From positions 1-64,000 of the IMG/VR virus record IMGVR_UViG_3300040935_000019: a stretch of 64,000 bases of DNA. One strand, 5' to 3'. The DNA is from a virus. Shown here piece by piece: positions 1 through 64,000 of this stretch. Numbering within the stretch: position 1 is the stretch's first letter; the number at the start of each line of letters is the position of its first letter. A model generated the notes under the pieces. It worked only from the letters and a program-made list of their open reading frames with translations. It had not been told where the DNA came from and did no database searches. A program made the position numbers and the translations under genes.

Positions 1-346
1 CCTTTTGTTCGTTAAATGCCTGATCGCAAAACACTGTTTTAAAAGAGCTAGAAGATAAAAGAATTCCAACATATTTACCTTGTTCTTTGCAAAGCCCGGC
101 GGGGAGAATATTATCTCCAACTTCAGTACCAAGCTCGTTATCATACTCAAAAACAAGAATTTGCGGTTCAGATCCTTGAATATAATCGTCAAGACTCGTT
201 TGAATAACTCTTTCAAGATTTTCCTTAAATGTAGCTACCCTTGCCCTATAATCCTCTTCCTGTTCGCCTTCGTTTTTAGGTAAAGTAACTGATTCATACA
301 GCGACTTTACATACCTTAAAACTTCTTGCTTTAAGAGTTCGTTCAT
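1..346 (-). CDS. Hypothetical virion-operon protein, cut by window edge
   Basis: A leftward reading frame opens with ATG at 344-346 and stays open to base 1, giving at least 115 residues beginning MNELLKQEVLRYVKSLYESV. The first 50 residues are charged and probably helical; the rest looks beta-rich (QILVFEYDNELG, GKYVGILLSSS). It lies 11 bp downstream of the preceding leftward gene and is the last visible member of the tail operon. I do not recognise the family. Its position next to virion genes suggests a structural or assembly role, which is inference only. The C-terminus lies outside the window. Confidence 0.75.
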   Translation of the reverse strand, partial: MNELLKQEVLRYVKSLYESVTLPKNEGEQEEDYRARVATFKENLERVIQTSLDDYIQGSEPQILVFEYDNELGTEVGDNILPAGLCKEQGKYVGILLSSSSFKTVFCDQAFNEQK

Positions 347-357
347 GTTCTTTTTTA

Positions 358-882
358 TTATACTGCATAAGACTTGAATTGAACAATGATTGGTAATTTA
401 TATATTCTTTCCGTTGGCCCATTTAAAGAAATTTCTATCCCTATAGGAAAAAAATCTCCACTACTTAATCTGGTAAATAGTTCTAACTCCACTCCGCTTT
501 TCGCTATCTGTTCATGAATATGTTTATTAGTTTTAGTATTGTAACCAAACTCATCATAAAGTTCAACAATATAGTTTTTTCTCCATGACACTAAATAGAA
601 AAAGTTTATAGACAAATTTTGCAAGAAATATATATCGTACCTATCAGATATGGACGCAATATCTACAGAATAAGAGAGTTTTATTTTATAAATCTCTTCG
701 CTTGTTTCCAAATCGTAAACAGCATAAAGAAATCTATAAATTTTCTCTCCATAAAAAGAAGAGATTTTGTCAAATTCAATTTCAAGTCTATCTTGTATGA
801 CAAGATCTGGTGGTCCTCCAGTACTTTTAGGAGATTTGGAAGTGTAAATATTTATTGGTGTTACATCTCTTCTGCTTATCAT
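358..882 (-). CDS. Hypothetical tail-operon protein (174 aa)
   Basis: The product is soluble, rich in Tyr, Ile and acidic residues, with alternating hydrophobic segments typical of beta structure (KIYRFLYAVYDLETSEEIYKI; IYKLPIIVQFKSYAV at the end). No catalytic motif or membrane segment is visible. The start ATG overlaps the stop of the upstream M23 peptidase gene by 4 bp (ATGA), which implies translational coupling. The setting suggests a small virion or tail-completion protein; the family is not recognised. Confidence 0.75.
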   Translation of the reverse strand: MISRRDVTPINIYTSKSPKSTGGPPDLVIQDRLEIEFDKISSFYGEKIYRFLYAVYDLETSEEIYKIKLSYSVDIASISDRYDIYFLQNLSINFFYLVSWRKNYIVELYDEFGYNTKTNKHIHEQIAKSGVELELFTRLSSGDFFPIGIEISLNGPTERIYKLPIIVQFKSYAV

Positions 883-1898
883 GGAGATAACCTGAACTCA
901 AAATAAGATGATTCCCTTCTTTCTATTGGTGGACATTTTGTTGAAACTGTATCTCTATCCTGAAGACCGTTCGGGTTATATAAATCACACAATTTACTTA
1001 AAAAAGTAATTGGATCTATTATCCCATAATACCTATTCCATGGATAATTTAGGCCCATAGAATTTTCCGTAAGACTGTTGGATGGTATGTATGGTTTTGT
1101 AGTTAATAAATTTCCGTAAAAGTTAGCATTGACGTATAACGGATTGGTAAGACCATACGTTGAAGAGTTTGGATTGTAAATATAGATAGCAAGCAAAGCT
1201 AAGTTTAGGTAATACTGATTATAAGGATATCCTGGATACCTACTAGTAAGAGATTGTAGCCCAGAAACGGAAACTTCCAAATGAAGATGCGGGTTAAAAA
1301 TCATTCCTGTAGACGTGAATGCAATTAGCTGATTTTCTTTGACATTTGTACCAGCAGAAACTTGCGGATTAACATGACCATAAAGAGCCCAAAATGTATT
1401 CTTTCTAAAATTGTGTCTTATAACAATATATCCGCCACAATTAGTAGTTAAACACCAGTTTCTTTTTGCTACTTCTACCCTACCGGGGGCTATTGAAAAG
1501 ACAGGAACATTTCCAGTATTTCCAGCGTAAGCCAAATCAACCCCATGGTGAGAAGATATTGGCATATAAGCAGAATCTGTGTTTATTATCCTTCTGAACC
1601 TTATGTATAGGTTTTTATCTGCTTGACTTAATGAGGTGGGAATGTCTTTACTAAAAAATTGTTTAATTGCAATAAATCTTTCCTGTAAAGTATTGAGAGT
1701 TAAAGAGTTGTTATTTGTAATCCTACGAACCAGAGGTAAAAAATCGGGATTCAAAAGAACTTTGTTAGACAAAAAGTTTTTTAAGTATTGATAATAAATT
1801 CCACGTATAAACCTATCTTTCGGGTATGGCTCTCCATAAGTCATTGTTATATAAACAGCGTTGCAGTTTTGTAAAGGAAAGTAAAGCCTTCTTGCCAT
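879..1898 (-). CDS. M23/LytM-type zinc peptidase, virion-associated
   Basis: The C-terminal two thirds carries the M23 (lysostaphin/LytM) signature: HHGVD at about residues 117-121 (HxxxD zinc ligands), YGH near 173-175, and HLH at 204-206. These residues bind the catalytic zinc and cut peptide crosslinks in bacterial peptidoglycan. The first 100 residues are a separate, probably helical part of unknown role, and there is no signal peptide. Its place inside the tail/baseplate operon argues for a tail-borne enzyme acting during DNA entry rather than a lysis endolysin. A second M23 domain begins at the right edge of the window, so the phage has two. Family assignment is secure; role is inferred. 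Confidence 0.88.
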   Translation of the reverse strand: MARRLYFPLQNCNAVYITMTYGEPYPKDRFIRGIYYQYLKNFLSNKVLLNPDFLPLVRRITNNNSLTLNTLQERFIAIKQFFSKDIPTSLSQADKNLYIRFRRIINTDSAYMPISSHHGVDLAYAGNTGNVPVFSIAPGRVEVAKRNWCLTTNCGGYIVIRHNFRKNTFWALYGHVNPQVSAGTNVKENQLIAFTSTGMIFNPHLHLEVSVSGLQSLTSRYPGYPYNQYYLNLALLAIYIYNPNSSTYGLTNPLYVNANFYGNLLTTKPYIPSNSLTENSMGLNYPWNRYYGIIDPITFLSKLCDLYNPNGLQDRDTVSTKCPPIERRESSYFEFRLSP

Positions 1899-1901
1899 AG
1901 A

Positions 1902-2861
1902 CTACCACGCTGACATAACTACTCTGTAGTACGGACGTAAAAGTTCTCTTAGTTTGGCTTTATATTCGTTATAAAGATTTTCGTACAGTAATCCATTATT
2001 TCCAAACGAAGCATTAAAGCCTTCAATTCCGAAAGACTTAAGTCCTGCAGTTAAGTATGCGGAAAAGTTCAATATAAGTTGCATTACTGTTCTTACCGCT
2101 ATAGCCTCTAGAAGGTCATATGGTCGGTCTGTATCTGTATACCCAAACTCATAGTCAATCATAACTACTTGAGGTATTCTTGGAATAACTGGACCATATT
2201 GAGAACCATAAAGAGGGTCGTTTCCTGATGTAGTGCCTAATATTCTTGCCATAACAGCGGGAAATATCTGTATTCCTCCCTCCTTTTTGTAGACTAAAAT
2301 TTCATTTGGACGATAAAGTCTGAAGAAGATATTTTTTCCTTCATATCCTGGTGGGGCAGTAAATGCAAGGGCTAGATAATACACATTAATAATAGGTGCG
2401 TAGTATGTTTGTATGTAAGCGTTGCTTCTACCATCCTGTCTTTCTGCATCACCAACTTTTATTGGAGAGTATTTAATGTTTGAAACCCACGCTGTAAGTT
2501 GTGCGGGAACTAAAAGTTCGAACGGAAGTGTTCCAGGTTTATAAAGTGCAGGGTTATTAGCATATAGGTTTTGTTGGTCTGGAGTAAGATCGCTCCATTT
2601 AGGAAAATCGTAGAAGTGCGGGTTAATTGCATCTTTATATTTTGCTCTATTTTCGTATGCCTCTTTCGGCGATTTTGGAAGGTTTGTAAACCTTGCTGGG
2701 GTTATAGAGGTTTTTATTCTTTGCTCTACATATTGAGTTGATCTTTCAATTTCTCTCTTTATAAAATCTTGAAGTTCTGGGGTTTCCTCAGGAAAAATAA
2801 TTCCTAAAGACTTATCCAAAACTATTTGATAAATGTCTTGTAAAACTTTTTCATTTAACAT
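1902..2861 (-). CDS. Putative head-tail connector/neck-type structural protein
   Basis: The 319-residue product has a C-terminal arrangement I associate with adaptor or neck proteins of myophages: a 'VMIDYEFGY...PYDLLEAIAVRTVMQLI' helix block (about 235-265), a glycine/serine-rich stretch with 'FGNNG' (about 285-290), and a closing helix 'YNEYKAKLRELLRPYYRVVMSAW'. No enzyme motif is present. The gene follows the tail chaperone pair and precedes the M23 peptidase. The call rests on remembered pattern similarity, so another virion role is possible. Confidence 0.45.
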   Translation of the reverse strand: MLNEKVLQDIYQIVLDKSLGIIFPEETPELQDFIKREIERSTQYVEQRIKTSITPARFTNLPKSPKEAYENRAKYKDAINPHFYDFPKWSDLTPDQQNLYANNPALYKPGTLPFELLVPAQLTAWVSNIKYSPIKVGDAERQDGRSNAYIQTYYAPIINVYYLALAFTAPPGYEGKNIFFRLYRPNEILVYKKEGGIQIFPAVMARILGTTSGNDPLYGSQYGPVIPRIPQVVMIDYEFGYTDTDRPYDLLEAIAVRTVMQLILNFSAYLTAGLKSFGIEGFNASFGNNGLLYENLYNEYKAKLRELLRPYYRVVMSAW

Positions 2862-2887
2862 CTTCTCTTCTTTATTTTATGTGAGGT

Positions 2888-3406
2888 TTACTGAAGATTT
2901 TTGACGAAGCGATCAAAGTCTTCTTCACTAATAAAAGTAAAAATTTCTTTGTCTTTTTTTATTTCATCAGTTAGCTCTGCAATTCTTCTCTCTATAGATT
3001 CCAAGTGTGATAAAATTTCATCAAGTTTTTTAATTCCTCCAGTGGCAACGCTTTCATGCATTTTTTCTTTAATAATTATCCGCCTTTCGTTTAATAGTGA
3101 AATTAGTTCAAATAGCTTCTTATTTTTCTTCGCTAGCTCAAGAATGGTAATTTGTTTGTTTCCAAGATATATCTCTATTCCAGAAATTAGCTTAAAGTGA
3201 AATTTTGTAAGCTTTTCTGTTTTGAAGACTTTAAAATAGTCTACTTTAGTTAATTCGAAAAGTTTTTGCGATTTTTCAATGTCCTTTAGAATTCCCGTTA
3301 TGTCTTCTCTCTCCTTTGAAAAAAGAAAGGTTGGTTTGTATGATCCAGTAACGAAGCTATTTACAAAAATATATATATCTGCATCTGTCTCAATTAGCCT
3401 TTTGAC
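2888..3406 (-). CDS. Tail assembly chaperone, frameshifted C-terminal extension (start-less ORF)
   Basis: A 172-codon open frame fills the stretch between the flanking genes but has no ATG, GTG or TTG near its 5' end; an in-frame TAG lies just upstream. Its frame is entered from the upstream gene by a +1 shift (or -2) at TTT TTT CGT: tRNA-Phe on UUU can slip onto UUC, then GTC AAA AGG CTA follows. The fused protein would be about 338 residues. This is the arrangement of phage tail assembly chaperones (G and GT), in which the frameshift makes a minor long form. The extension begins VKRLIETDADIYIFVNSF and ends in a charged helical region (SIERRIAELTDEIKKDKEIF). A -1 shift would terminate at once, so it is excluded. 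An ATT start overlapping the upstream stop is a less likely alternative. Confidence 0.7.
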   Translation of the reverse strand, partial: VKRLIETDADIYIFVNSFVTGSYKPTFLFSKEREDITGILKDIEKSQKLFELTKVDYFKVFKTEKLTKFHFKLISGIEIYLGNKQITILELAKKNKKLFELISLLNERRIIIKEKMHESVATGGIKKLDEILSHLESIERRIAELTDEIKKDKEIFTFISEEDFDRFVKNLQ

Positions 3407-3905
3407 GAAAAAACGGATCTACATCAAGAGTATTAAGCCAATCGTAAATTTGGTCTACCAATCTTGTAAAATCAACAAGGTGAACTTTTGTTGCGCTGAT
3501 ACTTAGCAAATCTGACGGCCTCACATCTAATCTTTCATCATTGTAGTAAACTGCTTCAGTTATAACATCTAGTAACGCAACTCTAGAAAACAGCTCTTGA
3601 AGCCTTGGGTCTATTTGAGAAAATAGTTCCTCTATGTGGGATTGTTTGTCAAAATCTGGCTCAGACTCTACAAGTTGTCCATCTTTCATGACAGTTACTT
3701 TGTACCTCAAAACGTATTCCTTAAAATCCTTATCTTTTTCTAAAATTTTCTTAAAAACATCATATCTTTTAAAAACTACTTTGGCTTCATCAAAAATGGT
3801 TGGCACTCTTACTTCAAAAGAGTAGCTTCCTATAGAAAATTTTTTGTTTTCTAAGTCGCCGAAGAGAGAAACAATCTTTGCTTTTTCTTTTTCTACCTTC
3901 GTCAT
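3390..3905 (-). CDS. Tail assembly chaperone (G-like, short form)
   Basis: The 171-residue product (KFSIGSYSFEVRVPTIFDEAKVVFKRYDV near the N-terminus) has the size and small alpha/beta-start, helical-body layout of phage tail assembly chaperones, which bind the tape measure protein before tail polymerisation. The strongest evidence is its 3' end: codons TTT TTT CGT at about 3405-3413 form a slippery site leading to a start-less downstream frame, the hallmark of the G/GT gene pair. It has its own likely promoter: extended -10 TGT-TATAAT 8 nt before the ATG, overlapped by an 8-bp palindrome. The tape measure gene is not visible in the window. Function is inferred from the frameshift and context rather than from recognised sequence identity. 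Confidence 0.62.
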   Translation of the reverse strand: MTKVEKEKAKIVSLFGDLENKKFSIGSYSFEVRVPTIFDEAKVVFKRYDVFKKILEKDKDFKEYVLRYKVTVMKDGQLVESEPDFDKQSHIEELFSQIDPRLQELFSRVALLDVITEAVYYNDERLDVRPSDLLSISATKVHLVDFTRLVDQIYDWLNTLDVDPFFRQKAN

Positions 3906-3913
3906 ACTGATAT

Positions 3914-3938
3914 ATTATAACACAAATTTTATTTGTGT
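3914..3938 (-). promoter_or_regulatory. Extended -10 promoter with overlapping palindrome before chaperone gene
   Basis: TGT followed by TATAAT (bases 3914-3922 on the minus strand) ends 8 nt before the ATG of the chaperone gene. An inverted repeat ACACAAAT-3 nt-ATTTGTGT covers 3920-3938 immediately upstream. No good -35 box is seen. The palindrome may be an operator or simply a weak hairpin at the end of the upstream gene. Confidence 0.45.
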
Positions 3939-3946
3939 TTAGATTA

Positions 3947-4354
3947 TCAGTGATCAGGAGATTCTTCTTCAAAAGAAGCAAAGAAGTTAGGCAGTTGATC
4001 AAAAAGCCTTTTTATAATGTTTTCATCTTCCGAAAATCCTTCAAAGGATACATAAAAACTAGATTTTCCTTCATATATGTTTGGCACCCCAAATCTAACG
4101 GTTGCATACGAGTAAAATCCTGTGAAGTTTTTTAAATATGTTTTGGAACATTCTCTTATAGTTGGAAAAATGTAGTTGTTAATGAATATTAATCCAAATC
4201 CATCTTGATTGTTTTCAAAATTTAGATGCTGTACAAAATAAAAAGAATTAAAACCTGGACCAATTATTCTTAAAAAATTTCCGCTAAAATAAGCCGAAAC
4301 ATTAGTAACAATATGATGAAACCGATTAATGAGTTGTATGTTGGCGCTGGGCAT
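3947..4354 (-). CDS. Hypothetical small tail-operon protein (135 aa)
   Basis: The product is aromatic-rich and predicted beta-dominated (FNSFYFVQHLNFENNQDGFGLIFINNYIF; SFYVSFEGFSEDENI), ending in a short acidic tail. No motif is recognised. It sits just upstream of the tail chaperone pair, where tail tube or tail-completion proteins are often encoded, and it follows the previous gene by 7 bp. A tube or terminator role is a contextual guess. Confidence 0.7.
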   Translation of the reverse strand: MPSANIQLINRFHHIVTNVSAYFSGNFLRIIGPGFNSFYFVQHLNFENNQDGFGLIFINNYIFPTIRECSKTYLKNFTGFYSYATVRFGVPNIYEGKSSFYVSFEGFSEDENIIKRLFDQLPNFFASFEEESPDH

Positions 4355-4361
4355 AAATCTG

Positions 4362-5276
4362 TTATACGTTAGCAGAGAAGGAAAAATTAAGTAAAACTTG
4401 TCTTGTTGGAGCGTCTTCTCTTACATAGCGAAAAATAATAAACGGCAAATACGATCTTGGGGCATATGTATTTGGAAAACCTTGTGGCTGAGGATAAAGA
4501 ATTACCGATGGACCGTTAGAAGCTGTTGCTGTTATACTTGTTTGTCCATACTGAATGGTATTTGCCGTGGCTTGTATAATGTTTTCAGTTGTAAGCGCAA
4601 CATTATCCATATAATCATTTGCATCATTGCTCGCTAATGCGGTAAGTCTATAGGTTATGTTTGTATTAAACCTCAAGTCATTTGTATAAGAGGGATCTGA
4701 AAAAAATAGTCCTTTTTTATTTGCTTGTGGATCCCCAGCAAAAAAGGAAATCGGTTTTGCTACTGGATATGAAGTTAGTGTATTGTCTATTTTTGGTACA
4801 GCAATGAACATGCCGTAATACTCATCGCATCTTCCTCTATCAACAGAAAATATTGGATTTGCTATTATGTAGTCGTTTACATCCGCACCAATTGGTAAAA
4901 TAGTTGTGTTTGCAAAATACAAAACTATAAAGTCAATATAGTACCTCTTGTTATTGATTAAGTACGGCCCTACACCCCCACAAGATGGAGATGAGGGCGC
5001 ACTTAAACAAACAGCAGACCCTATTCTGCTAGAAGCATCGTTGTGTCTTTTTATGTTCTCTAAAAACTTTATTTTCCAAGAAACCGTATCTCTATACCCC
5101 CTTACAAATGACTGTAGTCTGTCTTGAAAATTTGGCAATCCTTTTCCCTTTATCTGATTTACAAACACCCACTCGAACTGGGGGTTAACAGTTGTATTTA
5201 TGTTTATGATTACTGACCCTAGTGGATCAACTAGAAAATCTAAGCCATAAAATACAGCGTAAGATCTGTCTGGCAT
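4362..5276 (-). CDS. Hypothetical virion protein (304 aa)
   Basis: The product is rich in Asn, Thr, Ser, Pro and aromatic residues with little charge, typical of extracellular phage structural proteins. It contains four cysteines, three of them clustered near residues 90-100 (VCLSAPSSPSCGG) plus one in GRCDEYYG, so disulfides are possible. The C-terminal 100 residues are strongly beta-like (SITATASNGPSVILYP; RQVLLNFSFSANV). No family is recognised. A TATAAT sequence lies 11 nt before the start, but there is no clear -35 box. Confidence 0.72.
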   Translation of the reverse strand: MPDRSYAVFYGLDFLVDPLGSVIININTTVNPQFEWVFVNQIKGKGLPNFQDRLQSFVRGYRDTVSWKIKFLENIKRHNDASSRIGSAVCLSAPSSPSCGGVGPYLINNKRYYIDFIVLYFANTTILPIGADVNDYIIANPIFSVDRGRCDEYYGMFIAVPKIDNTLTSYPVAKPISFFAGDPQANKKGLFFSDPSYTNDLRFNTNITYRLTALASNDANDYMDNVALTTENIIQATANTIQYGQTSITATASNGPSVILYPQPQGFPNTYAPRSYLPFIIFRYVREDAPTRQVLLNFSFSANV

Positions 5277-5296
5277 AACTCTATGATATTATACTA

Positions 5297-7207
5297 TTAA
5301 TACATTCCAAAAACTACCTTCATTTGCAAAATAGTTGGCTTAATCTTGTAGTTAATATTTTGAAGAAATACCCAAAGATTAAAAAACTCGGTATCTACAT
5401 TCCTATATGTATTAGGAATAGATGTGCACGCATCTTTATCCTTTACAAATATTAAGTTATTAGAATCAAAGGAATTGCACGAATATAATTCAACATAGCT
5501 ATTAAACAAGTTAACAATGTCATCATCTACAATGACAGCTTCCCTAAATTTATCTTTTGAATCGGAACATATATTACCATCATCGCACAGCACGTAATCA
5601 AAGAACGATTCTGTAAGTCCTTCTATTGGGTTGGAAAATATTAGATCCATAAGCGTATACGCCAAAAGCTTTTGTTTTATTATATCCGGATGAATGTCTT
5701 CAGAAAACAAATTAGTTGTAGTTGATTGTGAATAGCTGTTAACATCTATTTCTGTACTTGATGAGCTTATGAGAATATTTTTGGAAGCCGCAAAAAATAA
5801 AGATGCGGCAAACTTAAAGGTTTCTTCTAAAGGATAAAAGTATATGTTCCTGCTATCAAAGGTTAGGATATACGCATAGACCGTTAACATTGTAGACAAT
5901 GTTAAATCATTTAAGTGTTTATTCTCACTAAATGTAAAGATAGATGCATTTTTTATGTTATCTAAAAATCTAGAGATGTTGGTAGAATCTTGAGTATAAA
6001 CATCAAGAGAGTATATTGGGTTGCTTAATGAGGAAGGTATGTTTATAATTCCTAGGTTATTTAATTGTTTTAAAAAGGAGGCGTATATTTTGGCCCAAGA
6101 AAAAACAAGTAAATATAAGTCGTATTTTTCTCTTTGCGTCAACACTCTTGATGAAGAAGAAAACGTTCCATTGCCTCTTATAATTTCATAAATTGTAGAG
6201 CCATCAGAAAGGATGCTGAGCAAGTAATTATATGTAGAGGCTATTTTTTCTGATGTGTCTTGTAAGTTGGTTGGTACAAAACCAGAATTAAACGTTAGCG
6301 GTTTGGATATTTCTGTTAAAGTTAAGTAAATTAAATCGGATATGTATTGCCAAATTGTTGTTTCTTGGTGTAAGGTGGAAACATCTAGAACATAAGAGTT
6401 TAAAGAATCACTATAGGTAAAAATAATTTTAAATTGTGTTCCTACAAAATCTCCCTGTTTAGTAACCAAATAATTCATCAATTTGTTATCCATTGAGTAG
6501 TAGTAAGAATCAAAAGAAGCGTTACTTAGTCTAAGTTTTACCCCATTCAGTGGGTACAAGGAAAAGAAATAATTTTTTGCTCTTTCCAAATTTTCTGTAA
6601 TTAAATCTAAGGAAAATACTGGGACATAATTTGTTTCTTGTGTGAAAATCCCTACTTGCGGATAATCACTAGAGAGAGTCTGGTAATAACTCCTAGAAAA
6701 CACTTGGTGATATGAGTCTATATCGGGATAAATTTTTCGAAAAAAGTGTTTTGACGAGTCCAACAAATCTACTCTAATTATGTATTCTAGCTCTTCATTT
6801 GGTCTTACATTCCTTGGTATCAAGATAAACTTTTTTGAAAAAAGATCTGTATCTAAGATTGATCCTATGTACTCTGAATTTTCCGTATAAAAAACCCCTA
6901 CAAAGAAATCGTCCTGATAGGCATCTTCATCTGAAGAAATGCTGTAAGAACCAGACTCGGTTGTCAAAGAAACTCTAAATTTCCTAGAAAACTTTTTATC
7001 AGATATTTTTTTGATCCTTAGAGAGTCTGTAAAGACAAATTTCAAGTAAAAAAACGGAAGATGTTCATTTATTGGATTGCTTATTTTAACCACTATTTCT
7101 TTTGAGGGATTTTCCTCATCTAAAATTAAATCTTCGTGGGTCAGCGTTTGACCTTTATCTTTACCGTCTAAAATAAGTTGATTAAGGTAAAAAACTTTGG
7201 ATAACAT
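5297..7207 (-). CDS. Hypothetical large virion/tail protein (636 aa)
   Basis: The N-terminal 180 residues look like beta-sandwich domains (EIVVKISNPINEHLPFFYLKFVFTDSLRIKKI; FRVSLTTESGSYSISSDED). The middle is helical and tyrosine/serine-rich. Three cysteine-containing segments occur near the C-terminus (VLCDDGNICSDSKD, YSCNSF, KDACTSIP). No enzymatic motif is seen. It lies 6 bp from the fibre gene in the same operon, so a baseplate-peripheral or fibre-connecting role is plausible but unproven. Confidence 0.72.
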   Translation of the reverse strand: MLSKVFYLNQLILDGKDKGQTLTHEDLILDEENPSKEIVVKISNPINEHLPFFYLKFVFTDSLRIKKISDKKFSRKFRVSLTTESGSYSISSDEDAYQDDFFVGVFYTENSEYIGSILDTDLFSKKFILIPRNVRPNEELEYIIRVDLLDSSKHFFRKIYPDIDSYHQVFSRSYYQTLSSDYPQVGIFTQETNYVPVFSLDLITENLERAKNYFFSLYPLNGVKLRLSNASFDSYYYSMDNKLMNYLVTKQGDFVGTQFKIIFTYSDSLNSYVLDVSTLHQETTIWQYISDLIYLTLTEISKPLTFNSGFVPTNLQDTSEKIASTYNYLLSILSDGSTIYEIIRGNGTFSSSSRVLTQREKYDLYLLVFSWAKIYASFLKQLNNLGIINIPSSLSNPIYSLDVYTQDSTNISRFLDNIKNASIFTFSENKHLNDLTLSTMLTVYAYILTFDSRNIYFYPLEETFKFAASLFFAASKNILISSSSTEIDVNSYSQSTTTNLFSEDIHPDIIKQKLLAYTLMDLIFSNPIEGLTESFFDYVLCDDGNICSDSKDKFREAVIVDDDIVNLFNSYVELYSCNSFDSNNLIFVKDKDACTSIPNTYRNVDTEFFNLWVFLQNINYKIKPTILQMKVVFGMY

Positions 7208-7213
7208 AATTGA

Positions 7214-9481
7214 TTATCTCTTAAATATTCCATAAACCTTTAATTGATTTGCAGAATCTGTATTTTCTACTTTTATAACTATCGATCTGTCTTGTAGAGA
7301 AGCTGAGCTGGTGTGAATGGGAGTTTCCTCTTCATTAAAGTATATGTTTACATCTGCTTGTCCTATTTCAATTTTTATAAAGTTATAAGAAGAATCATCG
7401 TAATTAACAGAATATGTTGACGATTCAATAGTTATTTCGCCATTTGTAGCGTCTATATCTATTACCAAGCTTGGAGAACTTGCTAGTTCACCAAATTTTG
7501 CTTCAATAATTGATATTGAAACATCTGCAGAATAATCAGAAACTACATATATTTCTGTCAATGATCCTTCGTTTGTAATTATTTTTTCGCCGGGTGATAG
7601 ACGTATATAGTGCTTATCTTTTGTAAGAGTTGTAACTTTTTCATAAAAAGCTTCGTCTATTTCTTCTGTCATTGTGTTCAGATCATTGAAAACTATATAT
7701 TTCTGCCTCAATGACTGATTTGAAAGATTGAAGGAAACTGAAGAACCAGAAAGATTAAATGTCGACAAATCGCTATCCAGGTAGTCGTAAATAAGTGCTA
7801 TTTTTCTTTTTGAAGCTTTTAGCGTCTGCACTACTTTATCTACTATTGATATTGAACTACCAAACAAAGAGGAAAGAGTAATCAAATCATTAAATATAAA
7901 AATACCATTAGTTGCTGGCGGGTTAGATTGATCATATTTTTCCAACCAAACTAAATCGTCCAAGTAAAATATATCTAAACCAAAATCGCTCTCTATTTTG
8001 TTCAAGAATTTAGAAATGTCAATATAATATGTTTCTGTTCCGTCAGAGTAGGGGCCATTGTAAATATTAAAGAAGTTTGTTATTAGCTTAAATTTAACAT
8101 CTTTAAACTTTTTCTTCACATTTAAAAATAGATGGTCAAAAATTTTATTCAAGTTCAGGAGGTTTCTTACAAACACTCCAACATTTTCAATTACTGATGG
8201 AAGGCTATTTATCATAGCCCTCTTTAACATTTGCGCTTGTGATTCGGTTGCGTTTGTACAGGTGCTTAGATCGTTTAAATCTGTACAAAATTTTGCTTCG
8301 TAAGGATCATAAAAGTAAATGCTATACATTCCTTGGTATTTAAGATATTCTAAAAAGTTGGTATTTGTTTGCAATAAACTTATATAGTTATCAGGAATTA
8401 CTGTCAGTTCAAAAAGAAGCGAAACTCTAACCCCACTAGGTAATGCTGTTAACAATGCGTTAATTAGATTTTTTATTTCTGTTTGTTTTTCAACAAACTT
8501 GTGAAGGTATACAGGAAGAATAATTTCTTTTATAGAAACATTTAAATCTATTTGTACTTTCGTGTAGAAATCAGAAACTTCATCTACCACATTATCTAAA
8601 GTTTCTATGCCGTCCAAAAAGTTCTTAAGCTTTAGTCTATTAAATATGACGGGATGCCATAAAAGATTACCGTAGGTTTGATTCTTATTTTCTATGGCTT
8701 GGACTTCTTGTTGCAATTGATTTATGTTGTTGTTTATACTTGAAATTGTCGAAGAGAAAGTTGTGGTGTCAACACATCCGGAACATGTTCCGCTACCGCC
8801 GCCACCACCACCGCCGCCCCCACCGCCACTACCACTATTGTTTTCTAGTGCAGTTACTCTACCCTCTAAGTTTGTTAATCTTGTATCCAGACTAGAGGTT
8901 TGCGATTCTAGGTTAGTGGTTCTTGTACTTAAGTTTGTGATATTTGTTTCCGCATTTGTAACTCTTGTAGAAAGGTTGTTTACACTTGATTGAAGCGTAC
9001 TTACATTGGCGTTGGTAGTGTTTAACGAAGATTCTAAATTTGAAAGTCTTGTATTTATTGTTGTTATAGTGCTTGTTGGCGAGATTGCAGAATCAATATC
9101 TGCTGTTGTAAAAGATATCCCTGACCACAAAAGCTTATTTTGAGAGTTTAGAAAAGAAGAAAACGGCTCCAACTTTAACCAAGTAGAACTATTTCTTAAA
9201 ACGGCTGGGTAGCTATCAACGTTAGAAACAACAGAATAATCTATACTATTGGCATTAATCTTTCCGTTGGAAAGAACATTGTTGTTAAACCAAGTTGTCA
9301 AGAAATCAATAGTTTTTATATTACTAAGACTTAACCAAGAATTCCTGCCCAAAATAAACCTTATTACAGCTCTTATTTGATTTAGGTCGTCTTGCAAGTT
9401 TGTAGTAGTAATAAACGGGTTGCTATCATTAACGATTTCAGATTGAACTATTTCAGTCTGCAAAAGATGTGATACTGGCAT
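7214..9481 (-). CDS. Tail fibre-like protein with trimeric coiled coil and poly-Gly hinge
   Basis: Residues 1-45 carry a module shared with another protein in this operon (16949-17734): QTEI..S...ND...TNL..DLN.IR.VI..I.G, probably the virion-docking end. Residues about 135-215 are a regular heptad coiled coil (TRLSNLESSLNTTNANVSTL; TRLTNLEGRVTALENN), followed by a run of 11 glycines and a CSGC motif near 234-237. After a second short coiled coil, a large 480-residue C-terminal part follows, ending in beta-rich domains (DVSISIIEAKFGEL; VNIYFNEEETPIHTSS). This is the architecture of a trimeric fibre with a flexible hinge. The receptor is unknown. Confidence 0.72.
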   Translation of the reverse strand: MPVSHLLQTEIVQSEIVNDSNPFITTTNLQDDLNQIRAVIRFILGRNSWLSLSNIKTIDFLTTWFNNNVLSNGKINANSIDYSVVSNVDSYPAVLRNSSTWLKLEPFSSFLNSQNKLLWSGISFTTADIDSAISPTSTITTINTRLSNLESSLNTTNANVSTLQSSVNNLSTRVTNAETNITNLSTRTTNLESQTSSLDTRLTNLEGRVTALENNSGSGGGGGGGGGGGSGTCSGCVDTTTFSSTISSINNNINQLQQEVQAIENKNQTYGNLLWHPVIFNRLKLKNFLDGIETLDNVVDEVSDFYTKVQIDLNVSIKEIILPVYLHKFVEKQTEIKNLINALLTALPSGVRVSLLFELTVIPDNYISLLQTNTNFLEYLKYQGMYSIYFYDPYEAKFCTDLNDLSTCTNATESQAQMLKRAMINSLPSVIENVGVFVRNLLNLNKIFDHLFLNVKKKFKDVKFKLITNFFNIYNGPYSDGTETYYIDISKFLNKIESDFGLDIFYLDDLVWLEKYDQSNPPATNGIFIFNDLITLSSLFGSSISIVDKVVQTLKASKRKIALIYDYLDSDLSTFNLSGSSVSFNLSNQSLRQKYIVFNDLNTMTEEIDEAFYEKVTTLTKDKHYIRLSPGEKIITNEGSLTEIYVVSDYSADVSISIIEAKFGELASSPSLVIDIDATNGEITIESSTYSVNYDDSSYNFIKIEIGQADVNIYFNEEETPIHTSSASLQDRSIVIKVENTDSANQLKVYGIFKR

Positions 9482-9539
9482 ATCCTCTTATAATATTAGC
9501 ATAGAAAAGCACCATCTTCTATGAAGAAGAACATCAAAC

Positions 9540-11390
9540 TTACTCAATAAATGCGTAAATATTTACCAACTGTAGCTCTAAAACAATATTGGATATGTTA
9601 AATGTCAAATAAACTATGCCATTTGCGGGGTTATTGTGTGTATAGGAAATCGGAGCACTAAAATTAACATTTTTGTATATATTTCTTCCAAATTCTTGGT
9701 TTGCGCTTAAATCTGTAGAACTATATACCGCTAAAGTATGTTGTGTTGCTCCATAAGTTACAATAATAGAAATATCAATTGGTACAGGAATAAAGTTTCC
9801 TCCATAATCCGTTGCCCTTAGAATAAATTCAGCGCCATATAGCCTGAAAACTTGGTCATTTGTAAGTATTGTTATTGGTATTGAAATTGCCCCGCTGTTT
9901 GAAAACACCATATTTCTAATCGTATAAACCATTGGTTTGCTAATCGTGGCTTGCATGTATAAGTCTTTTAATCTGTCAAATGGGGTTTTTATTTGAGAGT
10001 CCAATGTGATAGATCCGGTAGATGGATTTATCGTTCCAAGAAGAATTCCTTGGGAATCATTAATGTCCGCTTGTATTTTATATGAAGATACCAAATTTAT
10101 TAAATTACTTTGGTTATCGTATGTAGCATTAGCATTATCAGTATGTGAATCGTTTATAATAAAAACATTCTTTGCCGATGATAAATTTCCTTTCCAAGTA
10201 AATCCCCAATGACCGAAAATGGAAACATTATTTACATAGTCAAGATCTCTAAAAACTTTTAGTGGTGGATAAAAAGATATATTACCAAAGTAAACTGGTG
10301 CGTAGCTATAAGGCAAGACAGAAGCTAATATATCAAACTCTCCAGTCTGATAATTGAAGACGATAAGGTCAGAGATAGAATGATACGAAGCTTCATCTAT
10401 CTTTAAAAATTCTCCGGTTCTTTCATCCAAAACAAAAATTTCTTTTGTTGAACTTGTTTCTGGAGACAAATTGTCTACTCCAACGTAGTATTTTTTCGCT
10501 AAGCTACCGGAAGTTCTTTTTATTGCTTTAGAAACAAAAAAGAATCTTACCCTATCGCTTTCAGAAAGACTTGTCTTTAGGTCCCCAAGATTCACTTTTA
10601 TAAGATTTGGTATGTATTCATCGTCTTTGTAAAAAGCGCCGTTTCTATACTTTGGAAAATTTTTAGGTATGTTGTAATATCTTCTTGTATTTGTGCTCGA
10701 AATAACCTCTAAAACAAGTTCTTTATCGGTTATTTTTGTTTTTAAAAACGGGAACTCCAAAAGGATATATCCGTTCTCATCTTCTAGATTGGTTTGTAAA
10801 TTTAACTTAGAAACCCCTGTTTCCTCAATTAGATCTTTAAAAAACTCTCCATTTTTATTTTTGGGCGTAGGAAATATTTTTCCAAACCTTACCCTTCGTA
10901 TTACAAGCCTTCTATTTCCATTAACATTTTCAATAGTAAATTCTGAGTTATAAAGAGGTGTCCCATTTACATAAATCGCTAAAATATCCTCAAAAGAGTA
11001 AGTAGAAGATTTTGACGGCGAAGTGGAAGACGAACGAACATATCTAAAAGTCTTTTTAAACTCTATAGGATTACCTTCTGATCCATTTAAAACACGTAGG
11101 TCATCAAAAAGTATTGAATACCTAATTAAACTGTCGGAAATCTCTGAAATACCCATTTGATCTATAAACTTTAGTTTTTGCCCACTATTTACACCAATTG
11201 TATAAAACGTAATTGAGCCCTCTGTTATTTTTTCTCCAAAAAACAAAGATGACGGGTCTGAAAAAGATAGTAGCCCCGAACCAAAGGTAGAAGAAAACAA
11301 AGTTGTTACATCGTCTGTATTTTCGTTAAAAGATGAAGAAATCTCAGAAAAGCTATATATTTTAGCGGTGTTAGATAAAAATTTCTTCAT
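9540..11390 (-). CDS. Hypothetical baseplate-proximal virion protein (616 aa)
   Basis: The start ATG overlaps the stop of the baseplate J-like gene by 4 bp, so the two are coupled. The product is Ser/Thr/Asn-rich and predicted almost entirely beta structure, with repeated Ig-like or jelly-roll-like strands (ILLEFPFLKTKITDKELVLEVISS; GIVYLTFNISNIVLELQLVNIYAFIE). No cysteine cluster or catalytic motif is present. The location immediately after gpJ suggests a baseplate wedge, fibre-attachment or fibre protein; tail protein gpI normally follows gpJ, but no gpI similarity is visible. Confidence 0.68.
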   Translation of the reverse strand: MKKFLSNTAKIYSFSEISSSFNENTDDVTTLFSSTFGSGLLSFSDPSSLFFGEKITEGSITFYTIGVNSGQKLKFIDQMGISEISDSLIRYSILFDDLRVLNGSEGNPIEFKKTFRYVRSSSTSPSKSSTYSFEDILAIYVNGTPLYNSEFTIENVNGNRRLVIRRVRFGKIFPTPKNKNGEFFKDLIEETGVSKLNLQTNLEDENGYILLEFPFLKTKITDKELVLEVISSTNTRRYYNIPKNFPKYRNGAFYKDDEYIPNLIKVNLGDLKTSLSESDRVRFFFVSKAIKRTSGSLAKKYYVGVDNLSPETSSTKEIFVLDERTGEFLKIDEASYHSISDLIVFNYQTGEFDILASVLPYSYAPVYFGNISFYPPLKVFRDLDYVNNVSIFGHWGFTWKGNLSSAKNVFIINDSHTDNANATYDNQSNLINLVSSYKIQADINDSQGILLGTINPSTGSITLDSQIKTPFDRLKDLYMQATISKPMVYTIRNMVFSNSGAISIPITILTNDQVFRLYGAEFILRATDYGGNFIPVPIDISIIVTYGATQHTLAVYSSTDLSANQEFGRNIYKNVNFSAPISYTHNNPANGIVYLTFNISNIVLELQLVNIYAFIE

Positions 11391-13345
11391 ACTAATACCC
11401 TAATACCTATTGCATATTTTACATTAAAAACATCATCAAATGGATCTATGTAAATCTTTGGAACAGAGTACACCTCTGTTCTTAAGATGTCAATATCTCT
11501 ATATCGTTCATACTGAACATCATTCAAAATAAAATTTTTTATCTTTTCCTCATAACATCTTCCTGAGACTCCCAAATCATCACAAATCTCGTCATCGTTG
11601 GATGATTCTATCGGGATGGTTAAAAACTTTGTGTAATAGTAGTTATAAATTACTTTGTTTACTAACTTAATGTCTTTAAGCTTTATACTCCAGATAAAAT
11701 CGGGACCACTATAGTTTTGCCTCGCTATACTCCTTAAACACATGTCATCACTAATATCTTTACATGTGTTCTTGATACTTTGAACCAAACCTCCCAAACG
11801 CAAATCATCGGCGCTTCCAGAAGTATACAGCTCATCAAAAAGCCCAGCCTTAATCATCTTCACAACTTCCCTTAGCGGGTATTTAGGATAACCTGGAGTT
11901 CTAAACGATCCCCTTATTCCGTTGTCATCATATATTAAAACGAACAAATTTATATCTCCATTTATTAGCTTTTGTATGTAAGAAGAGTAGTCAGTAACTG
12001 AAGAAGACATATTTTGTAATGCCTCATTAATTGTATTTTTATATTTATCAAAAAGTTGTTGTGTTAAAGTTAGTCCTATATAAACATTGTTTACGCTACT
12101 AAATTCCTTAATATCCAAAGCGGCCTCTAAAATTTTTGAAGAAATTTTGAAGACATCTATTCCTTCAGACTGAATTTTTTCCTCGCTTTTTATTTTTCTA
12201 TATACTTCACTTTTTAAATTTTCAGTTAGAGTAATGTCAAACTCTTTACTAGAAATCACATCAAACAACACGTTAAAGTATATTGGTTTTACTCTTAATA
12301 TGTTGATTATTGTTCCAACTGGCTTATAATTTTCCAATACCTGCTCTAATGGAGAAGCTATTGCGTCATTGAGAATTTTTTCCGAATTTATATACACATT
12401 TACAATTCCTGGATACTCAGAGCTAGAAATAGCGTATTCATTTTCCGAAAGGAAAGTTTTCAGTGCAAAATCTAAAGAATCTAATGTTCCTCTTGGTAAT
12501 GAGTTTATATAATTTACGAATCTTGTTCGGTACTCTTCATCTGTTTCTCTGTCTTGGCCACCTGTTATAAAAGCATTTTCCCCAATCGTTAGCATTAAAC
12601 CATCATCACTAAGCTTAGAAGCTCCATCAAAATCGGCAAACATCGTATTGTTTGTATCTATTTGAATAGTTATGTCATTTTTTACCAAAAATTTTCTTCC
12701 AAAGAAGACAACGTTTTCGTTTATTCTTGATGGTAAAAGATTTTTATCCTGCCCATAATCTGAAGATATAATTGGAAGAATTAAAAGTGCTATGGGCTTA
12801 CTAGTTCTAAGAAATACTGTTTTCAAGAAATTTTTATACATTCTTGAAATATTTTGCTCACCATCGACTTCAAAAAACATATCTTCTGTAAATGGCAAAA
12901 ATCTTAAAGGTGGCAAAATATAATAGCTTGATACATCTCCTCTGTCATTCATAACGTCTATAGAGGGTGTATTGGGGTATACTATTAGCGTGTCGTTTTC
13001 TGGATCCCAAAATGGAAAAACAAATCTTGCTCGATCTATAGATTCTACAGAATCAAAAGAAAACCCAACCGTCTTTAGAAATGCGTATCCCATAGATCTT
13101 TTTCCAACTTTTCTTTTTAGTCCAGAAAATCCATAAATCAAATTATCTAAATACTCACCGCTAGCTGTTGCTATAAAGCTGTTCTTTTTTAAATCATCTA
13201 GCTCCGTGTAAGCATTTTCTAATTCTACAGATACCGAATAAAACAAGGACCTTAAAACGCTTCCAGGATTTATCTTTGTAATTTTGTCTTGAACCCTAAG
13301 AAAAATAGTTTCTAATGCTTGCAGTATTTCGAAACGACTTCTCAT
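11387..13345 (-). CDS. Baseplate J-like protein (gpJ / T4 gp6 family)
   Basis: Hallmarks of the baseplate J family are present. The N-terminal helical segment ends in 'NPGSVLRSLFYSVSVELENAYTELDDLKK'. The core is 'AFITGGQDRETDEEYRTRFVNYINSLPRGTLDSLDFALKTF' at about residues 255-300, and the beta-strand part is 'YPGIVNVYIN...YKPVGTIINILRVKPIYFNV'. In contractile tails this protein builds the baseplate wedge periphery and contacts the gp25-like protein, encoded just upstream here. At 652 residues it is longer than the P2 protein and has an added C-terminal domain with a CDDLGVSGRCYEE segment. Family call is secure. Confidence 0.88.
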   Translation of the reverse strand: MRSRFEILQALETIFLRVQDKITKINPGSVLRSLFYSVSVELENAYTELDDLKKNSFIATASGEYLDNLIYGFSGLKRKVGKRSMGYAFLKTVGFSFDSVESIDRARFVFPFWDPENDTLIVYPNTPSIDVMNDRGDVSSYYILPPLRFLPFTEDMFFEVDGEQNISRMYKNFLKTVFLRTSKPIALLILPIISSDYGQDKNLLPSRINENVVFFGRKFLVKNDITIQIDTNNTMFADFDGASKLSDDGLMLTIGENAFITGGQDRETDEEYRTRFVNYINSLPRGTLDSLDFALKTFLSENEYAISSSEYPGIVNVYINSEKILNDAIASPLEQVLENYKPVGTIINILRVKPIYFNVLFDVISSKEFDITLTENLKSEVYRKIKSEEKIQSEGIDVFKISSKILEAALDIKEFSSVNNVYIGLTLTQQLFDKYKNTINEALQNMSSSVTDYSSYIQKLINGDINLFVLIYDDNGIRGSFRTPGYPKYPLREVVKMIKAGLFDELYTSGSADDLRLGGLVQSIKNTCKDISDDMCLRSIARQNYSGPDFIWSIKLKDIKLVNKVIYNYYYTKFLTIPIESSNDDEICDDLGVSGRCYEEKIKNFILNDVQYERYRDIDILRTEVYSVPKIYIDPFDDVFNVKYAIGIRVLV

Positions 13346-13368
13346 ATTCTTTTATTCTATTCAGTTTT

Positions 13369-13860
13369 TCATGTGAAAACTAGATTAAGAAAGATCCTAT
13401 ACTTAAAAAACTTAGGCTTTACATCTATTTCAATGTTTAGATACCTAGTTGCATACTCTTCAACATCCTCTACAACTATGTCATTCACGTACTCTACATC
13501 TTCCAAACTTTCAAGCTTTTTTATTTCTTTTAGAACTTCGTTTGTATCTATTTTTCCCGTTGCACCTATATACCTATTCAAATTCCAACCAAAAAACTCG
13601 TTATGTGGCAATTCACCAACATTAGTTATTAACCAAAAATATACTCTTTGTACAAAGGCCTCCAAGTTGTAAACAAGTCTAATATCCTGCTCGTATTCAT
13701 CAAAGTCTATAGATCCATCCCAATTAAGTCTTATATCGTTTGGAAGTTCTTGTGAGCTTTGATTCTTAAAGTTATAAGAGGAATAATCGCTAAAAATTGA
13801 TTGTACATTTTCTGTTAATACTCTAACGTCTCTTATTTGTAGAGAAGAATACCTAGACAT
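13369..13860 (-). CDS. Baseplate wedge protein, gp25/gpW-like
   Basis: The central segment 'DIRLVYNLEAFVQRVYFWLITNVGELPHNEFFGWNLNRYIGATG' matches the gp25-like family: a DI-x-LV start, the helix with VxQ/VxR, the T-x-x-GE turn and the later FG....L...IG. These proteins sit in the inner baseplate wedge of contractile tails and bind gpJ. The gene is directly upstream of the J-like gene and overlaps the preceding one by 8 bp. This pair is the main evidence that the phage is a myovirus. Confidence 0.78.
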   Translation of the reverse strand: MSRYSSLQIRDVRVLTENVQSIFSDYSSYNFKNQSSQELPNDIRLNWDGSIDFDEYEQDIRLVYNLEAFVQRVYFWLITNVGELPHNEFFGWNLNRYIGATGKIDTNEVLKEIKKLESLEDVEYVNDIVVEDVEEYATRYLNIEIDVKPKFFKYRIFLNLVFT

Positions 13861-14746
13861 CTACAATGTCCTCCCTCTCACCTGAAATAGCTTTTAAGAA
13901 CTTCAAAAGATGGGTAGAGAAATAATTTAGTTCCTTAAATTTAATCAATGCCACATTCTCTATATCAATATATTCTTTTTTTCTAAGTTCGATAGGAAAA
14001 CTTTCAATACCAATCTTCTCCTTACTAATAAGATTATCTACCGGAAACTCTTCTGGTAAATAAAATACTATATTTTTGTCTGTGCTAACAAACATTAGGT
14101 TGTAGTTAAAAAATCTAAGCCCACTTAATTTTATACTTAAAACAAGTTTCGACATTTCCTCAAAGAAAAATTTCTTTTCCTCTGATATTTGCTTATAATT
14201 GGCGTAAACATTAAGAAGATCCTCTGACAATAGCGAAATTTTTTTAAAAAATGACTTTTCAAAAAATGCGAATTCTTTGTTTAAAAAATATTCAAAATGA
14301 TTAAAGAGCTTGTAGTTAAAAACTCTCAATATTCTAAAGAAGAGTAGTGCTTTATTGCTTACTTTTACGTGTCTATCTTCGTCAAATTCTTTTATTTTTT
14401 CATTGTACAGATAGACTCTGCTTTCAACTATTTTTAGCTTCGGTATGTATATTCTTTTCCCAGATATTTTTGCTAAAAGAAAATCGTCAACTATTTCTCC
14501 ATCAATAGCCAATTCTTCTGCAAGCTTAAGAGCCTTTGTACTGTTAGTAAAAACTATAGAGAAGGGAAATGTATAGTGTTTAAACTTGTATAAAAAGCCT
14601 TCAACACTTTCCAAATTCTCCAAATAGCTATTCAAAGTCAGGCTATGTTTAATGCAGAAGTCATAAATAAAACAAAACTTCTCTGCATTTTCAGAAAATG
14701 CAGAATAGTTTCTTAATTTTTTTAACTTTACAACCTCTTCGCACAT
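13853..14746 (-). CDS. Hypothetical protein of the baseplate gene cluster (297 aa)
   Basis: The product is Lys/Phe/Glu-rich and mainly helical with several long aromatic helices (FFRILRVFNYKLFNHFEYFLNKEFAFFEKSFFKK is one region, residues about 140-175). No transmembrane helix or catalytic motif is clear. It overlaps the gp25-like gene by 8 bp and follows the upstream gene by 7 bp, so it is part of the baseplate block. An assembly factor or internal wedge component would fit; no family is recognised. Confidence 0.68.
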   Translation of the reverse strand: MCEEVVKLKKLRNYSAFSENAEKFCFIYDFCIKHSLTLNSYLENLESVEGFLYKFKHYTFPFSIVFTNSTKALKLAEELAIDGEIVDDFLLAKISGKRIYIPKLKIVESRVYLYNEKIKEFDEDRHVKVSNKALLFFRILRVFNYKLFNHFEYFLNKEFAFFEKSFFKKISLLSEDLLNVYANYKQISEEKKFFFEEMSKLVLSIKLSGLRFFNYNLMFVSTDKNIVFYLPEEFPVDNLISKEKIGIESFPIELRKKEYIDIENVALIKFKELNYFSTHLLKFLKAISGEREDIVDV

Positions 14747-14753
14747 AACATAA

Positions 14754-16382
14754 CTAAACTACATATGGTAAGTTATTCTGCATAACAGGCAAAGCAGATG
14801 GGGGGCAGACTGCAGGAGGATTAACTGTTAGTGGGGTTCCTGTACGAATTGGATCTGGAGAAATTCTTACAGTGTAAATTATATCTATAGTATACTTAAG
14901 ACTTGTCCACCTAACCCTATCTCCTCCAATATCTGCAAATACGCCTGGAAATATTTTCATAGATATTACATCTGTACCCGCAGAAGAAAAACTTCTAAAG
15001 CTGCTAGCTATATCCCCAGTTATTATTCTTCTTTCTACACCCACTACGTCTTGAAGATTATCCTGTATATACACAAAATTACAATTTTGGTCAACGCTCC
15101 AAAGCCTTCCATCAACAAAATTGTAGTTTCCATTTATTATGCCAAGCGATGTGAGGGGAGATAACGAAGTTCCATAGCGAACAATCGTTCTCCATATTCC
15201 CGCCTGTATCCATCCGCGAGGATCATTTATAGAGGCGTAGCTTCTATACAGTGCTGGAATTAAATGATAAGTCCTAGCCCAATAAGTCCCACTTTGAATT
15301 GGGTAGTCAAATCTTTCATCTGGATAAATTCTTCTATATCTATTATCTGAAGTTTTAGGTGTACGCTCGATCGGATAATACTGAACTGCATTGATTTCTA
15401 CATTTACATACATATTGGAGCCATATATACCAGGGAAATTATTTATACCAACGGCTTGATTAAGAAGTTGAGCCGCTTCTTGTATCAACGTTGAATTGTT
15501 AGTTGTGGGGTCTATATACCTTTGATAGGTAGAGGTTTCTACAATTTTATCATGCGCTAATGGCCATAAAATAAAAGTTGGATTAGATGGATATGTTCCT
15601 CCGTATTCCCAATTAAATAAAAGATGAAGATTTGATCCGTACTTTACATCGTATGAGTTTTGAATATAGGTTTGCGAGTTAGTTCCAATATCCGGATCAT
15701 ATCTTCCAAATCCAGGTTCACCTTCAACGCCGTTCTGATAATAGCTAACAGTAGCTGATGGGGGAAGACCTCCAATTCTATATTTAGGATGAACAGGAGG
15801 GTTAATCTTGAGATAAGGTAATAATCTGGTGGCATTAGTTGTTGAAATAGAAATAGGAGATATTATTTCGTATACACTGTGCACTAACTTATCTGTGTCC
15901 CAATTTGTCGCTCCGTTCAAATCTGAAAAAACATAGTAGTAAAAATCTGCATTTATAGGATACATTACAGGGGCGTGATCCCCGCCTATAAATTGATAAT
16001 TAGCCTCAATAAGTGAATACACCGCTACTGCTCTAACATAAAGAGTATACTCTTTAGACTTCAATGAAACACTAGTGGTAGACAAAGAATACCCACAGTT
16101 TCCATCTGCCGAAGCCTTTCTTATTAACAAAGTATCAGATGCACTGTCATAGTCTACATAACTTTTTTCTGGTAAAATTACTCCACTATTAGGGCAAAAA
16201 CTATCGGAAGAAGTTGGAACATTTGGTTTTAGCTCAATACAATTTGCGCTAGCAGGAATACTAGATCTTCCAGAAAACCCTGATGGGTTGTCTACTGGAG
16301 AAGTTGTGCTATCATCAATACATATCAACGATCTTCCTGATACCGATAAGAAATAAAATTTTCTTTGCACTTTTACGCCCAT
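14754..16382 (-). CDS. Hypothetical virion surface protein (542 aa)
   Basis: The product is rich in Ser, Thr, Tyr, Pro and Asn, with few Lys/Glu, in contrast to its helical neighbours. About eight cysteines are spread through it (LICIDD, ANCIEL, SFCPNS, NCGYS, NCNFVY, PAVCPP), unusual for an intracellular protein and compatible with a disulfide-stabilised extracellular structure. Repeated aromatic-Gly segments (YDPDIGTNSQTYIQNSYDVKYGS) suggest beta architecture. A tail spike or peripheral baseplate component is plausible. No recognisable depolymerase motif. Confidence 0.66.
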   Translation of the reverse strand: MGVKVQRKFYFLSVSGRSLICIDDSTTSPVDNPSGFSGRSSIPASANCIELKPNVPTSSDSFCPNSGVILPEKSYVDYDSASDTLLIRKASADGNCGYSLSTTSVSLKSKEYTLYVRAVAVYSLIEANYQFIGGDHAPVMYPINADFYYYVFSDLNGATNWDTDKLVHSVYEIISPISISTTNATRLLPYLKINPPVHPKYRIGGLPPSATVSYYQNGVEGEPGFGRYDPDIGTNSQTYIQNSYDVKYGSNLHLLFNWEYGGTYPSNPTFILWPLAHDKIVETSTYQRYIDPTTNNSTLIQEAAQLLNQAVGINNFPGIYGSNMYVNVEINAVQYYPIERTPKTSDNRYRRIYPDERFDYPIQSGTYWARTYHLIPALYRSYASINDPRGWIQAGIWRTIVRYGTSLSPLTSLGIINGNYNFVDGRLWSVDQNCNFVYIQDNLQDVVGVERRIITGDIASSFRSFSSAGTDVISMKIFPGVFADIGGDRVRWTSLKYTIDIIYTVRISPDPIRTGTPLTVNPPAVCPPSALPVMQNNLPYVV

Positions 16383-16385
16383 ACC

Positions 16386-16952
16386 TTACATTACCTCCAT
16401 TTCTATTATAAGGGTTTCGAGAAGTTGTATAAACTTTCTTGCCATTTCTATCTTTTCTATGTTTATACTGTTAGTTAGTTCATATCCAAGATTTTCTGCT
16501 AGACTTTTTATTTCGTTGCTTATTTCTTCTATTGCATTTATTGCTCCTTTTTCCTTATAAAGATTTTTAAACCTTCTTACACTTTCCAAAAACAGAGAAT
16601 CATCTAGCGCATAAAACTCAATAATTAGCTTTTCGTTTTCTGACACGAAAACACCAACTCCATTTTCATGCAAAAGAAAAACTTCTTGTGGGTAGTTAGA
16701 AATCTCTAGTGAAAATCTTTCTTCCCCACTCTGACTTATAACTCTGACAATCAGTAAAGCATTAACAGGCGGTACATATAAATCCAGAAGATCCAACACG
16801 TTAATAGAAAAAATTTTTTCAGAATCTACACTTCTCTCAAGTTTAACAACTTTAAAATTTTTAATAAGATTTTTAAAGCCTTCCAAATCGTCTCTTACAT
16901 CTAGATAAAAATATTGGCCAAAGGGTAAAAATTTTTCAAACACCTCTATCAT
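16386..16952 (-). CDS. Hypothetical tail-operon protein (188 aa)
   Basis: The N-terminal 110 residues alternate strands and turns (FGQYFYLDVRDDLEGFKNLIKNFKVVKLERSV; LLIVRVISQSGEERFSLEISNYP), and the last 70 residues are amphipathic helix (ESVRRFKNLYKEKGAINAIEEISNEIKSLAENL). The start codon overlaps the fibre-like gene's stop by 4 bp (ATGA). A chaperone or adaptor for the upstream fibre is possible from this coupling. No family is recognised. Confidence 0.68.
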   Translation of the reverse strand: MIEVFEKFLPFGQYFYLDVRDDLEGFKNLIKNFKVVKLERSVDSEKIFSINVLDLLDLYVPPVNALLIVRVISQSGEERFSLEISNYPQEVFLLHENGVGVFVSENEKLIIEFYALDDSLFLESVRRFKNLYKEKGAINAIEEISNEIKSLAENLGYELTNSINIEKIEMARKFIQLLETLIIEMEVM

Positions 16953-17734
16953 AGAATTACCCCCGAAATAATAAGATTACCACTAACAAAAAGGTTGTTG
17001 TCGATAGAAGTAGCGCCTGATATAGTAACATCGTTATTAAATGTAGCAGTACCCCCAACAGACAAAATTGATTGTAAAGAAGTGGAACTAAAAACAGTTA
17101 AGGTACCAGAAATTGAAACATTTCCTCCTGATGTCAAAGAGCTAACGTTTGTACTACCCAATACTGTTGTAGCGGATGGAGCGTTTATTGTGAGATTTAC
17201 ATTTAAGTTATCTAGTGTAGCACTTGGAGCAGTTATAGCTCCATCTATCCTAGCTTTTCCTTTTACCCAAAGGGCATCTGAAGATGGGTTTATTATTTCA
17301 ACGGTCAATCCATTCTTAAGCAAAGAAGAATCGTATACAGTTAATGTTCCTCTTGCAGTAACGTTTTTATGTTGTCCTCTATATAATGGATTTTCACTAT
17401 TGGTGTAGTGTTCAACGGCAAATTCGTTGTTAATATGGTAATTTAGTGAGTTATTAGCCTGGTCTATTCTTCCATCAAGTCTGTTAACTTCAGATATTAC
17501 ATACGCTCTAAGAGACTCAATACTATCGTAGAGATATTTTAAGGTAAAAAAAGGCACTTTATACCATTTGTTTTGCGGGTCATTAAGGTCTACTCCATAA
17601 ATAGATAAAATTACAGATCGTATAAAATTTAAATCCTCCTCTAGATTCGTAGAGGATTCAGCATTAGTAATAGTTAACCTGTCGTTAAATCTAGAGCTAT
17701 TGTAAATTTCTGTTTGTTGTATGTTACAAACCAC
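16949..17734 (-). CDS. Short tail fibre-like protein with repeat domain
   Basis: Residues 1-55 share the docking-type module of the long fibre protein at 7214-9481 (QTEI, S, ND, TNL..DLN.IR.VI..I.G). A short coiled coil follows (LRAYVISEVNRLDGRIDQANNSLNYH). The C-terminal 130 residues are repeats of the type 'xISGTLTVFSSTSLQSILSVGGTATFNNDVTISGATSIDNNLFVSGNLIISG', which fold as stacked beta-helix/prism layers in phage fibres. The start is GTG. A TATAAT lies 6 nt upstream, so a leaderless internal transcript is possible. Confidence 0.68.
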   Translation of the reverse strand: MVCNIQQTEIYNSSRFNDRLTITNAESSTNLEEDLNFIRSVILSIYGVDLNDPQNKWYKVPFFTLKYLYDSIESLRAYVISEVNRLDGRIDQANNSLNYHINNEFAVEHYTNSENPLYRGQHKNVTARGTLTVYDSSLLKNGLTVEIINPSSDALWVKGKARIDGAITAPSATLDNLNVNLTINAPSATTVLGSTNVSSLTSGGNVSISGTLTVFSSTSLQSILSVGGTATFNNDVTISGATSIDNNLFVSGNLIISGVIL

Positions 17735-17761
17735 GATTATATTATAAAGCTTGAAGTGAAA

Positions 17762-18070
17762 CTATACATTTAAAGAATCAAAATAGAAATCGATGTGCGT
17801 GAAACCTAGTAGGTAATGCACTAGGTTTTTGTCATTGTCAATAAATAAAAGCAACGGTGTAACGTATTGGTGGTTCTTAATCTCGGGAAAAATTTCTTCT
17901 ACCTTCGGCTTTGCTAAATTCATATACTCCATAAACCTACTTTCATCATCTTCAACAAACAGCATCTTTACATTAGATGCTAAAATCTTGTTTAAGTGCT
18001 TATTTAGAATGTTCTTACAATGGCCACAGGACTTAGAAAGTAAAAGCACTTGATTTACTTCTGTCATCAT
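17762..18070 (-). CDS. Thioredoxin-fold (glutaredoxin-like) protein, CGHC active site
   Basis: A 102-residue protein with the thioredoxin-fold pattern: strand VLLLSKS, redox motif CGHC at residues 15-18, helix, strand MLFVEDD, then QYVTPLLLFID with the cis-Pro-type TP at 71-72. CGHC is the dithiol of PDI-like proteins. A plausible job is electron donor to the phage class II ribonucleotide reductase, whose C-terminal part (20132-20779) carries cysteine pairs, or disulfide formation in virion proteins. No signal peptide, so it is cytoplasmic. SD-like GGGG/AGAGGA precedes ATGATG. Confidence 0.72.
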   Translation of the reverse strand: MMTEVNQVLLLSKSCGHCKNILNKHLNKILASNVKMLFVEDDESRFMEYMNLAKPKVEEIFPEIKNHQYVTPLLLFIDNDKNLVHYLLGFTHIDFYFDSLNV

Positions 18071-18085
18071 TCCTCTTCCCCCCTA

Positions 18086-18388
18086 TTATAATATAAAAGA
18101 CAAATCCCTAATAATATTTACCTTTGTAGCTTCAACAACTTCTCTCATTAAACTATCAATTTCCTCTTCTGCCCAAAATTCCTTTTGTGAAAAAAGGTTT
18201 ATAAGGTGATTGTAATTTATGGTCATATACTCAAACTCCCTAACATTGTCTAAACGCTTTATGTGCTTTTTTATATCTTTTTTAAAGTTCTCTATCTCTT
18301 CAAAATACTTATCAAAAATCGAGTTGCTTGAATGTTCTTGACTAAACAGCATTTTGAAAATCTTTTCTTGAGAAAAGATGTTTCCCAT
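18086..18388 (-). CDS. Hypothetical small helical protein (100 aa)
   Basis: An all-helical, Lys/Glu/Phe-rich protein (MGNIFSQEKIFKMLFSQEHSSNS; FKKDIKKHIKRLDNVREFEYM) with no cysteine and no membrane segment. An AAGGAT-type ribosome site precedes the ATG. It is part of the group of small accessory genes at the head of the leftward operon. Function unknown. Confidence 0.68.
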   Translation of the reverse strand: MGNIFSQEKIFKMLFSQEHSSNSIFDKYFEEIENFKKDIKKHIKRLDNVREFEYMTINYNHLINLFSQKEFWAEEEIDSLMREVVEATKVNIIRDLSFIL

Positions 18389-18392
18389 ATTC

Positions 18393-18869
18393 TTAATCCT
18401 TGAAAATCATAAGGGTTATTGTCGCATTAACAAAACCAAAAAACACCAAAGTTGTCAAGTAATTTGGAAAGATAAGCGGGTAAAAGATAATAAGAAACGC
18501 CAATATAGAAGATTTAACGATATTACCATAAGTAGACACTAAAGATCCTACTTTAGTATCGAAAAAGGTGATAATCGCACCAAAAACACCCAAATATGCA
18601 AGTAGACATTTGACGACAATGGTACCAACATCCCAATATTCTTTTCCCCCTATAAATAAGAAGTGAACTAAATTACCTCCACCAAATAACAAATAATAAG
18701 TAAAAGTTCCTAAAACTCCAGCCCAAAATCCAGCGCAAAGCTTACAAAGAAGAAGCTCGTAGAAAACTTTATTTTCTGAAAGTTTAACATAAAATCTGTA
18801 CCTTAAATATTTGAACCAAAAAGCTGAATATAGAACCCCTAAAAGCACTGTTAGTATTACAGAACTCAT
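18393..18869 (-). CDS. Multi-pass membrane protein (158 aa) with CxxCxGFWxG motif
   Basis: The start is taken as ATG at 18867-18869, which overlaps the upstream stop (ATGA) behind GGGGGTGG, rather than the upstream GTG. The product has about four hydrophobic segments (SVILTVLLGVLYSAFWF; AGFWAGVLGTFTYYLLF; TIVVKCLLAYLGVFGAIITFF; SSILAFLIIFYPLIF...LTTLVFFGFVNATITLMIF) and a KLCAGFWAG motif, resembling CxxCxGFW motifs of DUF1360-type small membrane proteins. A holin-like role is possible since lysis genes can sit beside virion genes, but nothing proves it. Confidence 0.65.
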   Translation of the reverse strand: MSSVILTVLLGVLYSAFWFKYLRYRFYVKLSENKVFYELLLCKLCAGFWAGVLGTFTYYLLFGGGNLVHFLFIGGKEYWDVGTIVVKCLLAYLGVFGAIITFFDTKVGSLVSTYGNIVKSSILAFLIIFYPLIFPNYLTTLVFFGFVNATITLMIFKD

Positions 18870-19105
18870 GATGCTTTCCACCCCCTAAGGCTATTGAGAA
18901 AATTGTTCAGTTCACTTTCTTCAAAAAGATGTGCTCTTTTCTGAAAAAACTCTTCAACGTAGTCTAAAGTTTCTGTTACAAATAACTTGTGTTTATTAAC
19001 AAACACCTCATAGGTTCCGGAATTATTCTTTACAGAGAATGTATCAGAAAATTTACAAGAGCAATCTTTTTTTGTTTTTAGTTCCAAAACACTGCCCTCA
19101 AGCAT
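18866..19105 (-). CDS. Hypothetical small protein (79 aa)
   Basis: A small acidic protein with a CSCKFSD segment near residue 15 and a helical C-terminus. Its ATG overlaps the stop of the GroES-like gene by 8 bp, and its stop overlaps the membrane-protein start (ATGA), so the three are tightly coupled. No family is recognised. Confidence 0.62.
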   Translation of the reverse strand: MLEGSVLELKTKKDCSCKFSDTFSVKNNSGTYEVFVNKHKLFVTETLDYVEEFFQKRAHLFEESELNNFLNSLRGWKAS

Positions 19106-19409
19106 CTACTTCCCCCTTCTCAATCATGAAGATTTGATCAATCGGAACAGACACATAACGATATTCTAAATCTTCTGATAAAAGCTCTACTCGCTGTTTA
19201 GACAAAAAGCGAACTTTATCGCCCTCTTTCATTACGTCAAGCAAGGGTCTGTAAGATTGATAATCTTCTGTAAGAATCTGTGGAACCTTGACAACGGTAC
19301 CATAATTTACGGGCGGGTCTTCAGAAACTACAACAATTGAGCCACGATTTTGAATGTTGTTTTTATTTATCTTAACAAGCACGTGGTTGACTAGAACTTC
19401 ATCTCTCAT
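19098..19409 (-). CDS. GroES-like co-chaperonin
   Basis: The 103-residue product follows the GroES layout: initial strand VLVNHVLVKI, a variable mobile-loop region (about 17-30, GSIVVVSEDPPVNY), the GTVVKVPQ turn, then MKEGDKVRFLSKQRVELLSEDLEYRYVSVPIDQIFMI. These match 'G.V..VG', 'VK.GD.V.F', and 'D.EY..V...DI' of Cpn10. Phages such as T4 (gp31) and RB49 (CocO) encode such proteins to adapt host GroEL to fold capsid protein, and the place at the head of the virion operon fits. The mobile loop lacks the usual GGI tripeptide, with VVV instead. Co-chaperonin is the best call. Confidence 0.7.
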   Translation of the reverse strand: MRDEVLVNHVLVKINKNNIQNRGSIVVVSEDPPVNYGTVVKVPQILTEDYQSYRPLLDVMKEGDKVRFLSKQRVELLSEDLEYRYVSVPIDQIFMIEKGEVDA

Positions 19410-19807
19410 TCACTTACCTCCTCACGCTTCTCTTGAACATCAAAATCGAATCTATCTTCAATCAAATAATCAAACACAACTGGACTACTGCTAAGTAGTA
19501 CTAAATATTGATCTTGAAACTTCTTAAATTCTTCTTCGTAATCTTCTTTTGTTAAATCTTTTACCTTTTCCCCGTAAGTTCTAAACAAATAAGCGTCAAA
19601 GGCGTGATTGTGCATTGCTAATTGGAAAAGATCTTTGTTTTGCGTATATTTTTCAAACTTTTCAGTTGGCATAACAACTTGAAGAACAAATTCGAAAGTT
19701 TCTCTTTCCTGGTCTCCTTCAACCAATATAATGTTAGATCCCTTTTTCTTTACAGCGATAAAAATTCCGATTGCGTTTGGCGTGTGATCAAGGGGCTGTT
19801 TATTCAT
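19406..19807 (-). CDS. Hypothetical protein (133 aa)
   Basis: The start ATG overlaps the previous gene's stop by 8 bp, and its own stop overlaps the GroES-like start (ATGA). The sequence begins with beta strands (AIGIFIAVKKKGSNIILVEG; TFEFVLQVVMP) and continues acidic and helical (LTKEDYEEEFKKFQDQYLVLL). No motif is recognised. It is early in the operon that starts at the 20.1 kb promoter. Confidence 0.66.
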   Translation of the reverse strand: MNKQPLDHTPNAIGIFIAVKKKGSNIILVEGDQERETFEFVLQVVMPTEKFEKYTQNKDLFQLAMHNHAFDAYLFRTYGEKVKDLTKEDYEEEFKKFQDQYLVLLSSSPVVFDYLIEDRFDFDVQEKREEVSE

Positions 19808-20012
19808 TGTTATCTCCTTTCTCTAGTTGTGAAAGTATTTCTTCTAACATGCTCTTTCTCCCTTCAAGGAAAATAAACCTTTCTCTAAGTTTTGCCTCAA
19901 AATCATTAAGTTCCTGAATCTTTTCTCTAACCTCTTTAACCTTGTCAAAAATCTCCCTCATTTCCTGAGTTACCTCTTGCAACTTGGTTTGTAGCATTTC
20001 CTTTTCTGTCAT
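19800..20012 (-). CDS. Small coiled-coil protein, first gene of virion operon
   Basis: Seventy residues, almost entirely a charged heptad coiled coil (LQEVTQEMREIFDKVKEVREKIQELNDFEAKLRERFIFLEGRKS). A good ribosome site (rc of ttcctcc, GGAGGAA) precedes ATG, and it is the first gene after the consensus promoter at 20096-20124 with a leader of about 75 nt. Scaffold or assembly function is possible; unknown. Confidence 0.66.
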   Translation of the reverse strand: MTEKEMLQTKLQEVTQEMREIFDKVKEVREKIQELNDFEAKLRERFIFLEGRKSMLEEILSQLEKGDNNE

Positions 20013-20095
20013 TTTCTTCCTCCAAACTGAATTATACTACGAAATCTTTTAAAGCTTAAATTAAGGCTCAAGATGAACCCTGCATTTACGTTCCT

Positions 20096-20124
20096 ATAGT
20101 ACCATGAGCCCCTGGGTTTGTCAA
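20096..20124 (-). promoter_or_regulatory. Consensus sigma70 promoter of the leftward virion operon
   Basis: Minus strand TTGACA (20119-20124), 17-bp spacer, TACTAT (20096-20101). The predicted start near 20089 leaves a leader of about 75 nt with an SD before the gene at 19800-20012. It also separates the virion operon from the ribonucleotide reductase genes. Confidence 0.85.
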
Positions 20125-20131
20125 GCATGTT

Positions 20132-20779
20132 TCATCCACACTTTGAATAGCCGCAATCTAAGCACGTAAAACACCCCTCACTTAATACTGCATTGTTAGA
20201 AGAACAAGAAGGACACGTCAACCCGCTATTTTTAGTTTGTTTAGCTTTTTCTGTCTTTTCTTCTTCCTTAACTTCGTTAGATGAAGCAAGATTGCTATCT
20301 AATGTATCGTTGTTATTTATTAATCTACTTAGAGAATCAAAATTTCCATAGAACATTAGCACTTTCGCTAACAAATCAGGAATAGACTTTATAAACTTAC
20401 TCTTTTTTTGCATTGGGAATTTAACAAGAGCAGAAGTCCCAGAATCAAGTCCATCTAAGTGTTTTATGATCTTTTCAATAGGAACCCTATACTTCAACTG
20501 ATTGCTTATCATTCTCGCCAGTGCCTGAATGTAGGCATTGATTTCTGGCGATGTTGATGAGGCGTTTACAAATATCTCTAACAATCTCTTTTCTTCATCA
20601 AAATTGAGCGTTATGTAAAACGAGTGGTCAAGATATTTAATCTTAATCGTATATCCAAACACTACATCATTCCTTACTAAAGTTTCTCTTTCTTTAACAG
20701 TTTCTTTTGATCCTCCTTCAATTTGCTTATCTTCTACAAGCTCAAACCTTATTATTTTTCCCTTTAGCTCGTACAACAT
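20132..20779 (-). CDS. nrdJb: Class II ribonucleotide reductase C-terminal subunit (TSCPD + Cys tail)
   Basis: The middle of this 215-residue protein (HSFYITLNFDEEKRLLEIFVNASSTSPEINAYIQALARMISNQLKYRVPIEKIIKHLDGLD...SIPDLLAKVL) is the TSCPD domain normally fused to the C-terminus of B12-dependent ribonucleotide reductases. The end 'LTCPSCSSNNAVLSEGCFTCLDCGYSKCG' has CxxC pairs: a zinc ribbon and the redox-active C-terminal cysteines that re-reduce the active site. It lies 13 bp downstream of the catalytic subunit gene. A comparable split (NrdJa/NrdJb) is known in Pseudomonas. Here the two must assemble in trans; a sequencing frameshift is unlikely because this gene has its own start codon. Confidence 0.82.
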   Translation of the reverse strand: MLYELKGKIIRFELVEDKQIEGGSKETVKERETLVRNDVVFGYTIKIKYLDHSFYITLNFDEEKRLLEIFVNASSTSPEINAYIQALARMISNQLKYRVPIEKIIKHLDGLDSGTSALVKFPMQKKSKFIKSIPDLLAKVLMFYGNFDSLSRLINNNDTLDSNLASSNEVKEEEKTEKAKQTKNSGLTCPSCSSNNAVLSEGCFTCLDCGYSKCG

Positions 20780-20792
20780 ATTTAGTCCCCTC

Positions 20793-23201
20793 TTACATCT
20801 TTCCGTAAATACCTTCTTTCAAGGCTTCGTATAAATTACCAGCTAAATGCTTTTCTCCATCATAAAGTATTTCGTCAGAAGCCTTCACAATAATCTCTTC
20901 TCCCAAGTCAGTTACAAATTTAATCTTAGTTTTCTCTAGGTCTTCCTTCTTAACAATGACCCCTACGCCAAACTTTGGATTAAATCTAAATGTAGTAAAG
21001 CCCTTCAAGCCAAGGTCATAAGCTAGCATATAAGCCTTCTTAAAATCTTCAAACGGATAATCTGTTGGAATATTACAAGTTTTTGAAACTGCAGAATCAA
21101 CATATTTTTGAACTACAGCTTGCATGTAAATATGATCTTCTACTCCTAAATCATTTGTTGTCTCAATTCCCATTTCTTTCGCTATTTTTTCTGCTTCTTC
21201 TAGCTCTACTCCGAACTTCTTCTTAATCAGGAAAATAGTAAAGTTTAAAACTTCCTCACTTACTTTTGTCAACTTTCCAGGTACTCTAATGTTTCTTACA
21301 TAGTAGTAACTAAAGATGGGCTCTATTCCATTAGAAATATTATTGCCCCAAGAAAGAGACATTGTTCCGGTTGGAGCAACAGATGTTGCGTGAGAATATC
21401 TTAAAAATTCATTCTCATCATAATTCTTTTTTTCCTTGAGGAACGAGTAATGTCTACTCAAATACCAATCTTTTACCCTAACCTTTGCTGGTGCTGGTCC
21501 AAGTATCTTTGCTAAGTACACGTTTTCATCCAAAGATGCCTCGGCAATAACTTGCATAACTTTCTCAACGAATTTTCTGCCCTCTTGAGATGAATACTTA
21601 AGTCCTAACATGGCTAACATGTCTGCTAGCCCAGTAATCCCAAGCCCGTGTCTTCTAGTAAACTCTGCTTGCCTACGAAGCTCCTCAAGGGGCAGATTAG
21701 TGATATTATTTACAGCATCAAGCATTAAGTTCATTATTCTCGCAACCTCGTATAGTGCTTCAAAATCGTAATTTTCATAAGGATCTTTTCCTGAAAATGG
21801 ATCAATTACAAAAGAGTGAATAAAAACAGACCCTAAATTACAAGATCCATAGAACGGTAATGGTTGTTCACCACAGGGGTTAGTTGCACGAATATTTTCT
21901 ACGTAGAATCCGTTTTTCCTTCTATCTTCGTTGTTTAATGGATTACCTTCATTAATCTTGTCCAGGAAAAGTACTCCAGGTTCAGCGTAATCATATGTTG
22001 ATTGCATTATAGTATCGTAAAGATCTTTCGCTTTAATTGTTTTGAAAACTCTCTTTCTAAACACTTCTGTAAATTCCATGAAGTTTTTGTCCTTATTGCT
22101 GTATTCATATTCTGAATGGTCTTTGTAAAAGACAAAGTATTTATACGTATCGAAATTATACGGGGAAAAATTCTTTTTAATAATTTTAGCTACTTCTCCG
22201 TTATTTAAGACAACTTCATCTTTCTCCCTAAGAACTTCTACAATTTCTAAATTTCCATCAGGCTCCCAAAACCACTGCTCAATTGTTTCATCATTTTTAA
22301 CTGCATCAAAAAACTTTTTATCAATACCAACCGAAATATTAAAGTATCTTAAAGTTCCGTCCTTTCTCTTGGCTTGAAAAACATCTACAACTTCGGGGTG
22401 CCTGTAGTCTATCACAGCCATTTGAGCACCCCTTCTTCCCCCCGCAGACATAATAACAGAGCAAACACGATCAAAAATTTCCATGAAGGAAAGCAGGCCG
22501 CTTGTACCCGCTCCAGCGCCACGAACTAAACTTCCAACGGGGCGAATAGAGGAAAAGTCGTAACCAACACCAGCACCAGATTTAAGTGTTAGAGCCGCTT
22601 CTTTTGCAACTTCCATAATTCCTTCAATTGAGTCTGGAATTTGCTTCATCACTGTGCAGTTAATCAACGTTGTGCTTCTCTTATACTTAAGCGCTCCAGC
22701 GTTAGCCATTATTCTTCCCGCACCGAATCCGTAATTTAGGGACATTACTGCAAAAAACTTAGCAAAAACCTCGTTTAGTGTAGGCGCTTCTTTTTTGTCT
22801 TTTGCAGAAGAATTTTTCAAAGAATAAATGTAGGAAAGAGCTAAAGTATAAGCTACCCTAATAATGGTGTGAAAAGGAGTCTTATCAAGAGGGACATTTA
22901 CGTACTCTCCCTTTTCTTGATCAAACACTTGGTCATATAGTCTATATTTCTGATTCCAAATTTCAGAAGAAATACTTTGTACAAAGTAGCCATCTATCAG
23001 GTCTTCTTTTTTTACAAAGAATCTTTTTGCCAAAATGTCTTTTATATCTTCTATTACCCCAATTTTATCTAACTTATTAAATATATCGTCAACGACTTTA
23101 TAATCTAAAAACCCTATATCCTCCTTTGCGCTCACTTCAACCTCTGGAAGAGAAACCTGGGATACCTTGTTTATGATGTCTACTAGACTCTCCTTGTGCA
23201 T
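20793..23201 (-). CDS. nrdJa: Adenosylcobalamin-dependent ribonucleotide reductase, catalytic subunit
   Basis: An 802-residue class II reductase converting ribonucleotides to deoxyribonucleotides for phage DNA. Family motifs: LINCTVMKQIPDSIEGIM (first active-site Cys), SGAGVGYDFSSIRPVGSLVRGAGAGTSG, AGGRRGAQMAVIDYRHPEV, TNPCGEQPLPFYGSCNLGS (radical Cys), SVAPTGTMSLSWGNNISNGIEP, and SKTCNIPTDYPFEDFKKAYMLAYDLGLKGFTTFR. The start is ATG at 23199-23201 behind AAGGAGG; a longer GTG reading frame runs through the ribosome site and hairpin. The TSCPD/tail domain is a separate gene downstream. An extra segment of roughly 50 residues (from about WEPDGNLEIVEVLREKDEV to FMEFTEVFRKRVFK) lies before the finger-loop region and is not usual. 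Confidence 0.92.
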   Translation of the reverse strand: MHKESLVDIINKVSQVSLPEVEVSAKEDIGFLDYKVVDDIFNKLDKIGVIEDIKDILAKRFFVKKEDLIDGYFVQSISSEIWNQKYRLYDQVFDQEKGEYVNVPLDKTPFHTIIRVAYTLALSYIYSLKNSSAKDKKEAPTLNEVFAKFFAVMSLNYGFGAGRIMANAGALKYKRSTTLINCTVMKQIPDSIEGIMEVAKEAALTLKSGAGVGYDFSSIRPVGSLVRGAGAGTSGLLSFMEIFDRVCSVIMSAGGRRGAQMAVIDYRHPEVVDVFQAKRKDGTLRYFNISVGIDKKFFDAVKNDETIEQWFWEPDGNLEIVEVLREKDEVVLNNGEVAKIIKKNFSPYNFDTYKYFVFYKDHSEYEYSNKDKNFMEFTEVFRKRVFKTIKAKDLYDTIMQSTYDYAEPGVLFLDKINEGNPLNNEDRRKNGFYVENIRATNPCGEQPLPFYGSCNLGSVFIHSFVIDPFSGKDPYENYDFEALYEVARIMNLMLDAVNNITNLPLEELRRQAEFTRRHGLGITGLADMLAMLGLKYSSQEGRKFVEKVMQVIAEASLDENVYLAKILGPAPAKVRVKDWYLSRHYSFLKEKKNYDENEFLRYSHATSVAPTGTMSLSWGNNISNGIEPIFSYYYVRNIRVPGKLTKVSEEVLNFTIFLIKKKFGVELEEAEKIAKEMGIETTNDLGVEDHIYMQAVVQKYVDSAVSKTCNIPTDYPFEDFKKAYMLAYDLGLKGFTTFRFNPKFGVGVIVKKEDLEKTKIKFVTDLGEEIIVKASDEILYDGEKHLAGNLYEALKEGIYGKM

Positions 23202-23221
23202 TTTTTTCCTCCTTATTTTAC

Positions 23222-23239
23222 ACACCCCTTACGGGGTGT
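23222..23239 (-). promoter_or_regulatory. Leader hairpin just upstream of nrdJa ribosome site
   Basis: ACACCCC-GTAA-GGGGTGT on the RNA: a 7-bp GC-rich stem closed by a GUAA (GNRA-class) tetraloop. It ends 7 nt before the AAGGAGG at 23208-23214. It lies in the mRNA leader, about 6 nt after the predicted start site. It may protect the 5' end or set translation; it lacks a U-tract, so it is not a terminator. Confidence 0.6.
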
Positions 23240-23251
23240 TGGACTATCCAT

Positions 23252-23281
23252 TTTATAACACGGTTCAGGATAGTTTGTCAA
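23252..23281 (-). promoter_or_regulatory. Promoter of nrdJa-nrdJb
   Basis: Minus strand TTGACA (23276-23281), then 17 bp to TTATAA or 18 bp to TATAAA, the latter preceded by TGT (extended -10). The start site near 23245 gives a leader of about 44 nt containing the hairpin and SD. Confidence 0.82.
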
Positions 23282-23780
23282 GATGATCAATCCTATCAAT
23301 GGAGAGGAATATTAACCCAGCATCAATAATGTTGTGATCTTTTATGTCCTCTAAATCTTTTCCAAATTTTTTTATTAGTTTCTCTCTTCCTGCATCGATA
23401 TATGTTTCTTTCCCTCCCGTTCCAAGTCCTAGTTTCTTTTTCCACTCAAAATTTCTTACATATACTATTTGGGCATTAGGATTAAACTCTTTTAATGCGT
23501 AAGAAAGATTTATTCTAACTATTGTCAAAAGTTCTTTTGTTTTGAACCCCCCTTTCCTCATTCCAAAAGTATCCGCCTCTATCACATATGTGTTTGCCAA
23601 GAAGTAATTCTTTCGCTCTTTAAAATAGGTTTTTAAAAAATCTAAGTGGTTCTTGATAGTGTTAAAATCTTCTAAAGAAAAACTATCTTTGTATCTTAAA
23701 ATTCCGTAAACAATATTTCCGTTTGCATTTTTTCCAAAAAATCCGGTATTTCTTAACGACACGTCAAAGGCTATAGTCAT
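23265..23780 (-). CDS. RuvC-like Holliday junction resolvase
   Basis: A 171-residue RNase H-fold nuclease. Acidic catalytic positions: Asp6 in IAFDVSLRNTGFF, Glu68/Asp70 in YVIEAD, and the C-terminal DHNIIDAGLIF (Asp148, Asp153). Lys-rich segments (WKKKLGLGTGGKETYIDAGREKLIKKFG) suit branched-DNA binding. It would resolve recombination and replication junctions before packaging, fitting a phage with RecA and a Rad52-like protein. TACAAT lies exactly 7 nt before the ATG, so the message may be leaderless. Its 3' end overlaps the nrdJa promoter region. Confidence 0.78.
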   Translation of the reverse strand: MTIAFDVSLRNTGFFGKNANGNIVYGILRYKDSFSLEDFNTIKNHLDFLKTYFKERKNYFLANTYVIEADTFGMRKGGFKTKELLTIVRINLSYALKEFNPNAQIVYVRNFEWKKKLGLGTGGKETYIDAGREKLIKKFGKDLEDIKDHNIIDAGLIFLSIDRIDHLDKLS

Positions 23781-23787
23781 AATATTT

Positions 23788-23793
23788 ATTGTA
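23788..23793 (-). promoter_or_regulatory. Possible -10 box of the RuvC-like gene (leaderless)
   Basis: TACAAT on the minus strand with 7 nt to the ATG at 23780, the same spacing seen at several stronger promoters in this genome. No good -35 box is visible. Confidence 0.4.
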
Positions 23794-23848
23794 CTTAGTA
23801 AGAAAAAGCCTTTATGCGCCGATAAAATATTATATCGGAGGTGAAGAT

Positions 23849-24100
23849 ATGCTACAGGCTTTGAAGTTTATCTCCATCGCATTAACCTTTTTGCCAACTA
23901 TTCTTTCTGTTGTGCGGAAAGTAGAAAAGTTTTATAAGGAGAAAGACGGGGCAGAGAAGAAGAAAATAGCTATGTCTATGCTTGAAGAACTCCTTTCTAA
24001 ACGTTTCTCTAAAGAAAAAACAGAATCTTTGGTACAAGTTGTAGACAAGGGCATTGACTTTGTAGTTGCCGTACTTAACGCATATAAACTCTGGAAATAA
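23849..24100 (+). CDS. Small membrane-anchored protein (83 aa), possible lysis accessory
   Basis: The start is ATG at 23849 behind CGGAGGTGAAGAT; an upstream in-frame start has no ribosome site. The product begins with a hydrophobic segment (ALKFISIALTFLPTILSVV), then a basic amphipathic region (RKVEKFYKEKDGAEKKKIAMSMLEELLSKRFSKEK). One membrane helix plus charged tail resembles small holin or holin-accessory proteins, and the next gene has the mirror arrangement (coiled coil plus C-terminal membrane helix). An inverted repeat CCGATA...TATCGG (23819-23838) partly covers the SD. Confidence 0.6.
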   Translation: MLQALKFISIALTFLPTILSVVRKVEKFYKEKDGAEKKKIAMSMLEELLSKRFSKEKTESLVQVVDKGIDFVVAVLNAYKLWK

Positions 24101-24123
24101 CTTACAAACGTATAAGTTTCTAA

Positions 24124-24543
24124 ATGTATAAAGGTAACGTGGAAGAAGAACTTTCTTTAATAAAGAGAAGATTAAGCGAAATTGAAACCTCTCTACAAAA
24201 AGTAGAGAGATTAACCCAATTATTAGGCGGAGAAGATAAACTAATATCCTTTTTATTGAACGAGCTTAGAGAAAGCGCAAAATGGCATATAGAAAGAGAA
24301 GTTTTTGAAAAAAGAATTTCAGAACTTGAGCACTCTGTGAAAGACCTATACAAAAATCTAAAAGAAGTTGAGTTTTCTATATTAAAATCTATAAACGAGC
24401 AAAAAGAATACTTTATAAGAATAGCTGAACAATTAAAAAAGGAACAAAGTGAGGCTAATTACAGGATTATAGCTACTGTAGGTATAATTGTAACAATTAT
24501 TAACGTAGTTCTAAGGCTTGTATCAGACTTTTTTGCTAGGTGA
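24124..24543 (+). CDS. XhlA/holin-like coiled-coil protein with C-terminal membrane helix
   Basis: Residues 1-115 are a long charged coiled coil (EEELSLIKRRLSEIETSLQKVERL; LEHSVKDLYKNLKEVEFSILKSI). Residues about 117-137 form one hydrophobic helix (IIATVGIIVTIINVVLRLVSDFF). This matches the architecture of haemolysin XhlA-type phage proteins that work with a holin. It pairs with the small membrane gene 23 bp upstream on the same strand, and its end overlaps the end of polA by 8 bp. GTG at 24139 behind AAAGGTAAC is an alternative start. No endolysin is adjacent, so the lysis role is tentative. Confidence 0.58.
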   Translation: MYKGNVEEELSLIKRRLSEIETSLQKVERLTQLLGGEDKLISFLLNELRESAKWHIEREVFEKRISELEHSVKDLYKNLKEVEFSILKSINEQKEYFIRIAEQLKKEQSEANYRIIATVGIIVTIINVVLRLVSDFFAR

Positions 24544-26653
24544 TAGCCTTCAAGCATTCTTCACACAAGTTGTGTGAATCGTCTAAAGTCCTATCTATAA
24601 TTATTTCTTTGTCAAGATCAAAATAAAACTGATTATCCAAATAAGTAGACCCGCATTTTTTACACACAAACTCCATCTTTGTACCCACTTCCACATCAAC
24701 AGGAGTATTTCCTCCTATAATCTCTCTTCCTGACTCCTCCATTATCTTAACTATGTTCCTTATTGCTTCAAATATTTTATCCCTTCTTATCTCAAAGAAA
24801 ATAGAATCGTGTATTGAAAGAGTTATATATCCATATCCAGTCTTCACCAAATAATCAAAAAGCCTCACTAAAGCTGTTTTAGTAATAGAAGCAGACGTTG
24901 CTTGAATGGGGTGGTTTTGTCCTTCTCTTCTAATAGACGCTATTTTTGAAAAGTAAGAATTCATCTTTGCTAACTTTTCAAATGTTTCTTTATCTATCCT
25001 AAAAATCTCAAAAAGCTTTGTGTTTTTGAAATTTTCATAACCCATATCAAAAATTTCCTTATTAATATTCATTGATAAGGCCGTGTCCATAAATGCACGA
25101 TAAAGATCCAGATATTTATTAATGTCAAAATCTAGATTTGGAACCTGATACCTTCTTATTCTTCCAATAGCATCCCTTGTGTAACCACGTTGTACAGCAC
25201 TGTTTGCGCTTTCCTCCAAAAATCTTTTTACATCCGGAAAGCTTTCAAAAAAACTTTGAATGGCCTCCTTGGCTTCCTCCAAAGTATCAAAAAATCCACG
25301 ATTATAAAGCCCCATTGCAGAAGTTCCGTAAGGAATGGCAAAAGATACTGTTTTCGCCTTTTTTCTCAAATCTTTTGGTACCGGTTGGTCCTCAGGAATT
25401 TTAAAAATTTTTCTTGCGTTTTCTGAGTGAAGGTCTTGAGAATTTGCGCTTTGAATAAAAGAAGTATCTCCTGATAAATAAGCTAAGATTCTCAACTCTA
25501 CTTGCGAGTAGTCTATAAACACAGGAACATACCCTTCTTCCGCAATAATCATTTGCTTAAACCACTGTGGAACATTCTGAAGGTTTGGATTCCTAGAACT
25601 AATTCTCCCTGTTGCAGTCATTACCGCATAGTACTCAGAAGTCAATCTGTTCCACCTGTTTAGTTTCTTCAAATACTCGTCAGAATAAGTAGAGACTTCT
25701 TTAGCGAGTTTTTTGTACTCAATAAGTTTTTGTATTGTTGGATCACTAGAGGCTTTTTCTAGTGTTTGTTTTGAAACATTTTTTAGTCCAAGAATTTTAG
25801 CTAATTTAACCGGAGATTTAAGGTTTATTTGTTTGTATTCAACGTCATCAAAAAGCGAAGTAGACAAATTATCCTTTTTCACGAACCTGTAATAAATCTC
25901 TTTTTGCAACTCTTCTTCCAATATTCTTAACTTTTCCTCTTCTTTTCTAAGTTTTTCTGCCCACTTGTGAGCATCAATTTTTACCCCAACAATCTCCATA
26001 TATGTTAGAACAATATTTAAATCTGATTCCAAAAGAAATACTTCTCTCAAGTCCTCTTTTAAAATCTTATCCCAAAGAACTTTCGCTAAAGGAATGAGGT
26101 ATATTACATCCTTTACAGCATATTCCTTTTGCAAAGTTGTAAGAGGCCTAGACCAATCCGAAGTTTGAAGTTCTTTATCAAGCAAAACATCTAATTCTCT
26201 TTTTAACACCGCCTGTAAGCTGTGAGAAAACTTAGTAGATTTAGTTCTCTTTCTTGCTTCCAGTTCAAATAGTTGTTCAACCTCACTCTCCATATCTTCT
26301 TTAACAGCTTCAAAAAACTCAGACACCTCGTCAATATCAATTCCCGCATACAGAATTCCAGAAGCTACCATCGTGTCAAAGATTTCTCTAGGATAGATTC
26401 TGTTTTTAATAAAAAACTTCATGTCAAATTTAAAGTTATGTCCTATTTTAAGGATCTCCTCATCTTCCAATATTTGTTTAATATACCAATAGCTTTCTTG
26501 GTCTAATCTAAGTATTTCTACCCTTCCGTCATCATGAGCTAATTGAATAAGAGCAATATCACCGGAATATGGAGACAAACCCCCTTTAGATCCTTCACCA
26601 AATGTTTCAATGTCTATCCCAACCAATTTTTTGTGTGAATAGAAATCTTTCAT
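24536..26653 (-). CDS. polA: Family A DNA polymerase with 3'-5' exonuclease and C-terminal zinc finger
   Basis: A 705-residue replicative polymerase. N-terminus: DnaQ-like proofreading domain with LVGIDIET, GHNFKFDMKFF and the later TLQKEYAVKDVIYLI. Polymerase motifs: TGRISSRNPNLQNVPQ; motif A VFIDYSQVELRILAYLSGD; motif B RKKAKTVSFAIPYGTSAMGL; HPIQATSASITKTALVRL; motif C LSIHDSIFFEI. No 5'-nuclease domain. The O-helix residue equivalent to E. coli Phe762 is Phe, so ddNTP discrimination is expected. Unusual is a four-cysteine tail (Cys664, 667, 697, 700), probably a zinc finger, absent from standard Pol I. Consensus promoter and AAGGAGG precede the ATG. Confidence 0.93.
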   Translation of the reverse strand: MKDFYSHKKLVGIDIETFGEGSKGGLSPYSGDIALIQLAHDDGRVEILRLDQESYWYIKQILEDEEILKIGHNFKFDMKFFIKNRIYPREIFDTMVASGILYAGIDIDEVSEFFEAVKEDMESEVEQLFELEARKRTKSTKFSHSLQAVLKRELDVLLDKELQTSDWSRPLTTLQKEYAVKDVIYLIPLAKVLWDKILKEDLREVFLLESDLNIVLTYMEIVGVKIDAHKWAEKLRKEEEKLRILEEELQKEIYYRFVKKDNLSTSLFDDVEYKQINLKSPVKLAKILGLKNVSKQTLEKASSDPTIQKLIEYKKLAKEVSTYSDEYLKKLNRWNRLTSEYYAVMTATGRISSRNPNLQNVPQWFKQMIIAEEGYVPVFIDYSQVELRILAYLSGDTSFIQSANSQDLHSENARKIFKIPEDQPVPKDLRKKAKTVSFAIPYGTSAMGLYNRGFFDTLEEAKEAIQSFFESFPDVKRFLEESANSAVQRGYTRDAIGRIRRYQVPNLDFDINKYLDLYRAFMDTALSMNINKEIFDMGYENFKNTKLFEIFRIDKETFEKLAKMNSYFSKIASIRREGQNHPIQATSASITKTALVRLFDYLVKTGYGYITLSIHDSIFFEIRRDKIFEAIRNIVKIMEESGREIIGGNTPVDVEVGTKMEFVCKKCGSTYLDNQFYFDLDKEIIIDRTLDDSHNLCEECLKAIT

Positions 26654-26686
26654 CTGATGTCCTCCTTAAGGACCAAACACACCTTA

Positions 26687-26715
26687 ATGTTACAACATTT
26701 AACCCTTCATGTCAA
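26687..26715 (-). promoter_or_regulatory. polA promoter
   Basis: Minus strand TTGACA (26710-26715), 17 bp, TAACAT (26687-26692). The leader of about 25-30 nt contains AAGGAGG. It is divergent from the promoter at 26732-26760. Confidence 0.82.
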
Positions 26716-26731
26716 CCTTCAGCAAGGCTTC

Positions 26732-26760
26732 TTGACCTACCCCTGCTTGTCTGCTACACT
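26732..26760 (+). promoter_or_regulatory. Promoter of the 26.8 kb orphan gene
   Basis: TTGACC (26732-26737), 17 bp, TACACT (26755-26760). The ATG at 26778 is 17 nt beyond the -10 box, leaving a leader of about 10 nt with only GGTGG as a possible SD. Confidence 0.75.
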
Positions 26761-26777
26761 TTTCTTGGTGGCCACGC

Positions 26778-27281
26778 ATGAAGACGCATAAAGCAAACAC
26801 AATTAATCTTGAACGATTTTTTGAAATCACGGAAGAAAAGCTATTGGAAAGTGGGTACATTACAAAAATAAACAATAAAGAATTTGTTTTGCGCAAATTA
26901 TCAGGCGCTCTTTACGGCATTCTAGGCAAAAACTTAGCTGAAGAAATAAACGTTTGTTTTAACGTATATTTGGAACACCACAATCTGTTCACGGCGTTTT
27001 TTTCATACAACCGCAAAACAAACTCTTTTAATTGTTCGTTTAATACTTATTCGGGACAATACAGCTCAGATATATCAGACAGCTTTATAGAGGTTGCTAT
27101 TCGTGTTTCCAGCAATGATATAAAACATATTGATTCAAAAGTTCATGAAATAAAAAATATTTTTCGCAAATACTACATAAGTTTTTACGAAACACCTTAT
27201 TATTATTACGTTAATTCTGTTTCCACATCCGTGAATACGGCGTTTCATCTAGATATTGAACTAAAAAGAATAATAATTTGA
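26778..27281 (+). CDS. Orphan hypothetical protein (167 aa)
   Basis: A rightward gene with its own consensus promoter, embedded between leftward replication genes. The product is Asn/Tyr/Phe-rich with mixed strands (CFNVYLEHHNLFTAFFSYNRKTNSFNCSFNTYSGQYSSD) and helices (VSSNDIKHIDSKVHEIKNIFRKYYISFYE). Codon use includes CGC, GCG and GGC more often than neighbours, possibly a separate origin. Single promoter-driven orphan genes against the main orientation are often phage moron or host-takeover genes, but that is inference. No terminator is seen after it. Confidence 0.7.
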   Translation: MKTHKANTINLERFFEITEEKLLESGYITKINNKEFVLRKLSGALYGILGKNLAEEINVCFNVYLEHHNLFTAFFSYNRKTNSFNCSFNTYSGQYSSDISDSFIEVAIRVSSNDIKHIDSKVHEIKNIFRKYYISFYETPYYYYVNSVSTSVNTAFHLDIELKRIII

Positions 27282-27298
27282 ATATCAATCATTAGTTT

Positions 27299-27374
27299 TG
27301 GCGGGCCTGGAGGGATTTGAACCCCCGACCTAGCGGTTAGAAGCCGCTTGCTCTATCCCCTGAGCTACAGGCCC
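27299..27374 (-). tRNA. tRNA-Arg (anticodon UCU), CCA encoded
   Basis: Minus strand cloverleaf: acceptor GGGCCTG/CAGGCCC, D arm GCTC...GAGC, anticodon arm AGCGG-CTTCTAA-CCGCT with anticodon TCT, T arm GGGGG-TTCAAAT-CCCTC, discriminator G and genomic CCA. It decodes AGA/AGG; AGA is the usual Arg codon of this A+T-rich genome. About 63% G+C, far above its surroundings. It lies 12 bp after the dnaB stop and is probably cotranscribed. Confidence 0.95.
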
Positions 27375-27386
27375 TCGCAGATAGGA

Positions 27387-28850
27387 TTATAACACATCCT
27401 CACTTCCTGTCAGCATTGCCCTATATACTTTTCCTACAGGAGATTTTAAATAAGCAAACTTAATCATCTTCTTTAAGTTTTCTTCATCCCTCTTAAACTT
27501 TATCCCCGGATCAAACAAAACATTAACAAGAGAGTCAAAAATCATTTGACCAGAAAATGTTGGGCCATTTCTGTGCTTTTCAATTCTGTAGTTAAGAACT
27601 CTATACCTAGGTATTTTATTAGACTTTCTTGATGAAATAACGTTTCCAATGTTTGAAATATCATCTAAGTCATTAAGTGTTTCAAGATCTATTGAGGGAC
27701 TATCATCTGATTCCTCCTCTTCTTCCTCTTCCTTCTCCTCATTCCAAAGCAATAATACAAGAGATGCGGCTTGTTCAATATCACCACTCTCCTTAAGATG
27801 GGACATCTCTGGATCTTTTGTTCCCATACGATTTAATTGAGAAAGCTCAACTATAGCTACATTTAGCTCTATCGCTAGATTTTTTAATTTTTGCACGATA
27901 GATGCCACTTCTTGATGTCTAGATTGACTAACCGTTGGGTTGGTAATTAATTGAACATAGTCTAGATAAAATACTTTTGTATTGTGCTGTCTTACACTTT
28001 TCCTCATAATCTCTTCAATGTTTTGTATCGTTGGATTTCCCAAAGAAGTTAACTTAAATGGAACCCAGTTCAATGTTTTATTGATAAGTTCTATTCTTTT
28101 CTTTTCCTCCTCTGTAATTGTTCCGGAAAAAATTCTAGATGGTGATAGATTGGTAATAATTGAGTAAATTTTCGCTCCTAACTGCCAGACAGACATTTCC
28201 ATAGAAATAAAGTGCACTGGGATATTAGAAAAAGCTAAATTCACAGCAGACCACAAAGAAAATGAGGTCTTTCCAACTCCTGGCCTTGCTCCAATTACAA
28301 TAGTGTTTCCAGGTGTAAAGTCATTTAACTTAGAATCCATATAGCCAACATAAAATTTGTAAACTTCTTGAGATTGGCTGGCTCGTTCTAGAGTTTCTTC
28401 TAAAACATTTTGTAATGAAAGGTTATCACTTTCGGCAAAATGCTCTGTAACCAACATTGTTCTTAGATTTTCTAGCACAGAAGAAACTGTGCTTATGTCA
28501 TAGGATCCATCAAGAGATTTAATAATTTTTTCCCTTACTGAAAATACGAGGCCCTTTTCCTTAAGCTCTGATACTAAGTAGCTAAAGTAGCTTTTATCGT
28601 TGCCAATATCTTCCACCTGTGTAACGCTTTCAGCTTCTTCAATACCATTAGCAATTAGAATGTAAAGTATTTTTTCCCTATTCACGCCTAGAGGCAAAGA
28701 CTTTATGGCTTTAAAAACGTGCTTATAATACCTAAAGTGCGATTCTTCAAGACCGAACTCTTCAATAACTGCCCTTCCATAAACTGGTATAAGCACTAAA
28801 ATTTTTTCCTCAAGAGCTTTTAGGCTTTCCGCCAGTTGTTCTTTAATCAT
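27387..28850 (-). CDS. dnaB: Replicative DNA helicase, DnaB family
   Basis: A 487-residue hexameric 5'-3' helicase. N-terminal helical domain (residues 1-130) for primase contact, then the RecA-like core: Walker A GARPGVGKT (about 187-195), VHFISMEMS, Walker B VFYLDYVQLI, IVQKLKNLAIELNVAIVELSQLNR, and the DIEQAASLVLLLWNEE segment. A run of glutamates and aspartates (EEKEEEEEEESDDSPSID...) of about 40 residues is inserted after DIEQAA and looks disordered. GGGGGG serves as SD. Third gene of the operon from the promoter at 30.9 kb; a DnaG-type primase is encoded at 47 kb. No helicase loader is identified, so one of the two unknown upstream genes may do that job. Confidence 0.92.
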   Translation of the reverse strand: MIKEQLAESLKALEEKILVLIPVYGRAVIEEFGLEESHFRYYKHVFKAIKSLPLGVNREKILYILIANGIEEAESVTQVEDIGNDKSYFSYLVSELKEKGLVFSVREKIIKSLDGSYDISTVSSVLENLRTMLVTEHFAESDNLSLQNVLEETLERASQSQEVYKFYVGYMDSKLNDFTPGNTIVIGARPGVGKTSFSLWSAVNLAFSNIPVHFISMEMSVWQLGAKIYSIITNLSPSRIFSGTITEEEKKRIELINKTLNWVPFKLTSLGNPTIQNIEEIMRKSVRQHNTKVFYLDYVQLITNPTVSQSRHQEVASIVQKLKNLAIELNVAIVELSQLNRMGTKDPEMSHLKESGDIEQAASLVLLLWNEEKEEEEEEESDDSPSIDLETLNDLDDISNIGNVISSRKSNKIPRYRVLNYRIEKHRNGPTFSGQMIFDSLVNVLFDPGIKFKRDEENLKKMIKFAYLKSPVGKVYRAMLTGSEDVL

Positions 28851-28871
28851 TTTGTCCCCCCCATCTTTCTG

Positions 28872-30131
28872 CTATAAAAGTGCCACTGTTTTTCCAAACG
28901 CATCGGCTACAATTCTAAAAATTGGTTTAGATTCTACGAACAGGCTTTTTCCATTAACTTTCATTTTTGGCTTAAACACGTAGGTTCTATTAGTTAAGTT
29001 AATAGTCGTTGATAAAGGATCTAAGTAGACGCTAGACCTACCAATTTTTTCCGAGAAGAAGGAAAACAACTTTGTATATACATCTTTGTCAAAGTTGTTC
29101 GTAATTATTATTGGATTAAAGAAGTCTTTTACATTATGGCCAAAAAGCTTTGGAGCGATGTAGCTAAAAATTACAGTATCCCTAATAAGATTGTCTTCTC
29201 CATTAAGAAAATTTGTGTATCCAGAATCAACTTTATCTACAAGGTTATCCAGAGCTTCCTTAGATTTCTTTAAATTTTGAACAATGAGTATATAGTGTTT
29301 TCCGTTGTACATAAGTTGAGCCTTTGGTGCAATATCTCCTGGTTCAAAAGCGGCAACATAAGCTAATTTGTATCTCTCTAAAAACACAACTTCTATGGAT
29401 TTTATAATATCTTTCATGCTTACATTAAAAGTAGCACTTAGTTCTTCTATAAGCATAGACAACAAAAAGTCCCCAGAAAGTTCTTCTCGTGGTATATGCA
29501 ATAAATTTATTGTATATGGTTTCATAAAAGCCTTTTTAAATACTACCGATTCATTGTTCTTTAAGTATAGTGATGGAATAAAATCAAAGGAAATTTTCAC
29601 ATTAAAATAATCGTCAGATAAGTAAAAATTTTCTAAGCTAATGTTTAGAGAATAGTCTTCATAGCTTTCATAAATATCTTTCATGTAAACCTCTTTTGTA
29701 AAGAGAAAATTCGAAATCGATGGCACTTTATCAAGATCAAAAGTTTCTAGAAGCTTGTTAGATAGCTTATCAAAAAATTCCTTGATAAATTCGTTAAGTT
29801 CCTTTTTACTACTAATCCTTGGTAGCTTTACCTTAAACGAATCTGACTTTTCGTTAAAAAACGAGTGAATTGTATTAAGGTGTTTTTCTCCGATAATATG
29901 AAAAATACCAGATTGCTCATCTTCGGTACGGAAACTTTTATCTTTTAGAAACTTAGAAATGTCTTGTCTAAATAAAGAAAGCAGTCTGTCCTCTATCTTT
30001 CCGATCCCCTTGTATTCTAGTACCTTAGAGTGTTTCAAAACTGACATTTCGAGTGAAGAGGAATCTAAAAATTCTTTAACTGCTCCTCTTACTGCAGTGT
30101 TAAGAAGCTTTTTGTATTCTGCTTTGTCCAT
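28872..30131 (-). CDS. Hypothetical protein of the helicase operon (419 aa)
   Basis: A soluble mixed alpha/beta protein beginning with helices (MDKAEYKKLLNTAVRGAVKEFLDSS) and containing strand-rich middle parts (YSLNISLENFYLSDDYFNVKISFDFIPSLYLKNNESVVFKKAF). No Walker, zinc or nuclease motif was found. It is the second gene of the three-gene dnaB operon, 21 bp upstream of dnaB, so a replication role is likely. Its strand pattern resembles that of the next gene upstream only loosely. Confidence 0.7.
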   Translation of the reverse strand: MDKAEYKKLLNTAVRGAVKEFLDSSSLEMSVLKHSKVLEYKGIGKIEDRLLSLFRQDISKFLKDKSFRTEDEQSGIFHIIGEKHLNTIHSFFNEKSDSFKVKLPRISSKKELNEFIKEFFDKLSNKLLETFDLDKVPSISNFLFTKEVYMKDIYESYEDYSLNISLENFYLSDDYFNVKISFDFIPSLYLKNNESVVFKKAFMKPYTINLLHIPREELSGDFLLSMLIEELSATFNVSMKDIIKSIEVVFLERYKLAYVAAFEPGDIAPKAQLMYNGKHYILIVQNLKKSKEALDNLVDKVDSGYTNFLNGEDNLIRDTVIFSYIAPKLFGHNVKDFFNPIIITNNFDKDVYTKLFSFFSEKIGRSSVYLDPLSTTINLTNRTYVFKPKMKVNGKSLFVESKPIFRIVADAFGKTVALL

Positions 30132-30148
30132 CTTATCCCTCCTTAGTG

Positions 30149-30880
30149 TTATTTAGCAATTGAAAAATTTAAAATATTCACATCAATCGTTATTGCTTCG
30201 TTAATGAAGTACTGATTAATGTGTTCAAATTCAAACTCATCTATAGCAAAATCTCCAGACACATTAAATACTGGATTTGTTTTTTCAAGGGTGTTAAATA
30301 TAATTTTTGATACATCGGCTATCGAATGGTATAAACTCATATAATAATCTGTTCTAGATTTCTTCTTAGCAAGAAAACTTTTTCCGTATTTCAAAAAAAG
30401 TAGTCCCACTGAGTCCTTCAAGTTCCTAAAAACCTCGTGGTAGTGTTTGTGATTTATCAATGAGCTATAATATAACGCCACGTTTTTTTCTTTTGGCATT
30501 AGAGAAAATCTCAAGTCATTAAATGACCCCTCAAAACCAAAAACAGAATCTTCTCTGATTGAAAAAACTATAGCTTGAATGGAAGGCTCGTTCTTCATTA
30601 TCAGTGATAACGCTATGTAAACATTCTCTTTGTTAGGAATAAAAATCTTGTAAGAATCTAAGAAGTCTATAGTTTTTTCATCTGCAAATCCTCTAAGGAT
30701 CTCAGAAAACTTGCTTAAAGAAACACAGCTATTCAGATTACTTAAATCTAGATCTCCAAAGGTTTGCGAATAAAAAACATTTTCAAAGAAACAATTTTTC
30801 TCTAAGGGTAACAGGCCAACAAAGTTGGAAACAACATTTTTATCAGAGATGGTTGCAGTGATGTTCACACTATCGGCCAT
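30149..30880 (-). CDS. Hypothetical first protein of the helicase operon (243 aa)
   Basis: The start is ATG at 30878-30880, 11 nt from the -10 box TATAGT of a consensus promoter, giving a leader of only a few nucleotides; a GTG at 30887-30889 would lie at or before the transcription start. The product is mixed alpha/beta (SVNITATISDKNVVSNFVGLLPLEKNCFF; PSIQAIVFSIREDSVFGFEGSFNDLRFSLM). No motif is recognised. Given the operon it may act in initiation or helicase loading. Confidence 0.7.
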   Translation of the reverse strand: MADSVNITATISDKNVVSNFVGLLPLEKNCFFENVFYSQTFGDLDLSNLNSCVSLSKFSEILRGFADEKTIDFLDSYKIFIPNKENVYIALSLIMKNEPSIQAIVFSIREDSVFGFEGSFNDLRFSLMPKEKNVALYYSSLINHKHYHEVFRNLKDSVGLLFLKYGKSFLAKKKSRTDYYMSLYHSIADVSKIIFNTLEKTNPVFNVSGDFAIDEFEFEHINQYFINEAITIDVNILNFSIAK

Positions 30881-30891
30881 ACCTACCACAG

Positions 30892-30920
30892 ACTATAGAC
30901 CAACCGCTTCTAACTGTCAA
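30892..30920 (-). promoter_or_regulatory. Promoter of the dnaB operon (near-leaderless)
   Basis: Minus strand TTGACA (30915-30920), 17 bp, TATAGT (30892-30897). It lies immediately downstream of a terminator (30926-30954), so transcription is reset here. The ATG is 11 nt after the -10 box. Confidence 0.88.
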
Positions 30921-30925
30921 GGGGC

Positions 30926-30954
30926 AAAAAAGATAGCCCACTTGCGTGGGCTAT
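30926..30954 (-). terminator. Rho-independent terminator after tRNA-Trp
   Basis: On the minus strand ATAGCCCAC-GCAA-GTGGGCTAT (9-bp stem, GNRA-type loop) is followed by CTTTTTT. The stem core AGCCCAC/GTGGGCT is the same as that of the terminator on the other side of the tRNA. Confidence 0.85.
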
Positions 30955-30956
30955 TT

Positions 30957-31032
30957 TGGCAGACCGTGTGGGACTCGAACCCACAACCCCCGGTTTTGGA
31001 GACCGGTGCTCTGCCAATTGAGCTAACGGCCC
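30957..31032 (-). tRNA. tRNA-Trp (anticodon CCA), CCA encoded
   Basis: Minus strand: acceptor GGGCCGT/ACGGTCT (two G-U pairs), D arm GCTC...GAGC, anticodon arm CCGGT-CTCCAAA-ACCGG with anticodon CCA, T arm GTGGG-TTCGAGT-CCCAC, discriminator G and encoded CCA. It lies between two terminators of nearly the same stem, with only about 20 nt between the upstream terminator and its 5' end, so its promoter must overlap that terminator or it relies on read-through. Confidence 0.95.
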
Positions 31033-31052
31033 CCGTATATTTCCATAATAAC

Positions 31053-31084
31053 AAAAAAAATACAGCCCACACAAGTGGGCTGTA
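31053..31084 (-). terminator. Rho-independent terminator after the Hef-like gene
   Basis: Minus strand TACAGCCCAC-TTGT-GTGGGCTGTA (10-bp stem) followed by eight T. A weak TTGTGT...TATTAT pair (18 bp) overlapping it could start the tRNA-Trp transcript. Confidence 0.85.
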
Positions 31085-31159
31085 TGAAAGGAGGGACCAT
31101 CATGTTTCCAACCTATATTAGGTTATCACATTTCTTGTATCTTATCAAGTGGCGCTTCC

Positions 31160-32791
31160 CTATTTGTGATAAACATAAACCAAATTTCCACAAGTAGGAA
31201 TTTTGTAGTATCCGTTAATTTCCATGTTTTTCTCTTCTGTCAAAGCCCCATCAAAGAAAGTTATTCCAAATTTTCCTGTAGAGAAATACTCCTTGATCTT
31301 GTGCTTTTGAAAAAATTCTCTTGAAAATACTTTTCTTCCATCTTTTGTGTAGAAATAACCTGGTTGAGTTATAGAAATTCTTTTGAACCCCAGCTTTTCA
31401 TACACTTTTCCGTCAGAGAACATGAGATCGGCATAAGAAATGAGAGATTTAGGCTTAAAAACACTAAGAACTTTTCCTAGAAATCCAACTGTAGTCGTGT
31501 GTTTTTTGTTTGCAAATCTGATTAGTTCATACTCATACTCTTTTCTATATCTAGGTTTCGAAAAAGCGGCCACAGAAACTAATTCATCTCCAACAAAAAA
31601 TCCAAAACTATAAGAAAAAGGAACTTTTCCTCCGGAAATATGATTCTCTTCAAAAAACTCAGAAGCTTGGTTATAATCTATTTCACAAATAGTACCTTTT
31701 CTGGCATAGAAAACTTTGTCAAATATTCCAAGTTTTGCTTTAATCATGGAAGTAACCAAGTCAGTTTTTTCAAAAACCCAAAAATCGTAGAAGAAAAGAA
31801 CATTTATTCCCCTATCCAAAAAGAAAAATTTTTTCTTCTGAAGGTGGTATGGATTCTTTTTTCTGTCAGAATGCCAATACGATCCATTAAGTTCCACTCC
31901 AACTCCCAAGTTTTCAAAAATAAAATCTACCTCCAATCCATCTATCTTCTTTCTGAACTCAAAATTCACAGGGATATGAGAGGCTATTTCTTCCTCAAAA
32001 AACGACTCAAGAGATGATTTCTTTTGTCTGCATTCTGGGCAAGATGAAACTTTGTATCGAAGCAAAACGTTCAAATGATAATCAAAAGTTCTTCCACAAG
32101 AGCAAATAAGACTAACCTTTTGTTCTATAGAACGAAAATTTATACCTACTAATTTTAGATTATTTTCTTCAAGGTAAGAAAAAACCCTATTCCTAACCTC
32201 AATACTCTTTTTTTGTAAAGCTTCTCTTTTTCTTTTTTCATCAGCAATTTTTCTAGCCTTTAAGGAAATGTTCTTCCTGAGATTTTCAATTTTTTCCTTT
32301 TTTCCAAGGTATCTATCACGTAAAGTTTCATAAGAGAAATCTGCCAGAATTTTTGAGTCAAGTACAAAAATAAATCTAAACCTACCAAAGTCCAGAATGG
32401 CATCTACACCTAAATCTTTATTGTAATCTTCCAAATTGTTGACAAGTTTCATGACTTCCGAAAACTCAGGAAGAAATTTCATTTTGTTCAAAAAAATAAA
32501 AACTAACTCTGCAAGGCCTATCTCCCTAAAATTTTCACTACCTAGTTCTTTATAAAATCTTTCCGTTTCTAAATTGTACTTTATATCCTGAGCTGACTTT
32601 CTAGTGCTAATTGATTTTTGGTACAAGGTTTCGTAGGGAATTAGGTACTTTTTGTCTTTATAATAGACAATTACCCCTTCTGGAGAAAGCTTGTATTCCA
32701 AACCTTCAAGAAAGGATAACATTTTTTCTACTCTTCTTTTTGGCTTTTCAAGCGATTTATGCTCAATTGGACTAGTGAAGTCTATTTTCAT
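31160..32791 (-). CDS. Hef-like homing endonuclease: zinc ribbon, Vsr-like nuclease, Mom/GNAT-like tail
   Basis: Domains in order: a 190-residue N-terminal helical region; a basic helix; a zinc ribbon (CSCGRTF...CPEC, about 235-258); a Vsr/EDxHD-type nuclease core (LEVDFIFENLGVGVELNGSYWHSDRK...INVLFFYDFWVFEKTDLVTSMIKAKLG); and a C-terminal region like phage acyltransferase-fold proteins (FFEENHISGGKVPFSYSFGFFVGDELVSVAAFSKPR). This set is typical of free-standing phage homing endonucleases of the T4 Hef type. Start is ATG at 32789-32791, 6 nt after TACAAT with a TGG extension; the longer frame reads into the neighbouring tRNA. Insertion between two tRNA genes fits a mobile intruder. Confidence 0.72.
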   Translation of the reverse strand: MKIDFTSPIEHKSLEKPKRRVEKMLSFLEGLEYKLSPEGVIVYYKDKKYLIPYETLYQKSISTRKSAQDIKYNLETERFYKELGSENFREIGLAELVFIFLNKMKFLPEFSEVMKLVNNLEDYNKDLGVDAILDFGRFRFIFVLDSKILADFSYETLRDRYLGKKEKIENLRKNISLKARKIADEKRKREALQKKSIEVRNRVFSYLEENNLKLVGINFRSIEQKVSLICSCGRTFDYHLNVLLRYKVSSCPECRQKKSSLESFFEEEIASHIPVNFEFRKKIDGLEVDFIFENLGVGVELNGSYWHSDRKKNPYHLQKKKFFFLDRGINVLFFYDFWVFEKTDLVTSMIKAKLGIFDKVFYARKGTICEIDYNQASEFFEENHISGGKVPFSYSFGFFVGDELVSVAAFSKPRYRKEYEYELIRFANKKHTTTVGFLGKVLSVFKPKSLISYADLMFSDGKVYEKLGFKRISITQPGYFYTKDGRKVFSREFFQKHKIKEYFSTGKFGITFFDGALTEEKNMEINGYYKIPTCGNLVYVYHK

Positions 32792-32797
32792 AAGCTC

Positions 32798-32806
32798 ATT
32801 GTACCA
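32798..32806 (-). promoter_or_regulatory. Extended -10 promoter of the Hef-like gene (leaderless)
   Basis: TGG-TACAAT on the minus strand with 6 nt to the ATG at 32791. It lies between the tRNA 3' end and the gene; no -35 match is seen. Confidence 0.5.
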
Positions 32807-32814
32807 AAAAATTT

Positions 32815-32891
32815 TGGTGGGCCAGGTAGGACTTGAACCTACAACCAACCGGTTATGAGCCGGACGCTCTAACCAATTGAGCTACTGGCCC
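32815..32891 (-). tRNA. tRNA with CAU anticodon (Met or lysidine-type Ile), CCA encoded
   Basis: Minus strand: acceptor GGGCCAG/CTGGCCC, D arm GCTC...GAGC, anticodon loop CTCATAA (anticodon CAT), T arm GTAGG-TTCAAGT-CCTAC, discriminator A, encoded CCA. It does not have initiator-tRNA features (the acceptor begins with a paired G). Elongator Met and Ile2 (AUA-reading after lysidine modification) cannot be separated by eye; the heavy AUA use of the genome makes Ile2 attractive. Confidence 0.93.
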
Positions 32892-32902
32892 ACGTGGAAA
32901 GC

Positions 32903-32939
32903 CCTTCCTAGACTTAGGACCCGGGCGTTTCTAGGAAGG
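32903..32939 (-). ncRNA. Structured leader hairpin between tRNA promoter and tRNA
   Basis: CCTTCCTAG and CTAGGAAGG (9-bp stem, 19-nt loop containing CGCCCGGG) fill most of the 60 nt between the -10 box at 32955 and the tRNA 5' end at 32891. It lacks a U-tract. It may be a processing signal or a small stable RNA released from the tRNA precursor. Confidence 0.5.
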
Positions 32940-32954
32940 ACCCTCCCAATCGCT

Positions 32955-32983
32955 ATACTATCACACAAAGCCAAGAGTGTCAA
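32955..32983 (-). promoter_or_regulatory. Promoter of the CAU tRNA
   Basis: Minus strand TTGACA (32978-32983), 17 bp, TAGTAT (32955-32960). The transcript begins near 32948, runs through the hairpin and the tRNA, and may continue into the Hef-like gene. Confidence 0.87.
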
Positions 32984-33046
32984 GCCATATCAAAAGTATG
33001 TACTGAGTACAAACAATTTCTTGTACTAGACTTTCTATTAGTTCAT

Positions 33047-33274
33047 TTATCTTTGCCTTTTTGAATGTTTATTACTTTTCTTCATTCTTCTCACCTTCCT
33101 CAAAAGCTCTACTGAAACTCTTTCAACGCCTATAGTATTTCCTTCTTGGTCAAAAAATTCAACTTCAACTTCGCCCCCTCCAGGATAAACTAAAACTACT
33201 GTACCTTGAGTTCCTTCAGGTATTTGCGGCAATTCTTTGACTAGCTCAACAACATCAAGTTCTTTTAGATTCAT
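33047..33274 (-). CDS. DUF4926-like small protein
   Basis: Seventy-five residues: MNLKELDVVELVKELPQIPEGTQGTVVLVYPGGGEVEVEFFDQEGNTIGVERVSVELLRKV, then a basic tail. This matches the DUF4926 pattern (LDVV.L...LPE...G..GTVV.V..G...EVEF.D..G.T), a small SH3-like beta barrel of unknown role found widely in bacteria and in mobile DNA. A strong AGGAGGAGG ribosome site precedes ATG. It lies just downstream of tnpB on the same strand. Confidence 0.72.
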   Translation of the reverse strand: MNLKELDVVELVKELPQIPEGTQGTVVLVYPGGGEVEVEFFDQEGNTIGVERVSVELLRKVRRMKKSNKHSKRQR

Positions 33275-33320
33275 TACCTCCTCCTATTTATGACTTCCTC
33301 TCTCTATCATCCAGGTTCGT

Positions 33321-34694
33321 TTACATTATTTTGCCAGAGAACCCGCATGCGGCCTCCTCCCACAACTGGGCTTCCTCCTTCATCGAGGGAACATTAACAC
33401 GAATATAGGGATTAGACCCAAATATTCGTGTTAAAGCTTCCCTCTCCAGAGGCGTAAGTTCGGGGCGGCCCACCCCTACGACATCCTCAGAACTCAGACC
33501 AAGTCCCTTTTTCAAAATCACCAATGCCGCATTAATATCTCTATCACACTCCCAACCGCATTCGCATTTAAATACTCGTTCAGAAAGTTTTATCTCGTTT
33601 AATTTTCCGCAAACAACGCATTCCTTAGTAGTTATTTCAAACCTTCCAACTGGAACAACGTTATCAAGGTTATTTTTTATTCTTGCTTTTATTGAACCTA
33701 TTCCTGAAGAATTAACTTGAGCGCCGAAAAGTTTTGTCCATCCGTGAATATTGTCTTCTTGGTATACGACTTTTTCGTAATTTTTTAGAAACGCAATTAT
33801 CCTATCGTGTACATCTTTGCGTTTTCTACTAATTTTCTCATATTCTCTTTTCAAGAGATCAATAATCTTTTGCCTATTCTTTGAACCTTTTTGCACTCGT
33901 GAAAGTTTTTTATGTAGTCTTTTTAGACGTTTAGTTTCCTTCAACTCAAAATTCAACTTTATCCCGTTAGACATAGTCAATTTAGAACTAACTCCAAAAT
34001 CTATAGATACTGGACCAAACTTTTGTCGTCTATTAACCTCCTCTTTTGGTACAAAACAATTCAAATAAACATAATAGCCGCTTGGTTTACTGATCAAAGA
34101 AGCGGTTGCTATTTCTGCATCGGCAGGAATTCTATGTAATCCAAGAACACGGAAAGATCCGAGTTTTTGTATCTTTATCCTATTTCTTGAAAAGTCTATA
34201 GTGTGAGTGCTTCCGTATTGTTTTAGAGGTATAGAACTTATAAACGACTTAAATTTCAGTCTTCCGATTTTTTGTCCATTATTTTTTGCGGCTTTTAGAG
34301 ATTTTAGGCTTCTTTTCACTTCATCCGCTAAAGCCTGCTTGACTTGTGAACCTAACAAAATAAGTTCCCTTTCTTCAAAACTATCTCCAACCTTGACTTC
34401 TACCCTATTAATCTTATTAACTGGAAGCTTAACTCTTTCAATATCGGAAATTAACCAATTATAAAACCACTTTGCTTCAAGAAAAACTCTTTTCAACTCT
34501 TCTTCTTTCTTCTTTGAAAGATTTTGTATTTTCAATTCCACAACAAAAGGAGTTTGATTTTTTCTACGTTCTTTCGTTTCCTGAATAGCCGCTTTTATCT
34601 TTTCGTTTCTCGCCTTTATTTTTGCCTCAAGTGCCTCTTGATTTTTGATGTCAAAAATGCTATTGTTAGGTTCCTGTTTAGTTAGGTAGTCCAT
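33321..34694 (-). CDS. tnpB: TnpB RNA-guided nuclease (IS200/IS605 family), no TnpA partner
   Basis: The 457-residue protein has the RuvC-like triad intact: Asp232 in VSIDFGVSS, Glu313 in VVYQEDNIHGW, and Asp384/386 in CDRDINAALVILK. A zinc ribbon lies between (CVVCGKLN...FKCECGWEC, Cys359/362/377/379). TnpB proteins cut DNA guided by omega-RNA made from the transposon right end. The last 50 codons here overlap the probable scaffold (GVGRPELTPLER region and a 13-bp hairpin). A consensus promoter places the start site at the ATG (leaderless). No tnpA or clear left end is present, so it may act as a homing-type nuclease. An extra 45-residue charged N-terminus precedes the usual start. Confidence 0.92.
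   Translation of the reverse strand: MDYLTKQEPNNSIFDIKNQEALEAKIKARNEKIKAAIQETKERRKNQTPFVVELKIQNLSKKKEEELKRVFLEAKWFYNWLISDIERVKLPVNKINRVEVKVGDSFEERELILLGSQVKQALADEVKRSLKSLKAAKNNGQKIGRLKFKSFISSIPLKQYGSTHTIDFSRNRIKIQKLGSFRVLGLHRIPADAEIATASLISKPSGYYVYLNCFVPKEEVNRRQKFGPVSIDFGVSSKLTMSNGIKLNFELKETKRLKRLHKKLSRVQKGSKNRQKIIDLLKREYEKISRKRKDVHDRIIAFLKNYEKVVYQEDNIHGWTKLFGAQVNSSGIGSIKARIKNNLDNVVPVGRFEITTKECVVCGKLNEIKLSERVFKCECGWECDRDINAALVILKKGLGLSSEDVVGVGRPELTPLEREALTRIFGSNPYIRVNVPSMKEEAQLWEEAACGFSGKIM
33353..33480 (-). ncRNA. Probable omega-RNA scaffold at the tnpB 3' end
   Basis: The region from GTAGGGGTGGGCC to GTGGGAGGAGG on the minus strand is repeated in shortened form at 41364-41450, showing it is a conserved right-end element and not just coding sequence. 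It holds a nested hairpin: GAGGGAA...TTCCCTC enclosing TTAACACGAATAT (33422-33434) paired with ATATTCGTGTTAA (33394-33406). The guide would be the bases after GTGGGAGGAGG, beginning CCGCATGCGGGTT. Confidence 0.6.
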
Positions 34695-34701
34695 GACAAA
34701 A

Positions 34702-34730
34702 ACAGTACACCATTAGGTTTTCTTTGTCAA
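34702..34730 (-). promoter_or_regulatory. tnpB promoter (leaderless)
   Basis: Minus strand TTGACA (34725-34730), 17 bp, TACTGT (34702-34707), then 7 nt to the ATG at 34694, so transcription should begin at or next to the start codon. Confidence 0.85.
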
Positions 34731-34748
34731 GCCCCCCCTGCGCAATAG

Positions 34749-35858
34749 CTAACCAACACCGTTTTCGCTAAACCAGGTCCTTACAGACACTTGTACAAAA
34801 TCTGCTTTTCTTCTAAACTCCTCTAAAGATTTTGCTCCAACATAAGACATTGAAGAACCCAAAGCATAGTTGATAGTGTTAATAATTTCCTCTAAGTTTG
34901 GAGGATCTTTAGACAAATAAACATCTCCTTCAGCGTATCTATTGCCCACATAAGTGGATGCCATTCCGTAGTATCTAGCTATTCCTGTGCTTTTATCATA
35001 AGTTTCCATTTCTTTGCTAATAAACAATTTTCCAGACATAACAAAATCAGAAAATACTAAAGCTTTTGCTATATCTCCATAGTATTTTATCCCACCATCT
35101 GAAATTATCTTCACGCTAAATCCTTCCTTAATTTTCTCTATTAAATCTTCATATTTCCACAAAAATTCTTCAGAAAGTTCATGAATTCCTTTGTCAAGAT
35201 CTGTTTTGCCCAAAATTTTGGCGATTATTTCTAGGATTGACATTTGTGGAAATCCGACTCCACTCATTAACCTAGTTGTACACGCACTTCCGCTTCCGAT
35301 GCCAACACGAATGATAATTTCTTTGTATTTTTCCCAAGTATTTTTTGCCAAATAATATAAACCTTCAACAGAAGCAATATTTCCAACAATGACTCCCTTG
35401 TCAATTCCGAGAGAATTCAAGTAAATTAATGTATTAACTACCAAATTTGTAGATCCAAACGCCGTATCCACCAAAACAAAACTATAATAATCAAGATTTT
35501 TTTCAAACTTTTTTCTGAATGAATGATCCTCTACTTCTCTGGGACCAATAGATATTGCAGTGTATATACTATTTTCCCCAAGATCTTTTATCAGATCTAT
35601 CCTTTCTTCAATGGGCCTATTTATTCTTGAAACAGCGAACAAAAGTCTGTGTTTAGTAAAAATTTCTGCAAAATTTTTCCAAAAATAAGACATTGGTGAG
35701 CTAAATATGGGTAAAGACAATCTTATTTCTTTCCCATTAATATTTGTAATACTTGAAGACTTGTCTATATCTCTTCTTGAAATAACTTCATCGTTGAAAG
35801 TTGGAACAATTAAAACATCGTCAAAGGTGTACCCTTTTATTTTTTCTCTCCCCTTCAT
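34749..35858 (-). CDS. GMP reductase/IMP dehydrogenase family enzyme
   Basis: A 369-residue TIM-barrel enzyme without CBS domains. Motifs: GYTFDDVLIVP near the N-terminus, RVGIGSGSACTTRLMSGVGFPQ (phosphate loop with catalytic Cys), ISDGGIKYYGDIAKAL, then YYGMASTYVGNRYAEG and SMSYVGAKSLEEFRRKADFVQV. The last two segments look more like GMP reductase (FYGMSS, TYVGA) than IMPDH, which would recycle GMP to IMP; IMPDH activity cannot be excluded. It belongs with the phage nucleotide set. Start ATG at 35856-35858 lies 9 nt from a TATATT box; a longer frame begins inside the promoter. Confidence 0.82.
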   Translation of the reverse strand: MKGREKIKGYTFDDVLIVPTFNDEVISRRDIDKSSSITNINGKEIRLSLPIFSSPMSYFWKNFAEIFTKHRLLFAVSRINRPIEERIDLIKDLGENSIYTAISIGPREVEDHSFRKKFEKNLDYYSFVLVDTAFGSTNLVVNTLIYLNSLGIDKGVIVGNIASVEGLYYLAKNTWEKYKEIIIRVGIGSGSACTTRLMSGVGFPQMSILEIIAKILGKTDLDKGIHELSEEFLWKYEDLIEKIKEGFSVKIISDGGIKYYGDIAKALVFSDFVMSGKLFISKEMETYDKSTGIARYYGMASTYVGNRYAEGDVYLSKDPPNLEEIINTINYALGSSMSYVGAKSLEEFRRKADFVQVSVRTWFSENGVG

Positions 35859-35867
35859 GGCAAGGAC

Positions 35868-35896
35868 AATATAGCACAAAGAAACTTTATTGTAAA
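35868..35896 (-). promoter_or_regulatory. Promoter of the GMP reductase-like gene
   Basis: Minus strand TTTACA (35891-35896), 17 bp, TATATT (35868-35873), ATG 9 nt downstream. An inverted repeat CTTGTGG (35913-35919)/CCACAAG (35936-35942) lies just upstream and could bind a regulator. Confidence 0.7.
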
Positions 35897-36106
35897 GACT
35901 AGAAGCTTGAAGCTTGTGGTAAATTTAAATGAATTCCACAAGAAGTCTTCACTCTTTATAGGGCTTCTTCTGAAAGCACTTCCTGAATGTTTCTGGCATC
36001 CACAAATCCGCTAATGATCTTTGTTATGTAAAGCAGAAATTCTTTGTATGAACTAATCCTCCTTATAAGAGGCCAGGTAATATTAAAATATAAAAGGCCG
36101 TGAATA
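35897..36106. other. Intergenic region without a supported gene
   Basis: About 210 bp between divergent promoters. It contains the CTTGTGG/CCACAAG inverted repeat. A leftward open frame has AAGGAGG at about 36061 but no standard start codon after it, so I do not call a gene. Confidence 0.5.
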
Positions 36107-36135
36107 TTGACGTTAAGGCAGAGGCGAAGTATCAT
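36107..36135 (+). promoter_or_regulatory. Promoter of the 36.1 kb orphan gene (leaderless)
   Basis: TTGACG (36107-36112), 17 bp, TATCAT (36130-36135), then exactly 7 nt to the ATG at 36143. Confidence 0.85.
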
Positions 36136-36142
36136 GAACGAC

Positions 36143-36472
36143 ATGAAGAGGACCATTCCTTTTACTGTATCTCCAACCAAAAAAAGCGGCTATTTAAACA
36201 TTGTTTTAGATAAAGACAAGGCATTCTTCTTTCTAAATTTTGGATTTTCAACATATCTTTCTGACAAATTTATCAACCATTCTGAAGAATTTGAGAAGTA
36301 CGAAAAATACTTGGATTTACTAATAGAAAATATTGAAGATGTTTTTAAAGAAAAGCTCAATGAGTACGGAAAGATAAACATAATTTTCCCTTATGAAAAT
36401 TCTGTTTTTATTGAGAAAATAATAAAAAAGTTAGAGCAAAAATTTGATATTAACCTTATCAAATCTCCTTAA
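36143..36472 (+). CDS. Orphan hypothetical protein (109 aa)
   Basis: Start ATG at 36143 is set by the promoter; earlier in-frame starts lie within the promoter itself. The product begins MKRTIPFTVSPTKKSGYLNIVLDKDKAFFFLNFGFSTYLSDKF and continues as acidic and basic helices. It is a small soluble alpha/beta protein with no recognised motif. Single rightward gene between two leftward ones, ending 2 bp from the end of the RNA ligase gene. Confidence 0.68.
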   Translation: MKRTIPFTVSPTKKSGYLNIVLDKDKAFFFLNFGFSTYLSDKFINHSEEFEKYEKYLDLLIENIEDVFKEKLNEYGKINIIFPYENSVFIEKIIKKLEQKFDINLIKSP

Positions 36473-36474
36473 CA

Positions 36475-37551
36475 CTAAGAAAGTAGTTTCCTTACTTCAC
36501 TTAAAGTTCTATACCTTCTTTTTAGCAAATCAACAACTCCATAAACAACTTCCTCTTCTTTACTTTTCCCTATCACTGCTGGGAAAAGTTCCTCGTTTCT
36601 GTGTTTCAGTGCAAAGCTTTTTCTGTCAAAGCCAAGTTCCCTATACTCAGAAAATAGTTCAAGCGCTCTTTTAACTTTTTCGTTCACAACGTTCTTGACT
36701 TTTTCTGCTATTTCCTCTACAATTTTTTTCTTTTCCCCGTCTATGTTTATCAAAATATCGTCAAGCTTGTCATCAAGAAATGCATTAAAGATAACATCTT
36801 CTCGTATTTCAGAAATAAAGCTGTGAAGATTTAAGTACCACTTTGTTTTAAACTTGACAAAGTTGTTGTTTACAAATGCCACAAAACCCTCCATACCTTT
36901 CTCATTTTCAAGAATGTTTCTTAATCTACAGAACTGGATTTCTTTCCATTGAGCAAACTCCACTTTGTACTCTTTCGCTATTCTCCCAACTTCTTCAAGG
37001 GGTAAATACTTGCCATTATAGATATTTCTCACCGCCAAAAGAATTAGGTCGTTTCTATCGTACCTCACTACAACTTGATTTTCAGGACCGATAAGCTCAA
37101 AAAGAGGAACTAATCCATCTTTGTACAAATCAAAAACTAGGATTTTCTTTCTATCGTCTTTCTCTAGAATCTCCTTTCCCGCCTTTGCGTGTTCACTAAA
37201 GAAAGAGGTTTTAGACTTTACAAATAGATAATCGTCTAAAACTATTGGGTGAATAAGAGATCCATCAATCTTTTCTTGAACAACTAAAACTTCATTGTCT
37301 TCTATAGAGAAATCTGTATAAGGATTTTCCTTCCAGTTAAAAAACTTATGAAACGCCGGAAAAGCTTTTTCTCCTAAGAAGGCTATACCTCTCGCTTCTA
37401 AAGAACCCAAATGCTCATTGTTCTTAAAGTCAGAAAAAGTAGCAAACCTGTAGAAGAAAATATCAAACTCTAAATCTCCTAATTTCTCAACCTTATGAAC
37501 AAAGGATTCGGAAACCCTAGTTAACTCTATGAAGTTCTTACGAGCGAACAT
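36475..37551 (-). CDS. T4 Rnl1-type RNA ligase
   Basis: A 358-residue ATP-dependent RNA ligase: ARGIAF (about 53-58) upstream, adenylation motif I EKIDGSLI with Lys94, FELIGPENQVVVRY (motif IIIa-like), EGFVAF (motif IV) and VKFKTKWYLNL (motif V), then a helical C-terminal domain typical of Rnl1. Role: repair of tRNA or other RNA cleaved by host nucleases; the phage carries tRNA genes. Rnl1 enzymes of thermophilic phages (TS2126, RM378) are relatives. A perfect TTGACA-17-TATAAT promoter lies inside the longer frame, so the start is the ATG at 37549-37551, 7 nt after the -10 box. No polynucleotide kinase partner is in the window. Confidence 0.87.
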   Translation of the reverse strand: MFARKNFIELTRVSESFVHKVEKLGDLEFDIFFYRFATFSDFKNNEHLGSLEARGIAFLGEKAFPAFHKFFNWKENPYTDFSIEDNEVLVVQEKIDGSLIHPIVLDDYLFVKSKTSFFSEHAKAGKEILEKDDRKKILVFDLYKDGLVPLFELIGPENQVVVRYDRNDLILLAVRNIYNGKYLPLEEVGRIAKEYKVEFAQWKEIQFCRLRNILENEKGMEGFVAFVNNNFVKFKTKWYLNLHSFISEIREDVIFNAFLDDKLDDILINIDGEKKKIVEEIAEKVKNVVNEKVKRALELFSEYRELGFDRKSFALKHRNEELFPAVIGKSKEEEVVYGVVDLLKRRYRTLSEVRKLLS

Positions 37552-37558
37552 GTCATGC

Positions 37559-37587
37559 ATTATAGCTCTGCTCAATAGTTCTGTCAA
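37559..37587 (-). promoter_or_regulatory. Perfect consensus promoter of the RNA ligase gene (leaderless)
   Basis: Minus strand TTGACA (37582-37587), 17 bp, TATAAT (37559-37564), 7 nt to the ATG at 37551. Confidence 0.9.
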
Positions 37588-37685
37588 CTCTAACCTAGAA
37601 TCCAAGCATATGTCTAAGCATTTTAAAGAGATATCATGCGCTATGTGCGATATTTAAGGGCCTTGTTAGCCATCATGTAAGCTCA

Positions 37686-37753
37686 CAGTATTAAAATCAG
37701 TAACAAAGGTCAGTAATAAAAGCAGTAATAGTTTTCAGTAGTAACAAACAGTA
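37686..37753 (+). repeat. Iteron array: six CAGTA repeats at 12-13 bp spacing (candidate origin)
   Basis: CAGTA begins at 37686, 37698, 37711, 37723, 37736 and 37749, each followed by an A-rich stretch (best unit TCAGTAACAAAGG/TCAGTAATAAAAG). Spacings are 12, 13, 12, 13, 13. A looser CTGTAAAAA follows at 37766. The array lies in a 390-bp gap upstream of a winged-helix protein gene, as in iteron-type replication origins. Confidence 0.65.
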
Positions 37754-37893
37754 AAAGCCGCAAAGCTGTAAAAATACATTGGAGAGTAAAAACTATAAGA
37801 AGAGGGCAGAGCTATTGACAAGCTTGAAGAAGTGCGGTATTTTCAGACAGAAATGTTAGAGAGGCCAGTTAGAGGTGTAGGAAGAGGCAGGTA

Positions 37894-37922
37894 TTGACAA
37901 TAGGAAATCCTTGTACTATCCT
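37894..37922 (+). promoter_or_regulatory. Promoter of the winged-helix protein operon
   Basis: TTGACA (37894-37899), 17 bp, TATCCT (37917-37922); CGGAGGAGG follows as SD before the ATG at 37942. Confidence 0.8.
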
Positions 37923-37941
37923 TATCGGAGGAGGACTAAGG

Positions 37942-39723
37942 ATGGAACAGCCCAAAAGAACCCTTTCCGCTTTTAGAACCCTAGAGGAAATTAAAAAGTA
38001 CTCGTCTTACGATGAAAGGCGTTTAAAAAGCAGAGAATTTAGACACATTTCTTTATTGTTGAACAAGATTGGGTTTATGAATTCACCGCTAACTTTGGGC
38101 ACTTTATCGAAAAAAACGGGGCTTAGCAAACATGTTCTGAGAAAGCACATTTCATCTTTATCGAAGGCTGGACTCCTTTATCGTATTGTTTATAGCTACA
38201 AAAGCGATTCTTACATTTTTATTACCGGGTACAAAGGAAAAGACTTTTACTCCCTCATTGAGGGCGGAAGAATAGGAATCTTATCAGGGCTGGACAAACT
38301 TTTTGGTCCAGAGAGAAAGATGAAGATAAAGGATTTTCTTAACGCCGATATAAGTCGTATCAGTTTTTCTACCGGAAATACTTCAGACGAAGCAGAAATA
38401 CTTAAAATTTTACACGATGTGCACAGAGTTTTATGGACCAGAAGGGGCTCGGTTTCATTTAACAGAGAAATTGAAGAAGAAGCCAACTTAAAAAAGCAGG
38501 TAGAAAACCTCAAAAAAGAAGAAGAGAATAATATTCTGACACTTTCTAATGGCTACGAGAACTCTTTTAATGCGCCTTTTGATGAAGATCGTACCAATGT
38601 TTTTTTGAGTGATTTCTTTGTTCTTGAAAGCCATGAGGAGAGGGACAAAACAATAGAGAAGGAGGAGGAGGCAACGATGGAGCTAAGAGATGTTTTTGGA
38701 GAATTCTCCAAGAAAGAAAAGGAAAGAAACCAAGAAGCTGTTGGATGTGATGCATTTACAGATGAGGAAAACCTTGATTACGACACTTTTGAAGATGAAG
38801 GGGAGTTAAATCACGATGATGATTGTGAGGAAGGAGAGGGACAGTACACAATCAGGTATATCTCTTTTAGAGACCTATTAGGTAAAAAGGAAAAGGAGCC
38901 AGAGTACATACCTCCAAATGTAGATGAAAATGGAAAGGTTAGCTATATTAGCGCAAGAGAAATGTTTGATTTCTTCAAGAAGGAAAGAAAAAAGAGGGAA
39001 AAAGACATTGAAACAATGGAAAGAGAGCTAGATGAGATTTTCGGGTATTCAGATTATGATCTTCCAGAGGAAGAAAGTCAGGCACCACAAAAAGATACAT
39101 TAGAAGAGTTGCAAGAACTTTTTAGGCAGTTAATAGAGGTTAGTAAAGAAAAGAAAAAGTATGAAAAGGAACTTAAGGAAAAGCTAAGTAAACCTCAAAG
39201 CACCGTTGCAACTAAGGAAGAGCTGGAACGTCTTAAAAACATTGTCAAAGATTGGAAGGAAAAAACTTCTTACATAAAAGAAGAAGAGAGTAAACTTGAA
39301 AAGCGTTTTGTTTTTAGTAACGAACTTAGAGAAAAAGTTTTTGCTATGCTCGAACGCATAAATGAGCTAAAAAGGTTAGGAAAAATTGATTTGGCCAAAG
39401 AAGAATACAAAAAGGCGTATGAGTTTCTAAAACAAGAAACAGGACAGGTATTTATTCCAAGGGAATGGGATTTTGGCAAGCACGTTATAGACCCACTAGA
39501 TCCGTTCGAGTGGAATGAATTTAATAAGCACGATTATTACTATGTAGAGATGTTTAAGAACAAACTAGTGCACAACTTTTTTGGTGGGTATAGATTCTTC
39601 CAAAGACTTGCCCTTAAGCAACTTAAAGAAGAAGGCCTTTTAAAAGGGGGGCCGTTAGATGATCCAGAATACGCTGAGATTGCTAAAATAATGGGGGACA
39701 ACGATGAAGATGATACCCTTTGA
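37942..39723 (+). CDS. Winged-helix DNA-binding protein, candidate replication initiator
   Basis: A 593-residue protein. Residues about 30-100 form a winged helix-turn-helix (LTLGTLSKKTGLSKHVLRKHISSLSKAGLLYRIV..SDSYIFITGYKG). The middle 200 residues are very acidic and low-complexity (DEENLDYDTFEDEGELNHDDDCEEGEGQ). Then come a coiled coil (QLIEVSKEKKKYEKELKEKL; SYIKEEESKLEKRF) and a C-terminal domain with HYYVEMFKNKLV-type helices. Start is ATG at 37942 behind GGAGGAGG; the TTG upstream is the -35 box. The iteron array just upstream suggests it recognises the origin, or autoregulates. A regulator role is the alternative. Confidence 0.62.
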   Translation: MEQPKRTLSAFRTLEEIKKYSSYDERRLKSREFRHISLLLNKIGFMNSPLTLGTLSKKTGLSKHVLRKHISSLSKAGLLYRIVYSYKSDSYIFITGYKGKDFYSLIEGGRIGILSGLDKLFGPERKMKIKDFLNADISRISFSTGNTSDEAEILKILHDVHRVLWTRRGSVSFNREIEEEANLKKQVENLKKEEENNILTLSNGYENSFNAPFDEDRTNVFLSDFFVLESHEERDKTIEKEEEATMELRDVFGEFSKKEKERNQEAVGCDAFTDEENLDYDTFEDEGELNHDDDCEEGEGQYTIRYISFRDLLGKKEKEPEYIPPNVDENGKVSYISAREMFDFFKKERKKREKDIETMERELDEIFGYSDYDLPEEESQAPQKDTLEELQELFRQLIEVSKEKKKYEKELKEKLSKPQSTVATKEELERLKNIVKDWKEKTSYIKEEESKLEKRFVFSNELREKVFAMLERINELKRLGKIDLAKEEYKKAYEFLKQETGQVFIPREWDFGKHVIDPLDPFEWNEFNKHDYYYVEMFKNKLVHNFFGGYRFFQRLALKQLKEEGLLKGGPLDDPEYAEIAKIMGDNDEDDTL

Positions 39724-41005
39724 GAAAGAAGAATTAACATTGCCGAATGGAAAAAAGATAATCTTTTTTTCTTATAAAGCTAATCTCCCATTGAAGCTTT
39801 TTAAAGAAGAAACTCCCTCCGTTTTACAAAAAGAATTTTTTGAGAAGAATTGGATTTCCGTTCTTACCGGTATATCCAATATAAATGAGCCAGAAAACTC
39901 AAATAAATTTGAGAAGAATAAACCAGGAGAAAAAGTAGATGATGATGTTGAAAAGGAGCCGGTTTCATTAAAAGACAAGATTGGAAAGATTAAGAGCGAA
40001 TTGGAGAAAACAAGGAGTCAGTTGAAGGAATTAACAAGAGATGTAGACTTGCCTTATAGAGAAATTCCTTTAGGTGAAGCGGAACTTTTAAATAAAATTC
40101 TTTCTGAGTTATACAAAGATGAAGAAAAGTTTTCCGAAGTTATAAAGATTATAGAAAACAACCTTAAGGAAAAAGGAGCAACAGGGACAATTTCTATACT
40201 CAGAAAATACAATATCTTTTCGAAAATATTATTTAAATGGGAAGAGAAAAGAAAATCACAATATTCTGAGTACTTCAAATTTGTTAAAACCCCCAGTTTT
40301 CCAACTAACTTATCTTTCATAGATCCTAGGGAATATAAAAAGCTTCCTGAAATGTTTAAAGGAACTATTCTAATCTCTGAAATAGAACACCCAGTTTACA
40401 TAAAAAATATTGAGGACTTATATTATGCTAGCGAGAAAAATGTAGATGCGATATTATCTATTTTAAAAGATCATGTAGAACCGAAGATCTTGGACATACA
40501 AACCGTTAGAGTTGTTAAAACAAAGAAAGTCTTTAATGAGTTGACTGTAGACTATAAAACCTACTTGAATGTTTTTGAGAATTTCGCCCGAAATGCTAAG
40601 AACGAATTAATCAAAGACTTCGTCTATAGAGTTCTTTTGTTTCCTGCAGTTCTTACTGAAATAACAGAAAACTTTGTTCCTATAGAAAAAAGTTCAGTTT
40701 ATTACATTTTGAACACCTTTTATTTATCACTTTACGATGCTATTTATTTAAAGAATAAATCGTACCAAGAGATTTCTCAATACTTTTTAAGCAGAGAAGA
40801 AAGGTTTAGTGTTTATAAGGATGTGCTAAAGACAAAAAGGCATTTATTTTCTGATTTTTATGAGTTTACTAAACTAATAAAAAATAAGTACCAACAACAG
40901 GTTAACTTTTTAGAGTTTTGTGTTTTTTGGAATAAGTACATTTCTATTAGTTCAATAGTAACGCCAGTTACAATTGCAGGCGAGTTCGGGACGCTTGACA
41001 TATGA
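39704..41005 (+). CDS. Hypothetical partner protein (433 aa)
   Basis: The start overlaps the winged-helix gene by 20 bp (ATG at 39704; another in-frame ATG at 39710). After an N-terminal strand region there is a coiled coil (SLKDKIGKIKSELEKTRSQLKELTRDVD, about 88-115), then mainly helical sequence. No catalytic motif is visible. The overlap and shared coiled-coil content suggest a partner of the upstream protein, for example in origin opening or genome partition. Unknown family. Confidence 0.68.
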   Translation: MKMIPFEKEELTLPNGKKIIFFSYKANLPLKLFKEETPSVLQKEFFEKNWISVLTGISNINEPENSNKFEKNKPGEKVDDDVEKEPVSLKDKIGKIKSELEKTRSQLKELTRDVDLPYREIPLGEAELLNKILSELYKDEEKFSEVIKIIENNLKEKGATGTISILRKYNIFSKILFKWEEKRKSQYSEYFKFVKTPSFPTNLSFIDPREYKKLPEMFKGTILISEIEHPVYIKNIEDLYYASEKNVDAILSILKDHVEPKILDIQTVRVVKTKKVFNELTVDYKTYLNVFENFARNAKNELIKDFVYRVLLFPAVLTEITENFVPIEKSSVYYILNTFYLSLYDAIYLKNKSYQEISQYFLSREERFSVYKDVLKTKRHLFSDFYEFTKLIKNKYQQQVNFLEFCVFWNKYISISSIVTPVTIAGEFGTLDI

Positions 41006-41023
41006 CGGTACATGTGCTAATAT
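40995..41023 (+). promoter_or_regulatory. Strong promoter of the YNPY-repeat gene
   Basis: TTGACA (40995-41000), 17 bp, TAATAT (41018-41023). The leader is short, with GGAGGTGATG before the ATG at 41044. Confidence 0.88.
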
Positions 41024-41043
41024 AGCCCTGGAGGTGATGAGAG

Positions 41044-41313
41044 ATGTCCTTGAGGCTAAACCCATACACAGGAAAATACGAGTTCGCCGAAGATGATATG
41101 GGGATTACTTACAACGAATTTGAGAGGAAGTACGAGTACGGTTACAATAATGTCAGAGAAACTAATCCATTCAACATGAGAATTTCCTCTAAAGGAAGGG
41201 TTCCGAAGTACAATCCTTATACCGGAGAGTGGGAAACTGTACCCGAACATTGGGTCATTAGGTACAATCCTTACGAAAGGAAATATCAGTATGGACCCCC
41301 AGATTGGGAATAA
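41044..41313 (+). CDS. YNPY tandem-repeat small protein (89 aa)
   Basis: Four copies of a 12-residue aromatic motif occur in two types that alternate: RLNPYTGKYEFA (about 4-15), TYNEFERKYEYG (about 22-33), KYNPYTGEWETV (about 58-69) and RYNPYERKYQYG (about 75-86). The spacing is A-B-linker-A-B, implying an internal duplication. No cysteine, membrane helix or enzyme motif. It has a strong promoter and excellent ribosome site, so it is probably made in quantity. I do not know a function; a peptide-binding or multimeric scaffold role would fit short aromatic repeats. Confidence 0.78.
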   Translation: MSLRLNPYTGKYEFAEDDMGITYNEFERKYEYGYNNVRETNPFNMRISSKGRVPKYNPYTGEWETVPEHWVIRYNPYERKYQYGPPDWE

Positions 41314-41363
41314 AAAATGTTGATAAATAACATTTATAGTTCAAAAAGTTATAGTATAAGTTC

Positions 41364-41543
41364 AGTAGGGGTGGGCCGCCCCGAATTCACGCCCCTGGAG
41401 AGAGGTAAATCTCTCGATGAAGGGGGAAGCCCACAAGTGGGAGGAGGTCATCCTTGGGACGCTATATTTTTCCATTGTGGGAGGAGGTCATGCTTCCATG
41501 GAAGGGAAGCCAGAAAAGTTATCCCGTTTGTGGGAGGAGGTCA
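41364..41543 (+). ncRNA. Solitary TnpB right-end (omega-RNA-like) locus with three scaffold-end repeats
   Basis: Bases 41364-41450 match the 3' region of tnpB (33353-33480, opposite strand): AGTAGGGGTGGGCCGCCCC, ACGCCCCTGGAGAG, TCGATGAAGG.GGAAGCCCA and GTGGGAGGAGG. The central hairpin is shorter but kept (GAGAG-8 nt-CTCTC). The terminal GTGGGAGGAGGTCA occurs three times, at 41437-41450, 41477-41490 and 41530-41543, each followed by a different sequence. No tnpB is attached. It could be a decayed insertion or an RNA that guides the phage TnpB in trans. Only a weak promoter-like sequence (TATAGT at 41350) precedes it. Confidence 0.62.
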
Positions 41544-41607
41544 AGAGGAGACATCTGGGGGTTGTTGACGTGGAAGAAGCCACTAAATCAAGAATGGAGG
41601 AACGAAA

Positions 41608-42231
41608 ATGGACCAAAATAGGAACAAATCTAAATTGGTAAATCAAGATATTAATCTCAGAAATTTAGATAACTTGTCTTATAGAGATGCACTTAAATTA
41701 TTAACCAAACCTTTTCCAATTTCTGCAATTCAATTTCGTCCAGATAGAGAGGTTAATGTTTCCGGTAAAAAGTTTTATAAAGTTGTTCCGTATCTTGACA
41801 CCAGATACATAGTCTTAAGGCTTAACAATGTTGTTCCAGGAAATTGGAATTTAGAAACAAAAGTTTTTCCTATTTCTCAAAATGAAAAAAATGTTTACGG
41901 GTTTTACGCTACATCTACATTAACAATTTTAGGTGTTTCACATTCTGATGTTGGATCGTCTTTTATTCTTGAAAATGATTTAGACAAGTTGAAGAGGCAA
42001 CAAGTGAAGCTGGATCCAAAAAGTGCAGTAACAGATTCTATAAGAAGGGTTGCCGCACTTCATGGAATTGGTCTGTATCTATGGTTCTTAAAAAAGGATC
42101 TTTTGGTAGAAGATTTAAGAGAATTAACAGATAAGTCTAGAAAAGTTGTTGAGTACGCAAAATATATTTTAGATGTAGGAAGGCTTTTATACGAGAAGGG
42201 CCTAGAAATGTCTTTTGGAGAGGAAATATGA
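41608..42231 (+). CDS. Rad52-like single-strand annealing protein
   Basis: The 207-residue protein has the Rad52/Sak pattern: FPISAIQFRPDREVNVSGKKFYKVVPYLDTRYIVLRLNNVVPGNWNLETKVFPI (Rad52-type 'N.....W...V'), YGFYATSTLTILGVSHSDVGSSF, then DPKSAVTDSIRRVAALHGIGLYLW (K/AVTDAxKRA...G). These proteins form rings on single-stranded DNA and anneal complementary strands. Its stop overlaps the recA start, coupling the two. GGAGG precedes ATG. Confidence 0.78.
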   Translation: MDQNRNKSKLVNQDINLRNLDNLSYRDALKLLTKPFPISAIQFRPDREVNVSGKKFYKVVPYLDTRYIVLRLNNVVPGNWNLETKVFPISQNEKNVYGFYATSTLTILGVSHSDVGSSFILENDLDKLKRQQVKLDPKSAVTDSIRRVAALHGIGLYLWFLKKDLLVEDLRELTDKSRKVVEYAKYILDVGRLLYEKGLEMSFGEEI

Positions 42232-43253
42232 GCAAGAAAGAGCGGAACTTAGAGTCTTTGATAAAGGCCTTTAAAAAAGAATTTGGTGATACCATAGATA
42301 TTGCAGAAAATGTTGGTATATCGGAAGATAGTCTACTTAGTACTTCCATTCTTACACTTGACTTGGCGATTGGCGGCGGAATTCCAAAGAAACGTATAGT
42401 TGAAATATACGGTCAAGAATCTTCAGGCAAGACAAGCCTTTCTTTAGTACTAATAAGAGAGGCACAGAGAAAGGGATTTTTGTGCTCTTTTATTGATGCT
42501 GAATCGTCTTTTGATCCTTTTTGGGCAAAAGCTATTGGCGTAGATACTTCTTCTTTGCTAGTTATAACTCCAGATTCTTTTGAGGATGCGCTTAAGAAGC
42601 TAGAGTTCCTACTTAAGCAAGGGTCAGATTTCATAGTTTTTGACTCTATACCCGCTCTTCCTACGGTTACTGAAAGCCAAAATGAAATTGGAGATGCGAA
42701 TATAGCTATTAAAGCAAGAATTTTGTCATCTACTTTAGCGAGGATAAATCCTCTAATAAGGGATAATGAGGCTATTGTTGTCTTCATTAATCAGATACGA
42801 GAAAAGGTTGGAGTTTATGGGAATCCCGAAACAACACCAGGTGGAAGAGCCTTGAAGTTTTTCTCCTCATTGAGGCTAAATCTCAGAAAAAGGACCATAA
42901 AAGATTCTGATGAGTATGTTGGTGAAGAGGTTGTGGTAAAAGTTGAGAAGAACAAGTTAGCCCCACCGGGAAAGGAGGCAAGATACATTCTTTACTACGA
43001 TGGAAGAATAGTAGTGGATTACGCTTCAATTTTGTTGAAGCTTGATTTAGCTGAAAAGTCTGGTGCTTGGTATATGGTAAACATTCCTAACATTCTTAAT
43101 GAAAGGTTTCATGGAAAGGATCAGTTAAATGATAGGATCTATAGTGATAATGAAATTAAAGAAAAAGTCGAAAAGTTTATACTAGAACAATTGAAAAACA
43201 AGAAAGTGGGAGTGCTTGATGGAGAAGATGACAATGATGGATCGGAAGTGTGA
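42228..43253 (+). CDS. recA: RecA recombinase
   Basis: A 341-residue RecA: Walker A GQESSGKT (about 62-69), FIDAESSFDPFWAKAIGVD, IVFDSIPAL (Walker B), NEAIVVFINQIREKVGVYGNPETTPGGRALKFFSSLRL (L2 and core), and NKLAPPGKEARYILYYDG. The C-terminus is short and acidic (LDGEDDNDGSEV), as in cellular RecA. Typical phage recombinases are often UvsX-like; this one reads as close to bacterial RecA. It sits between a Rad52-like annealing protein and a Ref-like nuclease gene that overlaps its 3' end. Confidence 0.94.
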   Translation: MSKKERNLESLIKAFKKEFGDTIDIAENVGISEDSLLSTSILTLDLAIGGGIPKKRIVEIYGQESSGKTSLSLVLIREAQRKGFLCSFIDAESSFDPFWAKAIGVDTSSLLVITPDSFEDALKKLEFLLKQGSDFIVFDSIPALPTVTESQNEIGDANIAIKARILSSTLARINPLIRDNEAIVVFINQIREKVGVYGNPETTPGGRALKFFSSLRLNLRKRTIKDSDEYVGEEVVVKVEKNKLAPPGKEARYILYYDGRIVVDYASILLKLDLAEKSGAWYMVNIPNILNERFHGKDQLNDRIYSDNEIKEKVEKFILEQLKNKKVGVLDGEDDNDGSEV

Positions 43254-43698
43254 AAAATACCTGGATCATGTGAGAGAATATCCTTGTATTGCGTGTGTTA
43301 GCATCGGAAGAATAAATAGAGATGTATTTGCTCACCATGAGGACCTTTCTTTTAAGTATTCGTTTTATAAACGTGCCACAGATTTCACCGCTGTTCCGCT
43401 GTGCTTACATCATCACAACGAGCGACACAGGCTTGGACGAGAAAAGTTTTGGTCAAAATACTTGGGAAATGAAGTAGCTGTGTATCCTTTTGTTTTCTTG
43501 ATGTTGTCAGGATATTTTGAAGAGTTAAAAAATACCCTAGAAGAAAAAATTTCAATATACACAGATAAGTACTTAGAGCAGTTTGATAGCATTACCTACG
43601 AAATCAAGAAAGATTTCGATGAAATACTTGACAAGGTGGAGCTTTTGTGCAAGAATGATAGCGAGAGTGTGGAGGTGGTAAATCATGACGAATTATAG
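43219..43698 (+). CDS. Ref/YbcO-like HNH nuclease overlapping recA
   Basis: The N-terminal half has the HNH-type pattern of phage recombination nucleases: EYPCIACVSIGRINRDVFAHHEDLSFKYSFYKRATDFTAVPLCLHHHNERHRLGREKFWSKY (CxxC, AHH, D..AVPLC..HH...H..G...FW). P1 Ref, of similar layout, cuts DNA only in RecA filaments. The gene overlaps recA by 35 bp, so coupling with RecA is expected. The C-terminal 80 residues are helical. ATG at 43219 follows GGGAG; ATGs at 43228 or 43234 are alternatives. Confidence 0.72.
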   Translation: MEKMTMMDRKCEKYLDHVREYPCIACVSIGRINRDVFAHHEDLSFKYSFYKRATDFTAVPLCLHHHNERHRLGREKFWSKYLGNEVAVYPFVFLMLSGYFEELKNTLEEKISIYTDKYLEQFDSITYEIKKDFDEILDKVELLCKNDSESVEVVNHDEL

Positions 43699-44164
43699 TT
43701 TTTTTGAACAAGTACATCCAGTGTATAAGATTTCTTTGTCGGATCTTGTTGAGGATAAGAGGCTTTTAAACCAAGATGGAAGTGTTAATGTAGTTAGACT
43801 GACCGAATATTCAAATGAAGAGCTTGAAAAGTTTTTGCTTTACACAATTTCTTGGCTTGAAATTATCGGATTTAAGAAGGCGGCTTTAAAGTCTGTTTTC
43901 CTTAAGAAAGAAGCAGAGTATGATGCAGAAAAAGCCGAATTGTTTCTAAAGAAGAAATCTTCTCTAGAAAAAAAGATAACCGTTAAGGAGTTGGAGAGTG
44001 AGGTTGAAGCAGATCCTGGCCTTTTGGAGAAAAAGAAGAAGCTTATTGAATACGAGTCTTATTTGGAGTATTTAGATAACCTTCAGAACGTAATTGAGCT
44101 TTTACATTACACGGTAAAAACTATTATCAATGATAGATTCTCCATGTGGAGGACCACCTCTTGA
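43685..44164 (+). CDS. Hypothetical recombination-operon protein (159 aa)
   Basis: A mostly helical, Lys/Glu-rich protein; residues 65-150 look like an extended coiled coil (EAEYDAEKAELFLKKKSSLEKKITVKELESEVEADPGLL). No motif is recognised. It overlaps the Ref-like gene by 14 bp and ends just before the dUTPase promoter, so it closes the recombination operon. A loader or mediator acting with RecA or the Rad52-like protein is a reasonable guess. Confidence 0.68.
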   Translation: MTNYSFFEQVHPVYKISLSDLVEDKRLLNQDGSVNVVRLTEYSNEELEKFLLYTISWLEIIGFKKAALKSVFLKKEAEYDAEKAELFLKKKSSLEKKITVKELESEVEADPGLLEKKKKLIEYESYLEYLDNLQNVIELLHYTVKTIINDRFSMWRTTS

Positions 44165-44189
44165 CGGAAGAAAGAGAATATGCTATACT
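44161..44189 (+). promoter_or_regulatory. Promoter of the dUTPase-SSB-kinase operon
   Basis: TTGACG (44161-44166), 17 bp, TATACT (44184-44189), followed by AAGGAGG at about 44201 and ATG at 44212. Confidence 0.87.
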
Positions 44190-44211
44190 CTTCTCTTGAC
44201 AAGGAGGGTGC

Positions 44212-44763
44212 ATGAAGATATACGCCAAAAGTGATTTTGTAAGAAGAAAAATTAAAGAACAAGAATTGTCTAGGTTATTCTTAGAAAACGCCGGCCTTGA
44301 TCTTTATATTGACCTTGATAATTACCCAAATTCTGTTAAAGTAAGAGATCAAAGCGAGCTTGATCCGCCTTTTGTATTTTTAGAAAACGGTCTAATAAAA
44401 ATCGTTCCAAAAGCCGGATTAACTAGATATCCTTTTATTATCTTCTTTCATACAGGTATTCATTTAGAACTTCCTAAAGGTGTTCACGCCATTGTTCACG
44501 GAAGGAGCGGCAGATTCTTTAAAGATTCTATAGACGTTTTTAGGGGCGTTATAGATTCTTCTTATAGAGGTGAGATTGTGGTTGGTTTGATTTTTTATAG
44601 AGCAGATCCAGTTATCCTCAATCCAGAAAATGCCATAGCTCAGTTGGTTTTTATAGATAATAGAAATCTTTTAGGTGAAAAGGTTGAGTTTGTTGATACG
44701 TTAGAAGAATTGTCAAGTACGGACAGAGGGCAAAAAGGCTTCGGTAGTACAGATAAGATGTGA
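44212..44763 (+). CDS. dut: dUTPase
   Basis: The 183-residue enzyme has the five trimeric dUTPase motifs: AGLDLYI (I), HGRSGRF (II), GVIDSSYRGEIVVGL (III), NAIAQLVFI (IV) and DRGQKGFGST (V). It hydrolyses dUTP to dUMP and pyrophosphate, keeping uracil out of phage DNA and feeding dTMP synthesis. The long N-terminal region before motif II is larger than usual. dCTP deaminases share motifs I-IV, but the C-terminal GFGST arm favours dUTPase. Confidence 0.88.
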   Translation: MKIYAKSDFVRRKIKEQELSRLFLENAGLDLYIDLDNYPNSVKVRDQSELDPPFVFLENGLIKIVPKAGLTRYPFIIFFHTGIHLELPKGVHAIVHGRSGRFFKDSIDVFRGVIDSSYRGEIVVGLIFYRADPVILNPENAIAQLVFIDNRNLLGEKVEFVDTLEELSSTDRGQKGFGSTDKM

Positions 44764-44774
44764 GGGGGAAGACG

Positions 44775-45353
44775 ATGGAGAATAGAGTAGTGTTGTTCGG
44801 GAAAGCTAAGGAAATAAAGGACAATGACTTGGTAATCTCATTGAAAGATTTAGAAGTTCTGGTCTTCTTAAGTAAGGACTTCAAAGATTATGTGAGTAAT
44901 ATTATGTCTAGAGGAGGAACTTACTATGTTCTTGTAAACGGATTTTTGGCAACATTGCCGGAATACACATACGTTTATCCTTACAACCTTGTTGTTACAA
45001 AAGAGGAGCAGAGAGAGTCTAATGTAGTTGTATTTTCCGGTAAAGTTTCTGATGTTTATACTTACGAGAACAGATTCAGATTATTTGTTCGTTCCGAAAG
45101 AAAGGATAAAATCACAAAGATGTTTGTTACTGCCTTCAGGAGCGATTTCCCTGATTTAAATGTTCCAGTTGGTAGTGATGTTATAGTTGTTGGTAGACTT
45201 ACTGCAAGTACAAGTAATCCTCAAAACCCATTTATTACTGCTAATGAAATTTTTGTCAGAGGACAAATTAATGAAAATATTAGTAGTGGGGGTGATATCA
45301 ATGTAGAGAGTGATGATCTTTTTGACGTGGATTCCGATGAAATAGTTTTCTAA
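44775..45353 (+). CDS. Single-stranded DNA-binding protein with acidic tail
   Basis: The start is ATG at 44775 behind GAGGGGGAAG; an upstream GTG overlaps the dut stop. Residues about 80-160 form an OB-fold (NVVVFSGKVSDVYTYENRFRLFVRSERKDKITKMFVTAFRSDF...VGSDVIVVGRLTASTSNPQNPFITANEIFV). The first 75 residues look like a second, divergent OB domain. The tail ESDDLFDVDSDEIVF is acidic with a terminal hydrophobic residue, as in SSB C-termini that recruit partners. It lies in the replication operon. Not the canonical bacterial SSB sequence, so the call rests on fold and tail. Confidence 0.72.
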   Translation: MENRVVLFGKAKEIKDNDLVISLKDLEVLVFLSKDFKDYVSNIMSRGGTYYVLVNGFLATLPEYTYVYPYNLVVTKEEQRESNVVVFSGKVSDVYTYENRFRLFVRSERKDKITKMFVTAFRSDFPDLNVPVGSDVIVVGRLTASTSNPQNPFITANEIFVRGQINENISSGGDINVESDDLFDVDSDEIVF

Positions 45354-45373
45354 AGAAAGAGGGGGGATAGAGC

Positions 45374-45607
45374 ATGCTAGAGGATACCAAGAGAGGCGTA
45401 GTAGATGTCAGGGAAGACGAAGCGCTTCACGAATCCTTGTCAAGGATGTCTGTAGAACTAGAGAGGGCTTTTTACGACTTTAGTAAAAATCTTTCTGACT
45501 TTCTTAATAAGAAGAAGCTTGTTTCTCTAAAAAGGGCACGTAGAGTTTCTAGGACTTTAGAGGCAAAGCTTAAGGAATTCAGAAAGATGCTTAGGGGATT
45601 ACTTTAA
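45374..45607 (+). CDS. Small basic histone H1 (Hc1)-like protein
   Basis: Seventy-seven residues ending LNKKKLVSLKRARRVSRTLEAKLKEFRKMLRGLL. This resembles the N-terminal unit of Hc1-type bacterial histone-like proteins (RARK/RVR..LEK....FRK), also seen in phages. It would coat or condense DNA. The first 30 residues are acidic. It lies between ssb and the dNMP kinase gene in the same operon. Similarity is short. Confidence 0.5.
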   Translation: MLEDTKRGVVDVREDEALHESLSRMSVELERAFYDFSKNLSDFLNKKKLVSLKRARRVSRTLEAKLKEFRKMLRGLL

Positions 45608-45627
45608 TACCTTACTGGAGGTGTGTG

Positions 45628-46341
45628 ATGGGAGATCTTACCTTGCTGGACAATAAAGTGTACAAAGACGTTAACAATAAGGTTAACCTACTTGTAAACG
45701 TAAAAGAGGGCGAACATTACCTTTACCCACCCAAATATATTGATGACATGATTGAGAAATTTTCTAAAATTATTAAGTCTGATGAAAAATTGAAGGATAA
45801 GGTTATTATTTACTTTGTTGGTGGGCATAGGGAAGGTAAATCTTCATTGGCTAGGTACTTGAGATCTTCACTGCCAAATTCTTATTTGTTATCCCTTTCC
45901 AGGCCAATTAAGCTTATTATTGACAAGCTGTTTCCTAGAGAATTTATACAAGCTAAACCACCGGAAATGAGGAGGTTGTACCAATCTTTTGGGGAGGCAA
46001 AGAGGGCGGTAACGTTAAATTACTTTTTAAATATTTACTTGTCTACGTTAAAGGGAGAGTCTTCTGAAATTCGTTATGTTATAACAGATGACGTTTATCA
46101 CATAAACGAAAGAATTTTAATGCATTTGTTTGATAAAGTTATTTCTGTTAAATTTGAGCCTCGTGATCTTTCTATGTACTATGACCACAATCCAAATCCA
46201 AATTACGATACCGCAAGGGAAAGTGTTAAGCAACTTAAGTATCTTTTAGAAGAAAGCGATTACGATATAGAAGTTCCTAGGAATTTTAGGGATTCAAGAG
46301 AAATTGCAGATAAAGTGTTGGAGATGCTTAAAAGGTTTTAG
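45628..46341 (+). CDS. Phage deoxynucleoside monophosphate kinase-like protein
   Basis: A 237-residue P-loop kinase: IIYFVGGHREGKSSLARYLRSSL (Walker A), then LSLSRPIKLIIDKLFP, RRLYQSFGEAKRAVTLNYFLNIYL and RYVITDDVYHINERILMHLFDKVISVKF, the order found in phage dNMP kinases (GKD/SxxA.yL, 'lQ.fG...R', 'vi.DvR..nE'). It would phosphorylate dNMPs toward dNTPs. Start is ATG at 45628 behind GGAGGTG. A strong terminator follows the gene. Confidence 0.72.
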   Translation: MGDLTLLDNKVYKDVNNKVNLLVNVKEGEHYLYPPKYIDDMIEKFSKIIKSDEKLKDKVIIYFVGGHREGKSSLARYLRSSLPNSYLLSLSRPIKLIIDKLFPREFIQAKPPEMRRLYQSFGEAKRAVTLNYFLNIYLSTLKGESSEIRYVITDDVYHINERILMHLFDKVISVKFEPRDLSMYYDHNPNPNYDTARESVKQLKYLLEESDYDIEVPRNFRDSREIADKVLEMLKRF

Positions 46342-46345
46342 GTGA

Positions 46346-46388
46346 AAAATTTATAAGGCCACCCATTGGGTGGCCTTATAAATTTTTT
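46346..46388 (+). terminator. Strong bidirectional terminator after dNMP kinase gene
   Basis: A 19-bp perfect stem (46346-46364 with 46368-46386) with an ATT loop: AAAATTTATAAGGCCACCC / GGGTGGCCTTATAAATTTT, followed by TT. The A-tract upstream makes it work on either strand. Confidence 0.92.
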
Positions 46389-46399
46389 GGTATGTAGTA

Positions 46400-46428
46400 T
46401 TGACAAGATCTCTGTATTTTGTTATTGT
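46400..46428 (+). promoter_or_regulatory. Promoter of the thymidine kinase-like gene
   Basis: TTGACA (46400-46405), 17 bp, TATTGT (46423-46428); ATG at 46439 is 10 nt beyond, so the leader is about 3 nt. Confidence 0.85.
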
Positions 46429-46438
46429 TAATCTTGAT

Positions 46439-46441
46439 ATG
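46439..46441 (+). promoter_or_regulatory. Start codon fixed by promoter position (near-leaderless)
   Basis: The longest frame would begin at TTG 46400, which is the -35 box; the first usable ATG is 46439. No SD is possible in the roughly 3-nt leader. Confidence 0.7.
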
Positions 46442-47008
46442 ATTATTTCATATCTGTACGGTCCAGAAGGAACTAAAAGCTCAATAGTTTTCAATCAGGT
46501 TCAGTTTTCAGAGGCATATAACGTCTCTTTAACTCTTATTAGGCCTAAAATTTACTACCTTTTAAACAGGGAAGAAGATCCAAGTTACGTAAGATTAAGA
46601 GGGAGAAGAATAAAAGTTAAAAACCTAGTTCTTTTTCCAGAACAAATAAATAAGAAGACAAATATATACTCAATAGAAAAATCGCATCTGTATAGCGTAG
46701 ATGACTTAAAGAAAATTCTTTTGTTAATAGAAAGGGCTAACTCTCAAGCACTAGTAATGTTTTTGGGGCTTGATAGAAACCATTTTGGTGAAGTATATCA
46801 AAGTCATTACTTCTTACTTGATGTTGCATACTACAAAGAGAGAATTTTTACGACATGTTCTGTGTGTGAGGACAGACAAGCGGTATTTACTCAAGCCGTA
46901 GACGAAATAGGCCTAGAACTTTTCATTCCGTCAGTAGAGAGTCAGATAACATACAAGTTGTATGAGCCAAGGTGTGAAAGTTGTTTTGTGTTCCCTTCAG
47001 ATACTTGA
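46439..47008 (+). CDS. Thymidine kinase-like protein with degenerate P-loop
   Basis: A 189-residue protein resembling type II thymidine kinase. It has the initial strand and nucleotide loop (ISYLYGPEGTKSSIVF), a middle strand ALVMFLGLDRNHFGE (cf. VIGIDE..F), and the C-terminal zinc lasso: TTCSVCEDRQAVFTQAVDE...ITYKLYEPRCESC (Cys140/143 and 179/182; cf. AVC..CG..A.FTQR...Y...CR.C). The P-loop lacks the standard GPMxSGKT order (GPEGTKSS), so kinase activity may be changed or lost. Context with dut and dNMP kinase fits thymidine salvage. Confidence 0.6.
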   Translation: MIISYLYGPEGTKSSIVFNQVQFSEAYNVSLTLIRPKIYYLLNREEDPSYVRLRGRRIKVKNLVLFPEQINKKTNIYSIEKSHLYSVDDLKKILLLIERANSQALVMFLGLDRNHFGEVYQSHYFLLDVAYYKERIFTTCSVCEDRQAVFTQAVDEIGLELFIPSVESQITYKLYEPRCESCFVFPSDT

Positions 47009-47033
47009 CACGTGCTGAGATTGGTGGTATCAT
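47005..47033 (+). promoter_or_regulatory. Promoter of the primase operon (leaderless GTG)
   Basis: TTGACA (47005-47010), 17 bp, TATCAT (47028-47033), then 6 nt to GTG at 47040. It overlaps the end of the TK-like gene. Confidence 0.87.
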
Positions 47034-47039
47034 ATAGGC

Positions 47040-48671
47040 GTGAGGGCGCTAAGTTCAACTTTTGATGTGATAAAACGAGAAATCAACATTGTTGATGTAG
47101 TTTCTAACTACACTTCCCTTAAGAAATCTAATGGAAGGTATTATGGATTGTGCCCGTTACATAAGGAAGATACACCCTCATTTTATGTGAATGAAGAGCT
47201 TGGACTTTTCTATTGCTTTGGTTGCATGAGGGGTGGAAGTGTTATAGATTTTCTAATGTATGCGGAAAATCTTGATTTAAGCGAAGTACCAGAGTTTGTT
47301 GAAAAAAGGTATGGCTTAAGGGTTTCACAGGAGGTAAGTGTCAGTACCTTCAGAAAGCTGAGGGTTTTATCTGGAAAGTATACGGATAGGGAATTTTTGG
47401 AGAAGTTTATTATAGAAAGATTTGGCTTTTTGGACGAAACTACTTTAAATAATCTTTACTATATAGGAAAAAAGAACATGAAAGAATTTATTTCTGAATT
47501 TTCAAAGGAAGAAATTGAGTTTTTGCGATCAAAAGGTATTAGTTTTTATTCTTCAGAGCCCTCTTTTTACCATAGGGCGTATTTGTTTATCAAAGACGAA
47601 CACGGTAACGAAGTTGGAATAAGCGGGAGAACAACGCTTAATAGAAACCCAAAGTATTTGCATTCTAAATTTCCAACCTCCAAGTTTCTTCCCCTGATAG
47701 ATATAGCTAAAAAGTTTCAGAAAAGTTACGTCTTTGTAACTGAGGGAATCTTTGATGCCTTAGCCTTTATAGCCGCCGGACATCCTGCAGTTTCTCTATT
47801 GGGAACTAGGCTTAGTGAAGAAAAGATAAACCTGCTTGAAAAAAACTTTACTGAGATTTACTTTGTTTTTGATGCCGATGACGCTGGAATGAGGGCTAGG
47901 CACATGACTGCAAATTTACTTGTAAAGTCCAATAAACTTCCAGATTCGTATTTTTTAACTCCAACTAAGGATGCCGATGAGATGCTTAAAGAATTTGGAA
48001 AAGAGTTTGTGGACAAGCTTTTAGAGACAAAGGTTAGAGTAGAAGAAGAATTTATAAACCACAAAGCAATTATTGCGTACAACTCACTTAGTACAAAAAG
48101 TGAAACCTCAGTTAAGAACGAAACAATACGTAGAGTATTGTTAGAGATATCAAATTATAAAGAAAATCCTATGGAATATAAAGTGTTAGAAAAGCTTTCG
48201 GATATGACAGATTATCCGCTTTCTGGACTACTTCAATACCTTGAAAGAGTGAAAACTTCGTCAAAGATGAAGGCTTATAAGGAGCTTAAAAGCTTTAACG
48301 TGTTTAAGTTTACGCTGATTGAGCAACGAATAATTTCCACGCTTTTGAAGTTGTCTAGCCAAGAAAGAGATGAAATATTTAGAAACTATATCAGAAAAAA
48401 CAAATCTGCTTTTAACCCAGAAGCCTTTGGAATTATTGAATCTATTAGTTCTGGAGATTTAAATTTGGAAGTGGTCAAATTCTTAGCGGTTAATAAATTG
48501 CCCGCACCCTTTTCATCGAAGAACGAATTATTAACGAGTATTTTAGAGTTTGTAAATAAAAAATCTTCAATAGAGAAGGTATTGAGGATTTCTAAAAGAA
48601 TTAGCATGAAAAAAGAAGTTAATGAAGAGAATAAAGTAAAAATGGAGGGTAGTAGCGAAGATGAACTATGA
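47040..48671 (+). CDS. dnaG: DNA primase, DnaG family
   Basis: A 543-residue primase. CHC2 zinc domain: LCPLHKEDTPSF...FYCFGCMRGG with Cys38, His41, Cys59, Cys62. Catalytic core with SGRTTLNRNPKYLHSK. TOPRIM: SYVFVTEGIFDALAFIAAG (Glu) and EIYFVFDADDAGMRARHMTANLL (DxD). Helical C-terminal region, presumably for DnaB contact. Makes RNA primers at the fork with the phage DnaB. The start is GTG 6 nt after the -10 box, so the mRNA should be leaderless. Confidence 0.92.
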   Translation: MRALSSTFDVIKREINIVDVVSNYTSLKKSNGRYYGLCPLHKEDTPSFYVNEELGLFYCFGCMRGGSVIDFLMYAENLDLSEVPEFVEKRYGLRVSQEVSVSTFRKLRVLSGKYTDREFLEKFIIERFGFLDETTLNNLYYIGKKNMKEFISEFSKEEIEFLRSKGISFYSSEPSFYHRAYLFIKDEHGNEVGISGRTTLNRNPKYLHSKFPTSKFLPLIDIAKKFQKSYVFVTEGIFDALAFIAAGHPAVSLLGTRLSEEKINLLEKNFTEIYFVFDADDAGMRARHMTANLLVKSNKLPDSYFLTPTKDADEMLKEFGKEFVDKLLETKVRVEEEFINHKAIIAYNSLSTKSETSVKNETIRRVLLEISNYKENPMEYKVLEKLSDMTDYPLSGLLQYLERVKTSSKMKAYKELKSFNVFKFTLIEQRIISTLLKLSSQERDEIFRNYIRKNKSAFNPEAFGIIESISSGDLNLEVVKFLAVNKLPAPFSSKNELLTSILEFVNKKSSIEKVLRISKRISMKKEVNEENKVKMEGSSEDEL

Positions 48672-49572
48672 ATTAATGAATAAAGATCCTGAGCAAGTAG
48701 AACTAAGTAATATTGAGGATTTGATTTTACACATAAAAGAAGATTTACATGAACGAATTCATCTTTCTGCGTCATCATTAAAGCAATATCTGGCGTGTCC
48801 TAGAAGTTTCCTTTTTAATAAAATTTTGAAGCCAAAACCCACTCACCCCAGTTATCATTGGGGGTGGTTTGGAACAATGGTTCACAATAGTATATATTAT
48901 TCTTTTTCAGATTTTGAAGACGGCGAATGGATTCCAAGAAATAATATTGTTCGTTCTTATCAGGATGTCAAGGATTTTTACGATAAGTACTTTCAAGGAA
49001 AATTTGAAGATCACGAAGTTCTTAAAAAGATTAATGAGTTTGAACTTATTGACCAAGAAGAGTTTGTGTTTTTTAGACCAACTAAAGCAGAAATTAGTGG
49101 CATTTACGAAACTGGACTTTCTTTGATCGAAGCTGGTATTAGGTTTGTTAGTAAGTTGTTTTCAAAAAATGTTCACTCAATACAAGTGGAAAAGGAAATA
49201 TTCTTTAAACCATCGAAGTTTAGAATATTAGGCTACATTGATATGAAGTTTGAGCATAATGGCAACATATATTTCGTAGATTTTAAAACTTCTAGAGTGC
49301 CATTAAAGGGCCAAGAATTGTCAGAGGATTTGCAGTTCTATTTATATAACAAATATTTGAGAGAGAAGTATAATACAAATAGAGTTTATGGATTTTTGGT
49401 TCACTTGAGATCTAATACGGCGTATCGTCATACAGTAAACGAAGAAATAGAAGAAAAGAACATAAGAAAAATTCAAATGATTGAGGAAGAAATTCTTAAA
49501 AAGAACTTTCCTCAAAACTTTGGGCCTCTTTGCAGGTATTGTGAATTTAGAGGCTACTGCAACATAAAATGA
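48661..49572 (+). CDS. Cas4/RecB-like PD-(D/E)XK nuclease with Fe-S cysteines
   Basis: The 303-residue protein starts with LSASSLKQYLACPRSFLF (RecB-family CxxxF motif, Cys46), a helix with WFGTMVHNSIYY (His of motif I), then VEKEIFFKPSKFRILGYIDMKF (Asp), IYFVDFKTSRVPL (DxK), QLQFYLY-type QxxxY, and the end CRYCEFRGYC (Cys291/294/300). One N-terminal and three C-terminal cysteines bind a 4Fe-4S cluster in Cas4, AddB and relatives. It overlaps dnaG by 11 bp. Likely a 5'-3' or end-processing exonuclease for recombination; no cas genes are nearby. Confidence 0.82.
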   Translation: MNYELMNKDPEQVELSNIEDLILHIKEDLHERIHLSASSLKQYLACPRSFLFNKILKPKPTHPSYHWGWFGTMVHNSIYYSFSDFEDGEWIPRNNIVRSYQDVKDFYDKYFQGKFEDHEVLKKINEFELIDQEEFVFFRPTKAEISGIYETGLSLIEAGIRFVSKLFSKNVHSIQVEKEIFFKPSKFRILGYIDMKFEHNGNIYFVDFKTSRVPLKGQELSEDLQFYLYNKYLREKYNTNRVYGFLVHLRSNTAYRHTVNEEIEEKNIRKIQMIEEEILKKNFPQNFGPLCRYCEFRGYCNIK

Positions 49573-49576
49573 AAAT

Positions 49577-49936
49577 ATGCTTTCAGTAGCAGAAGTGAAA
49601 AACGTTTTGAATGAGATTTATTCAAGGCTCTCCTTTTTGTATAAGAAAGGATTTATAAAGCATTTTTCTTCTGAGCTTATAATGGACAAAATCAATAGTG
49701 ATGATTTGGTATTTTATGTAAAAGAGATTTTTTTAAAACCTTACGAAAGAAAAATTTTTGAAGACGAAACTTTGACACAAAAAGAAAAATTAGAGATTCT
49801 TGAAGAGTACTCTTATGTATTTTCAGAAATTGATAAAGTTATAAAAGATTTTCTGCGTTTAAAGGAACAGGTGGAAAAAGAAAAAGAGTCCATTGGTCTA
49901 AGCGTTGCAAAAAGGTTTGCAGAGAAAAAATTTTGA
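49577..49936 (+). CDS. Hypothetical helical protein (119 aa)
   Basis: An all-helical, Lys/Glu-rich protein (LSVAEVKNVLNEIYSRLSFLYKKGF; LKEQVEKEKESIGLSVAKRFAEKKF), 4 bp after the nuclease gene. No motif. Probably the third gene of the dnaG operon; unknown. Confidence 0.66.
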   Translation: MLSVAEVKNVLNEIYSRLSFLYKKGFIKHFSSELIMDKINSDDLVFYVKEIFLKPYERKIFEDETLTQKEKLEILEEYSYVFSEIDKVIKDFLRLKEQVEKEKESIGLSVAKRFAEKKF

Positions 49937-49969
49937 AGCGCATAATGTAACATATAGAAAGGAGAGGCA

Positions 49970-50416
49970 ATGAACAATACTTTAGATCTACTAGTAATAC
50001 AAGATCAGGACTTAAAAAATAAAATAAATGAGCACATTTCCTTTTTCATGCAAAGCTTAGTTTCTTTTATAACATTTTCTTACTTAGTTGGAAAATCGGA
50101 GGAAAATGAAGAACATAGGCAAAAACTTTTAGATTTTATGAAATTTTCCATGCCCGATCTCTCAGAAAAAGAGATTGAGGAAAACTTGGACATTCAAAAA
50201 GCTTTAGAAAGTTTTAAAAACTATACTTTAAGAAGTCTAATTCAAATAGTTATGATTGCGGCACAAAATTCAGATAAAATAAAGGTTCTTGAAGGATTTT
50301 CTCACCTTATGGATGAGTACGTAGATTTAGTTATTAATGAAGATTCTATCGATGACAATACCAAATTAAAAATTTTGGAATCGGTAAGGGTTGCAAATAA
50401 AATCTTAAACGCTTGA
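49970..50416 (+). CDS. Hypothetical helical protein (148 aa)
   Basis: An acidic, predicted all-helical protein with no cysteine or metal-binding motif (INEHISFFMQSLVSFITFSYLVGKSEENEEHRQKLLDFM; LIQIVMIAAQNSDKIKVLEGF). GAAAGGAGAGG is a strong ribosome site. Last gene before the isolated structural gene at 50.5 kb. Function unknown. Confidence 0.68.
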   Translation: MNNTLDLLVIQDQDLKNKINEHISFFMQSLVSFITFSYLVGKSEENEEHRQKLLDFMKFSMPDLSEKEIEENLDIQKALESFKNYTLRSLIQIVMIAAQNSDKIKVLEGFSHLMDEYVDLVINEDSIDDNTKLKILESVRVANKILNA

Positions 50417-50441
50417 TGGAGAGTTTTTTCATAAAAGTTTG

Positions 50442-50447
50442 TATAAT
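50442..50447 (+). promoter_or_regulatory. -10 box of the 50.5 kb structural gene
   Basis: Perfect TATAAT followed by a leader with AAAAAAGGAGGAG and ATG at 50471; no clear -35 box at 16-18 bp. Confidence 0.5.
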
Positions 50448-50470
50448 CAAAAAAGGAGGAGAAGTAGATT

Positions 50471-51691
50471 ATGCTAAATAGCCATCATTTTAAAGTGCTT
50501 AAGGCTGGTTGGGGAGTATCTGTGGAGGGTCCCTATACCTATTTAGCCCGAAAGTCTGACGGCGCTCCATTTGAGTATTTTCTTAACCCTGCAGTTTACA
50601 GTGGTGTAACTAGTGAAGTTTATCATGACGGTACCGGATACAAACTTATGACCGCATCTTACCTGGACGACCGTTATTCTGTTGGTCAGCAAAATAGGCC
50701 TGTGTTTGGTGGTAGCAATGCTTATCCACTTTACCTTTCTACTGGACCCCTTGTTAACACTGATGCGTATGAGCTTATCAAGCTTCCTAAATCTGGCAAA
50801 CTTGTTCCTTGGCTTTTAGTTAGAGCTTACGATTATAGGTTGGCCTCTTTTGAGTTTTATACTCTCACCCTACAGAAGTCGTTCAGCGATCTCTTGACTG
50901 ATACAGACCTTCCTGGAGCTACAGAGGACGATAAGTTGTCTGCTCTCACCAATGAAGCCACCCTTAGAGGTTATCTTTTCACAAAACTAGTTAACGCTTT
51001 AACTGGTATTTTTGGTACTTCTGTTGTTATAGACCCATCTACTCAAGAGTTTTATTTCCAGGAATCTCAAACTCCGTTTGTAGGGGAGCATGTGTTGTCT
51101 TATGGGTATGGAGAGCTTAACAAGGGCTCTTACCTTGATGCTCTTCTAAATGTAAACTTTGGTAGGGTTGGTAGAGATTATACCTTTGCTTCGATAAGAA
51201 CTCCCTATCCTCTAGAAAAACCTCTTTCTGGGATGTTTACAGTGATGCAACGTCCAGAGCGCCTTAATGATCTAAGCCTTGTTGTTAAGAATGCTATACA
51301 AAACGCACTTTCTGCATTTACTGATGCTTCCGATACAGTTAAACAGGCATTTGAAGCCTTAGTAAGTAGAGTTGCCGCCGAAAAAGTCAATGATTGGTTT
51401 AGAGGCGTGAGCTATAAGATTGATATTGGTGGCGGAAAGTATTTAGAGGCCAAGGTTTTCCTGGCCTTCCATGGTTCCCCAAGAGGTGGTCTTGCTTTAG
51501 TAAACTTTGGCTCTAGTAGCTATTATGCTGTTCCAGTTATTCTTGGAGATATCTTTGATTATGAAGAGAACGAATTTGATAGGGCTTATCCTGATTCCAA
51601 GTCTTATGTTACCGGCCCTTACGGCTCTATTCCTATTTACGATGCCTCTGGAAACATTATTGGTTGGGCAAGTGATGCCTACAATAAATAA
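50471..51691 (+). CDS. Probable abundant virion protein, monocistronic (406 aa)
   Basis: The gene has its own -10 box, an excellent SD and a strong terminator, and its codon choice is visibly less A-rich than neighbours (frequent GCC, CTT, GGC, TAC), all signs of high expression. The product is rich in Gly, Ser, Tyr, Asp and beta-type segments (YLEAKVFLAFHGSPRGGLALVNFGSSSYYAVPVILGDIF) with a central helix (LVVKNAIQNALSAFTDASDTVKQAFEALVSRVAAEKV). It has no cysteine or enzyme motif. It lies a few genes before the portal. Major capsid or tail tube protein are the leading options; I cannot recognise an HK97 signature by eye. Confidence 0.62.
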   Translation: MLNSHHFKVLKAGWGVSVEGPYTYLARKSDGAPFEYFLNPAVYSGVTSEVYHDGTGYKLMTASYLDDRYSVGQQNRPVFGGSNAYPLYLSTGPLVNTDAYELIKLPKSGKLVPWLLVRAYDYRLASFEFYTLTLQKSFSDLLTDTDLPGATEDDKLSALTNEATLRGYLFTKLVNALTGIFGTSVVIDPSTQEFYFQESQTPFVGEHVLSYGYGELNKGSYLDALLNVNFGRVGRDYTFASIRTPYPLEKPLSGMFTVMQRPERLNDLSLVVKNAIQNALSAFTDASDTVKQAFEALVSRVAAEKVNDWFRGVSYKIDIGGGKYLEAKVFLAFHGSPRGGLALVNFGSSSYYAVPVILGDIFDYEENEFDRAYPDSKSYVTGPYGSIPIYDASGNIIGWASDAYNK

Positions 51692-51705
51692 GGTTATTGT
51701 TATAG

Positions 51706-51740
51706 ATTAGGCCCCATTTGGGGCCTAATTTTTTCTTTTT
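51706..51740 (+). terminator. Rho-independent terminator after the structural gene
   Basis: ATTAGGCCCC-ATTT-GGGGCCTAAT (10-bp stem) followed by TTTTTCTTTTT. Confidence 0.93.
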
Positions 51741-51759
51741 GTTTTTTCCTTTTACTCTG

Positions 51760-51768
51760 TGATAATAT
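51760..51768 (+). promoter_or_regulatory. Extended -10 promoter of speD (leaderless GTG)
   Basis: TGA-TAATAT (51760-51768) with 7 nt to GTG at 51776; an upstream TTGTTT-like -35 is poor. Located directly after a terminator, so the portal operon starts here. Confidence 0.6.
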
Positions 51769-51775
51769 TTCTTTT

Positions 51776-52174
51776 GTGAACTGTAATAGCTCCGCTGTTC
51801 CAACTGTAGGTATACATTACATTTTAGAGCTTTCTGCAAAAGAGAAAGATTTTTTGCTTAATAATCATAAAGTTTTGGAGTTCTTTAACAACACACTAAA
51901 GGAAATAGAGGCAACAATAGTATCTGTTTCTTTTAAAGAGTTTAACAATTGCGGGATGAGTGGAGTTTTTGTTTTGGCAGAATCGCATTTTTCCTTTCAT
52001 ACGTGGCCAGAAGAAAATTATGTTTCTGTTGACTTATATGTTTGCGGATCAAAAACCAAACATTCTAAATTCCTTAAAGAAATTTCTAAAAAATTTGAAG
52101 TAAATGATGTTTTAATAGTTAAAAGGGGAATCAGAGACCACATAAAATTTAAGATAGAGAAATTTGACGTATGA
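51776..52174 (+). CDS. speD: S-adenosylmethionine decarboxylase-family (SpeD) pyruvoyl enzyme
   Basis: The 132-residue protein has the class 1 SpeD core: MSGVFVLAESHFSFHTWPEENYVSVDLYVCGS. The chain should self-cleave between Glu69 and Ser70 to give the pyruvoyl cofactor; His75 and Cys90 match the processing and catalytic residues. Classical SpeD makes decarboxylated AdoMet for spermidine. Some phage SpeD homologues have been shown to be arginine or ornithine decarboxylases instead, so the substrate is open. Polyamines could help neutralise packaged DNA. First gene of the portal operon, its stop overlapping the next start. Confidence 0.88.
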   Translation: MNCNSSAVPTVGIHYILELSAKEKDFLLNNHKVLEFFNNTLKEIEATIVSVSFKEFNNCGMSGVFVLAESHFSFHTWPEENYVSVDLYVCGSKTKHSKFLKEISKKFEVNDVLIVKRGIRDHIKFKIEKFDV

Positions 52175-52839
52175 ATAAAATATTTATAAACTTTATAAAT
52201 TACGGGAAAACCTTGGTAGAAAAGCTTTCTAGTGGTGGTAACATTTATAAAATTTTGGGAATTTTTGGAATAGCGATAAATCATCTTCGCTTAGATTTTT
52301 TGAAGCATGTTAATTCTCTTTCAGTTTTTAAAGATAAAGAGGCGCTTTTAAATATTTTTCTAAAAAGAAAAGACGAACTTTCAAATATTTTATCTTACGA
52401 CTCTATAGACTTTAAGAATGAGTACTTATATAGCGATTATGAGTCCATAATCAAATCCTCCTTCGACTTGGATTACCCATACGATGAGAGTTTGAGGCTT
52501 AAATTTTCCGGTAACATCACAAGAAGCGGAATGGAGGAAATTTTTAGGTGGAAAGTTATATATAAATCCTGTTATCAAAATACCTTTGACGATGAATTCT
52601 GTAGAAATTTAGCAAGCGAAGTTAATATAAACATACTATCAATAGAAAATGAAATTTCTGAAGACGGAGAAATTTTTTATATGCCAGAAACTACTTATTC
52701 AATTGTGTTTTACATAACTCCCAAAACTGAGGGGGCTAGAATGTATTTAAATACTATCAAACACTACAAAGAATTTTTGGAAAACATAGACAATTTTAGA
52801 AGAGAAATGATATTTTACAAGGTTGCGGCGATTATTTGA
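52171..52839 (+). CDS. Hypothetical protein upstream of the portal (222 aa)
   Basis: It overlaps speD by 4 bp (ATGA) and ends 18 bp before the portal gene. The sequence is helical with an Asp/Tyr-rich middle (SFDLDYPYDESLRLKFSGNITRSGMEEIFRWKVIYKSCYQNTFDDEFCRNL) and a beta-like segment (EIFYMPETTYSIVFYITPK). A head-completion or packaging accessory role would fit its place. Not recognised. Confidence 0.68.
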   Translation: MNKIFINFINYGKTLVEKLSSGGNIYKILGIFGIAINHLRLDFLKHVNSLSVFKDKEALLNIFLKRKDELSNILSYDSIDFKNEYLYSDYESIIKSSFDLDYPYDESLRLKFSGNITRSGMEEIFRWKVIYKSCYQNTFDDEFCRNLASEVNINILSIENEISEDGEIFYMPETTYSIVFYITPKTEGARMYLNTIKHYKEFLENIDNFRREMIFYKVAAII

Positions 52840-52857
52840 TAGAATCAAATAGTAGAT

Positions 52858-55614
52858 ATGACTATCGAAAGTGTAGAAAAAGTATTAAAGGACCTAGTAT
52901 CTTATAGGGTACAAAGAAAGGTACCCGTAAAGGCCTCAAGAGCAAAAATTGTAGAATATGGGAGAGGTAAAAATTATCCAGGAACAAGGCCTTTAATAAC
53001 TTATCGAGCTATAGCTTGGTCCTCCCCAACAGTGTTTTCTATTTTAGTTTTTAGAAAAAATCAGGTGGCGAAAAAAGAAATCACCATAGTTCCTGCCTCA
53101 AAAGAAGAGCCCCCCTTTCGTTTTGATCTTCTTGAATATGATTTGGAAGTTTACCCAAATATACCTAGCCTAGATATTTCTGAAGCTAGAGCGCTTACAA
53201 AGATAGCGTTGAAACTTAAGAGAAACAACCTTAGCGTACTTAACCGAAAAAAGATAAGAGATATTTTAACTCCAGGGGAGGTTGCACTATTAGATTATTT
53301 GAACGATAAACACGTTGATTTTTATTTTAGACGAACAGATGACTCTAAAAGAATTTTGAACTTTTTAAGAAAGCCAGATCCCTATTTTATGGAGGAAAAC
53401 AGTTGGTTTTCTTTGATTCATAATGTTTTGGACGATCTTCTAACTATTGATAGAGGTGTTCTCTATAAAATAAGAAACGAGAAAGGAGAGCTTGTTGCCC
53501 TAACTCCTCTAGATGGAACCACAATCAAACCTGTAGTAAATGAGGAAACAGGAGCAATAGAATACTATGTACAAGAAGTCGATGGAGAGGTTGTAAGTGA
53601 TTACTTAGATAAAAGAGACATAGTGATTTTCAAACAAAATTACAGTCCAGACATTTACCTTTATGGCTACGGTGTTCCTCCGTTAGAAGTTTTGTACACG
53701 GTAGTTTTAACGGATATCTTTATTGATAAAGGAAATTTGGATTATTACAAAAAAGGAGGAAGTGTACCTGAGGGTATTATTGCTGTGGAACCCCCAGGCG
53801 AGGCTGAAGGAGATCCTTATCCTCAGCTATCTCGTGAACAGTTGGAAGGTATACAAAGACAATTACAAGCCATTCTAATTGGCGATCATACACAAATACC
53901 AATTGTGAGTGGCGGTAAGTTTACGTGGATTGATTTTAAAGGAAAAAGAAGGGATATGCAGTATAAAGAGTTGGCAGATTATGTGGCAAGAAAAATTTGC
54001 GCCGTTTATCAAGTGTCCCCTCAAGATGTTGGAATTTTAGAGGGTGCTAATAAAGCCGTAGCAGAAGTTATGGCTTCTTTGACCAAGGCCAAAGGATTAG
54101 AGCCTCTTTTGTCAACCATTTCTAGAGGTTTTGATTCTGTCATAAAAGAATTTAGAAAGGAGGGCGATTTAAAACTTTGGTTTGATGATGAAGATCTAGA
54201 GAAAGAAAGAGAAAAATGGACTATAACCCAAGGGCAATTATCGGCTGGGGTAAAGACAATTAATGAGGTTAGGATGGAAAAAGGGTTGCCTCCAGTACCT
54301 TGGGGAGATACGCCATTTATGGGCCTAAGAAACTGGATTCCGCCACAAGAGGAGGGGCAACCAGGGCAATCAAAACAGCCAGGAGGCAGTCAACAGGAAG
54401 CGCAAGCACTTCTCCAAGCGCTTGCGCAAAATAAATCTCTTGTTGAGGTTATTAATCCTCTAGTTAATGATCAAAACTATCTTAGCGATGAGGAAGAAAG
54501 GAAAGAAATTTTTAAGGCATTAGGAATAAATATACCAGATAAAAATGAGGAGAATGGCGGTAGAGAAATAAAACTGGAAGATTTTACAAAAGAAGTTCTT
54601 TTAAAAGAAATATTAGATTATTCGTTATATTGCGATGAAGGAGAACTTTCTTTGGTCTTGTTAGTACCAGAAAGTATTAATAGAAACAGAATGATTGCGT
54701 TTTTATCCTCTTTGGGAATTTTTGAAAGTACGCCTTCTATCTACTTGGATACCGGAATAGTAAAAATTAGTATGAAAGCTTTTAGAAAAACAAATGTACC
54801 TAAAGAGGTTGAAACCGAAATAGACAAACTTTTAGAGAGAAACAAGTTTGACTATGTTATATTCTGCACAAATCCGAATGTATTTGATGAAATGACGAGA
54901 AATTTAGATGGCTTAGACGTATGTAAAGATAAATTGTCATATCTTACAAATAAGGTTACACAAAAGTTACTGGAAAACCCGATGGAATACCTATTGGATG
55001 TGGACTTTGAAAGCAAGGAGGATGTATTAAAAGATATAGTTAAAGGTTTTAATATAAAGTCAAAGTTTGTTTTTGAGAAGTCTTTAAAACCCGAGCAAAT
55101 TGTAAAGATAGCTAAAGTTCTTTTGAGGGATAGAGAACTTGATAAATCACTTTCGTTGAATAAAATTTACGCTGATTTCTTTCTGCTGTTTATATTAGAA
55201 AGTGATGACTTTGAGGGAGGGCCAGAAGAAAATTCAAGGTACGGAAAAAAGATAGCGGAATATTTAAATGACACATCTATTGATACACTTCTATCGTTCA
55301 TCAGAAGACATTACTCTGGGGACTTGTTGGACATTTATCGTAATTTCCTCATCACTTTTACACCCAAAGATTATGTGGATGTTGAGAGGTTTATCAGATA
55401 TTCTGATTATCACTTAAAAAGCGATGTTGAGCTTTGCGTTTTTTACAATATTTCACCTATAAAGATAGTTAAAAACATTTTTGAGGACGAGATCTTGCCA
55501 ATAGAAATGAAGAATGTTGTTAGTAAGTATATATCTGGTGAACATTTAGACGATATAGATTTGTATAACATAAATTCCTTAATTAAAGACTTCTCAGAAG
55601 ATGAACAGCAATAG
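52858..55614 (+). CDS. Portal protein with long C-terminal extension
   Basis: The N-terminal 510 residues are a phage portal: TYRAIAWSSPTVFSILVFRKNQVAK, LLTIDRGVLYKIRNEKGELVALTPLDGTTIKPV, DIVIFKQNYSPDIYLYGYGVPPLEVL, NLDYYKKGGSVPEGIIAVE, and ICAVYQVSPQDVGILEGANKAVAEVMASLTKAKGLEPL. The portal forms the dodecameric DNA gate at one capsid vertex and docks TerL. After a Gln/Gly/Pro linker (QEEGQPGQSKQPGGSQQEAQ), a further 400 residues form a mixed acidic domain with no recognised motif. Portals of this type usually end near 500 residues, so the extension is notable. Confidence 0.85.
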   Translation: MTIESVEKVLKDLVSYRVQRKVPVKASRAKIVEYGRGKNYPGTRPLITYRAIAWSSPTVFSILVFRKNQVAKKEITIVPASKEEPPFRFDLLEYDLEVYPNIPSLDISEARALTKIALKLKRNNLSVLNRKKIRDILTPGEVALLDYLNDKHVDFYFRRTDDSKRILNFLRKPDPYFMEENSWFSLIHNVLDDLLTIDRGVLYKIRNEKGELVALTPLDGTTIKPVVNEETGAIEYYVQEVDGEVVSDYLDKRDIVIFKQNYSPDIYLYGYGVPPLEVLYTVVLTDIFIDKGNLDYYKKGGSVPEGIIAVEPPGEAEGDPYPQLSREQLEGIQRQLQAILIGDHTQIPIVSGGKFTWIDFKGKRRDMQYKELADYVARKICAVYQVSPQDVGILEGANKAVAEVMASLTKAKGLEPLLSTISRGFDSVIKEFRKEGDLKLWFDDEDLEKEREKWTITQGQLSAGVKTINEVRMEKGLPPVPWGDTPFMGLRNWIPPQEEGQPGQSKQPGGSQQEAQALLQALAQNKSLVEVINPLVNDQNYLSDEEERKEIFKALGINIPDKNEENGGREIKLEDFTKEVLLKEILDYSLYCDEGELSLVLLVPESINRNRMIAFLSSLGIFESTPSIYLDTGIVKISMKAFRKTNVPKEVETEIDKLLERNKFDYVIFCTNPNVFDEMTRNLDGLDVCKDKLSYLTNKVTQKLLENPMEYLLDVDFESKEDVLKDIVKGFNIKSKFVFEKSLKPEQIVKIAKVLLRDRELDKSLSLNKIYADFFLLFILESDDFEGGPEENSRYGKKIAEYLNDTSIDTLLSFIRRHYSGDLLDIYRNFLITFTPKDYVDVERFIRYSDYHLKSDVELCVFYNISPIKIVKNIFEDEILPIEMKNVVSKYISGEHLDDIDLYNINSLIKDFSEDEQQ

Positions 55615-58312
55615 AAAAGTTCAATACATTGAACCAACAAATAACGGATACATTGTTCGTTATGTACCCCCAGGATTTGTGCTTATAAATACTGTTACCG
55701 GTAACTACTTTTCTTCTGGACAGAAGGCCGGGTATAAAGGAATTCGTGTTGGTCCTGGAAGCGATTGGGTGCTTGTTATAGACGAGAAAAGCCCAGATGT
55801 CCAACAGGGAAAACAAATCTTTGCCGGAAATAATATAAACTTAACTAGCACCTTTGATCAAACAAAAAAGCAACTTAGAAGAAAAAATATTCACCTTAGG
55901 GAAGTTACTATTATTCATAAAGACTTTGAGAACGCCTTAAGGAATACCGGTATAAATGATTTTATATACCAGAAGGTAATAGAAAAACATGAAGAATTTT
56001 TGTCTGAATTAGAAAACTTATTAGACTTCTTAAAGTCAAACATTACAACTATAAACAACACAACAATTTTTAACCAGATAAACGAGCTAATTAAAAGTTT
56101 AGAAAATTATAATTTTAAGGACGTTCATGATTTAGCAAATAAATATGGGAAAAAAATAAGAATAATTTTAGGGGGCCTAAGAAATTTTATTGTACAGAAA
56201 CCTTTATCACCCTCAACCTTTTCCGTAGTTCCCGGGAATGCTGTAGATGACGAGGATGAGATTAGTGCGGGTAAGGATTTAGAGGACATACTTAGTGGAT
56301 TTTCTTCTAAACTTGATAGTTATCTGTTTTTCTATAGGTTAAGAAAACTTGCAACAAAATCAATGCTTTATGCGGATTTCGTTGGAAAAATTGGAGAAGT
56401 TGTTCGGCCGGCAAGAATATCAGATAGAGAGATAAGAAAAACCTTAGTTGAGGATCTACTAAAAATTCATGAAGCGAAGGAAAGTATAATCGAAAGAGAA
56501 GATACCGAAGCCAAGTGGTTTCTGGTTAATAGCTTTAGTAGCCCATTAGAAGACCTATTTGTTTTGGACAGCATACCAGAGATATTAATTAAGGAGCTTG
56601 AAGACAGGGGAATTTCTCTTGATAATGAAGAAATAGAAATTAAGCTTGATCCATTTGACGAGCCAAAATTTAGTGTCCAGCTTAAAAAATCAAATATAAG
56701 AGTTTCGGTGTCCGTAGAAGGTTTAAAGATTAAACCAAGTCAATACATTCAGCCATTTTTTGGAAAATCTGAGGAGTCTTATAAGTTTTCTTCTTCTCCA
56801 TCAATCTTGCCGCTGTATCCAATTGAAAGAGAGTTTACATTTAACTTTTACGTGGATTCTAATAGCGGAACGGATAAATTTTCTTCTAAATACAGGGTAA
56901 GAGCATTTGACTATTCCGGAATGTCTAGTGCAAAAGTACCGGTTTTTTACTCCATCAGAAGGGTCGGTACAAATAGGGACGATTTGAACGATCAGAAGAA
57001 TAGATTCAGAAGTCTGCTAAGGAAACTCAAAAAGGATTTTTACGAAAGGGCCAAGTCTAACATAGGGAGCTATTTAAAGAATCTTATTTTTTCAACACCA
57101 ACTGCATCTAACTTTTACTATTATTTGATTTCTAGGTACTCTATGTTAGAAATTTTAGAATACACAAAAAGCATTATCGGTAGCAATGTTAGCGATGAAG
57201 ATTTTGAAAAGGAATTTTTAAAGAATATTTTCAGAACTGCCTATGGAAGAACTTTATCAATGGATAAAAACCAACGGCAAAAATTTTCTTCTATGTATTC
57301 ATATGAAGATGGTGAATTTCCTAAAATAACTGTTCCGGGATTTGTTACTGCATCGCTTCATTATGTAAATTATTTGTTTAACAAATTTTCTGAAGCAAAC
57401 ACTGAACTTTATTTTACCTTTGATGATGCAAACAACGATGTATTTTTAGGTACCCCGCTTCATAACTTACTAGATAAAGGCTTTATGATTTCATTTTCAA
57501 CTTTCACATCATCAACGTTTAAGCGTGTATTAGAGATAATTTCTAAATCTACTGACATTAACATTAATATTAAAGAGGATGATATAAAGGATATTTTTGA
57601 CGACTTTGTAAAAGAAAACAACAAAAAATTAAACTTTGATGAAAAAAAATTTTTAACAGAGCTTACAAAGTTTATAAATTCAGAAATACAAAACCTTGGT
57701 GGAGTGCAAACCCGTGCAACCCAAGCAGAGTTTTTAGAAAAGGTATTTGGAAAATCAATCGAGATGTATATTGGGTACTCGTTTTGTGGAACAAAATGCG
57801 CAAAATATGAAAAACCTGGTAAATATGTTATTTATAGCTACGAAGGAAAGTCAGTATATTTATCATTAGACGCTAAATCTTCTGGATTTGGAGATATAAG
57901 AATGTTTTTACATGACGAAAATACAAACTCTGTAGTACCAATTTTTATAGAACTTAAACACACCTTGAACCCAAAGGTACAAAATTTGTTTTCTCTAATA
58001 GAAGCTTTTAGAGATCTTCTAAACTTTAAAAACGCATTAGGATTTAAGGGAGTCGTAAATGTACACTTACCGGAAATCCTTACTATTAACTCAGTTAAGC
58101 CTGGCGCTAATACTCCCAAACCAAAGGATGTTTTTGTAATTTTTAATAAGAGAATTGATAGCGCACAAAATTCAGATTTTGAAACTGTGCAGACACATGA
58201 CAAGTATAACGTTATAAGGTATAATACTGCTGTGCTTTCTCAGTTTACCCTTTATGGCCCCTCTTTAATGGTTCCAGAAAGGCGTTTGCCACTGAAAGGA
58301 GGTAAAACGTGA
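55601..58312 (+). CDS. Large portal-linked virion protein with possible nuclease-like C-terminal domain
   Basis: A 903-residue product starting inside the last codons of the portal gene (14-bp overlap). N-terminus: GYIVRYVPPGFVLINTVTGNYFSSGQKAGYKGIRVGPGSDWVLVID, beta-like. The middle is long and helical. Near residues 755-800, 'SGFGDIRMFLHDENTNSVVPIFIELKHT' has the spacing of a PD-(D/E)XK core (D...ExK) and is preceded by a CGTKC pair. In many phages the gene after the portal is a MuF-type or capsid-interior protein. Whether it is injected or has nuclease activity is open. Confidence 0.6.
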   Translation: MNSNRKVQYIEPTNNGYIVRYVPPGFVLINTVTGNYFSSGQKAGYKGIRVGPGSDWVLVIDEKSPDVQQGKQIFAGNNINLTSTFDQTKKQLRRKNIHLREVTIIHKDFENALRNTGINDFIYQKVIEKHEEFLSELENLLDFLKSNITTINNTTIFNQINELIKSLENYNFKDVHDLANKYGKKIRIILGGLRNFIVQKPLSPSTFSVVPGNAVDDEDEISAGKDLEDILSGFSSKLDSYLFFYRLRKLATKSMLYADFVGKIGEVVRPARISDREIRKTLVEDLLKIHEAKESIIEREDTEAKWFLVNSFSSPLEDLFVLDSIPEILIKELEDRGISLDNEEIEIKLDPFDEPKFSVQLKKSNIRVSVSVEGLKIKPSQYIQPFFGKSEESYKFSSSPSILPLYPIEREFTFNFYVDSNSGTDKFSSKYRVRAFDYSGMSSAKVPVFYSIRRVGTNRDDLNDQKNRFRSLLRKLKKDFYERAKSNIGSYLKNLIFSTPTASNFYYYLISRYSMLEILEYTKSIIGSNVSDEDFEKEFLKNIFRTAYGRTLSMDKNQRQKFSSMYSYEDGEFPKITVPGFVTASLHYVNYLFNKFSEANTELYFTFDDANNDVFLGTPLHNLLDKGFMISFSTFTSSTFKRVLEIISKSTDININIKEDDIKDIFDDFVKENNKKLNFDEKKFLTELTKFINSEIQNLGGVQTRATQAEFLEKVFGKSIEMYIGYSFCGTKCAKYEKPGKYVIYSYEGKSVYLSLDAKSSGFGDIRMFLHDENTNSVVPIFIELKHTLNPKVQNLFSLIEAFRDLLNFKNALGFKGVVNVHLPEILTINSVKPGANTPKPKDVFVIFNKRIDSAQNSDFETVQTHDKYNVIRYNTAVLSQFTLYGPSLMVPERRLPLKGGKT

Positions 58313-58854
58313 GTGATCTTAATGATTTAGCGATTTATAGGTTTTTACCAGAAAATTCTTCAAATATCTATAATGCGTTGAAAGAATTTTTTGGTCATGA
58401 GGAGTATGCCAGAGAAGTGCTAAACCTAATAACTATGGACGATAAACCAAACGTAGATTTTTTCAGAAAAAATATTGTTGTATTTCCAGACGGTCTAATA
58501 GAAGATTTGGTCAACATCTTATTAAACAACGTAAAAGTAGAAGAAAAAACAGAAGAAATGAGAGAAATCATAAGCAGTTCTCCATTACAAAGAAATTTTG
58601 ATTATAGTTATGTTTTAACTTTTGAGGATTTTCTAAGAGCGCATATGATAATACGAGATGTTTTTGGATACGATTCAAGACAAGAAAAGTTTTTTGTTCA
58701 AAGTTTAATTATAGCTTTAGCTATATTAGCAGTTAAAGAAAAAAAATTAAAGACAATCACTGATTACGAAAAGACGACAAATATTATAAAAAGGTTAAAA
58801 AGATTTTTTATCGAAGTTAGCAAACTTTCAATTGGCGGGAAAAAATTGTTATAA
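58309..58854 (+). CDS. Hypothetical helical protein (181 aa)
   Basis: GTG start at 58309 behind AAAGGAGGT, overlapping the previous gene by 4 bp. The product is all-helical (SSNIYNALKEFFGHEEYAREVLNLI; KFFVQSLIIALAILAVKEKKLKTI) with one hydrophobic helix that could be buried or membrane-linked. It ends the rightward portal operon and overlaps tail-to-tail by 6 bp with the leftward gene at 58849. Unknown. Confidence 0.68.
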   Translation: MSDLNDLAIYRFLPENSSNIYNALKEFFGHEEYAREVLNLITMDDKPNVDFFRKNIVVFPDGLIEDLVNILLNNVKVEEKTEEMREIISSSPLQRNFDYSYVLTFEDFLRAHMIIRDVFGYDSRQEKFFVQSLIIALAILAVKEKKLKTITDYEKTTNIIKRLKRFFIEVSKLSIGGKKLL

Positions 58855-59493
58855 ATTCTGCTCAAGTTCTTGCACTAAAGAGTTTAGTCTTTTTATTACC
58901 AGCATGCCGCCTTCGTGTAAGAAAGTCATTGTTGTTGGCAGTAAAGGCTTTAACTCTTTATAATTTTGTAAAAGTTCGTTCTTTACTTCCTCCAGGTCCT
59001 GTTTAAACTGCTCTATTTCTTCTTTAAATTCACGCCTGTTTATTTCTGGGTTATCTTTATTAAGATAGGCCCAATCAAGGAAAGAAATGAGGTTGGTTAG
59101 GCTTGCGAAATTCATTGACAAAATATTTGCGACATTTTCAAGCCCTAAATTTCTAAAAGTTTCAGATTTTTCGTTAAAGGTATTGGCTAAGAAGTATAAG
59201 TCGTTTAACTCTTCTTTACTGTACACTTGGTGAAGTGTGTGATGAACGATAGATCCATAAAAGTCGTTATAAACTTGCTCTAAAGCGTGTTCTGAGCTTT
59301 CAAAAAGTTCTTTATATTTTTCATACCCTTCAATTAGATCGGCGATAACTTGGGAGAAAACCTCTGCTGAAACAGATGTAATCTTTTTGGGAGTAGGGGG
59401 AGTGTTGTTCTTAACGCTGTTTTTTCTTTTACCTCTGAAGATGCTAAAAAATTTAGAAAGCATATCTGTTTCACCTCTCGTGGGTGTATTCAT
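58849..59493 (-). CDS. Hypothetical helical protein (214 aa), monocistronic
   Basis: Two start choices: ATG at 59491-59493 is exactly 7 nt after the TATCAT of a consensus promoter (leaderless); ATG at 59461-59463 follows GAGAGGTG. After a basic N-terminus (LSKFFSIFRGKRKNSVKNN) the product is helical and acidic (ADLIEGYEKYKELFESSEHALEQVYNDF; FKEEIEQFKQDLEEVKNELLQNYKEL). No motif. It lies alone between the portal operon end and phoH. Confidence 0.68.
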   Translation of the reverse strand: MNTPTRGETDMLSKFFSIFRGKRKNSVKNNTPPTPKKITSVSAEVFSQVIADLIEGYEKYKELFESSEHALEQVYNDFYGSIVHHTLHQVYSKEELNDLYFLANTFNEKSETFRNLGLENVANILSMNFASLTNLISFLDWAYLNKDNPEINRREFKEEIEQFKQDLEEVKNELLQNYKELKPLLPTTMTFLHEGGMLVIKRLNSLVQELEQNL

Positions 59494-59500
59494 ATGCTAC

Positions 59501-59529
59501 ATGATAGCATGTGGTAGCTCGTGTGTCAA
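59501..59529 (-). promoter_or_regulatory. Promoter of the 58.8-59.5 kb gene
   Basis: Minus strand TTGACA (59524-59529), 17 bp, TATCAT (59501-59506); 7 nt to the first ATG. Confidence 0.85.
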
Positions 59530-59547
59530 GTGTCTGAAGAGTCCTTT

Positions 59548-60675
59548 TCATAATTTTTCTGCAAAGTCTGCGTATTTTGACCTATAAATATTTTTTAGTT
59601 TAACGTAGCTAAACAATGGGTTGGGGAGACTTTCAAGAATCTTTTTTAATCCTATATAATCCGCTATACCATAGCTTTGTTTTTCGTCATAAAGCATGAT
59701 GAGTTTCGATCCCTCAGATATTCTAGAGATAATTTGCTTTATTAAATCAAGGGAAAGAAACTGAGACTCGTCTACTATAACGATAGAGTTATGAATAGAG
59801 TATCCTTGAATCATGTTTAAAGGAATGTGTTTTATGTATGAGTTTATGATAGTTTCTGCTTTTTTCTCATCTCCTAGTATATAGCTTAAGTTTGTTATTA
59901 CACCTCCAATCCAAGGGTGCAGTTTATCGTCTAAATCTCCAGGTAAAAATCCAATATCAAATCTTGGATCAATGCCTATATTTGGCCTAATTACAAAAAT
60001 TTGTTTGTAGGAGTTCATGTTTTTTAGTGCGGAAAGAAGAGCTATTAATGTTTTTCCGCTACCAACAGGACCATCTATGATAGTTGCTACATCTGGATTT
60101 ATACAAGAGTCGTAGGCGATTTTTTGGTAAACATCTTTTACTTTAAAAGAATATGGTATTGAAGTATGCTCTACAAGGCGATATTGATTTCCTGTAGTGT
60201 TTTTGTAAACTATTGAATTACTTTCGTCTACCCAAATAATTAAGTATTCGTTATGAGTTAATTCTACACCTAAAAGATCTTTTACGAGTTGCTTGTTTAG
60301 ATTTAACTTTTCTCTATTGCTTGATTGTGTATATATTTCGCTTAATAAGGACTCTGTAACATTTTCTGGATATTCACTAAGATAAATTTCTTTATATCCA
60401 AAGTATTCTTGTTTTCTTTTAATTTCTATATTTGCAAAATACTCATACTTGTCTGGGAATAGTTTAGATTTTGCCTTATTAAAGGTTACAAATTTTTCGC
60501 AAGAAGAGACGATTTCTACATTGTCATAATCTAAACAATTTAAAACTTTTTCATATGTTTTATCTCTTAATGCACTCTCTAGGTCTGTTTTTCTTACTTT
60601 TAAGTTTTTTAGATTTTTAGCTTCCTGGCAAATATCTTTTGTTATTGAGAAAATATCTATACACATTCTTGTCAT
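59548..60675 (-). CDS. phoH: PhoH-like ATPase
   Basis: The C-terminal 220 residues are a PhoH-family ATPase: ATIIDGPVGSGKTLIALLSAL (Walker A), KQIFVIRPNIGIDPRFDIGFLPGDLDDKLHPWIGGV, IPLNMIQGYSIHNSIVIVDESQFLSLDLIKQIISRISEGSKLIMLYDEKQS (Walker B DESQ and sensor). The first 130 residues are unusual and could be a degenerate PIN/RNA-binding domain. PhoH proteins are common auxiliary genes of phages; proposed roles are RNA metabolism and phosphate stress. It follows TerL by 10 bp on the same strand. Confidence 0.85.
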   Translation of the reverse strand: MTRMCIDIFSITKDICQEAKNLKNLKVRKTDLESALRDKTYEKVLNCLDYDNVEIVSSCEKFVTFNKAKSKLFPDKYEYFANIEIKRKQEYFGYKEIYLSEYPENVTESLLSEIYTQSSNREKLNLNKQLVKDLLGVELTHNEYLIIWVDESNSIVYKNTTGNQYRLVEHTSIPYSFKVKDVYQKIAYDSCINPDVATIIDGPVGSGKTLIALLSALKNMNSYKQIFVIRPNIGIDPRFDIGFLPGDLDDKLHPWIGGVITNLSYILGDEKKAETIINSYIKHIPLNMIQGYSIHNSIVIVDESQFLSLDLIKQIISRISEGSKLIMLYDEKQSYGIADYIGLKKILESLPNPLFSYVKLKNIYRSKYADFAEKL

Positions 60676-60685
60676 TCATAATAAC

Positions 60686-62518
60686 TTATAGATTGCTAAT
60701 TTTCCTCCTTCCTTCTAGCAAGATTTTTTTGAAGTGTTCATGTAGATTTTTTATAATTTCACTTTCTGATATTTCTGTCTCGTTTTTATCGTATATGTTC
60801 TTAAAAAAGTCATTTTTTGGATAATGTTCTGCCATCCAAACAAACATAGCGAGTGTGTCAGATATGTCTTTTGATGTGTCTGGCTTGTGGTCTATTTTTC
60901 CTTTTACCCTGTCTTCTATTAGGTTTGACAATTCCCAAAACAGTATTGGGTGATAGAAAAAGTCTATTCCGGCGTTTTCTAAGACTTCTGGAGGTTGCTC
61001 ACTACCTTCAGAATATATTTTTTCTTTGAGTAGCTTATAGTGCTTATACTCAACATATTTTGAGTATGTAACTTGAGCGCCTACAACTCTATCTCTAATC
61101 CATTGACCAAGATAAGCAGAGTTCCATTGGTCAAAATAAAAGTACCTTAAATTAAACCCACGCTTTAAAAGATTCTCTATAAGTCTTTTTATGGCTTCTA
61201 TTTGTATTTCTTTTTCCTTGAACATGTGTCCAGTAAAACGAAAAACAAAGTCTACTACAGGTCTTACAAGAATTTTCCCGCTGTTGGAAAGTATATATTC
61301 TCTGTGCCCAACGGTTAAGCCAAAAGAGTCCCCAGTTTTTGAATCAGCAACTTTTCCAAGACCCGGATCCCCTACAAAGAAGTAATCCACTCCAGGTTTT
61401 CCAACAAACCAATCATGAAATTCTAGATTATAAGGATCAAGCTCAATTAAACTTCCATTAACTTCTCTTATTACTTCAGATAGAGGTCTTCTGTAGAAAT
61501 CTTCCGGCGGTAAAGGAAATTTTAGCGGCCACCTATCTTCTGGAGGCTTCATTGCTTTTCTTAGCTTTTCAATGTCCTTAAAAAACGAGTCTATACTGTA
61601 CTCTGGAGGTTCGCATTCATAAATAGTTCTTGCTTCCTCTGGATTCAGTTCGTATTCTGATGCAAATGTTTCTTTTGTAATATTTGGATTTGGATTAAAT
61701 ACCCAAGTTGGATATTTAGCTACGAAAGAATCTTTTTTAAACATGTGCTCCTCATAAAGTTTTTTGATCATCCCGTTAGATTCAGAAAATCTCATATAGG
61801 AAATGGCCATTATTTTTTCTTTTCCAAAAAATCTTGATCTTGATGATGACCTTAACATTGTCCACATTTTTTCTGGGTTTCTGAAAGTTTTGGCATCTAT
61901 TTCATCTGCTACAGCAACTAATATGTTTTTTCCTTCAAGCGTGTCAGCTTCTGAGTGGCCAGATAGGAGAATAATGTTTTTTGGGAAAACTATCATCCTT
62001 TCTTTTATATCGGTTTCTGGGTTAAAACCAAATTTTACGAACGCACTCTCTCCAGCACTTTTTAGCATGTTTTTAAGAGGCTCAAAAAATACGTTTTGAG
62101 CCTGATCTGCAGATGCGGCTACGTTTAAGAAAGTTATTATTTCAGTCGATGGAATTCCTAAATAAGCGTGAGGAGAACGCATGCATAATAGTTTATAAAC
62201 CAGTCTTAAGAAAATAATTCTTGTTATGAAGTCTTTCCCGCCTCCCTTACCAACCCAAAGTATGAGGTAATTTATTCCATTCTCAAAATCATCCGCTACT
62301 TCTAAAACTCTTCTTTGGGCCTCTGAAAGCCCATACAAGCTTTGTCCTAGATATTGCTTGCTGATTACAAAAGTATCTATATCTACAGGCTCTTCTTCAT
62401 AGAGAAGGTTTTTTAATTCATTCTTATCTGCTGTAGAAATTTTTCCAACATAGGCCTTTTGAGTCAAAAGGCCCTTTATTTCGGATATTAAATTTTCTCT
62501 AGGTTGTTTCTTTTTCAT
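60686..62518 (-). CDS. terL: Terminase large subunit
   Basis: A 610-residue packaging motor. ATPase domain: NYLILWVGKGGGKDFITRII (Walker A-like GKGGGKD), ILVAVADEIDAKTF (Walker B plus catalytic Glu), AISYMRFSESNG (coupling). Nuclease domain: YFFVGDPGLGKVADSKTGDSFGLTVG (first Asp), RPVVDFVFRF, and RYFYFDQWNSAYLGQWI (second acidic site), DISDTLAMFVWMAEHY. It cuts concatemers and drives DNA through the portal. Its start overlaps the probable small subunit stop by 4 bp. Confidence 0.92.
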   Translation of the reverse strand: MKKKQPRENLISEIKGLLTQKAYVGKISTADKNELKNLLYEEEPVDIDTFVISKQYLGQSLYGLSEAQRRVLEVADDFENGINYLILWVGKGGGKDFITRIIFLRLVYKLLCMRSPHAYLGIPSTEIITFLNVAASADQAQNVFFEPLKNMLKSAGESAFVKFGFNPETDIKERMIVFPKNIILLSGHSEADTLEGKNILVAVADEIDAKTFRNPEKMWTMLRSSSRSRFFGKEKIMAISYMRFSESNGMIKKLYEEHMFKKDSFVAKYPTWVFNPNPNITKETFASEYELNPEEARTIYECEPPEYSIDSFFKDIEKLRKAMKPPEDRWPLKFPLPPEDFYRRPLSEVIREVNGSLIELDPYNLEFHDWFVGKPGVDYFFVGDPGLGKVADSKTGDSFGLTVGHREYILSNSGKILVRPVVDFVFRFTGHMFKEKEIQIEAIKRLIENLLKRGFNLRYFYFDQWNSAYLGQWIRDRVVGAQVTYSKYVEYKHYKLLKEKIYSEGSEQPPEVLENAGIDFFYHPILFWELSNLIEDRVKGKIDHKPDTSKDISDTLAMFVWMAEHYPKNDFFKNIYDKNETEISESEIIKNLHEHFKKILLEGRRKISNL

Positions 62519-63396
62519 TCAGGAAGCTCAAAAACATTTTTGTCTATCGTCTTCACATCTTCAAATGTTTTTGCGATTTTTGTTTTATTTTGGAAAATCT
62601 CAGATAAAATTGCTATTAGTTCTTCGGTACTTGAGGCTTCTAATAGCGCCCTTGCGTATTCATCACGATAAAGGGCTTCTTGAAGCTTGTAGGCAGTTTC
62701 AGGGTCAAGTTCAGACATGACTCTATAAAGGGCGCTAATAAAGGCCGCCTCCCTTTGTTTATCTAATACTCTTTCTAAGAGGTTTAAGTAAATATTTGTC
62801 TGTTCGTTAACTAGTTTTAACAACATCTCACTTGTTCTCAATGCACTTCTCCAAGCTGACAAGGTTTTCTTTTCTTCTAATACTTCTCCTATTCCTCCTC
62901 TTGCCAAAATTTCCGCAAGTTCTTCTCTTATTCGTTTAGATAGAATTGCGTTGAATGCTATGTCTTGGCTCAACATCGCCACGCTTGCAAAGAAAGAAGC
63001 CAGTATGTTAGCGTGCTTGCTTAAGTCATCATATACAACTCTCTTTATTTCTAGCTCGTCAAATGTGGTCAAATAGAAATCTGTAAAAAACTTGTGTACA
63101 GTTGGGTAGCTTACACCGTGCCGTTCGGCTATTTGTTTTAGGTTGTACCCATTTAAGTAATCCCAAAACATGTTTTTTGCTTTACCAGATGAAATTATTT
63201 TTCTGTGTCGGGCCGCAACCTCTGGATCCTTTATGAACTTTTCAAACTTCAATTGAAGGTCTACTTCTTCTTTCAAAAGCTTTTTCCATTCGCTTTTGCT
63301 TATTTTTTCTTCTTGTTTATTTTCCTTTTCAAAATCGTGTGAAGTATTTGTATTTTCTAAAACTTCTGGATGTTGATTTTTTATTTTTTTGCGCAT
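62515..63396 (-). CDS. Probable terminase small subunit
   Basis: The 293-residue protein contains a helix-turn-helix (MFWDYLNGYNLKQIAERHGVSYPTVHKFFTDFY, about 95-128), then long helices for oligomerisation (RIREELAEILARGGIGEVLEEKKTLSAWRSALRTSEMLLKLVNEQTNIYLNLLERVLDKQ). The acidic N-terminus is likely disordered. Immediate coupling to TerL (ATGA overlap) supports the small-subunit role: recognition of the packaging site and TerL loading. Larger than typical TerS. Confidence 0.68.
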   Translation of the reverse strand: MRKKIKNQHPEVLENTNTSHDFEKENKQEEKISKSEWKKLLKEEVDLQLKFEKFIKDPEVAARHRKIISSGKAKNMFWDYLNGYNLKQIAERHGVSYPTVHKFFTDFYLTTFDELEIKRVVYDDLSKHANILASFFASVAMLSQDIAFNAILSKRIREELAEILARGGIGEVLEEKKTLSAWRSALRTSEMLLKLVNEQTNIYLNLLERVLDKQREAAFISALYRVMSELDPETAYKLQEALYRDEYARALLEASSTEELIAILSEIFQNKTKIAKTFEDVKTIDKNVFELPE

Positions 63397-63755
63397 AAGT
63401 CCAAATCCTCCGGATAGAAATGATTCTTTCCTCTTTGCTTAGTTTTATAGACTATCCATATTTTTTCTCCATAAGGAGCGTTTTCAATACTTTTGAATAA
63501 AAAAATAGTTCCACCAGGAAACCAAGAGAATGTATCTCCGGGTTCTAAACACTCAAATCCTTCATATGGAAAGGTTTCATAGTCATTTGGGTCTTCTATG
63601 TTGTTTTCTTTTATGTAGTTGAGAATGTATCTCCTTAATGTTGAGTAGGGAAGGCCGTACTTTTTTGCAATTTTTAAAATAGGCTCCCCGTTAAGATATT
63701 CTCTTAACGAAGTTTCGAACTTTTCGTAGTCTATTTTAGACTTTTTTCTTTGCAC
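63381..63755 (-). CDS. Small HTH DNA-binding protein at head of terminase operon
   Basis: The start is GTG at 63753-63755, 7 nt from an extended -10 (TGA-TATAAT); the longer frame's ATG lies inside the -10 box. An HTH follows: YLNGEPILKIAKKYGLPYSTLRRYILNYI (about 18-46), similar to that of the next protein (LNGYNLKQIAERHGVSYPTVHKFF). The C-terminal half is beta-like and aromatic (PGDTFSWFPGGTIFLFKSIENAPYGEKIWIVY). It overlaps the TerS-like gene by 16 bp. It may bind the packaging site or autoregulate. Confidence 0.66.
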   Translation of the reverse strand: MQRKKSKIDYEKFETSLREYLNGEPILKIAKKYGLPYSTLRRYILNYIKENNIEDPNDYETFPYEGFECLEPGDTFSWFPGGTIFLFKSIENAPYGEKIWIVYKTKQRGKNHFYPEDLDLCAKK

Positions 63756-63762
63756 TATTAAC

Positions 63763-63771
63763 ATTATATCA
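63763..63771 (-). promoter_or_regulatory. Extended -10 promoter of the terminase operon (leaderless)
   Basis: TGA-TATAAT on the minus strand with 7 nt to the GTG at 63755; no clear -35. Confidence 0.6.
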
Positions 63772-63796
63772 GAAAATTTTCATTTCAAAAGACGGA

Positions 63797-63802
63797 TAAT
63801 AT
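63797..63802 (+). promoter_or_regulatory. Possible -10 box of the right-edge M23 gene
   Basis: TAATAT with 6 nt to the second ATG at 63809, matching the spacing elsewhere; no -35 match. Back-to-back with the terminase operon promoter. Confidence 0.4.
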
Positions 63803-63808
63803 TTTATG

Positions 63809-64000
63809 ATGAGGATAGTTTATCCTTTACCACCAAATAAAAGCGCAAATAGAGTAGATGCAGGATTTTTAGATCCCAACTATCCAATTTGGAGAAGGAA
63901 TGCTGGTTTAACTCCAGACGAACATCCAGGAGTTGATTTTAATTTGTCAGGAACTAGCGGTGATGGCGATTTAAGATATCCTGTGGTTGCAATAATGCCA
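63809..64000 (+). CDS. Second M23-type peptidase, N-terminal part (cut by window edge)
   Basis: A rightward frame starting ATGATG (63806 or 63809) stays open to the window end: 64 residues MRIVYPLPPNKSANRVDAGF... containing EHPGVDFNLSGTSGDGDLRYPVVAIMP. This matches the M23 start (HxGxD zinc ligands followed by a G..G..PV.A...G turn). The HxH ligand would lie beyond the edge. Because it stands alone, outside the tail operon, it may be the lysis endolysin or another virion peptidase. Confidence 0.72.
   Translation, partial: MRIVYPLPPNKSANRVDAGFLDPNYPIWRRNAGLTPDEHPGVDFNLSGTSGDGDLRYPVVAIMP

What the first reader, a model, noticed from the sequence alone, without database searches (positions are those of the whole stretch)
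41364..41543. Solitary TnpB right-end locus, possibly a trans-acting omega-RNA with three guide sites
Seen: 41364-41450 (+) closely matches the 3' end of the phage tnpB (33353-33480, -), including TAGGGGTGGGCCGCCCC, and the end GTGGGAGGAGG. The hairpins differ in sequence but keep pairing (GAGAG/CTCTC here, GAGGGAA/TTCCCTC at tnpB), which indicates RNA-level selection. The scaffold end GTGGGAGGAGGTCA then repeats twice more (41477, 41530), each with a different 3' flank. Known: TnpB guides are the bases just after the right end. Inference: one TnpB may be served by several RNAs, or these are nested relics of excised insertions.
Basis: partly seen in the sequence, partly recalled or inferred. 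Interest (0 to 1): 0.75.

Follow-up and report, generated by a model that had tools for sequence, protein, structure and literature searches.

The report
Standalone TnpB guide-RNA gene, repeated ends
A virus related to phages of the hot-spring bacterium Thermus carries, 7 kb from its RNA-guided DNA-cutting enzyme TnpB, a separate copy of that enzyme's guide-RNA gene whose guide-attachment end is repeated three times before three different sequences, which may be a rare natural half-way form towards a CRISPR-style guide array or may be a decaying relic.

Summary
41363-41450 (+) is a complete TnpB guide-RNA (omega-RNA) scaffold: a covariance model trained on 25 relatives, without the window's sequences, finds it at E=1.6e-23 and the tnpB copy at 1.4e-33. 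Twenty-eight aligned scaffolds show strong covariation and a pseudoknot between the first loop and the guide-proximal handle. The window's tnpB copy keeps that pseudoknot by a change on both sides (GGC:GCC instead of GAC:GUC). The handle GTGGGAGGAGGTCA recurs exactly at 41437, 41477 and 41530; a degraded fourth copy at 41570 is suggestive. The repeated unit equals the crRNA-like part of the omega-RNA, and copies 2 and 3 (TTGTGGG) pair perfectly with the scaffold's CCCACAA. Ordinary solo copies with a transposon left end occur in Thermus phage phiLo and another viral contig; this copy has no recognisable left end, and the record has no detectable Y1 transposase. Tandem handles are rare: one further clear case in a viral collection, none in 534 bacterial genomes of two phyla. 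No guide target was found, and no close relative shows the empty site. Best reading: a trans-encoded omega-RNA gene for the phage's TnpB. Whether the extra handles present extra guides (about 0.3) or are relics is open.

The parts
33321..34694 (-). tnpB, 457 aa, residues aligned to the RuvC motifs present
   Evidence: Pfam Cas12f1-like_TNB 2.9e-11 and OrfB_IS605 7.3e-9; phrog_506 transposase 3.3e-45; aligned D, E and D with solved TnpBs
33350..33481 (-). omega-RNA scaffold at the tnpB 3' end; handle ends GGCCGC
   Evidence: CM E=1.4e-33; pseudoknot GGC:GCC
33291..33300 (-). second right-end-like motif GAGGAAGTCA, 59 nt downstream of the tnpB scaffold end
   Evidence: only four GAGGANGTCA in the 64-kb window
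41327..41355 (+). possible promoter ATAACA-17-TATAGT, with a start expected at about 41362
   Evidence: 9 of 12 consensus; not above chance by itself; L027 and phiLo solo copies also have TATAAT upstream of the scaffold
41363..41450 (+). solo omega-RNA scaffold with handle 1
   Evidence: CM E=1.6e-23 with window sequences left out of training; alignment
41368..41382 (+). stem 1 (41368-41373 with 41377-41382), loop GGC 41374-41376 for the pseudoknot with GUC 41447-41449
   Evidence: helices 1 and 2
41400..41415 (+). short hairpin GAGAG/CTCTC that replaces the long tnpB hairpin
41430..41436 (+). 5' arm of terminal hairpin CCCACAA, anti-repeat-like
   Evidence: perfect reverse complement of 41475-41481 and 41528-41534
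41437..41450 (+). handle 1, GTGGGAGGAGGTCA
41452..41467 (+). presumed guide 1, CCTTGGGACGCTATAT
   Evidence: position after the handle; the position before the guide is C in nearly all relatives
41477..41490 (+). handle 2, exact copy
41530..41543 (+). handle 3, exact copy
41570..41583 (+). possible degraded handle 4, GTGGAAGAAGCCAC (GCC would pair fully with the GGC loop)
   Evidence: suggestive only

Best explanation
The locus is a standalone guide-RNA gene for the phage's own TnpB, derived from the right end of an IS200/IS605-type element that has lost tnpB and its left end here. Transcribed from just upstream of 41363, the RNA folds into the TnpB scaffold, closes the pseudoknot with a handle, and is loaded in trans by the TnpB made from 33321-34694. 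The bases after the handle are the guide. The three handles are tandem copies of the crRNA-like 3' part. The scaffold arm CCCACAA could pair with handle 1 or instead with handle 2 or 3, so that one scaffold could present alternative guides after 3' trimming. Shown: the scaffold, its structure, the exact handle copies and their complementarity. Inferred: transcription, loading by TnpB, cleavage and handle switching.
For: CM hits with the window left out of training. Covariation and the pseudoknot paired in all 28 sequences, including the compensated window tnpB copy. Intact TnpB in the same genome. Solo scaffolds in phiLo and L027. No detectable Y1 transposase in the record. 41363-41602 is among the most GC-rich 240-nt stretches of the window (top 0.014%), as for RNA genes in an AT-rich thermophile virus. 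The repeated 14-mer is the crRNA-like part defined by the ISDra2 structure (PMC10097598). The anti-repeat fits handles 2 and 3 by 7 bp, and folding to the end of handle 2 keeps the whole scaffold and pairs the arm with handle 2 at P about 0.99 for its first five pairs.
Against: No transcript data. No target for any presumed guide. Guide 2 is partly palindromic. The array region folds only as well as shuffles. Transcripts carried to 41562 or beyond are predicted to prefer other folds. Handles 1-3 are followed by T, T and A instead of the near-universal C. No close relative shows the array maintained.
Confidence: 0.62

Rival explanations
1. A decaying mini insertion sequence. The scaffold was a non-autonomous IS200/IS605 copy; its left end is gone, and the extra handles are debris of slippage, partial duplication or recombination at the right end. 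Nothing, or only guide 1, is used.
For: Complete mini copies with a left end exist in phiLo and L027. No left end found here. The canonical C after TCA is lost. Copies 1 and 2 share 18 of 19 nt, as in a slippage duplication. Weak similarity of some spacers to scaffold (single-reference p 0.015-0.13 at best; 0.025-0.55 when the best of 28 references is taken). L254 shows a right-end unit duplicated by about 52 nt.
Against: Three handles identical over 14 nt while the sequence between them is unrelated or saturated; scaffold pairing intact; handle identity begins exactly at the crRNA-like boundary; the 5' arm matches handles 2 and 3.
Confidence: 0.33
2. A small protein gene. The frame 41417-41641 is open for 74 codons through all handles (K/L-WEEV at handles 1 and 3), and a 47-codon frame from 41498 has handle 2's GGAGGAGGT as a ribosome site.
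For: Open frame; plausible GGAGGAGGT spacing of about 9 nt; GGAGG precedes other genes of this phage, such as erf.
Against: No relative in phages, Pfam or PHROGs (best E 0.05). It starts inside a covarying RNA scaffold, overlaps erf by 34 nt, handle 2 is out of frame, and the stretch is far more GC-rich than the phage average.
Confidence: 0.04
3. The repeats are regulatory or protein-binding sites in the leader of the erf-recA genes, unrelated to guides.
For: Position directly upstream of erf and recA.
Against: The repeat is the handle of an adjacent intact scaffold, and no such repeat is found elsewhere in the phage apart from the tnpB end. phiYS40-type phages have dnaB, not this array, upstream of erf.
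Confidence: 0.01

Closest known systems
IS200/IS605 TnpB with right-end omega-RNA (OMEGA); solved example ISDra2 TnpB (PDB 8h1j, 8bf8)
   Same: Scaffold with stems, pseudoknot to the last bases before the guide, guide directly after the right end; intact TnpB in the genome
   Different: RNA gene separate from tnpB, no left end, three handles
Non-autonomous IS200/IS605 mini elements (MITE or PATE type) with their own omega-RNA; here phiLo L125 and L027
   Same: Solo scaffold with short hairpin, TATAAT-like box upstream, no tnpB beside it
   Different: phiLo and L027 carry a left end and one right end finishing in TCAC; the window copy has no left end and repeated ends without the final C
Tracr/crRNA pairs of type V CRISPR and TranC-type intermediates (LaTranC, PDB 9jfo)
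   Same: One tracr-like part plus repeats equal to the crRNA-like part, repeat:anti-repeat complementarity
   Different: Only three or four short repeats with uneven spacers of 26 and 39 nt (about 26 before the degraded fourth), no adaptation genes seen nearby, no targets, effector encoded 7 kb away with its own cis scaffold
Tandem right-end unit in viral contig IMGVR_UViG_3300035105_000060 (L254)
   Same: Two terminal-hairpin and handle units after a TnpB C-terminus, 52 nt apart
   Different: Each unit has its own complete hairpin; the spacer resembles the sequence upstream of unit 1, so a plain tandem duplication explains it

Membership tests
TnpB omega-RNA (IS200/IS605) | Conserved scaffold fold with compensated stems | tested here: met
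TnpB omega-RNA (IS200/IS605) | Pseudoknot between the first loop and the guide-proximal handle | tested here: met
   100% of cells paired; window solo GGC:GUC, window tnpB GGC:GCC
TnpB omega-RNA (IS200/IS605) | A TnpB that can load it is present | tested here: inconclusive
   TnpB present in the genome; loading not testable by sequence
TnpB omega-RNA (IS200/IS605) | Guide matches a target next to the TAM (TTTAC in this family) | tested here: inconclusive
   No target in own genome, four Thermus phage records, plasmids or IMG/VR; guide 2 was sought only in the own genome and by BLAST; host genomes not reached
Non-autonomous IS200/IS605 element (MITE or PATE) | Left end with subterminal hairpin after TTTAC | tested here: not met
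   Not seen upstream of 41363; present in phiLo and, as a left-end hairpin, in L027
Non-autonomous IS200/IS605 element (MITE or PATE) | Right end finishing in the family cleavage sequence TCAC | tested here: not met
   TCAT, TCAT, TCAA against TCAC in nearly all relatives
CRISPR array, type V | Regularly spaced repeats with unique spacers | tested here: inconclusive
   Three exact 14-nt repeats, spacers 26 and 39 nt; copies 1 and 2 share the first flank bases
CRISPR array, type V | Spacers derived from foreign DNA | tested here: inconclusive
   No protospacer found
Split tracr/crRNA guide (TranC-like) | Separate crRNA units paired to a tracr-like arm | not testable with these tools
   Complementarity exists; processing needs RNA data
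TldR (nuclease-dead TnpB repressor) | RuvC catalytic residues lost | tested here: not met
   Aligned D, E and D retained

The most novel reading that the evidence does not exclude
A natural proto-CRISPR guide locus: one tracr-like TnpB scaffold followed by several crRNA-like repeats, each with its own guide, used by a phage-encoded TnpB through alternative pairing of CCCACAA with successive TTGTGGG handles.
Probability: 0.25. Interest if true: 0.88.

Novelty: new variant of a known kind. Interest (0 to 1): 0.55.

Why it matters
The origin of type V CRISPR guides is thought to involve splitting or duplication of the TnpB omega-RNA (discussion of PMC10097598). A standalone scaffold with its crRNA-like part repeated three times next to different sequences would be a living test case, in a small phage-borne system, and it predicts testable RNAs. 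Even if it is a relic, it shows the raw material: right-end duplications that place one scaffold in front of several possible guides.

Tried and rejected
Close relatives of the flanking genes, to see an empty site: none for erf in IMG/VR; phiYS40-type phages have another gene order there. Guide targets: own genome, phiLo, YS40_Isch, phiYS40, T72 and the sister contig (guides 1 and 3, chance-level matches only), plasmids, IMG/VR 17-mers (five matches, none next to TTTAC). Tandem handles elsewhere: four pattern hits in IMG/VR, two of them coding sequence, one an unrelated palindrome at a contig end (L255) and one real case (L254). In Aquificota two hits in 136 genomes, both coding by inspection; 0 of 398 genomes in the phylum of the Clostridiales MAG. 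The short exact motif search was too unspecific. Spacers as degraded scaffold: significant against single references, mostly not against the best of 28. Rfam has no match for the solo scaffold. Extra stability of the array region: none. Scaffold-wide folding energy alone is uninformative (z -0.29); covariation is the evidence.

Full report
WHAT IS THERE. The window is most of a 64.8-kb IMG/VR virus record, 34% GC. Its erf and recA relatives are in Thermus phages phiYS40, TMA and T72. It encodes one TnpB (33321-34694, -) and no detectable Y1 transposase. At 41363-41450 (+), just upstream of erf, is a second copy of the tnpB 3'-end sequence.

THE SOLO COPY IS A REAL OMEGA-RNA SCAFFOLD. I collected TnpB relatives from genomes and viral contigs, extracted their right ends and aligned 28 scaffolds. 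The consensus fold has stem 1, a second stem with an inner hairpin, and a terminal hairpin. In the structure I tested, 96.4% of cells pair against 77.4% when shuffled and 44-56% when slid; 18 of 27 pairs have changes on both sides. A covariance model built from 25 relatives without either window sequence finds the tnpB copy (1.4e-33) and the solo copy (1.6e-23), well separated from the next hit (0.04). The short hairpin of the solo copy is normal in Aquificota scaffolds and is also found in phiLo and L027; the long form overlaps the tnpB coding region (inference).

PSEUDOKNOT. In ISDra2 the last bases before the guide pair with an upstream segment (PMC10097598). Here the equivalent is loop GAC with handle GUC, and this helix is paired in 28 of 28. 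The window's tnpB copy has GGC in the loop and GCC in the handle, a change on both sides; the window's solo copy has GGC with GUC. So the odd CCGC ending of the tnpB copy need not be decay. It is a single sequence, so the weight of this pair is limited.

THE REPEATED HANDLES. GTGGGAGGAGGTCA is exact at 41437, 41477 and 41530. In the ISDra2 structure paper the omega-RNA is described as a natural single guide RNA with a tracr-like and a crRNA-like part joined by a loop; the repeated 14-mer here corresponds to the crRNA-like part, starting at the loop. The scaffold arm CCCACAA is the exact reverse complement of TTGTGGG in copies 2 and 3; copy 1 has AAGTGGG. With the transcript ending at handle 2, the predicted fold keeps the whole scaffold and pairs the arm with handle 2 (P about 0.99); ending at handle 3 it divides between 2 (0.73) and 3 (0.27), and at 65 C favours 3 (0.85-0.90); transcripts carried to 41562 or beyond prefer other folds. 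These are predictions without protein or pseudoknot. A weaker fourth copy, GTGGAAGAAGCCAC at 41570, lies 40 nt after copy 3; 26 places in the window come as close at four edits, so it is suggestive only.

COMPARISON WITH OTHER SOLO COPIES. phiLo has a tnpB (48.6% identity) and, elsewhere, a mini copy with left end, TATAAT box and scaffold, ending in TCAC. L027, a 9.5-kb viral contig without an evident tnpB, has another. In a sample of Aquificota, 4 of 30 scaffold loci had no TnpB hit nearby. So solo scaffolds are a known kind. What is unusual here is the repeated handle. A scan of IMG/VR found one other clear tandem case, L254; whole-genome scans found none in 136 Aquificota genomes (two coding hits) and 0 in 398 genomes of the Clostridiales MAG's phylum. 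The window's own record is left out of such scans.

WHAT SPEAKS AGAINST AN ARRAY. No target was found for the presumed guides. Guide 2 begins with a palindrome. The array region is GC-rich (top 1.1% of windows) but folds no better than shuffles. The base after TCA is T, T and A instead of C. TnpB is reported to process only the 5' end of its RNA (PMC10278001), so separate handles would need trimming by other nucleases. A 74-codon frame runs through the handles but has no relatives.

VERDICT. Observation confirmed. A trans-encoded omega-RNA gene for the phage TnpB is the best reading (0.62 for the core). Use of more than one handle is possible (about 0.3) and would be new; a relic is the main rival. 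References to PATE elements, TranC and TldR families beyond the cited calls are from my own knowledge; primary papers that I tried to look up on solo omega-RNAs and TnpB diversity were not held.

Noticed in passing
L125 4888-5093 (Thermus phage phiLo, MH673673): A mini IS200/IS605-type copy (left end after TTTAC, TATAAT, short-hairpin scaffold, TCAC) sits at the 3' end of a gene annotated as restriction endonuclease; its presumed guide CCAGCCAAACGCCTGG continues that gene.
   Followed up: partly
L027 6749-6845 (-) (IMGVR_UViG_3300010239_000005): Another solo omega-RNA with left-end hairpin and TATAAT in a viral contig with structural genes and no tnpB among its ORFs.
   Followed up: partly
L254 120-300 (IMGVR_UViG_3300035105_000060): A TnpB C-terminus followed by two terminal-hairpin and handle units (GAGGATGTCAA) 52 nt apart, hairpin arms different but both paired.
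   Followed up: partly
window 33291-33300 (-): A second right-end-like motif GAGGAAGTCAT 59 nt past the tnpB scaffold end, one of only four GAGGANGTCA in the window.
   Followed up: partly
window 33321-35879 and L251 1-1378: tnpB lies next to the IMP dehydrogenase-like gene both here and, with an IS605 OrfB, in Thermus phage T72: a possible recurrent insertion place.
   Followed up: no
L005 / window about 33034: Sister contig IMGVR_UViG_3300040934_000037 has a 100% identical TnpB but diverges abruptly about 300 nt downstream, suggesting recombination beside tnpB.
   Followed up: no
window 31160-32848 (-) and L125 5820-7088 (-): By eye, similar zinc-ribbon plus nuclease-like proteins of unknown function lie near TnpB-type elements in both phages.
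   Followed up: no
window 41044-41313 (+): Small protein with repeated NPYTGKY-like motifs (phrog_28453, 7.8e-10), directly upstream of the solo scaffold.
   Followed up: no
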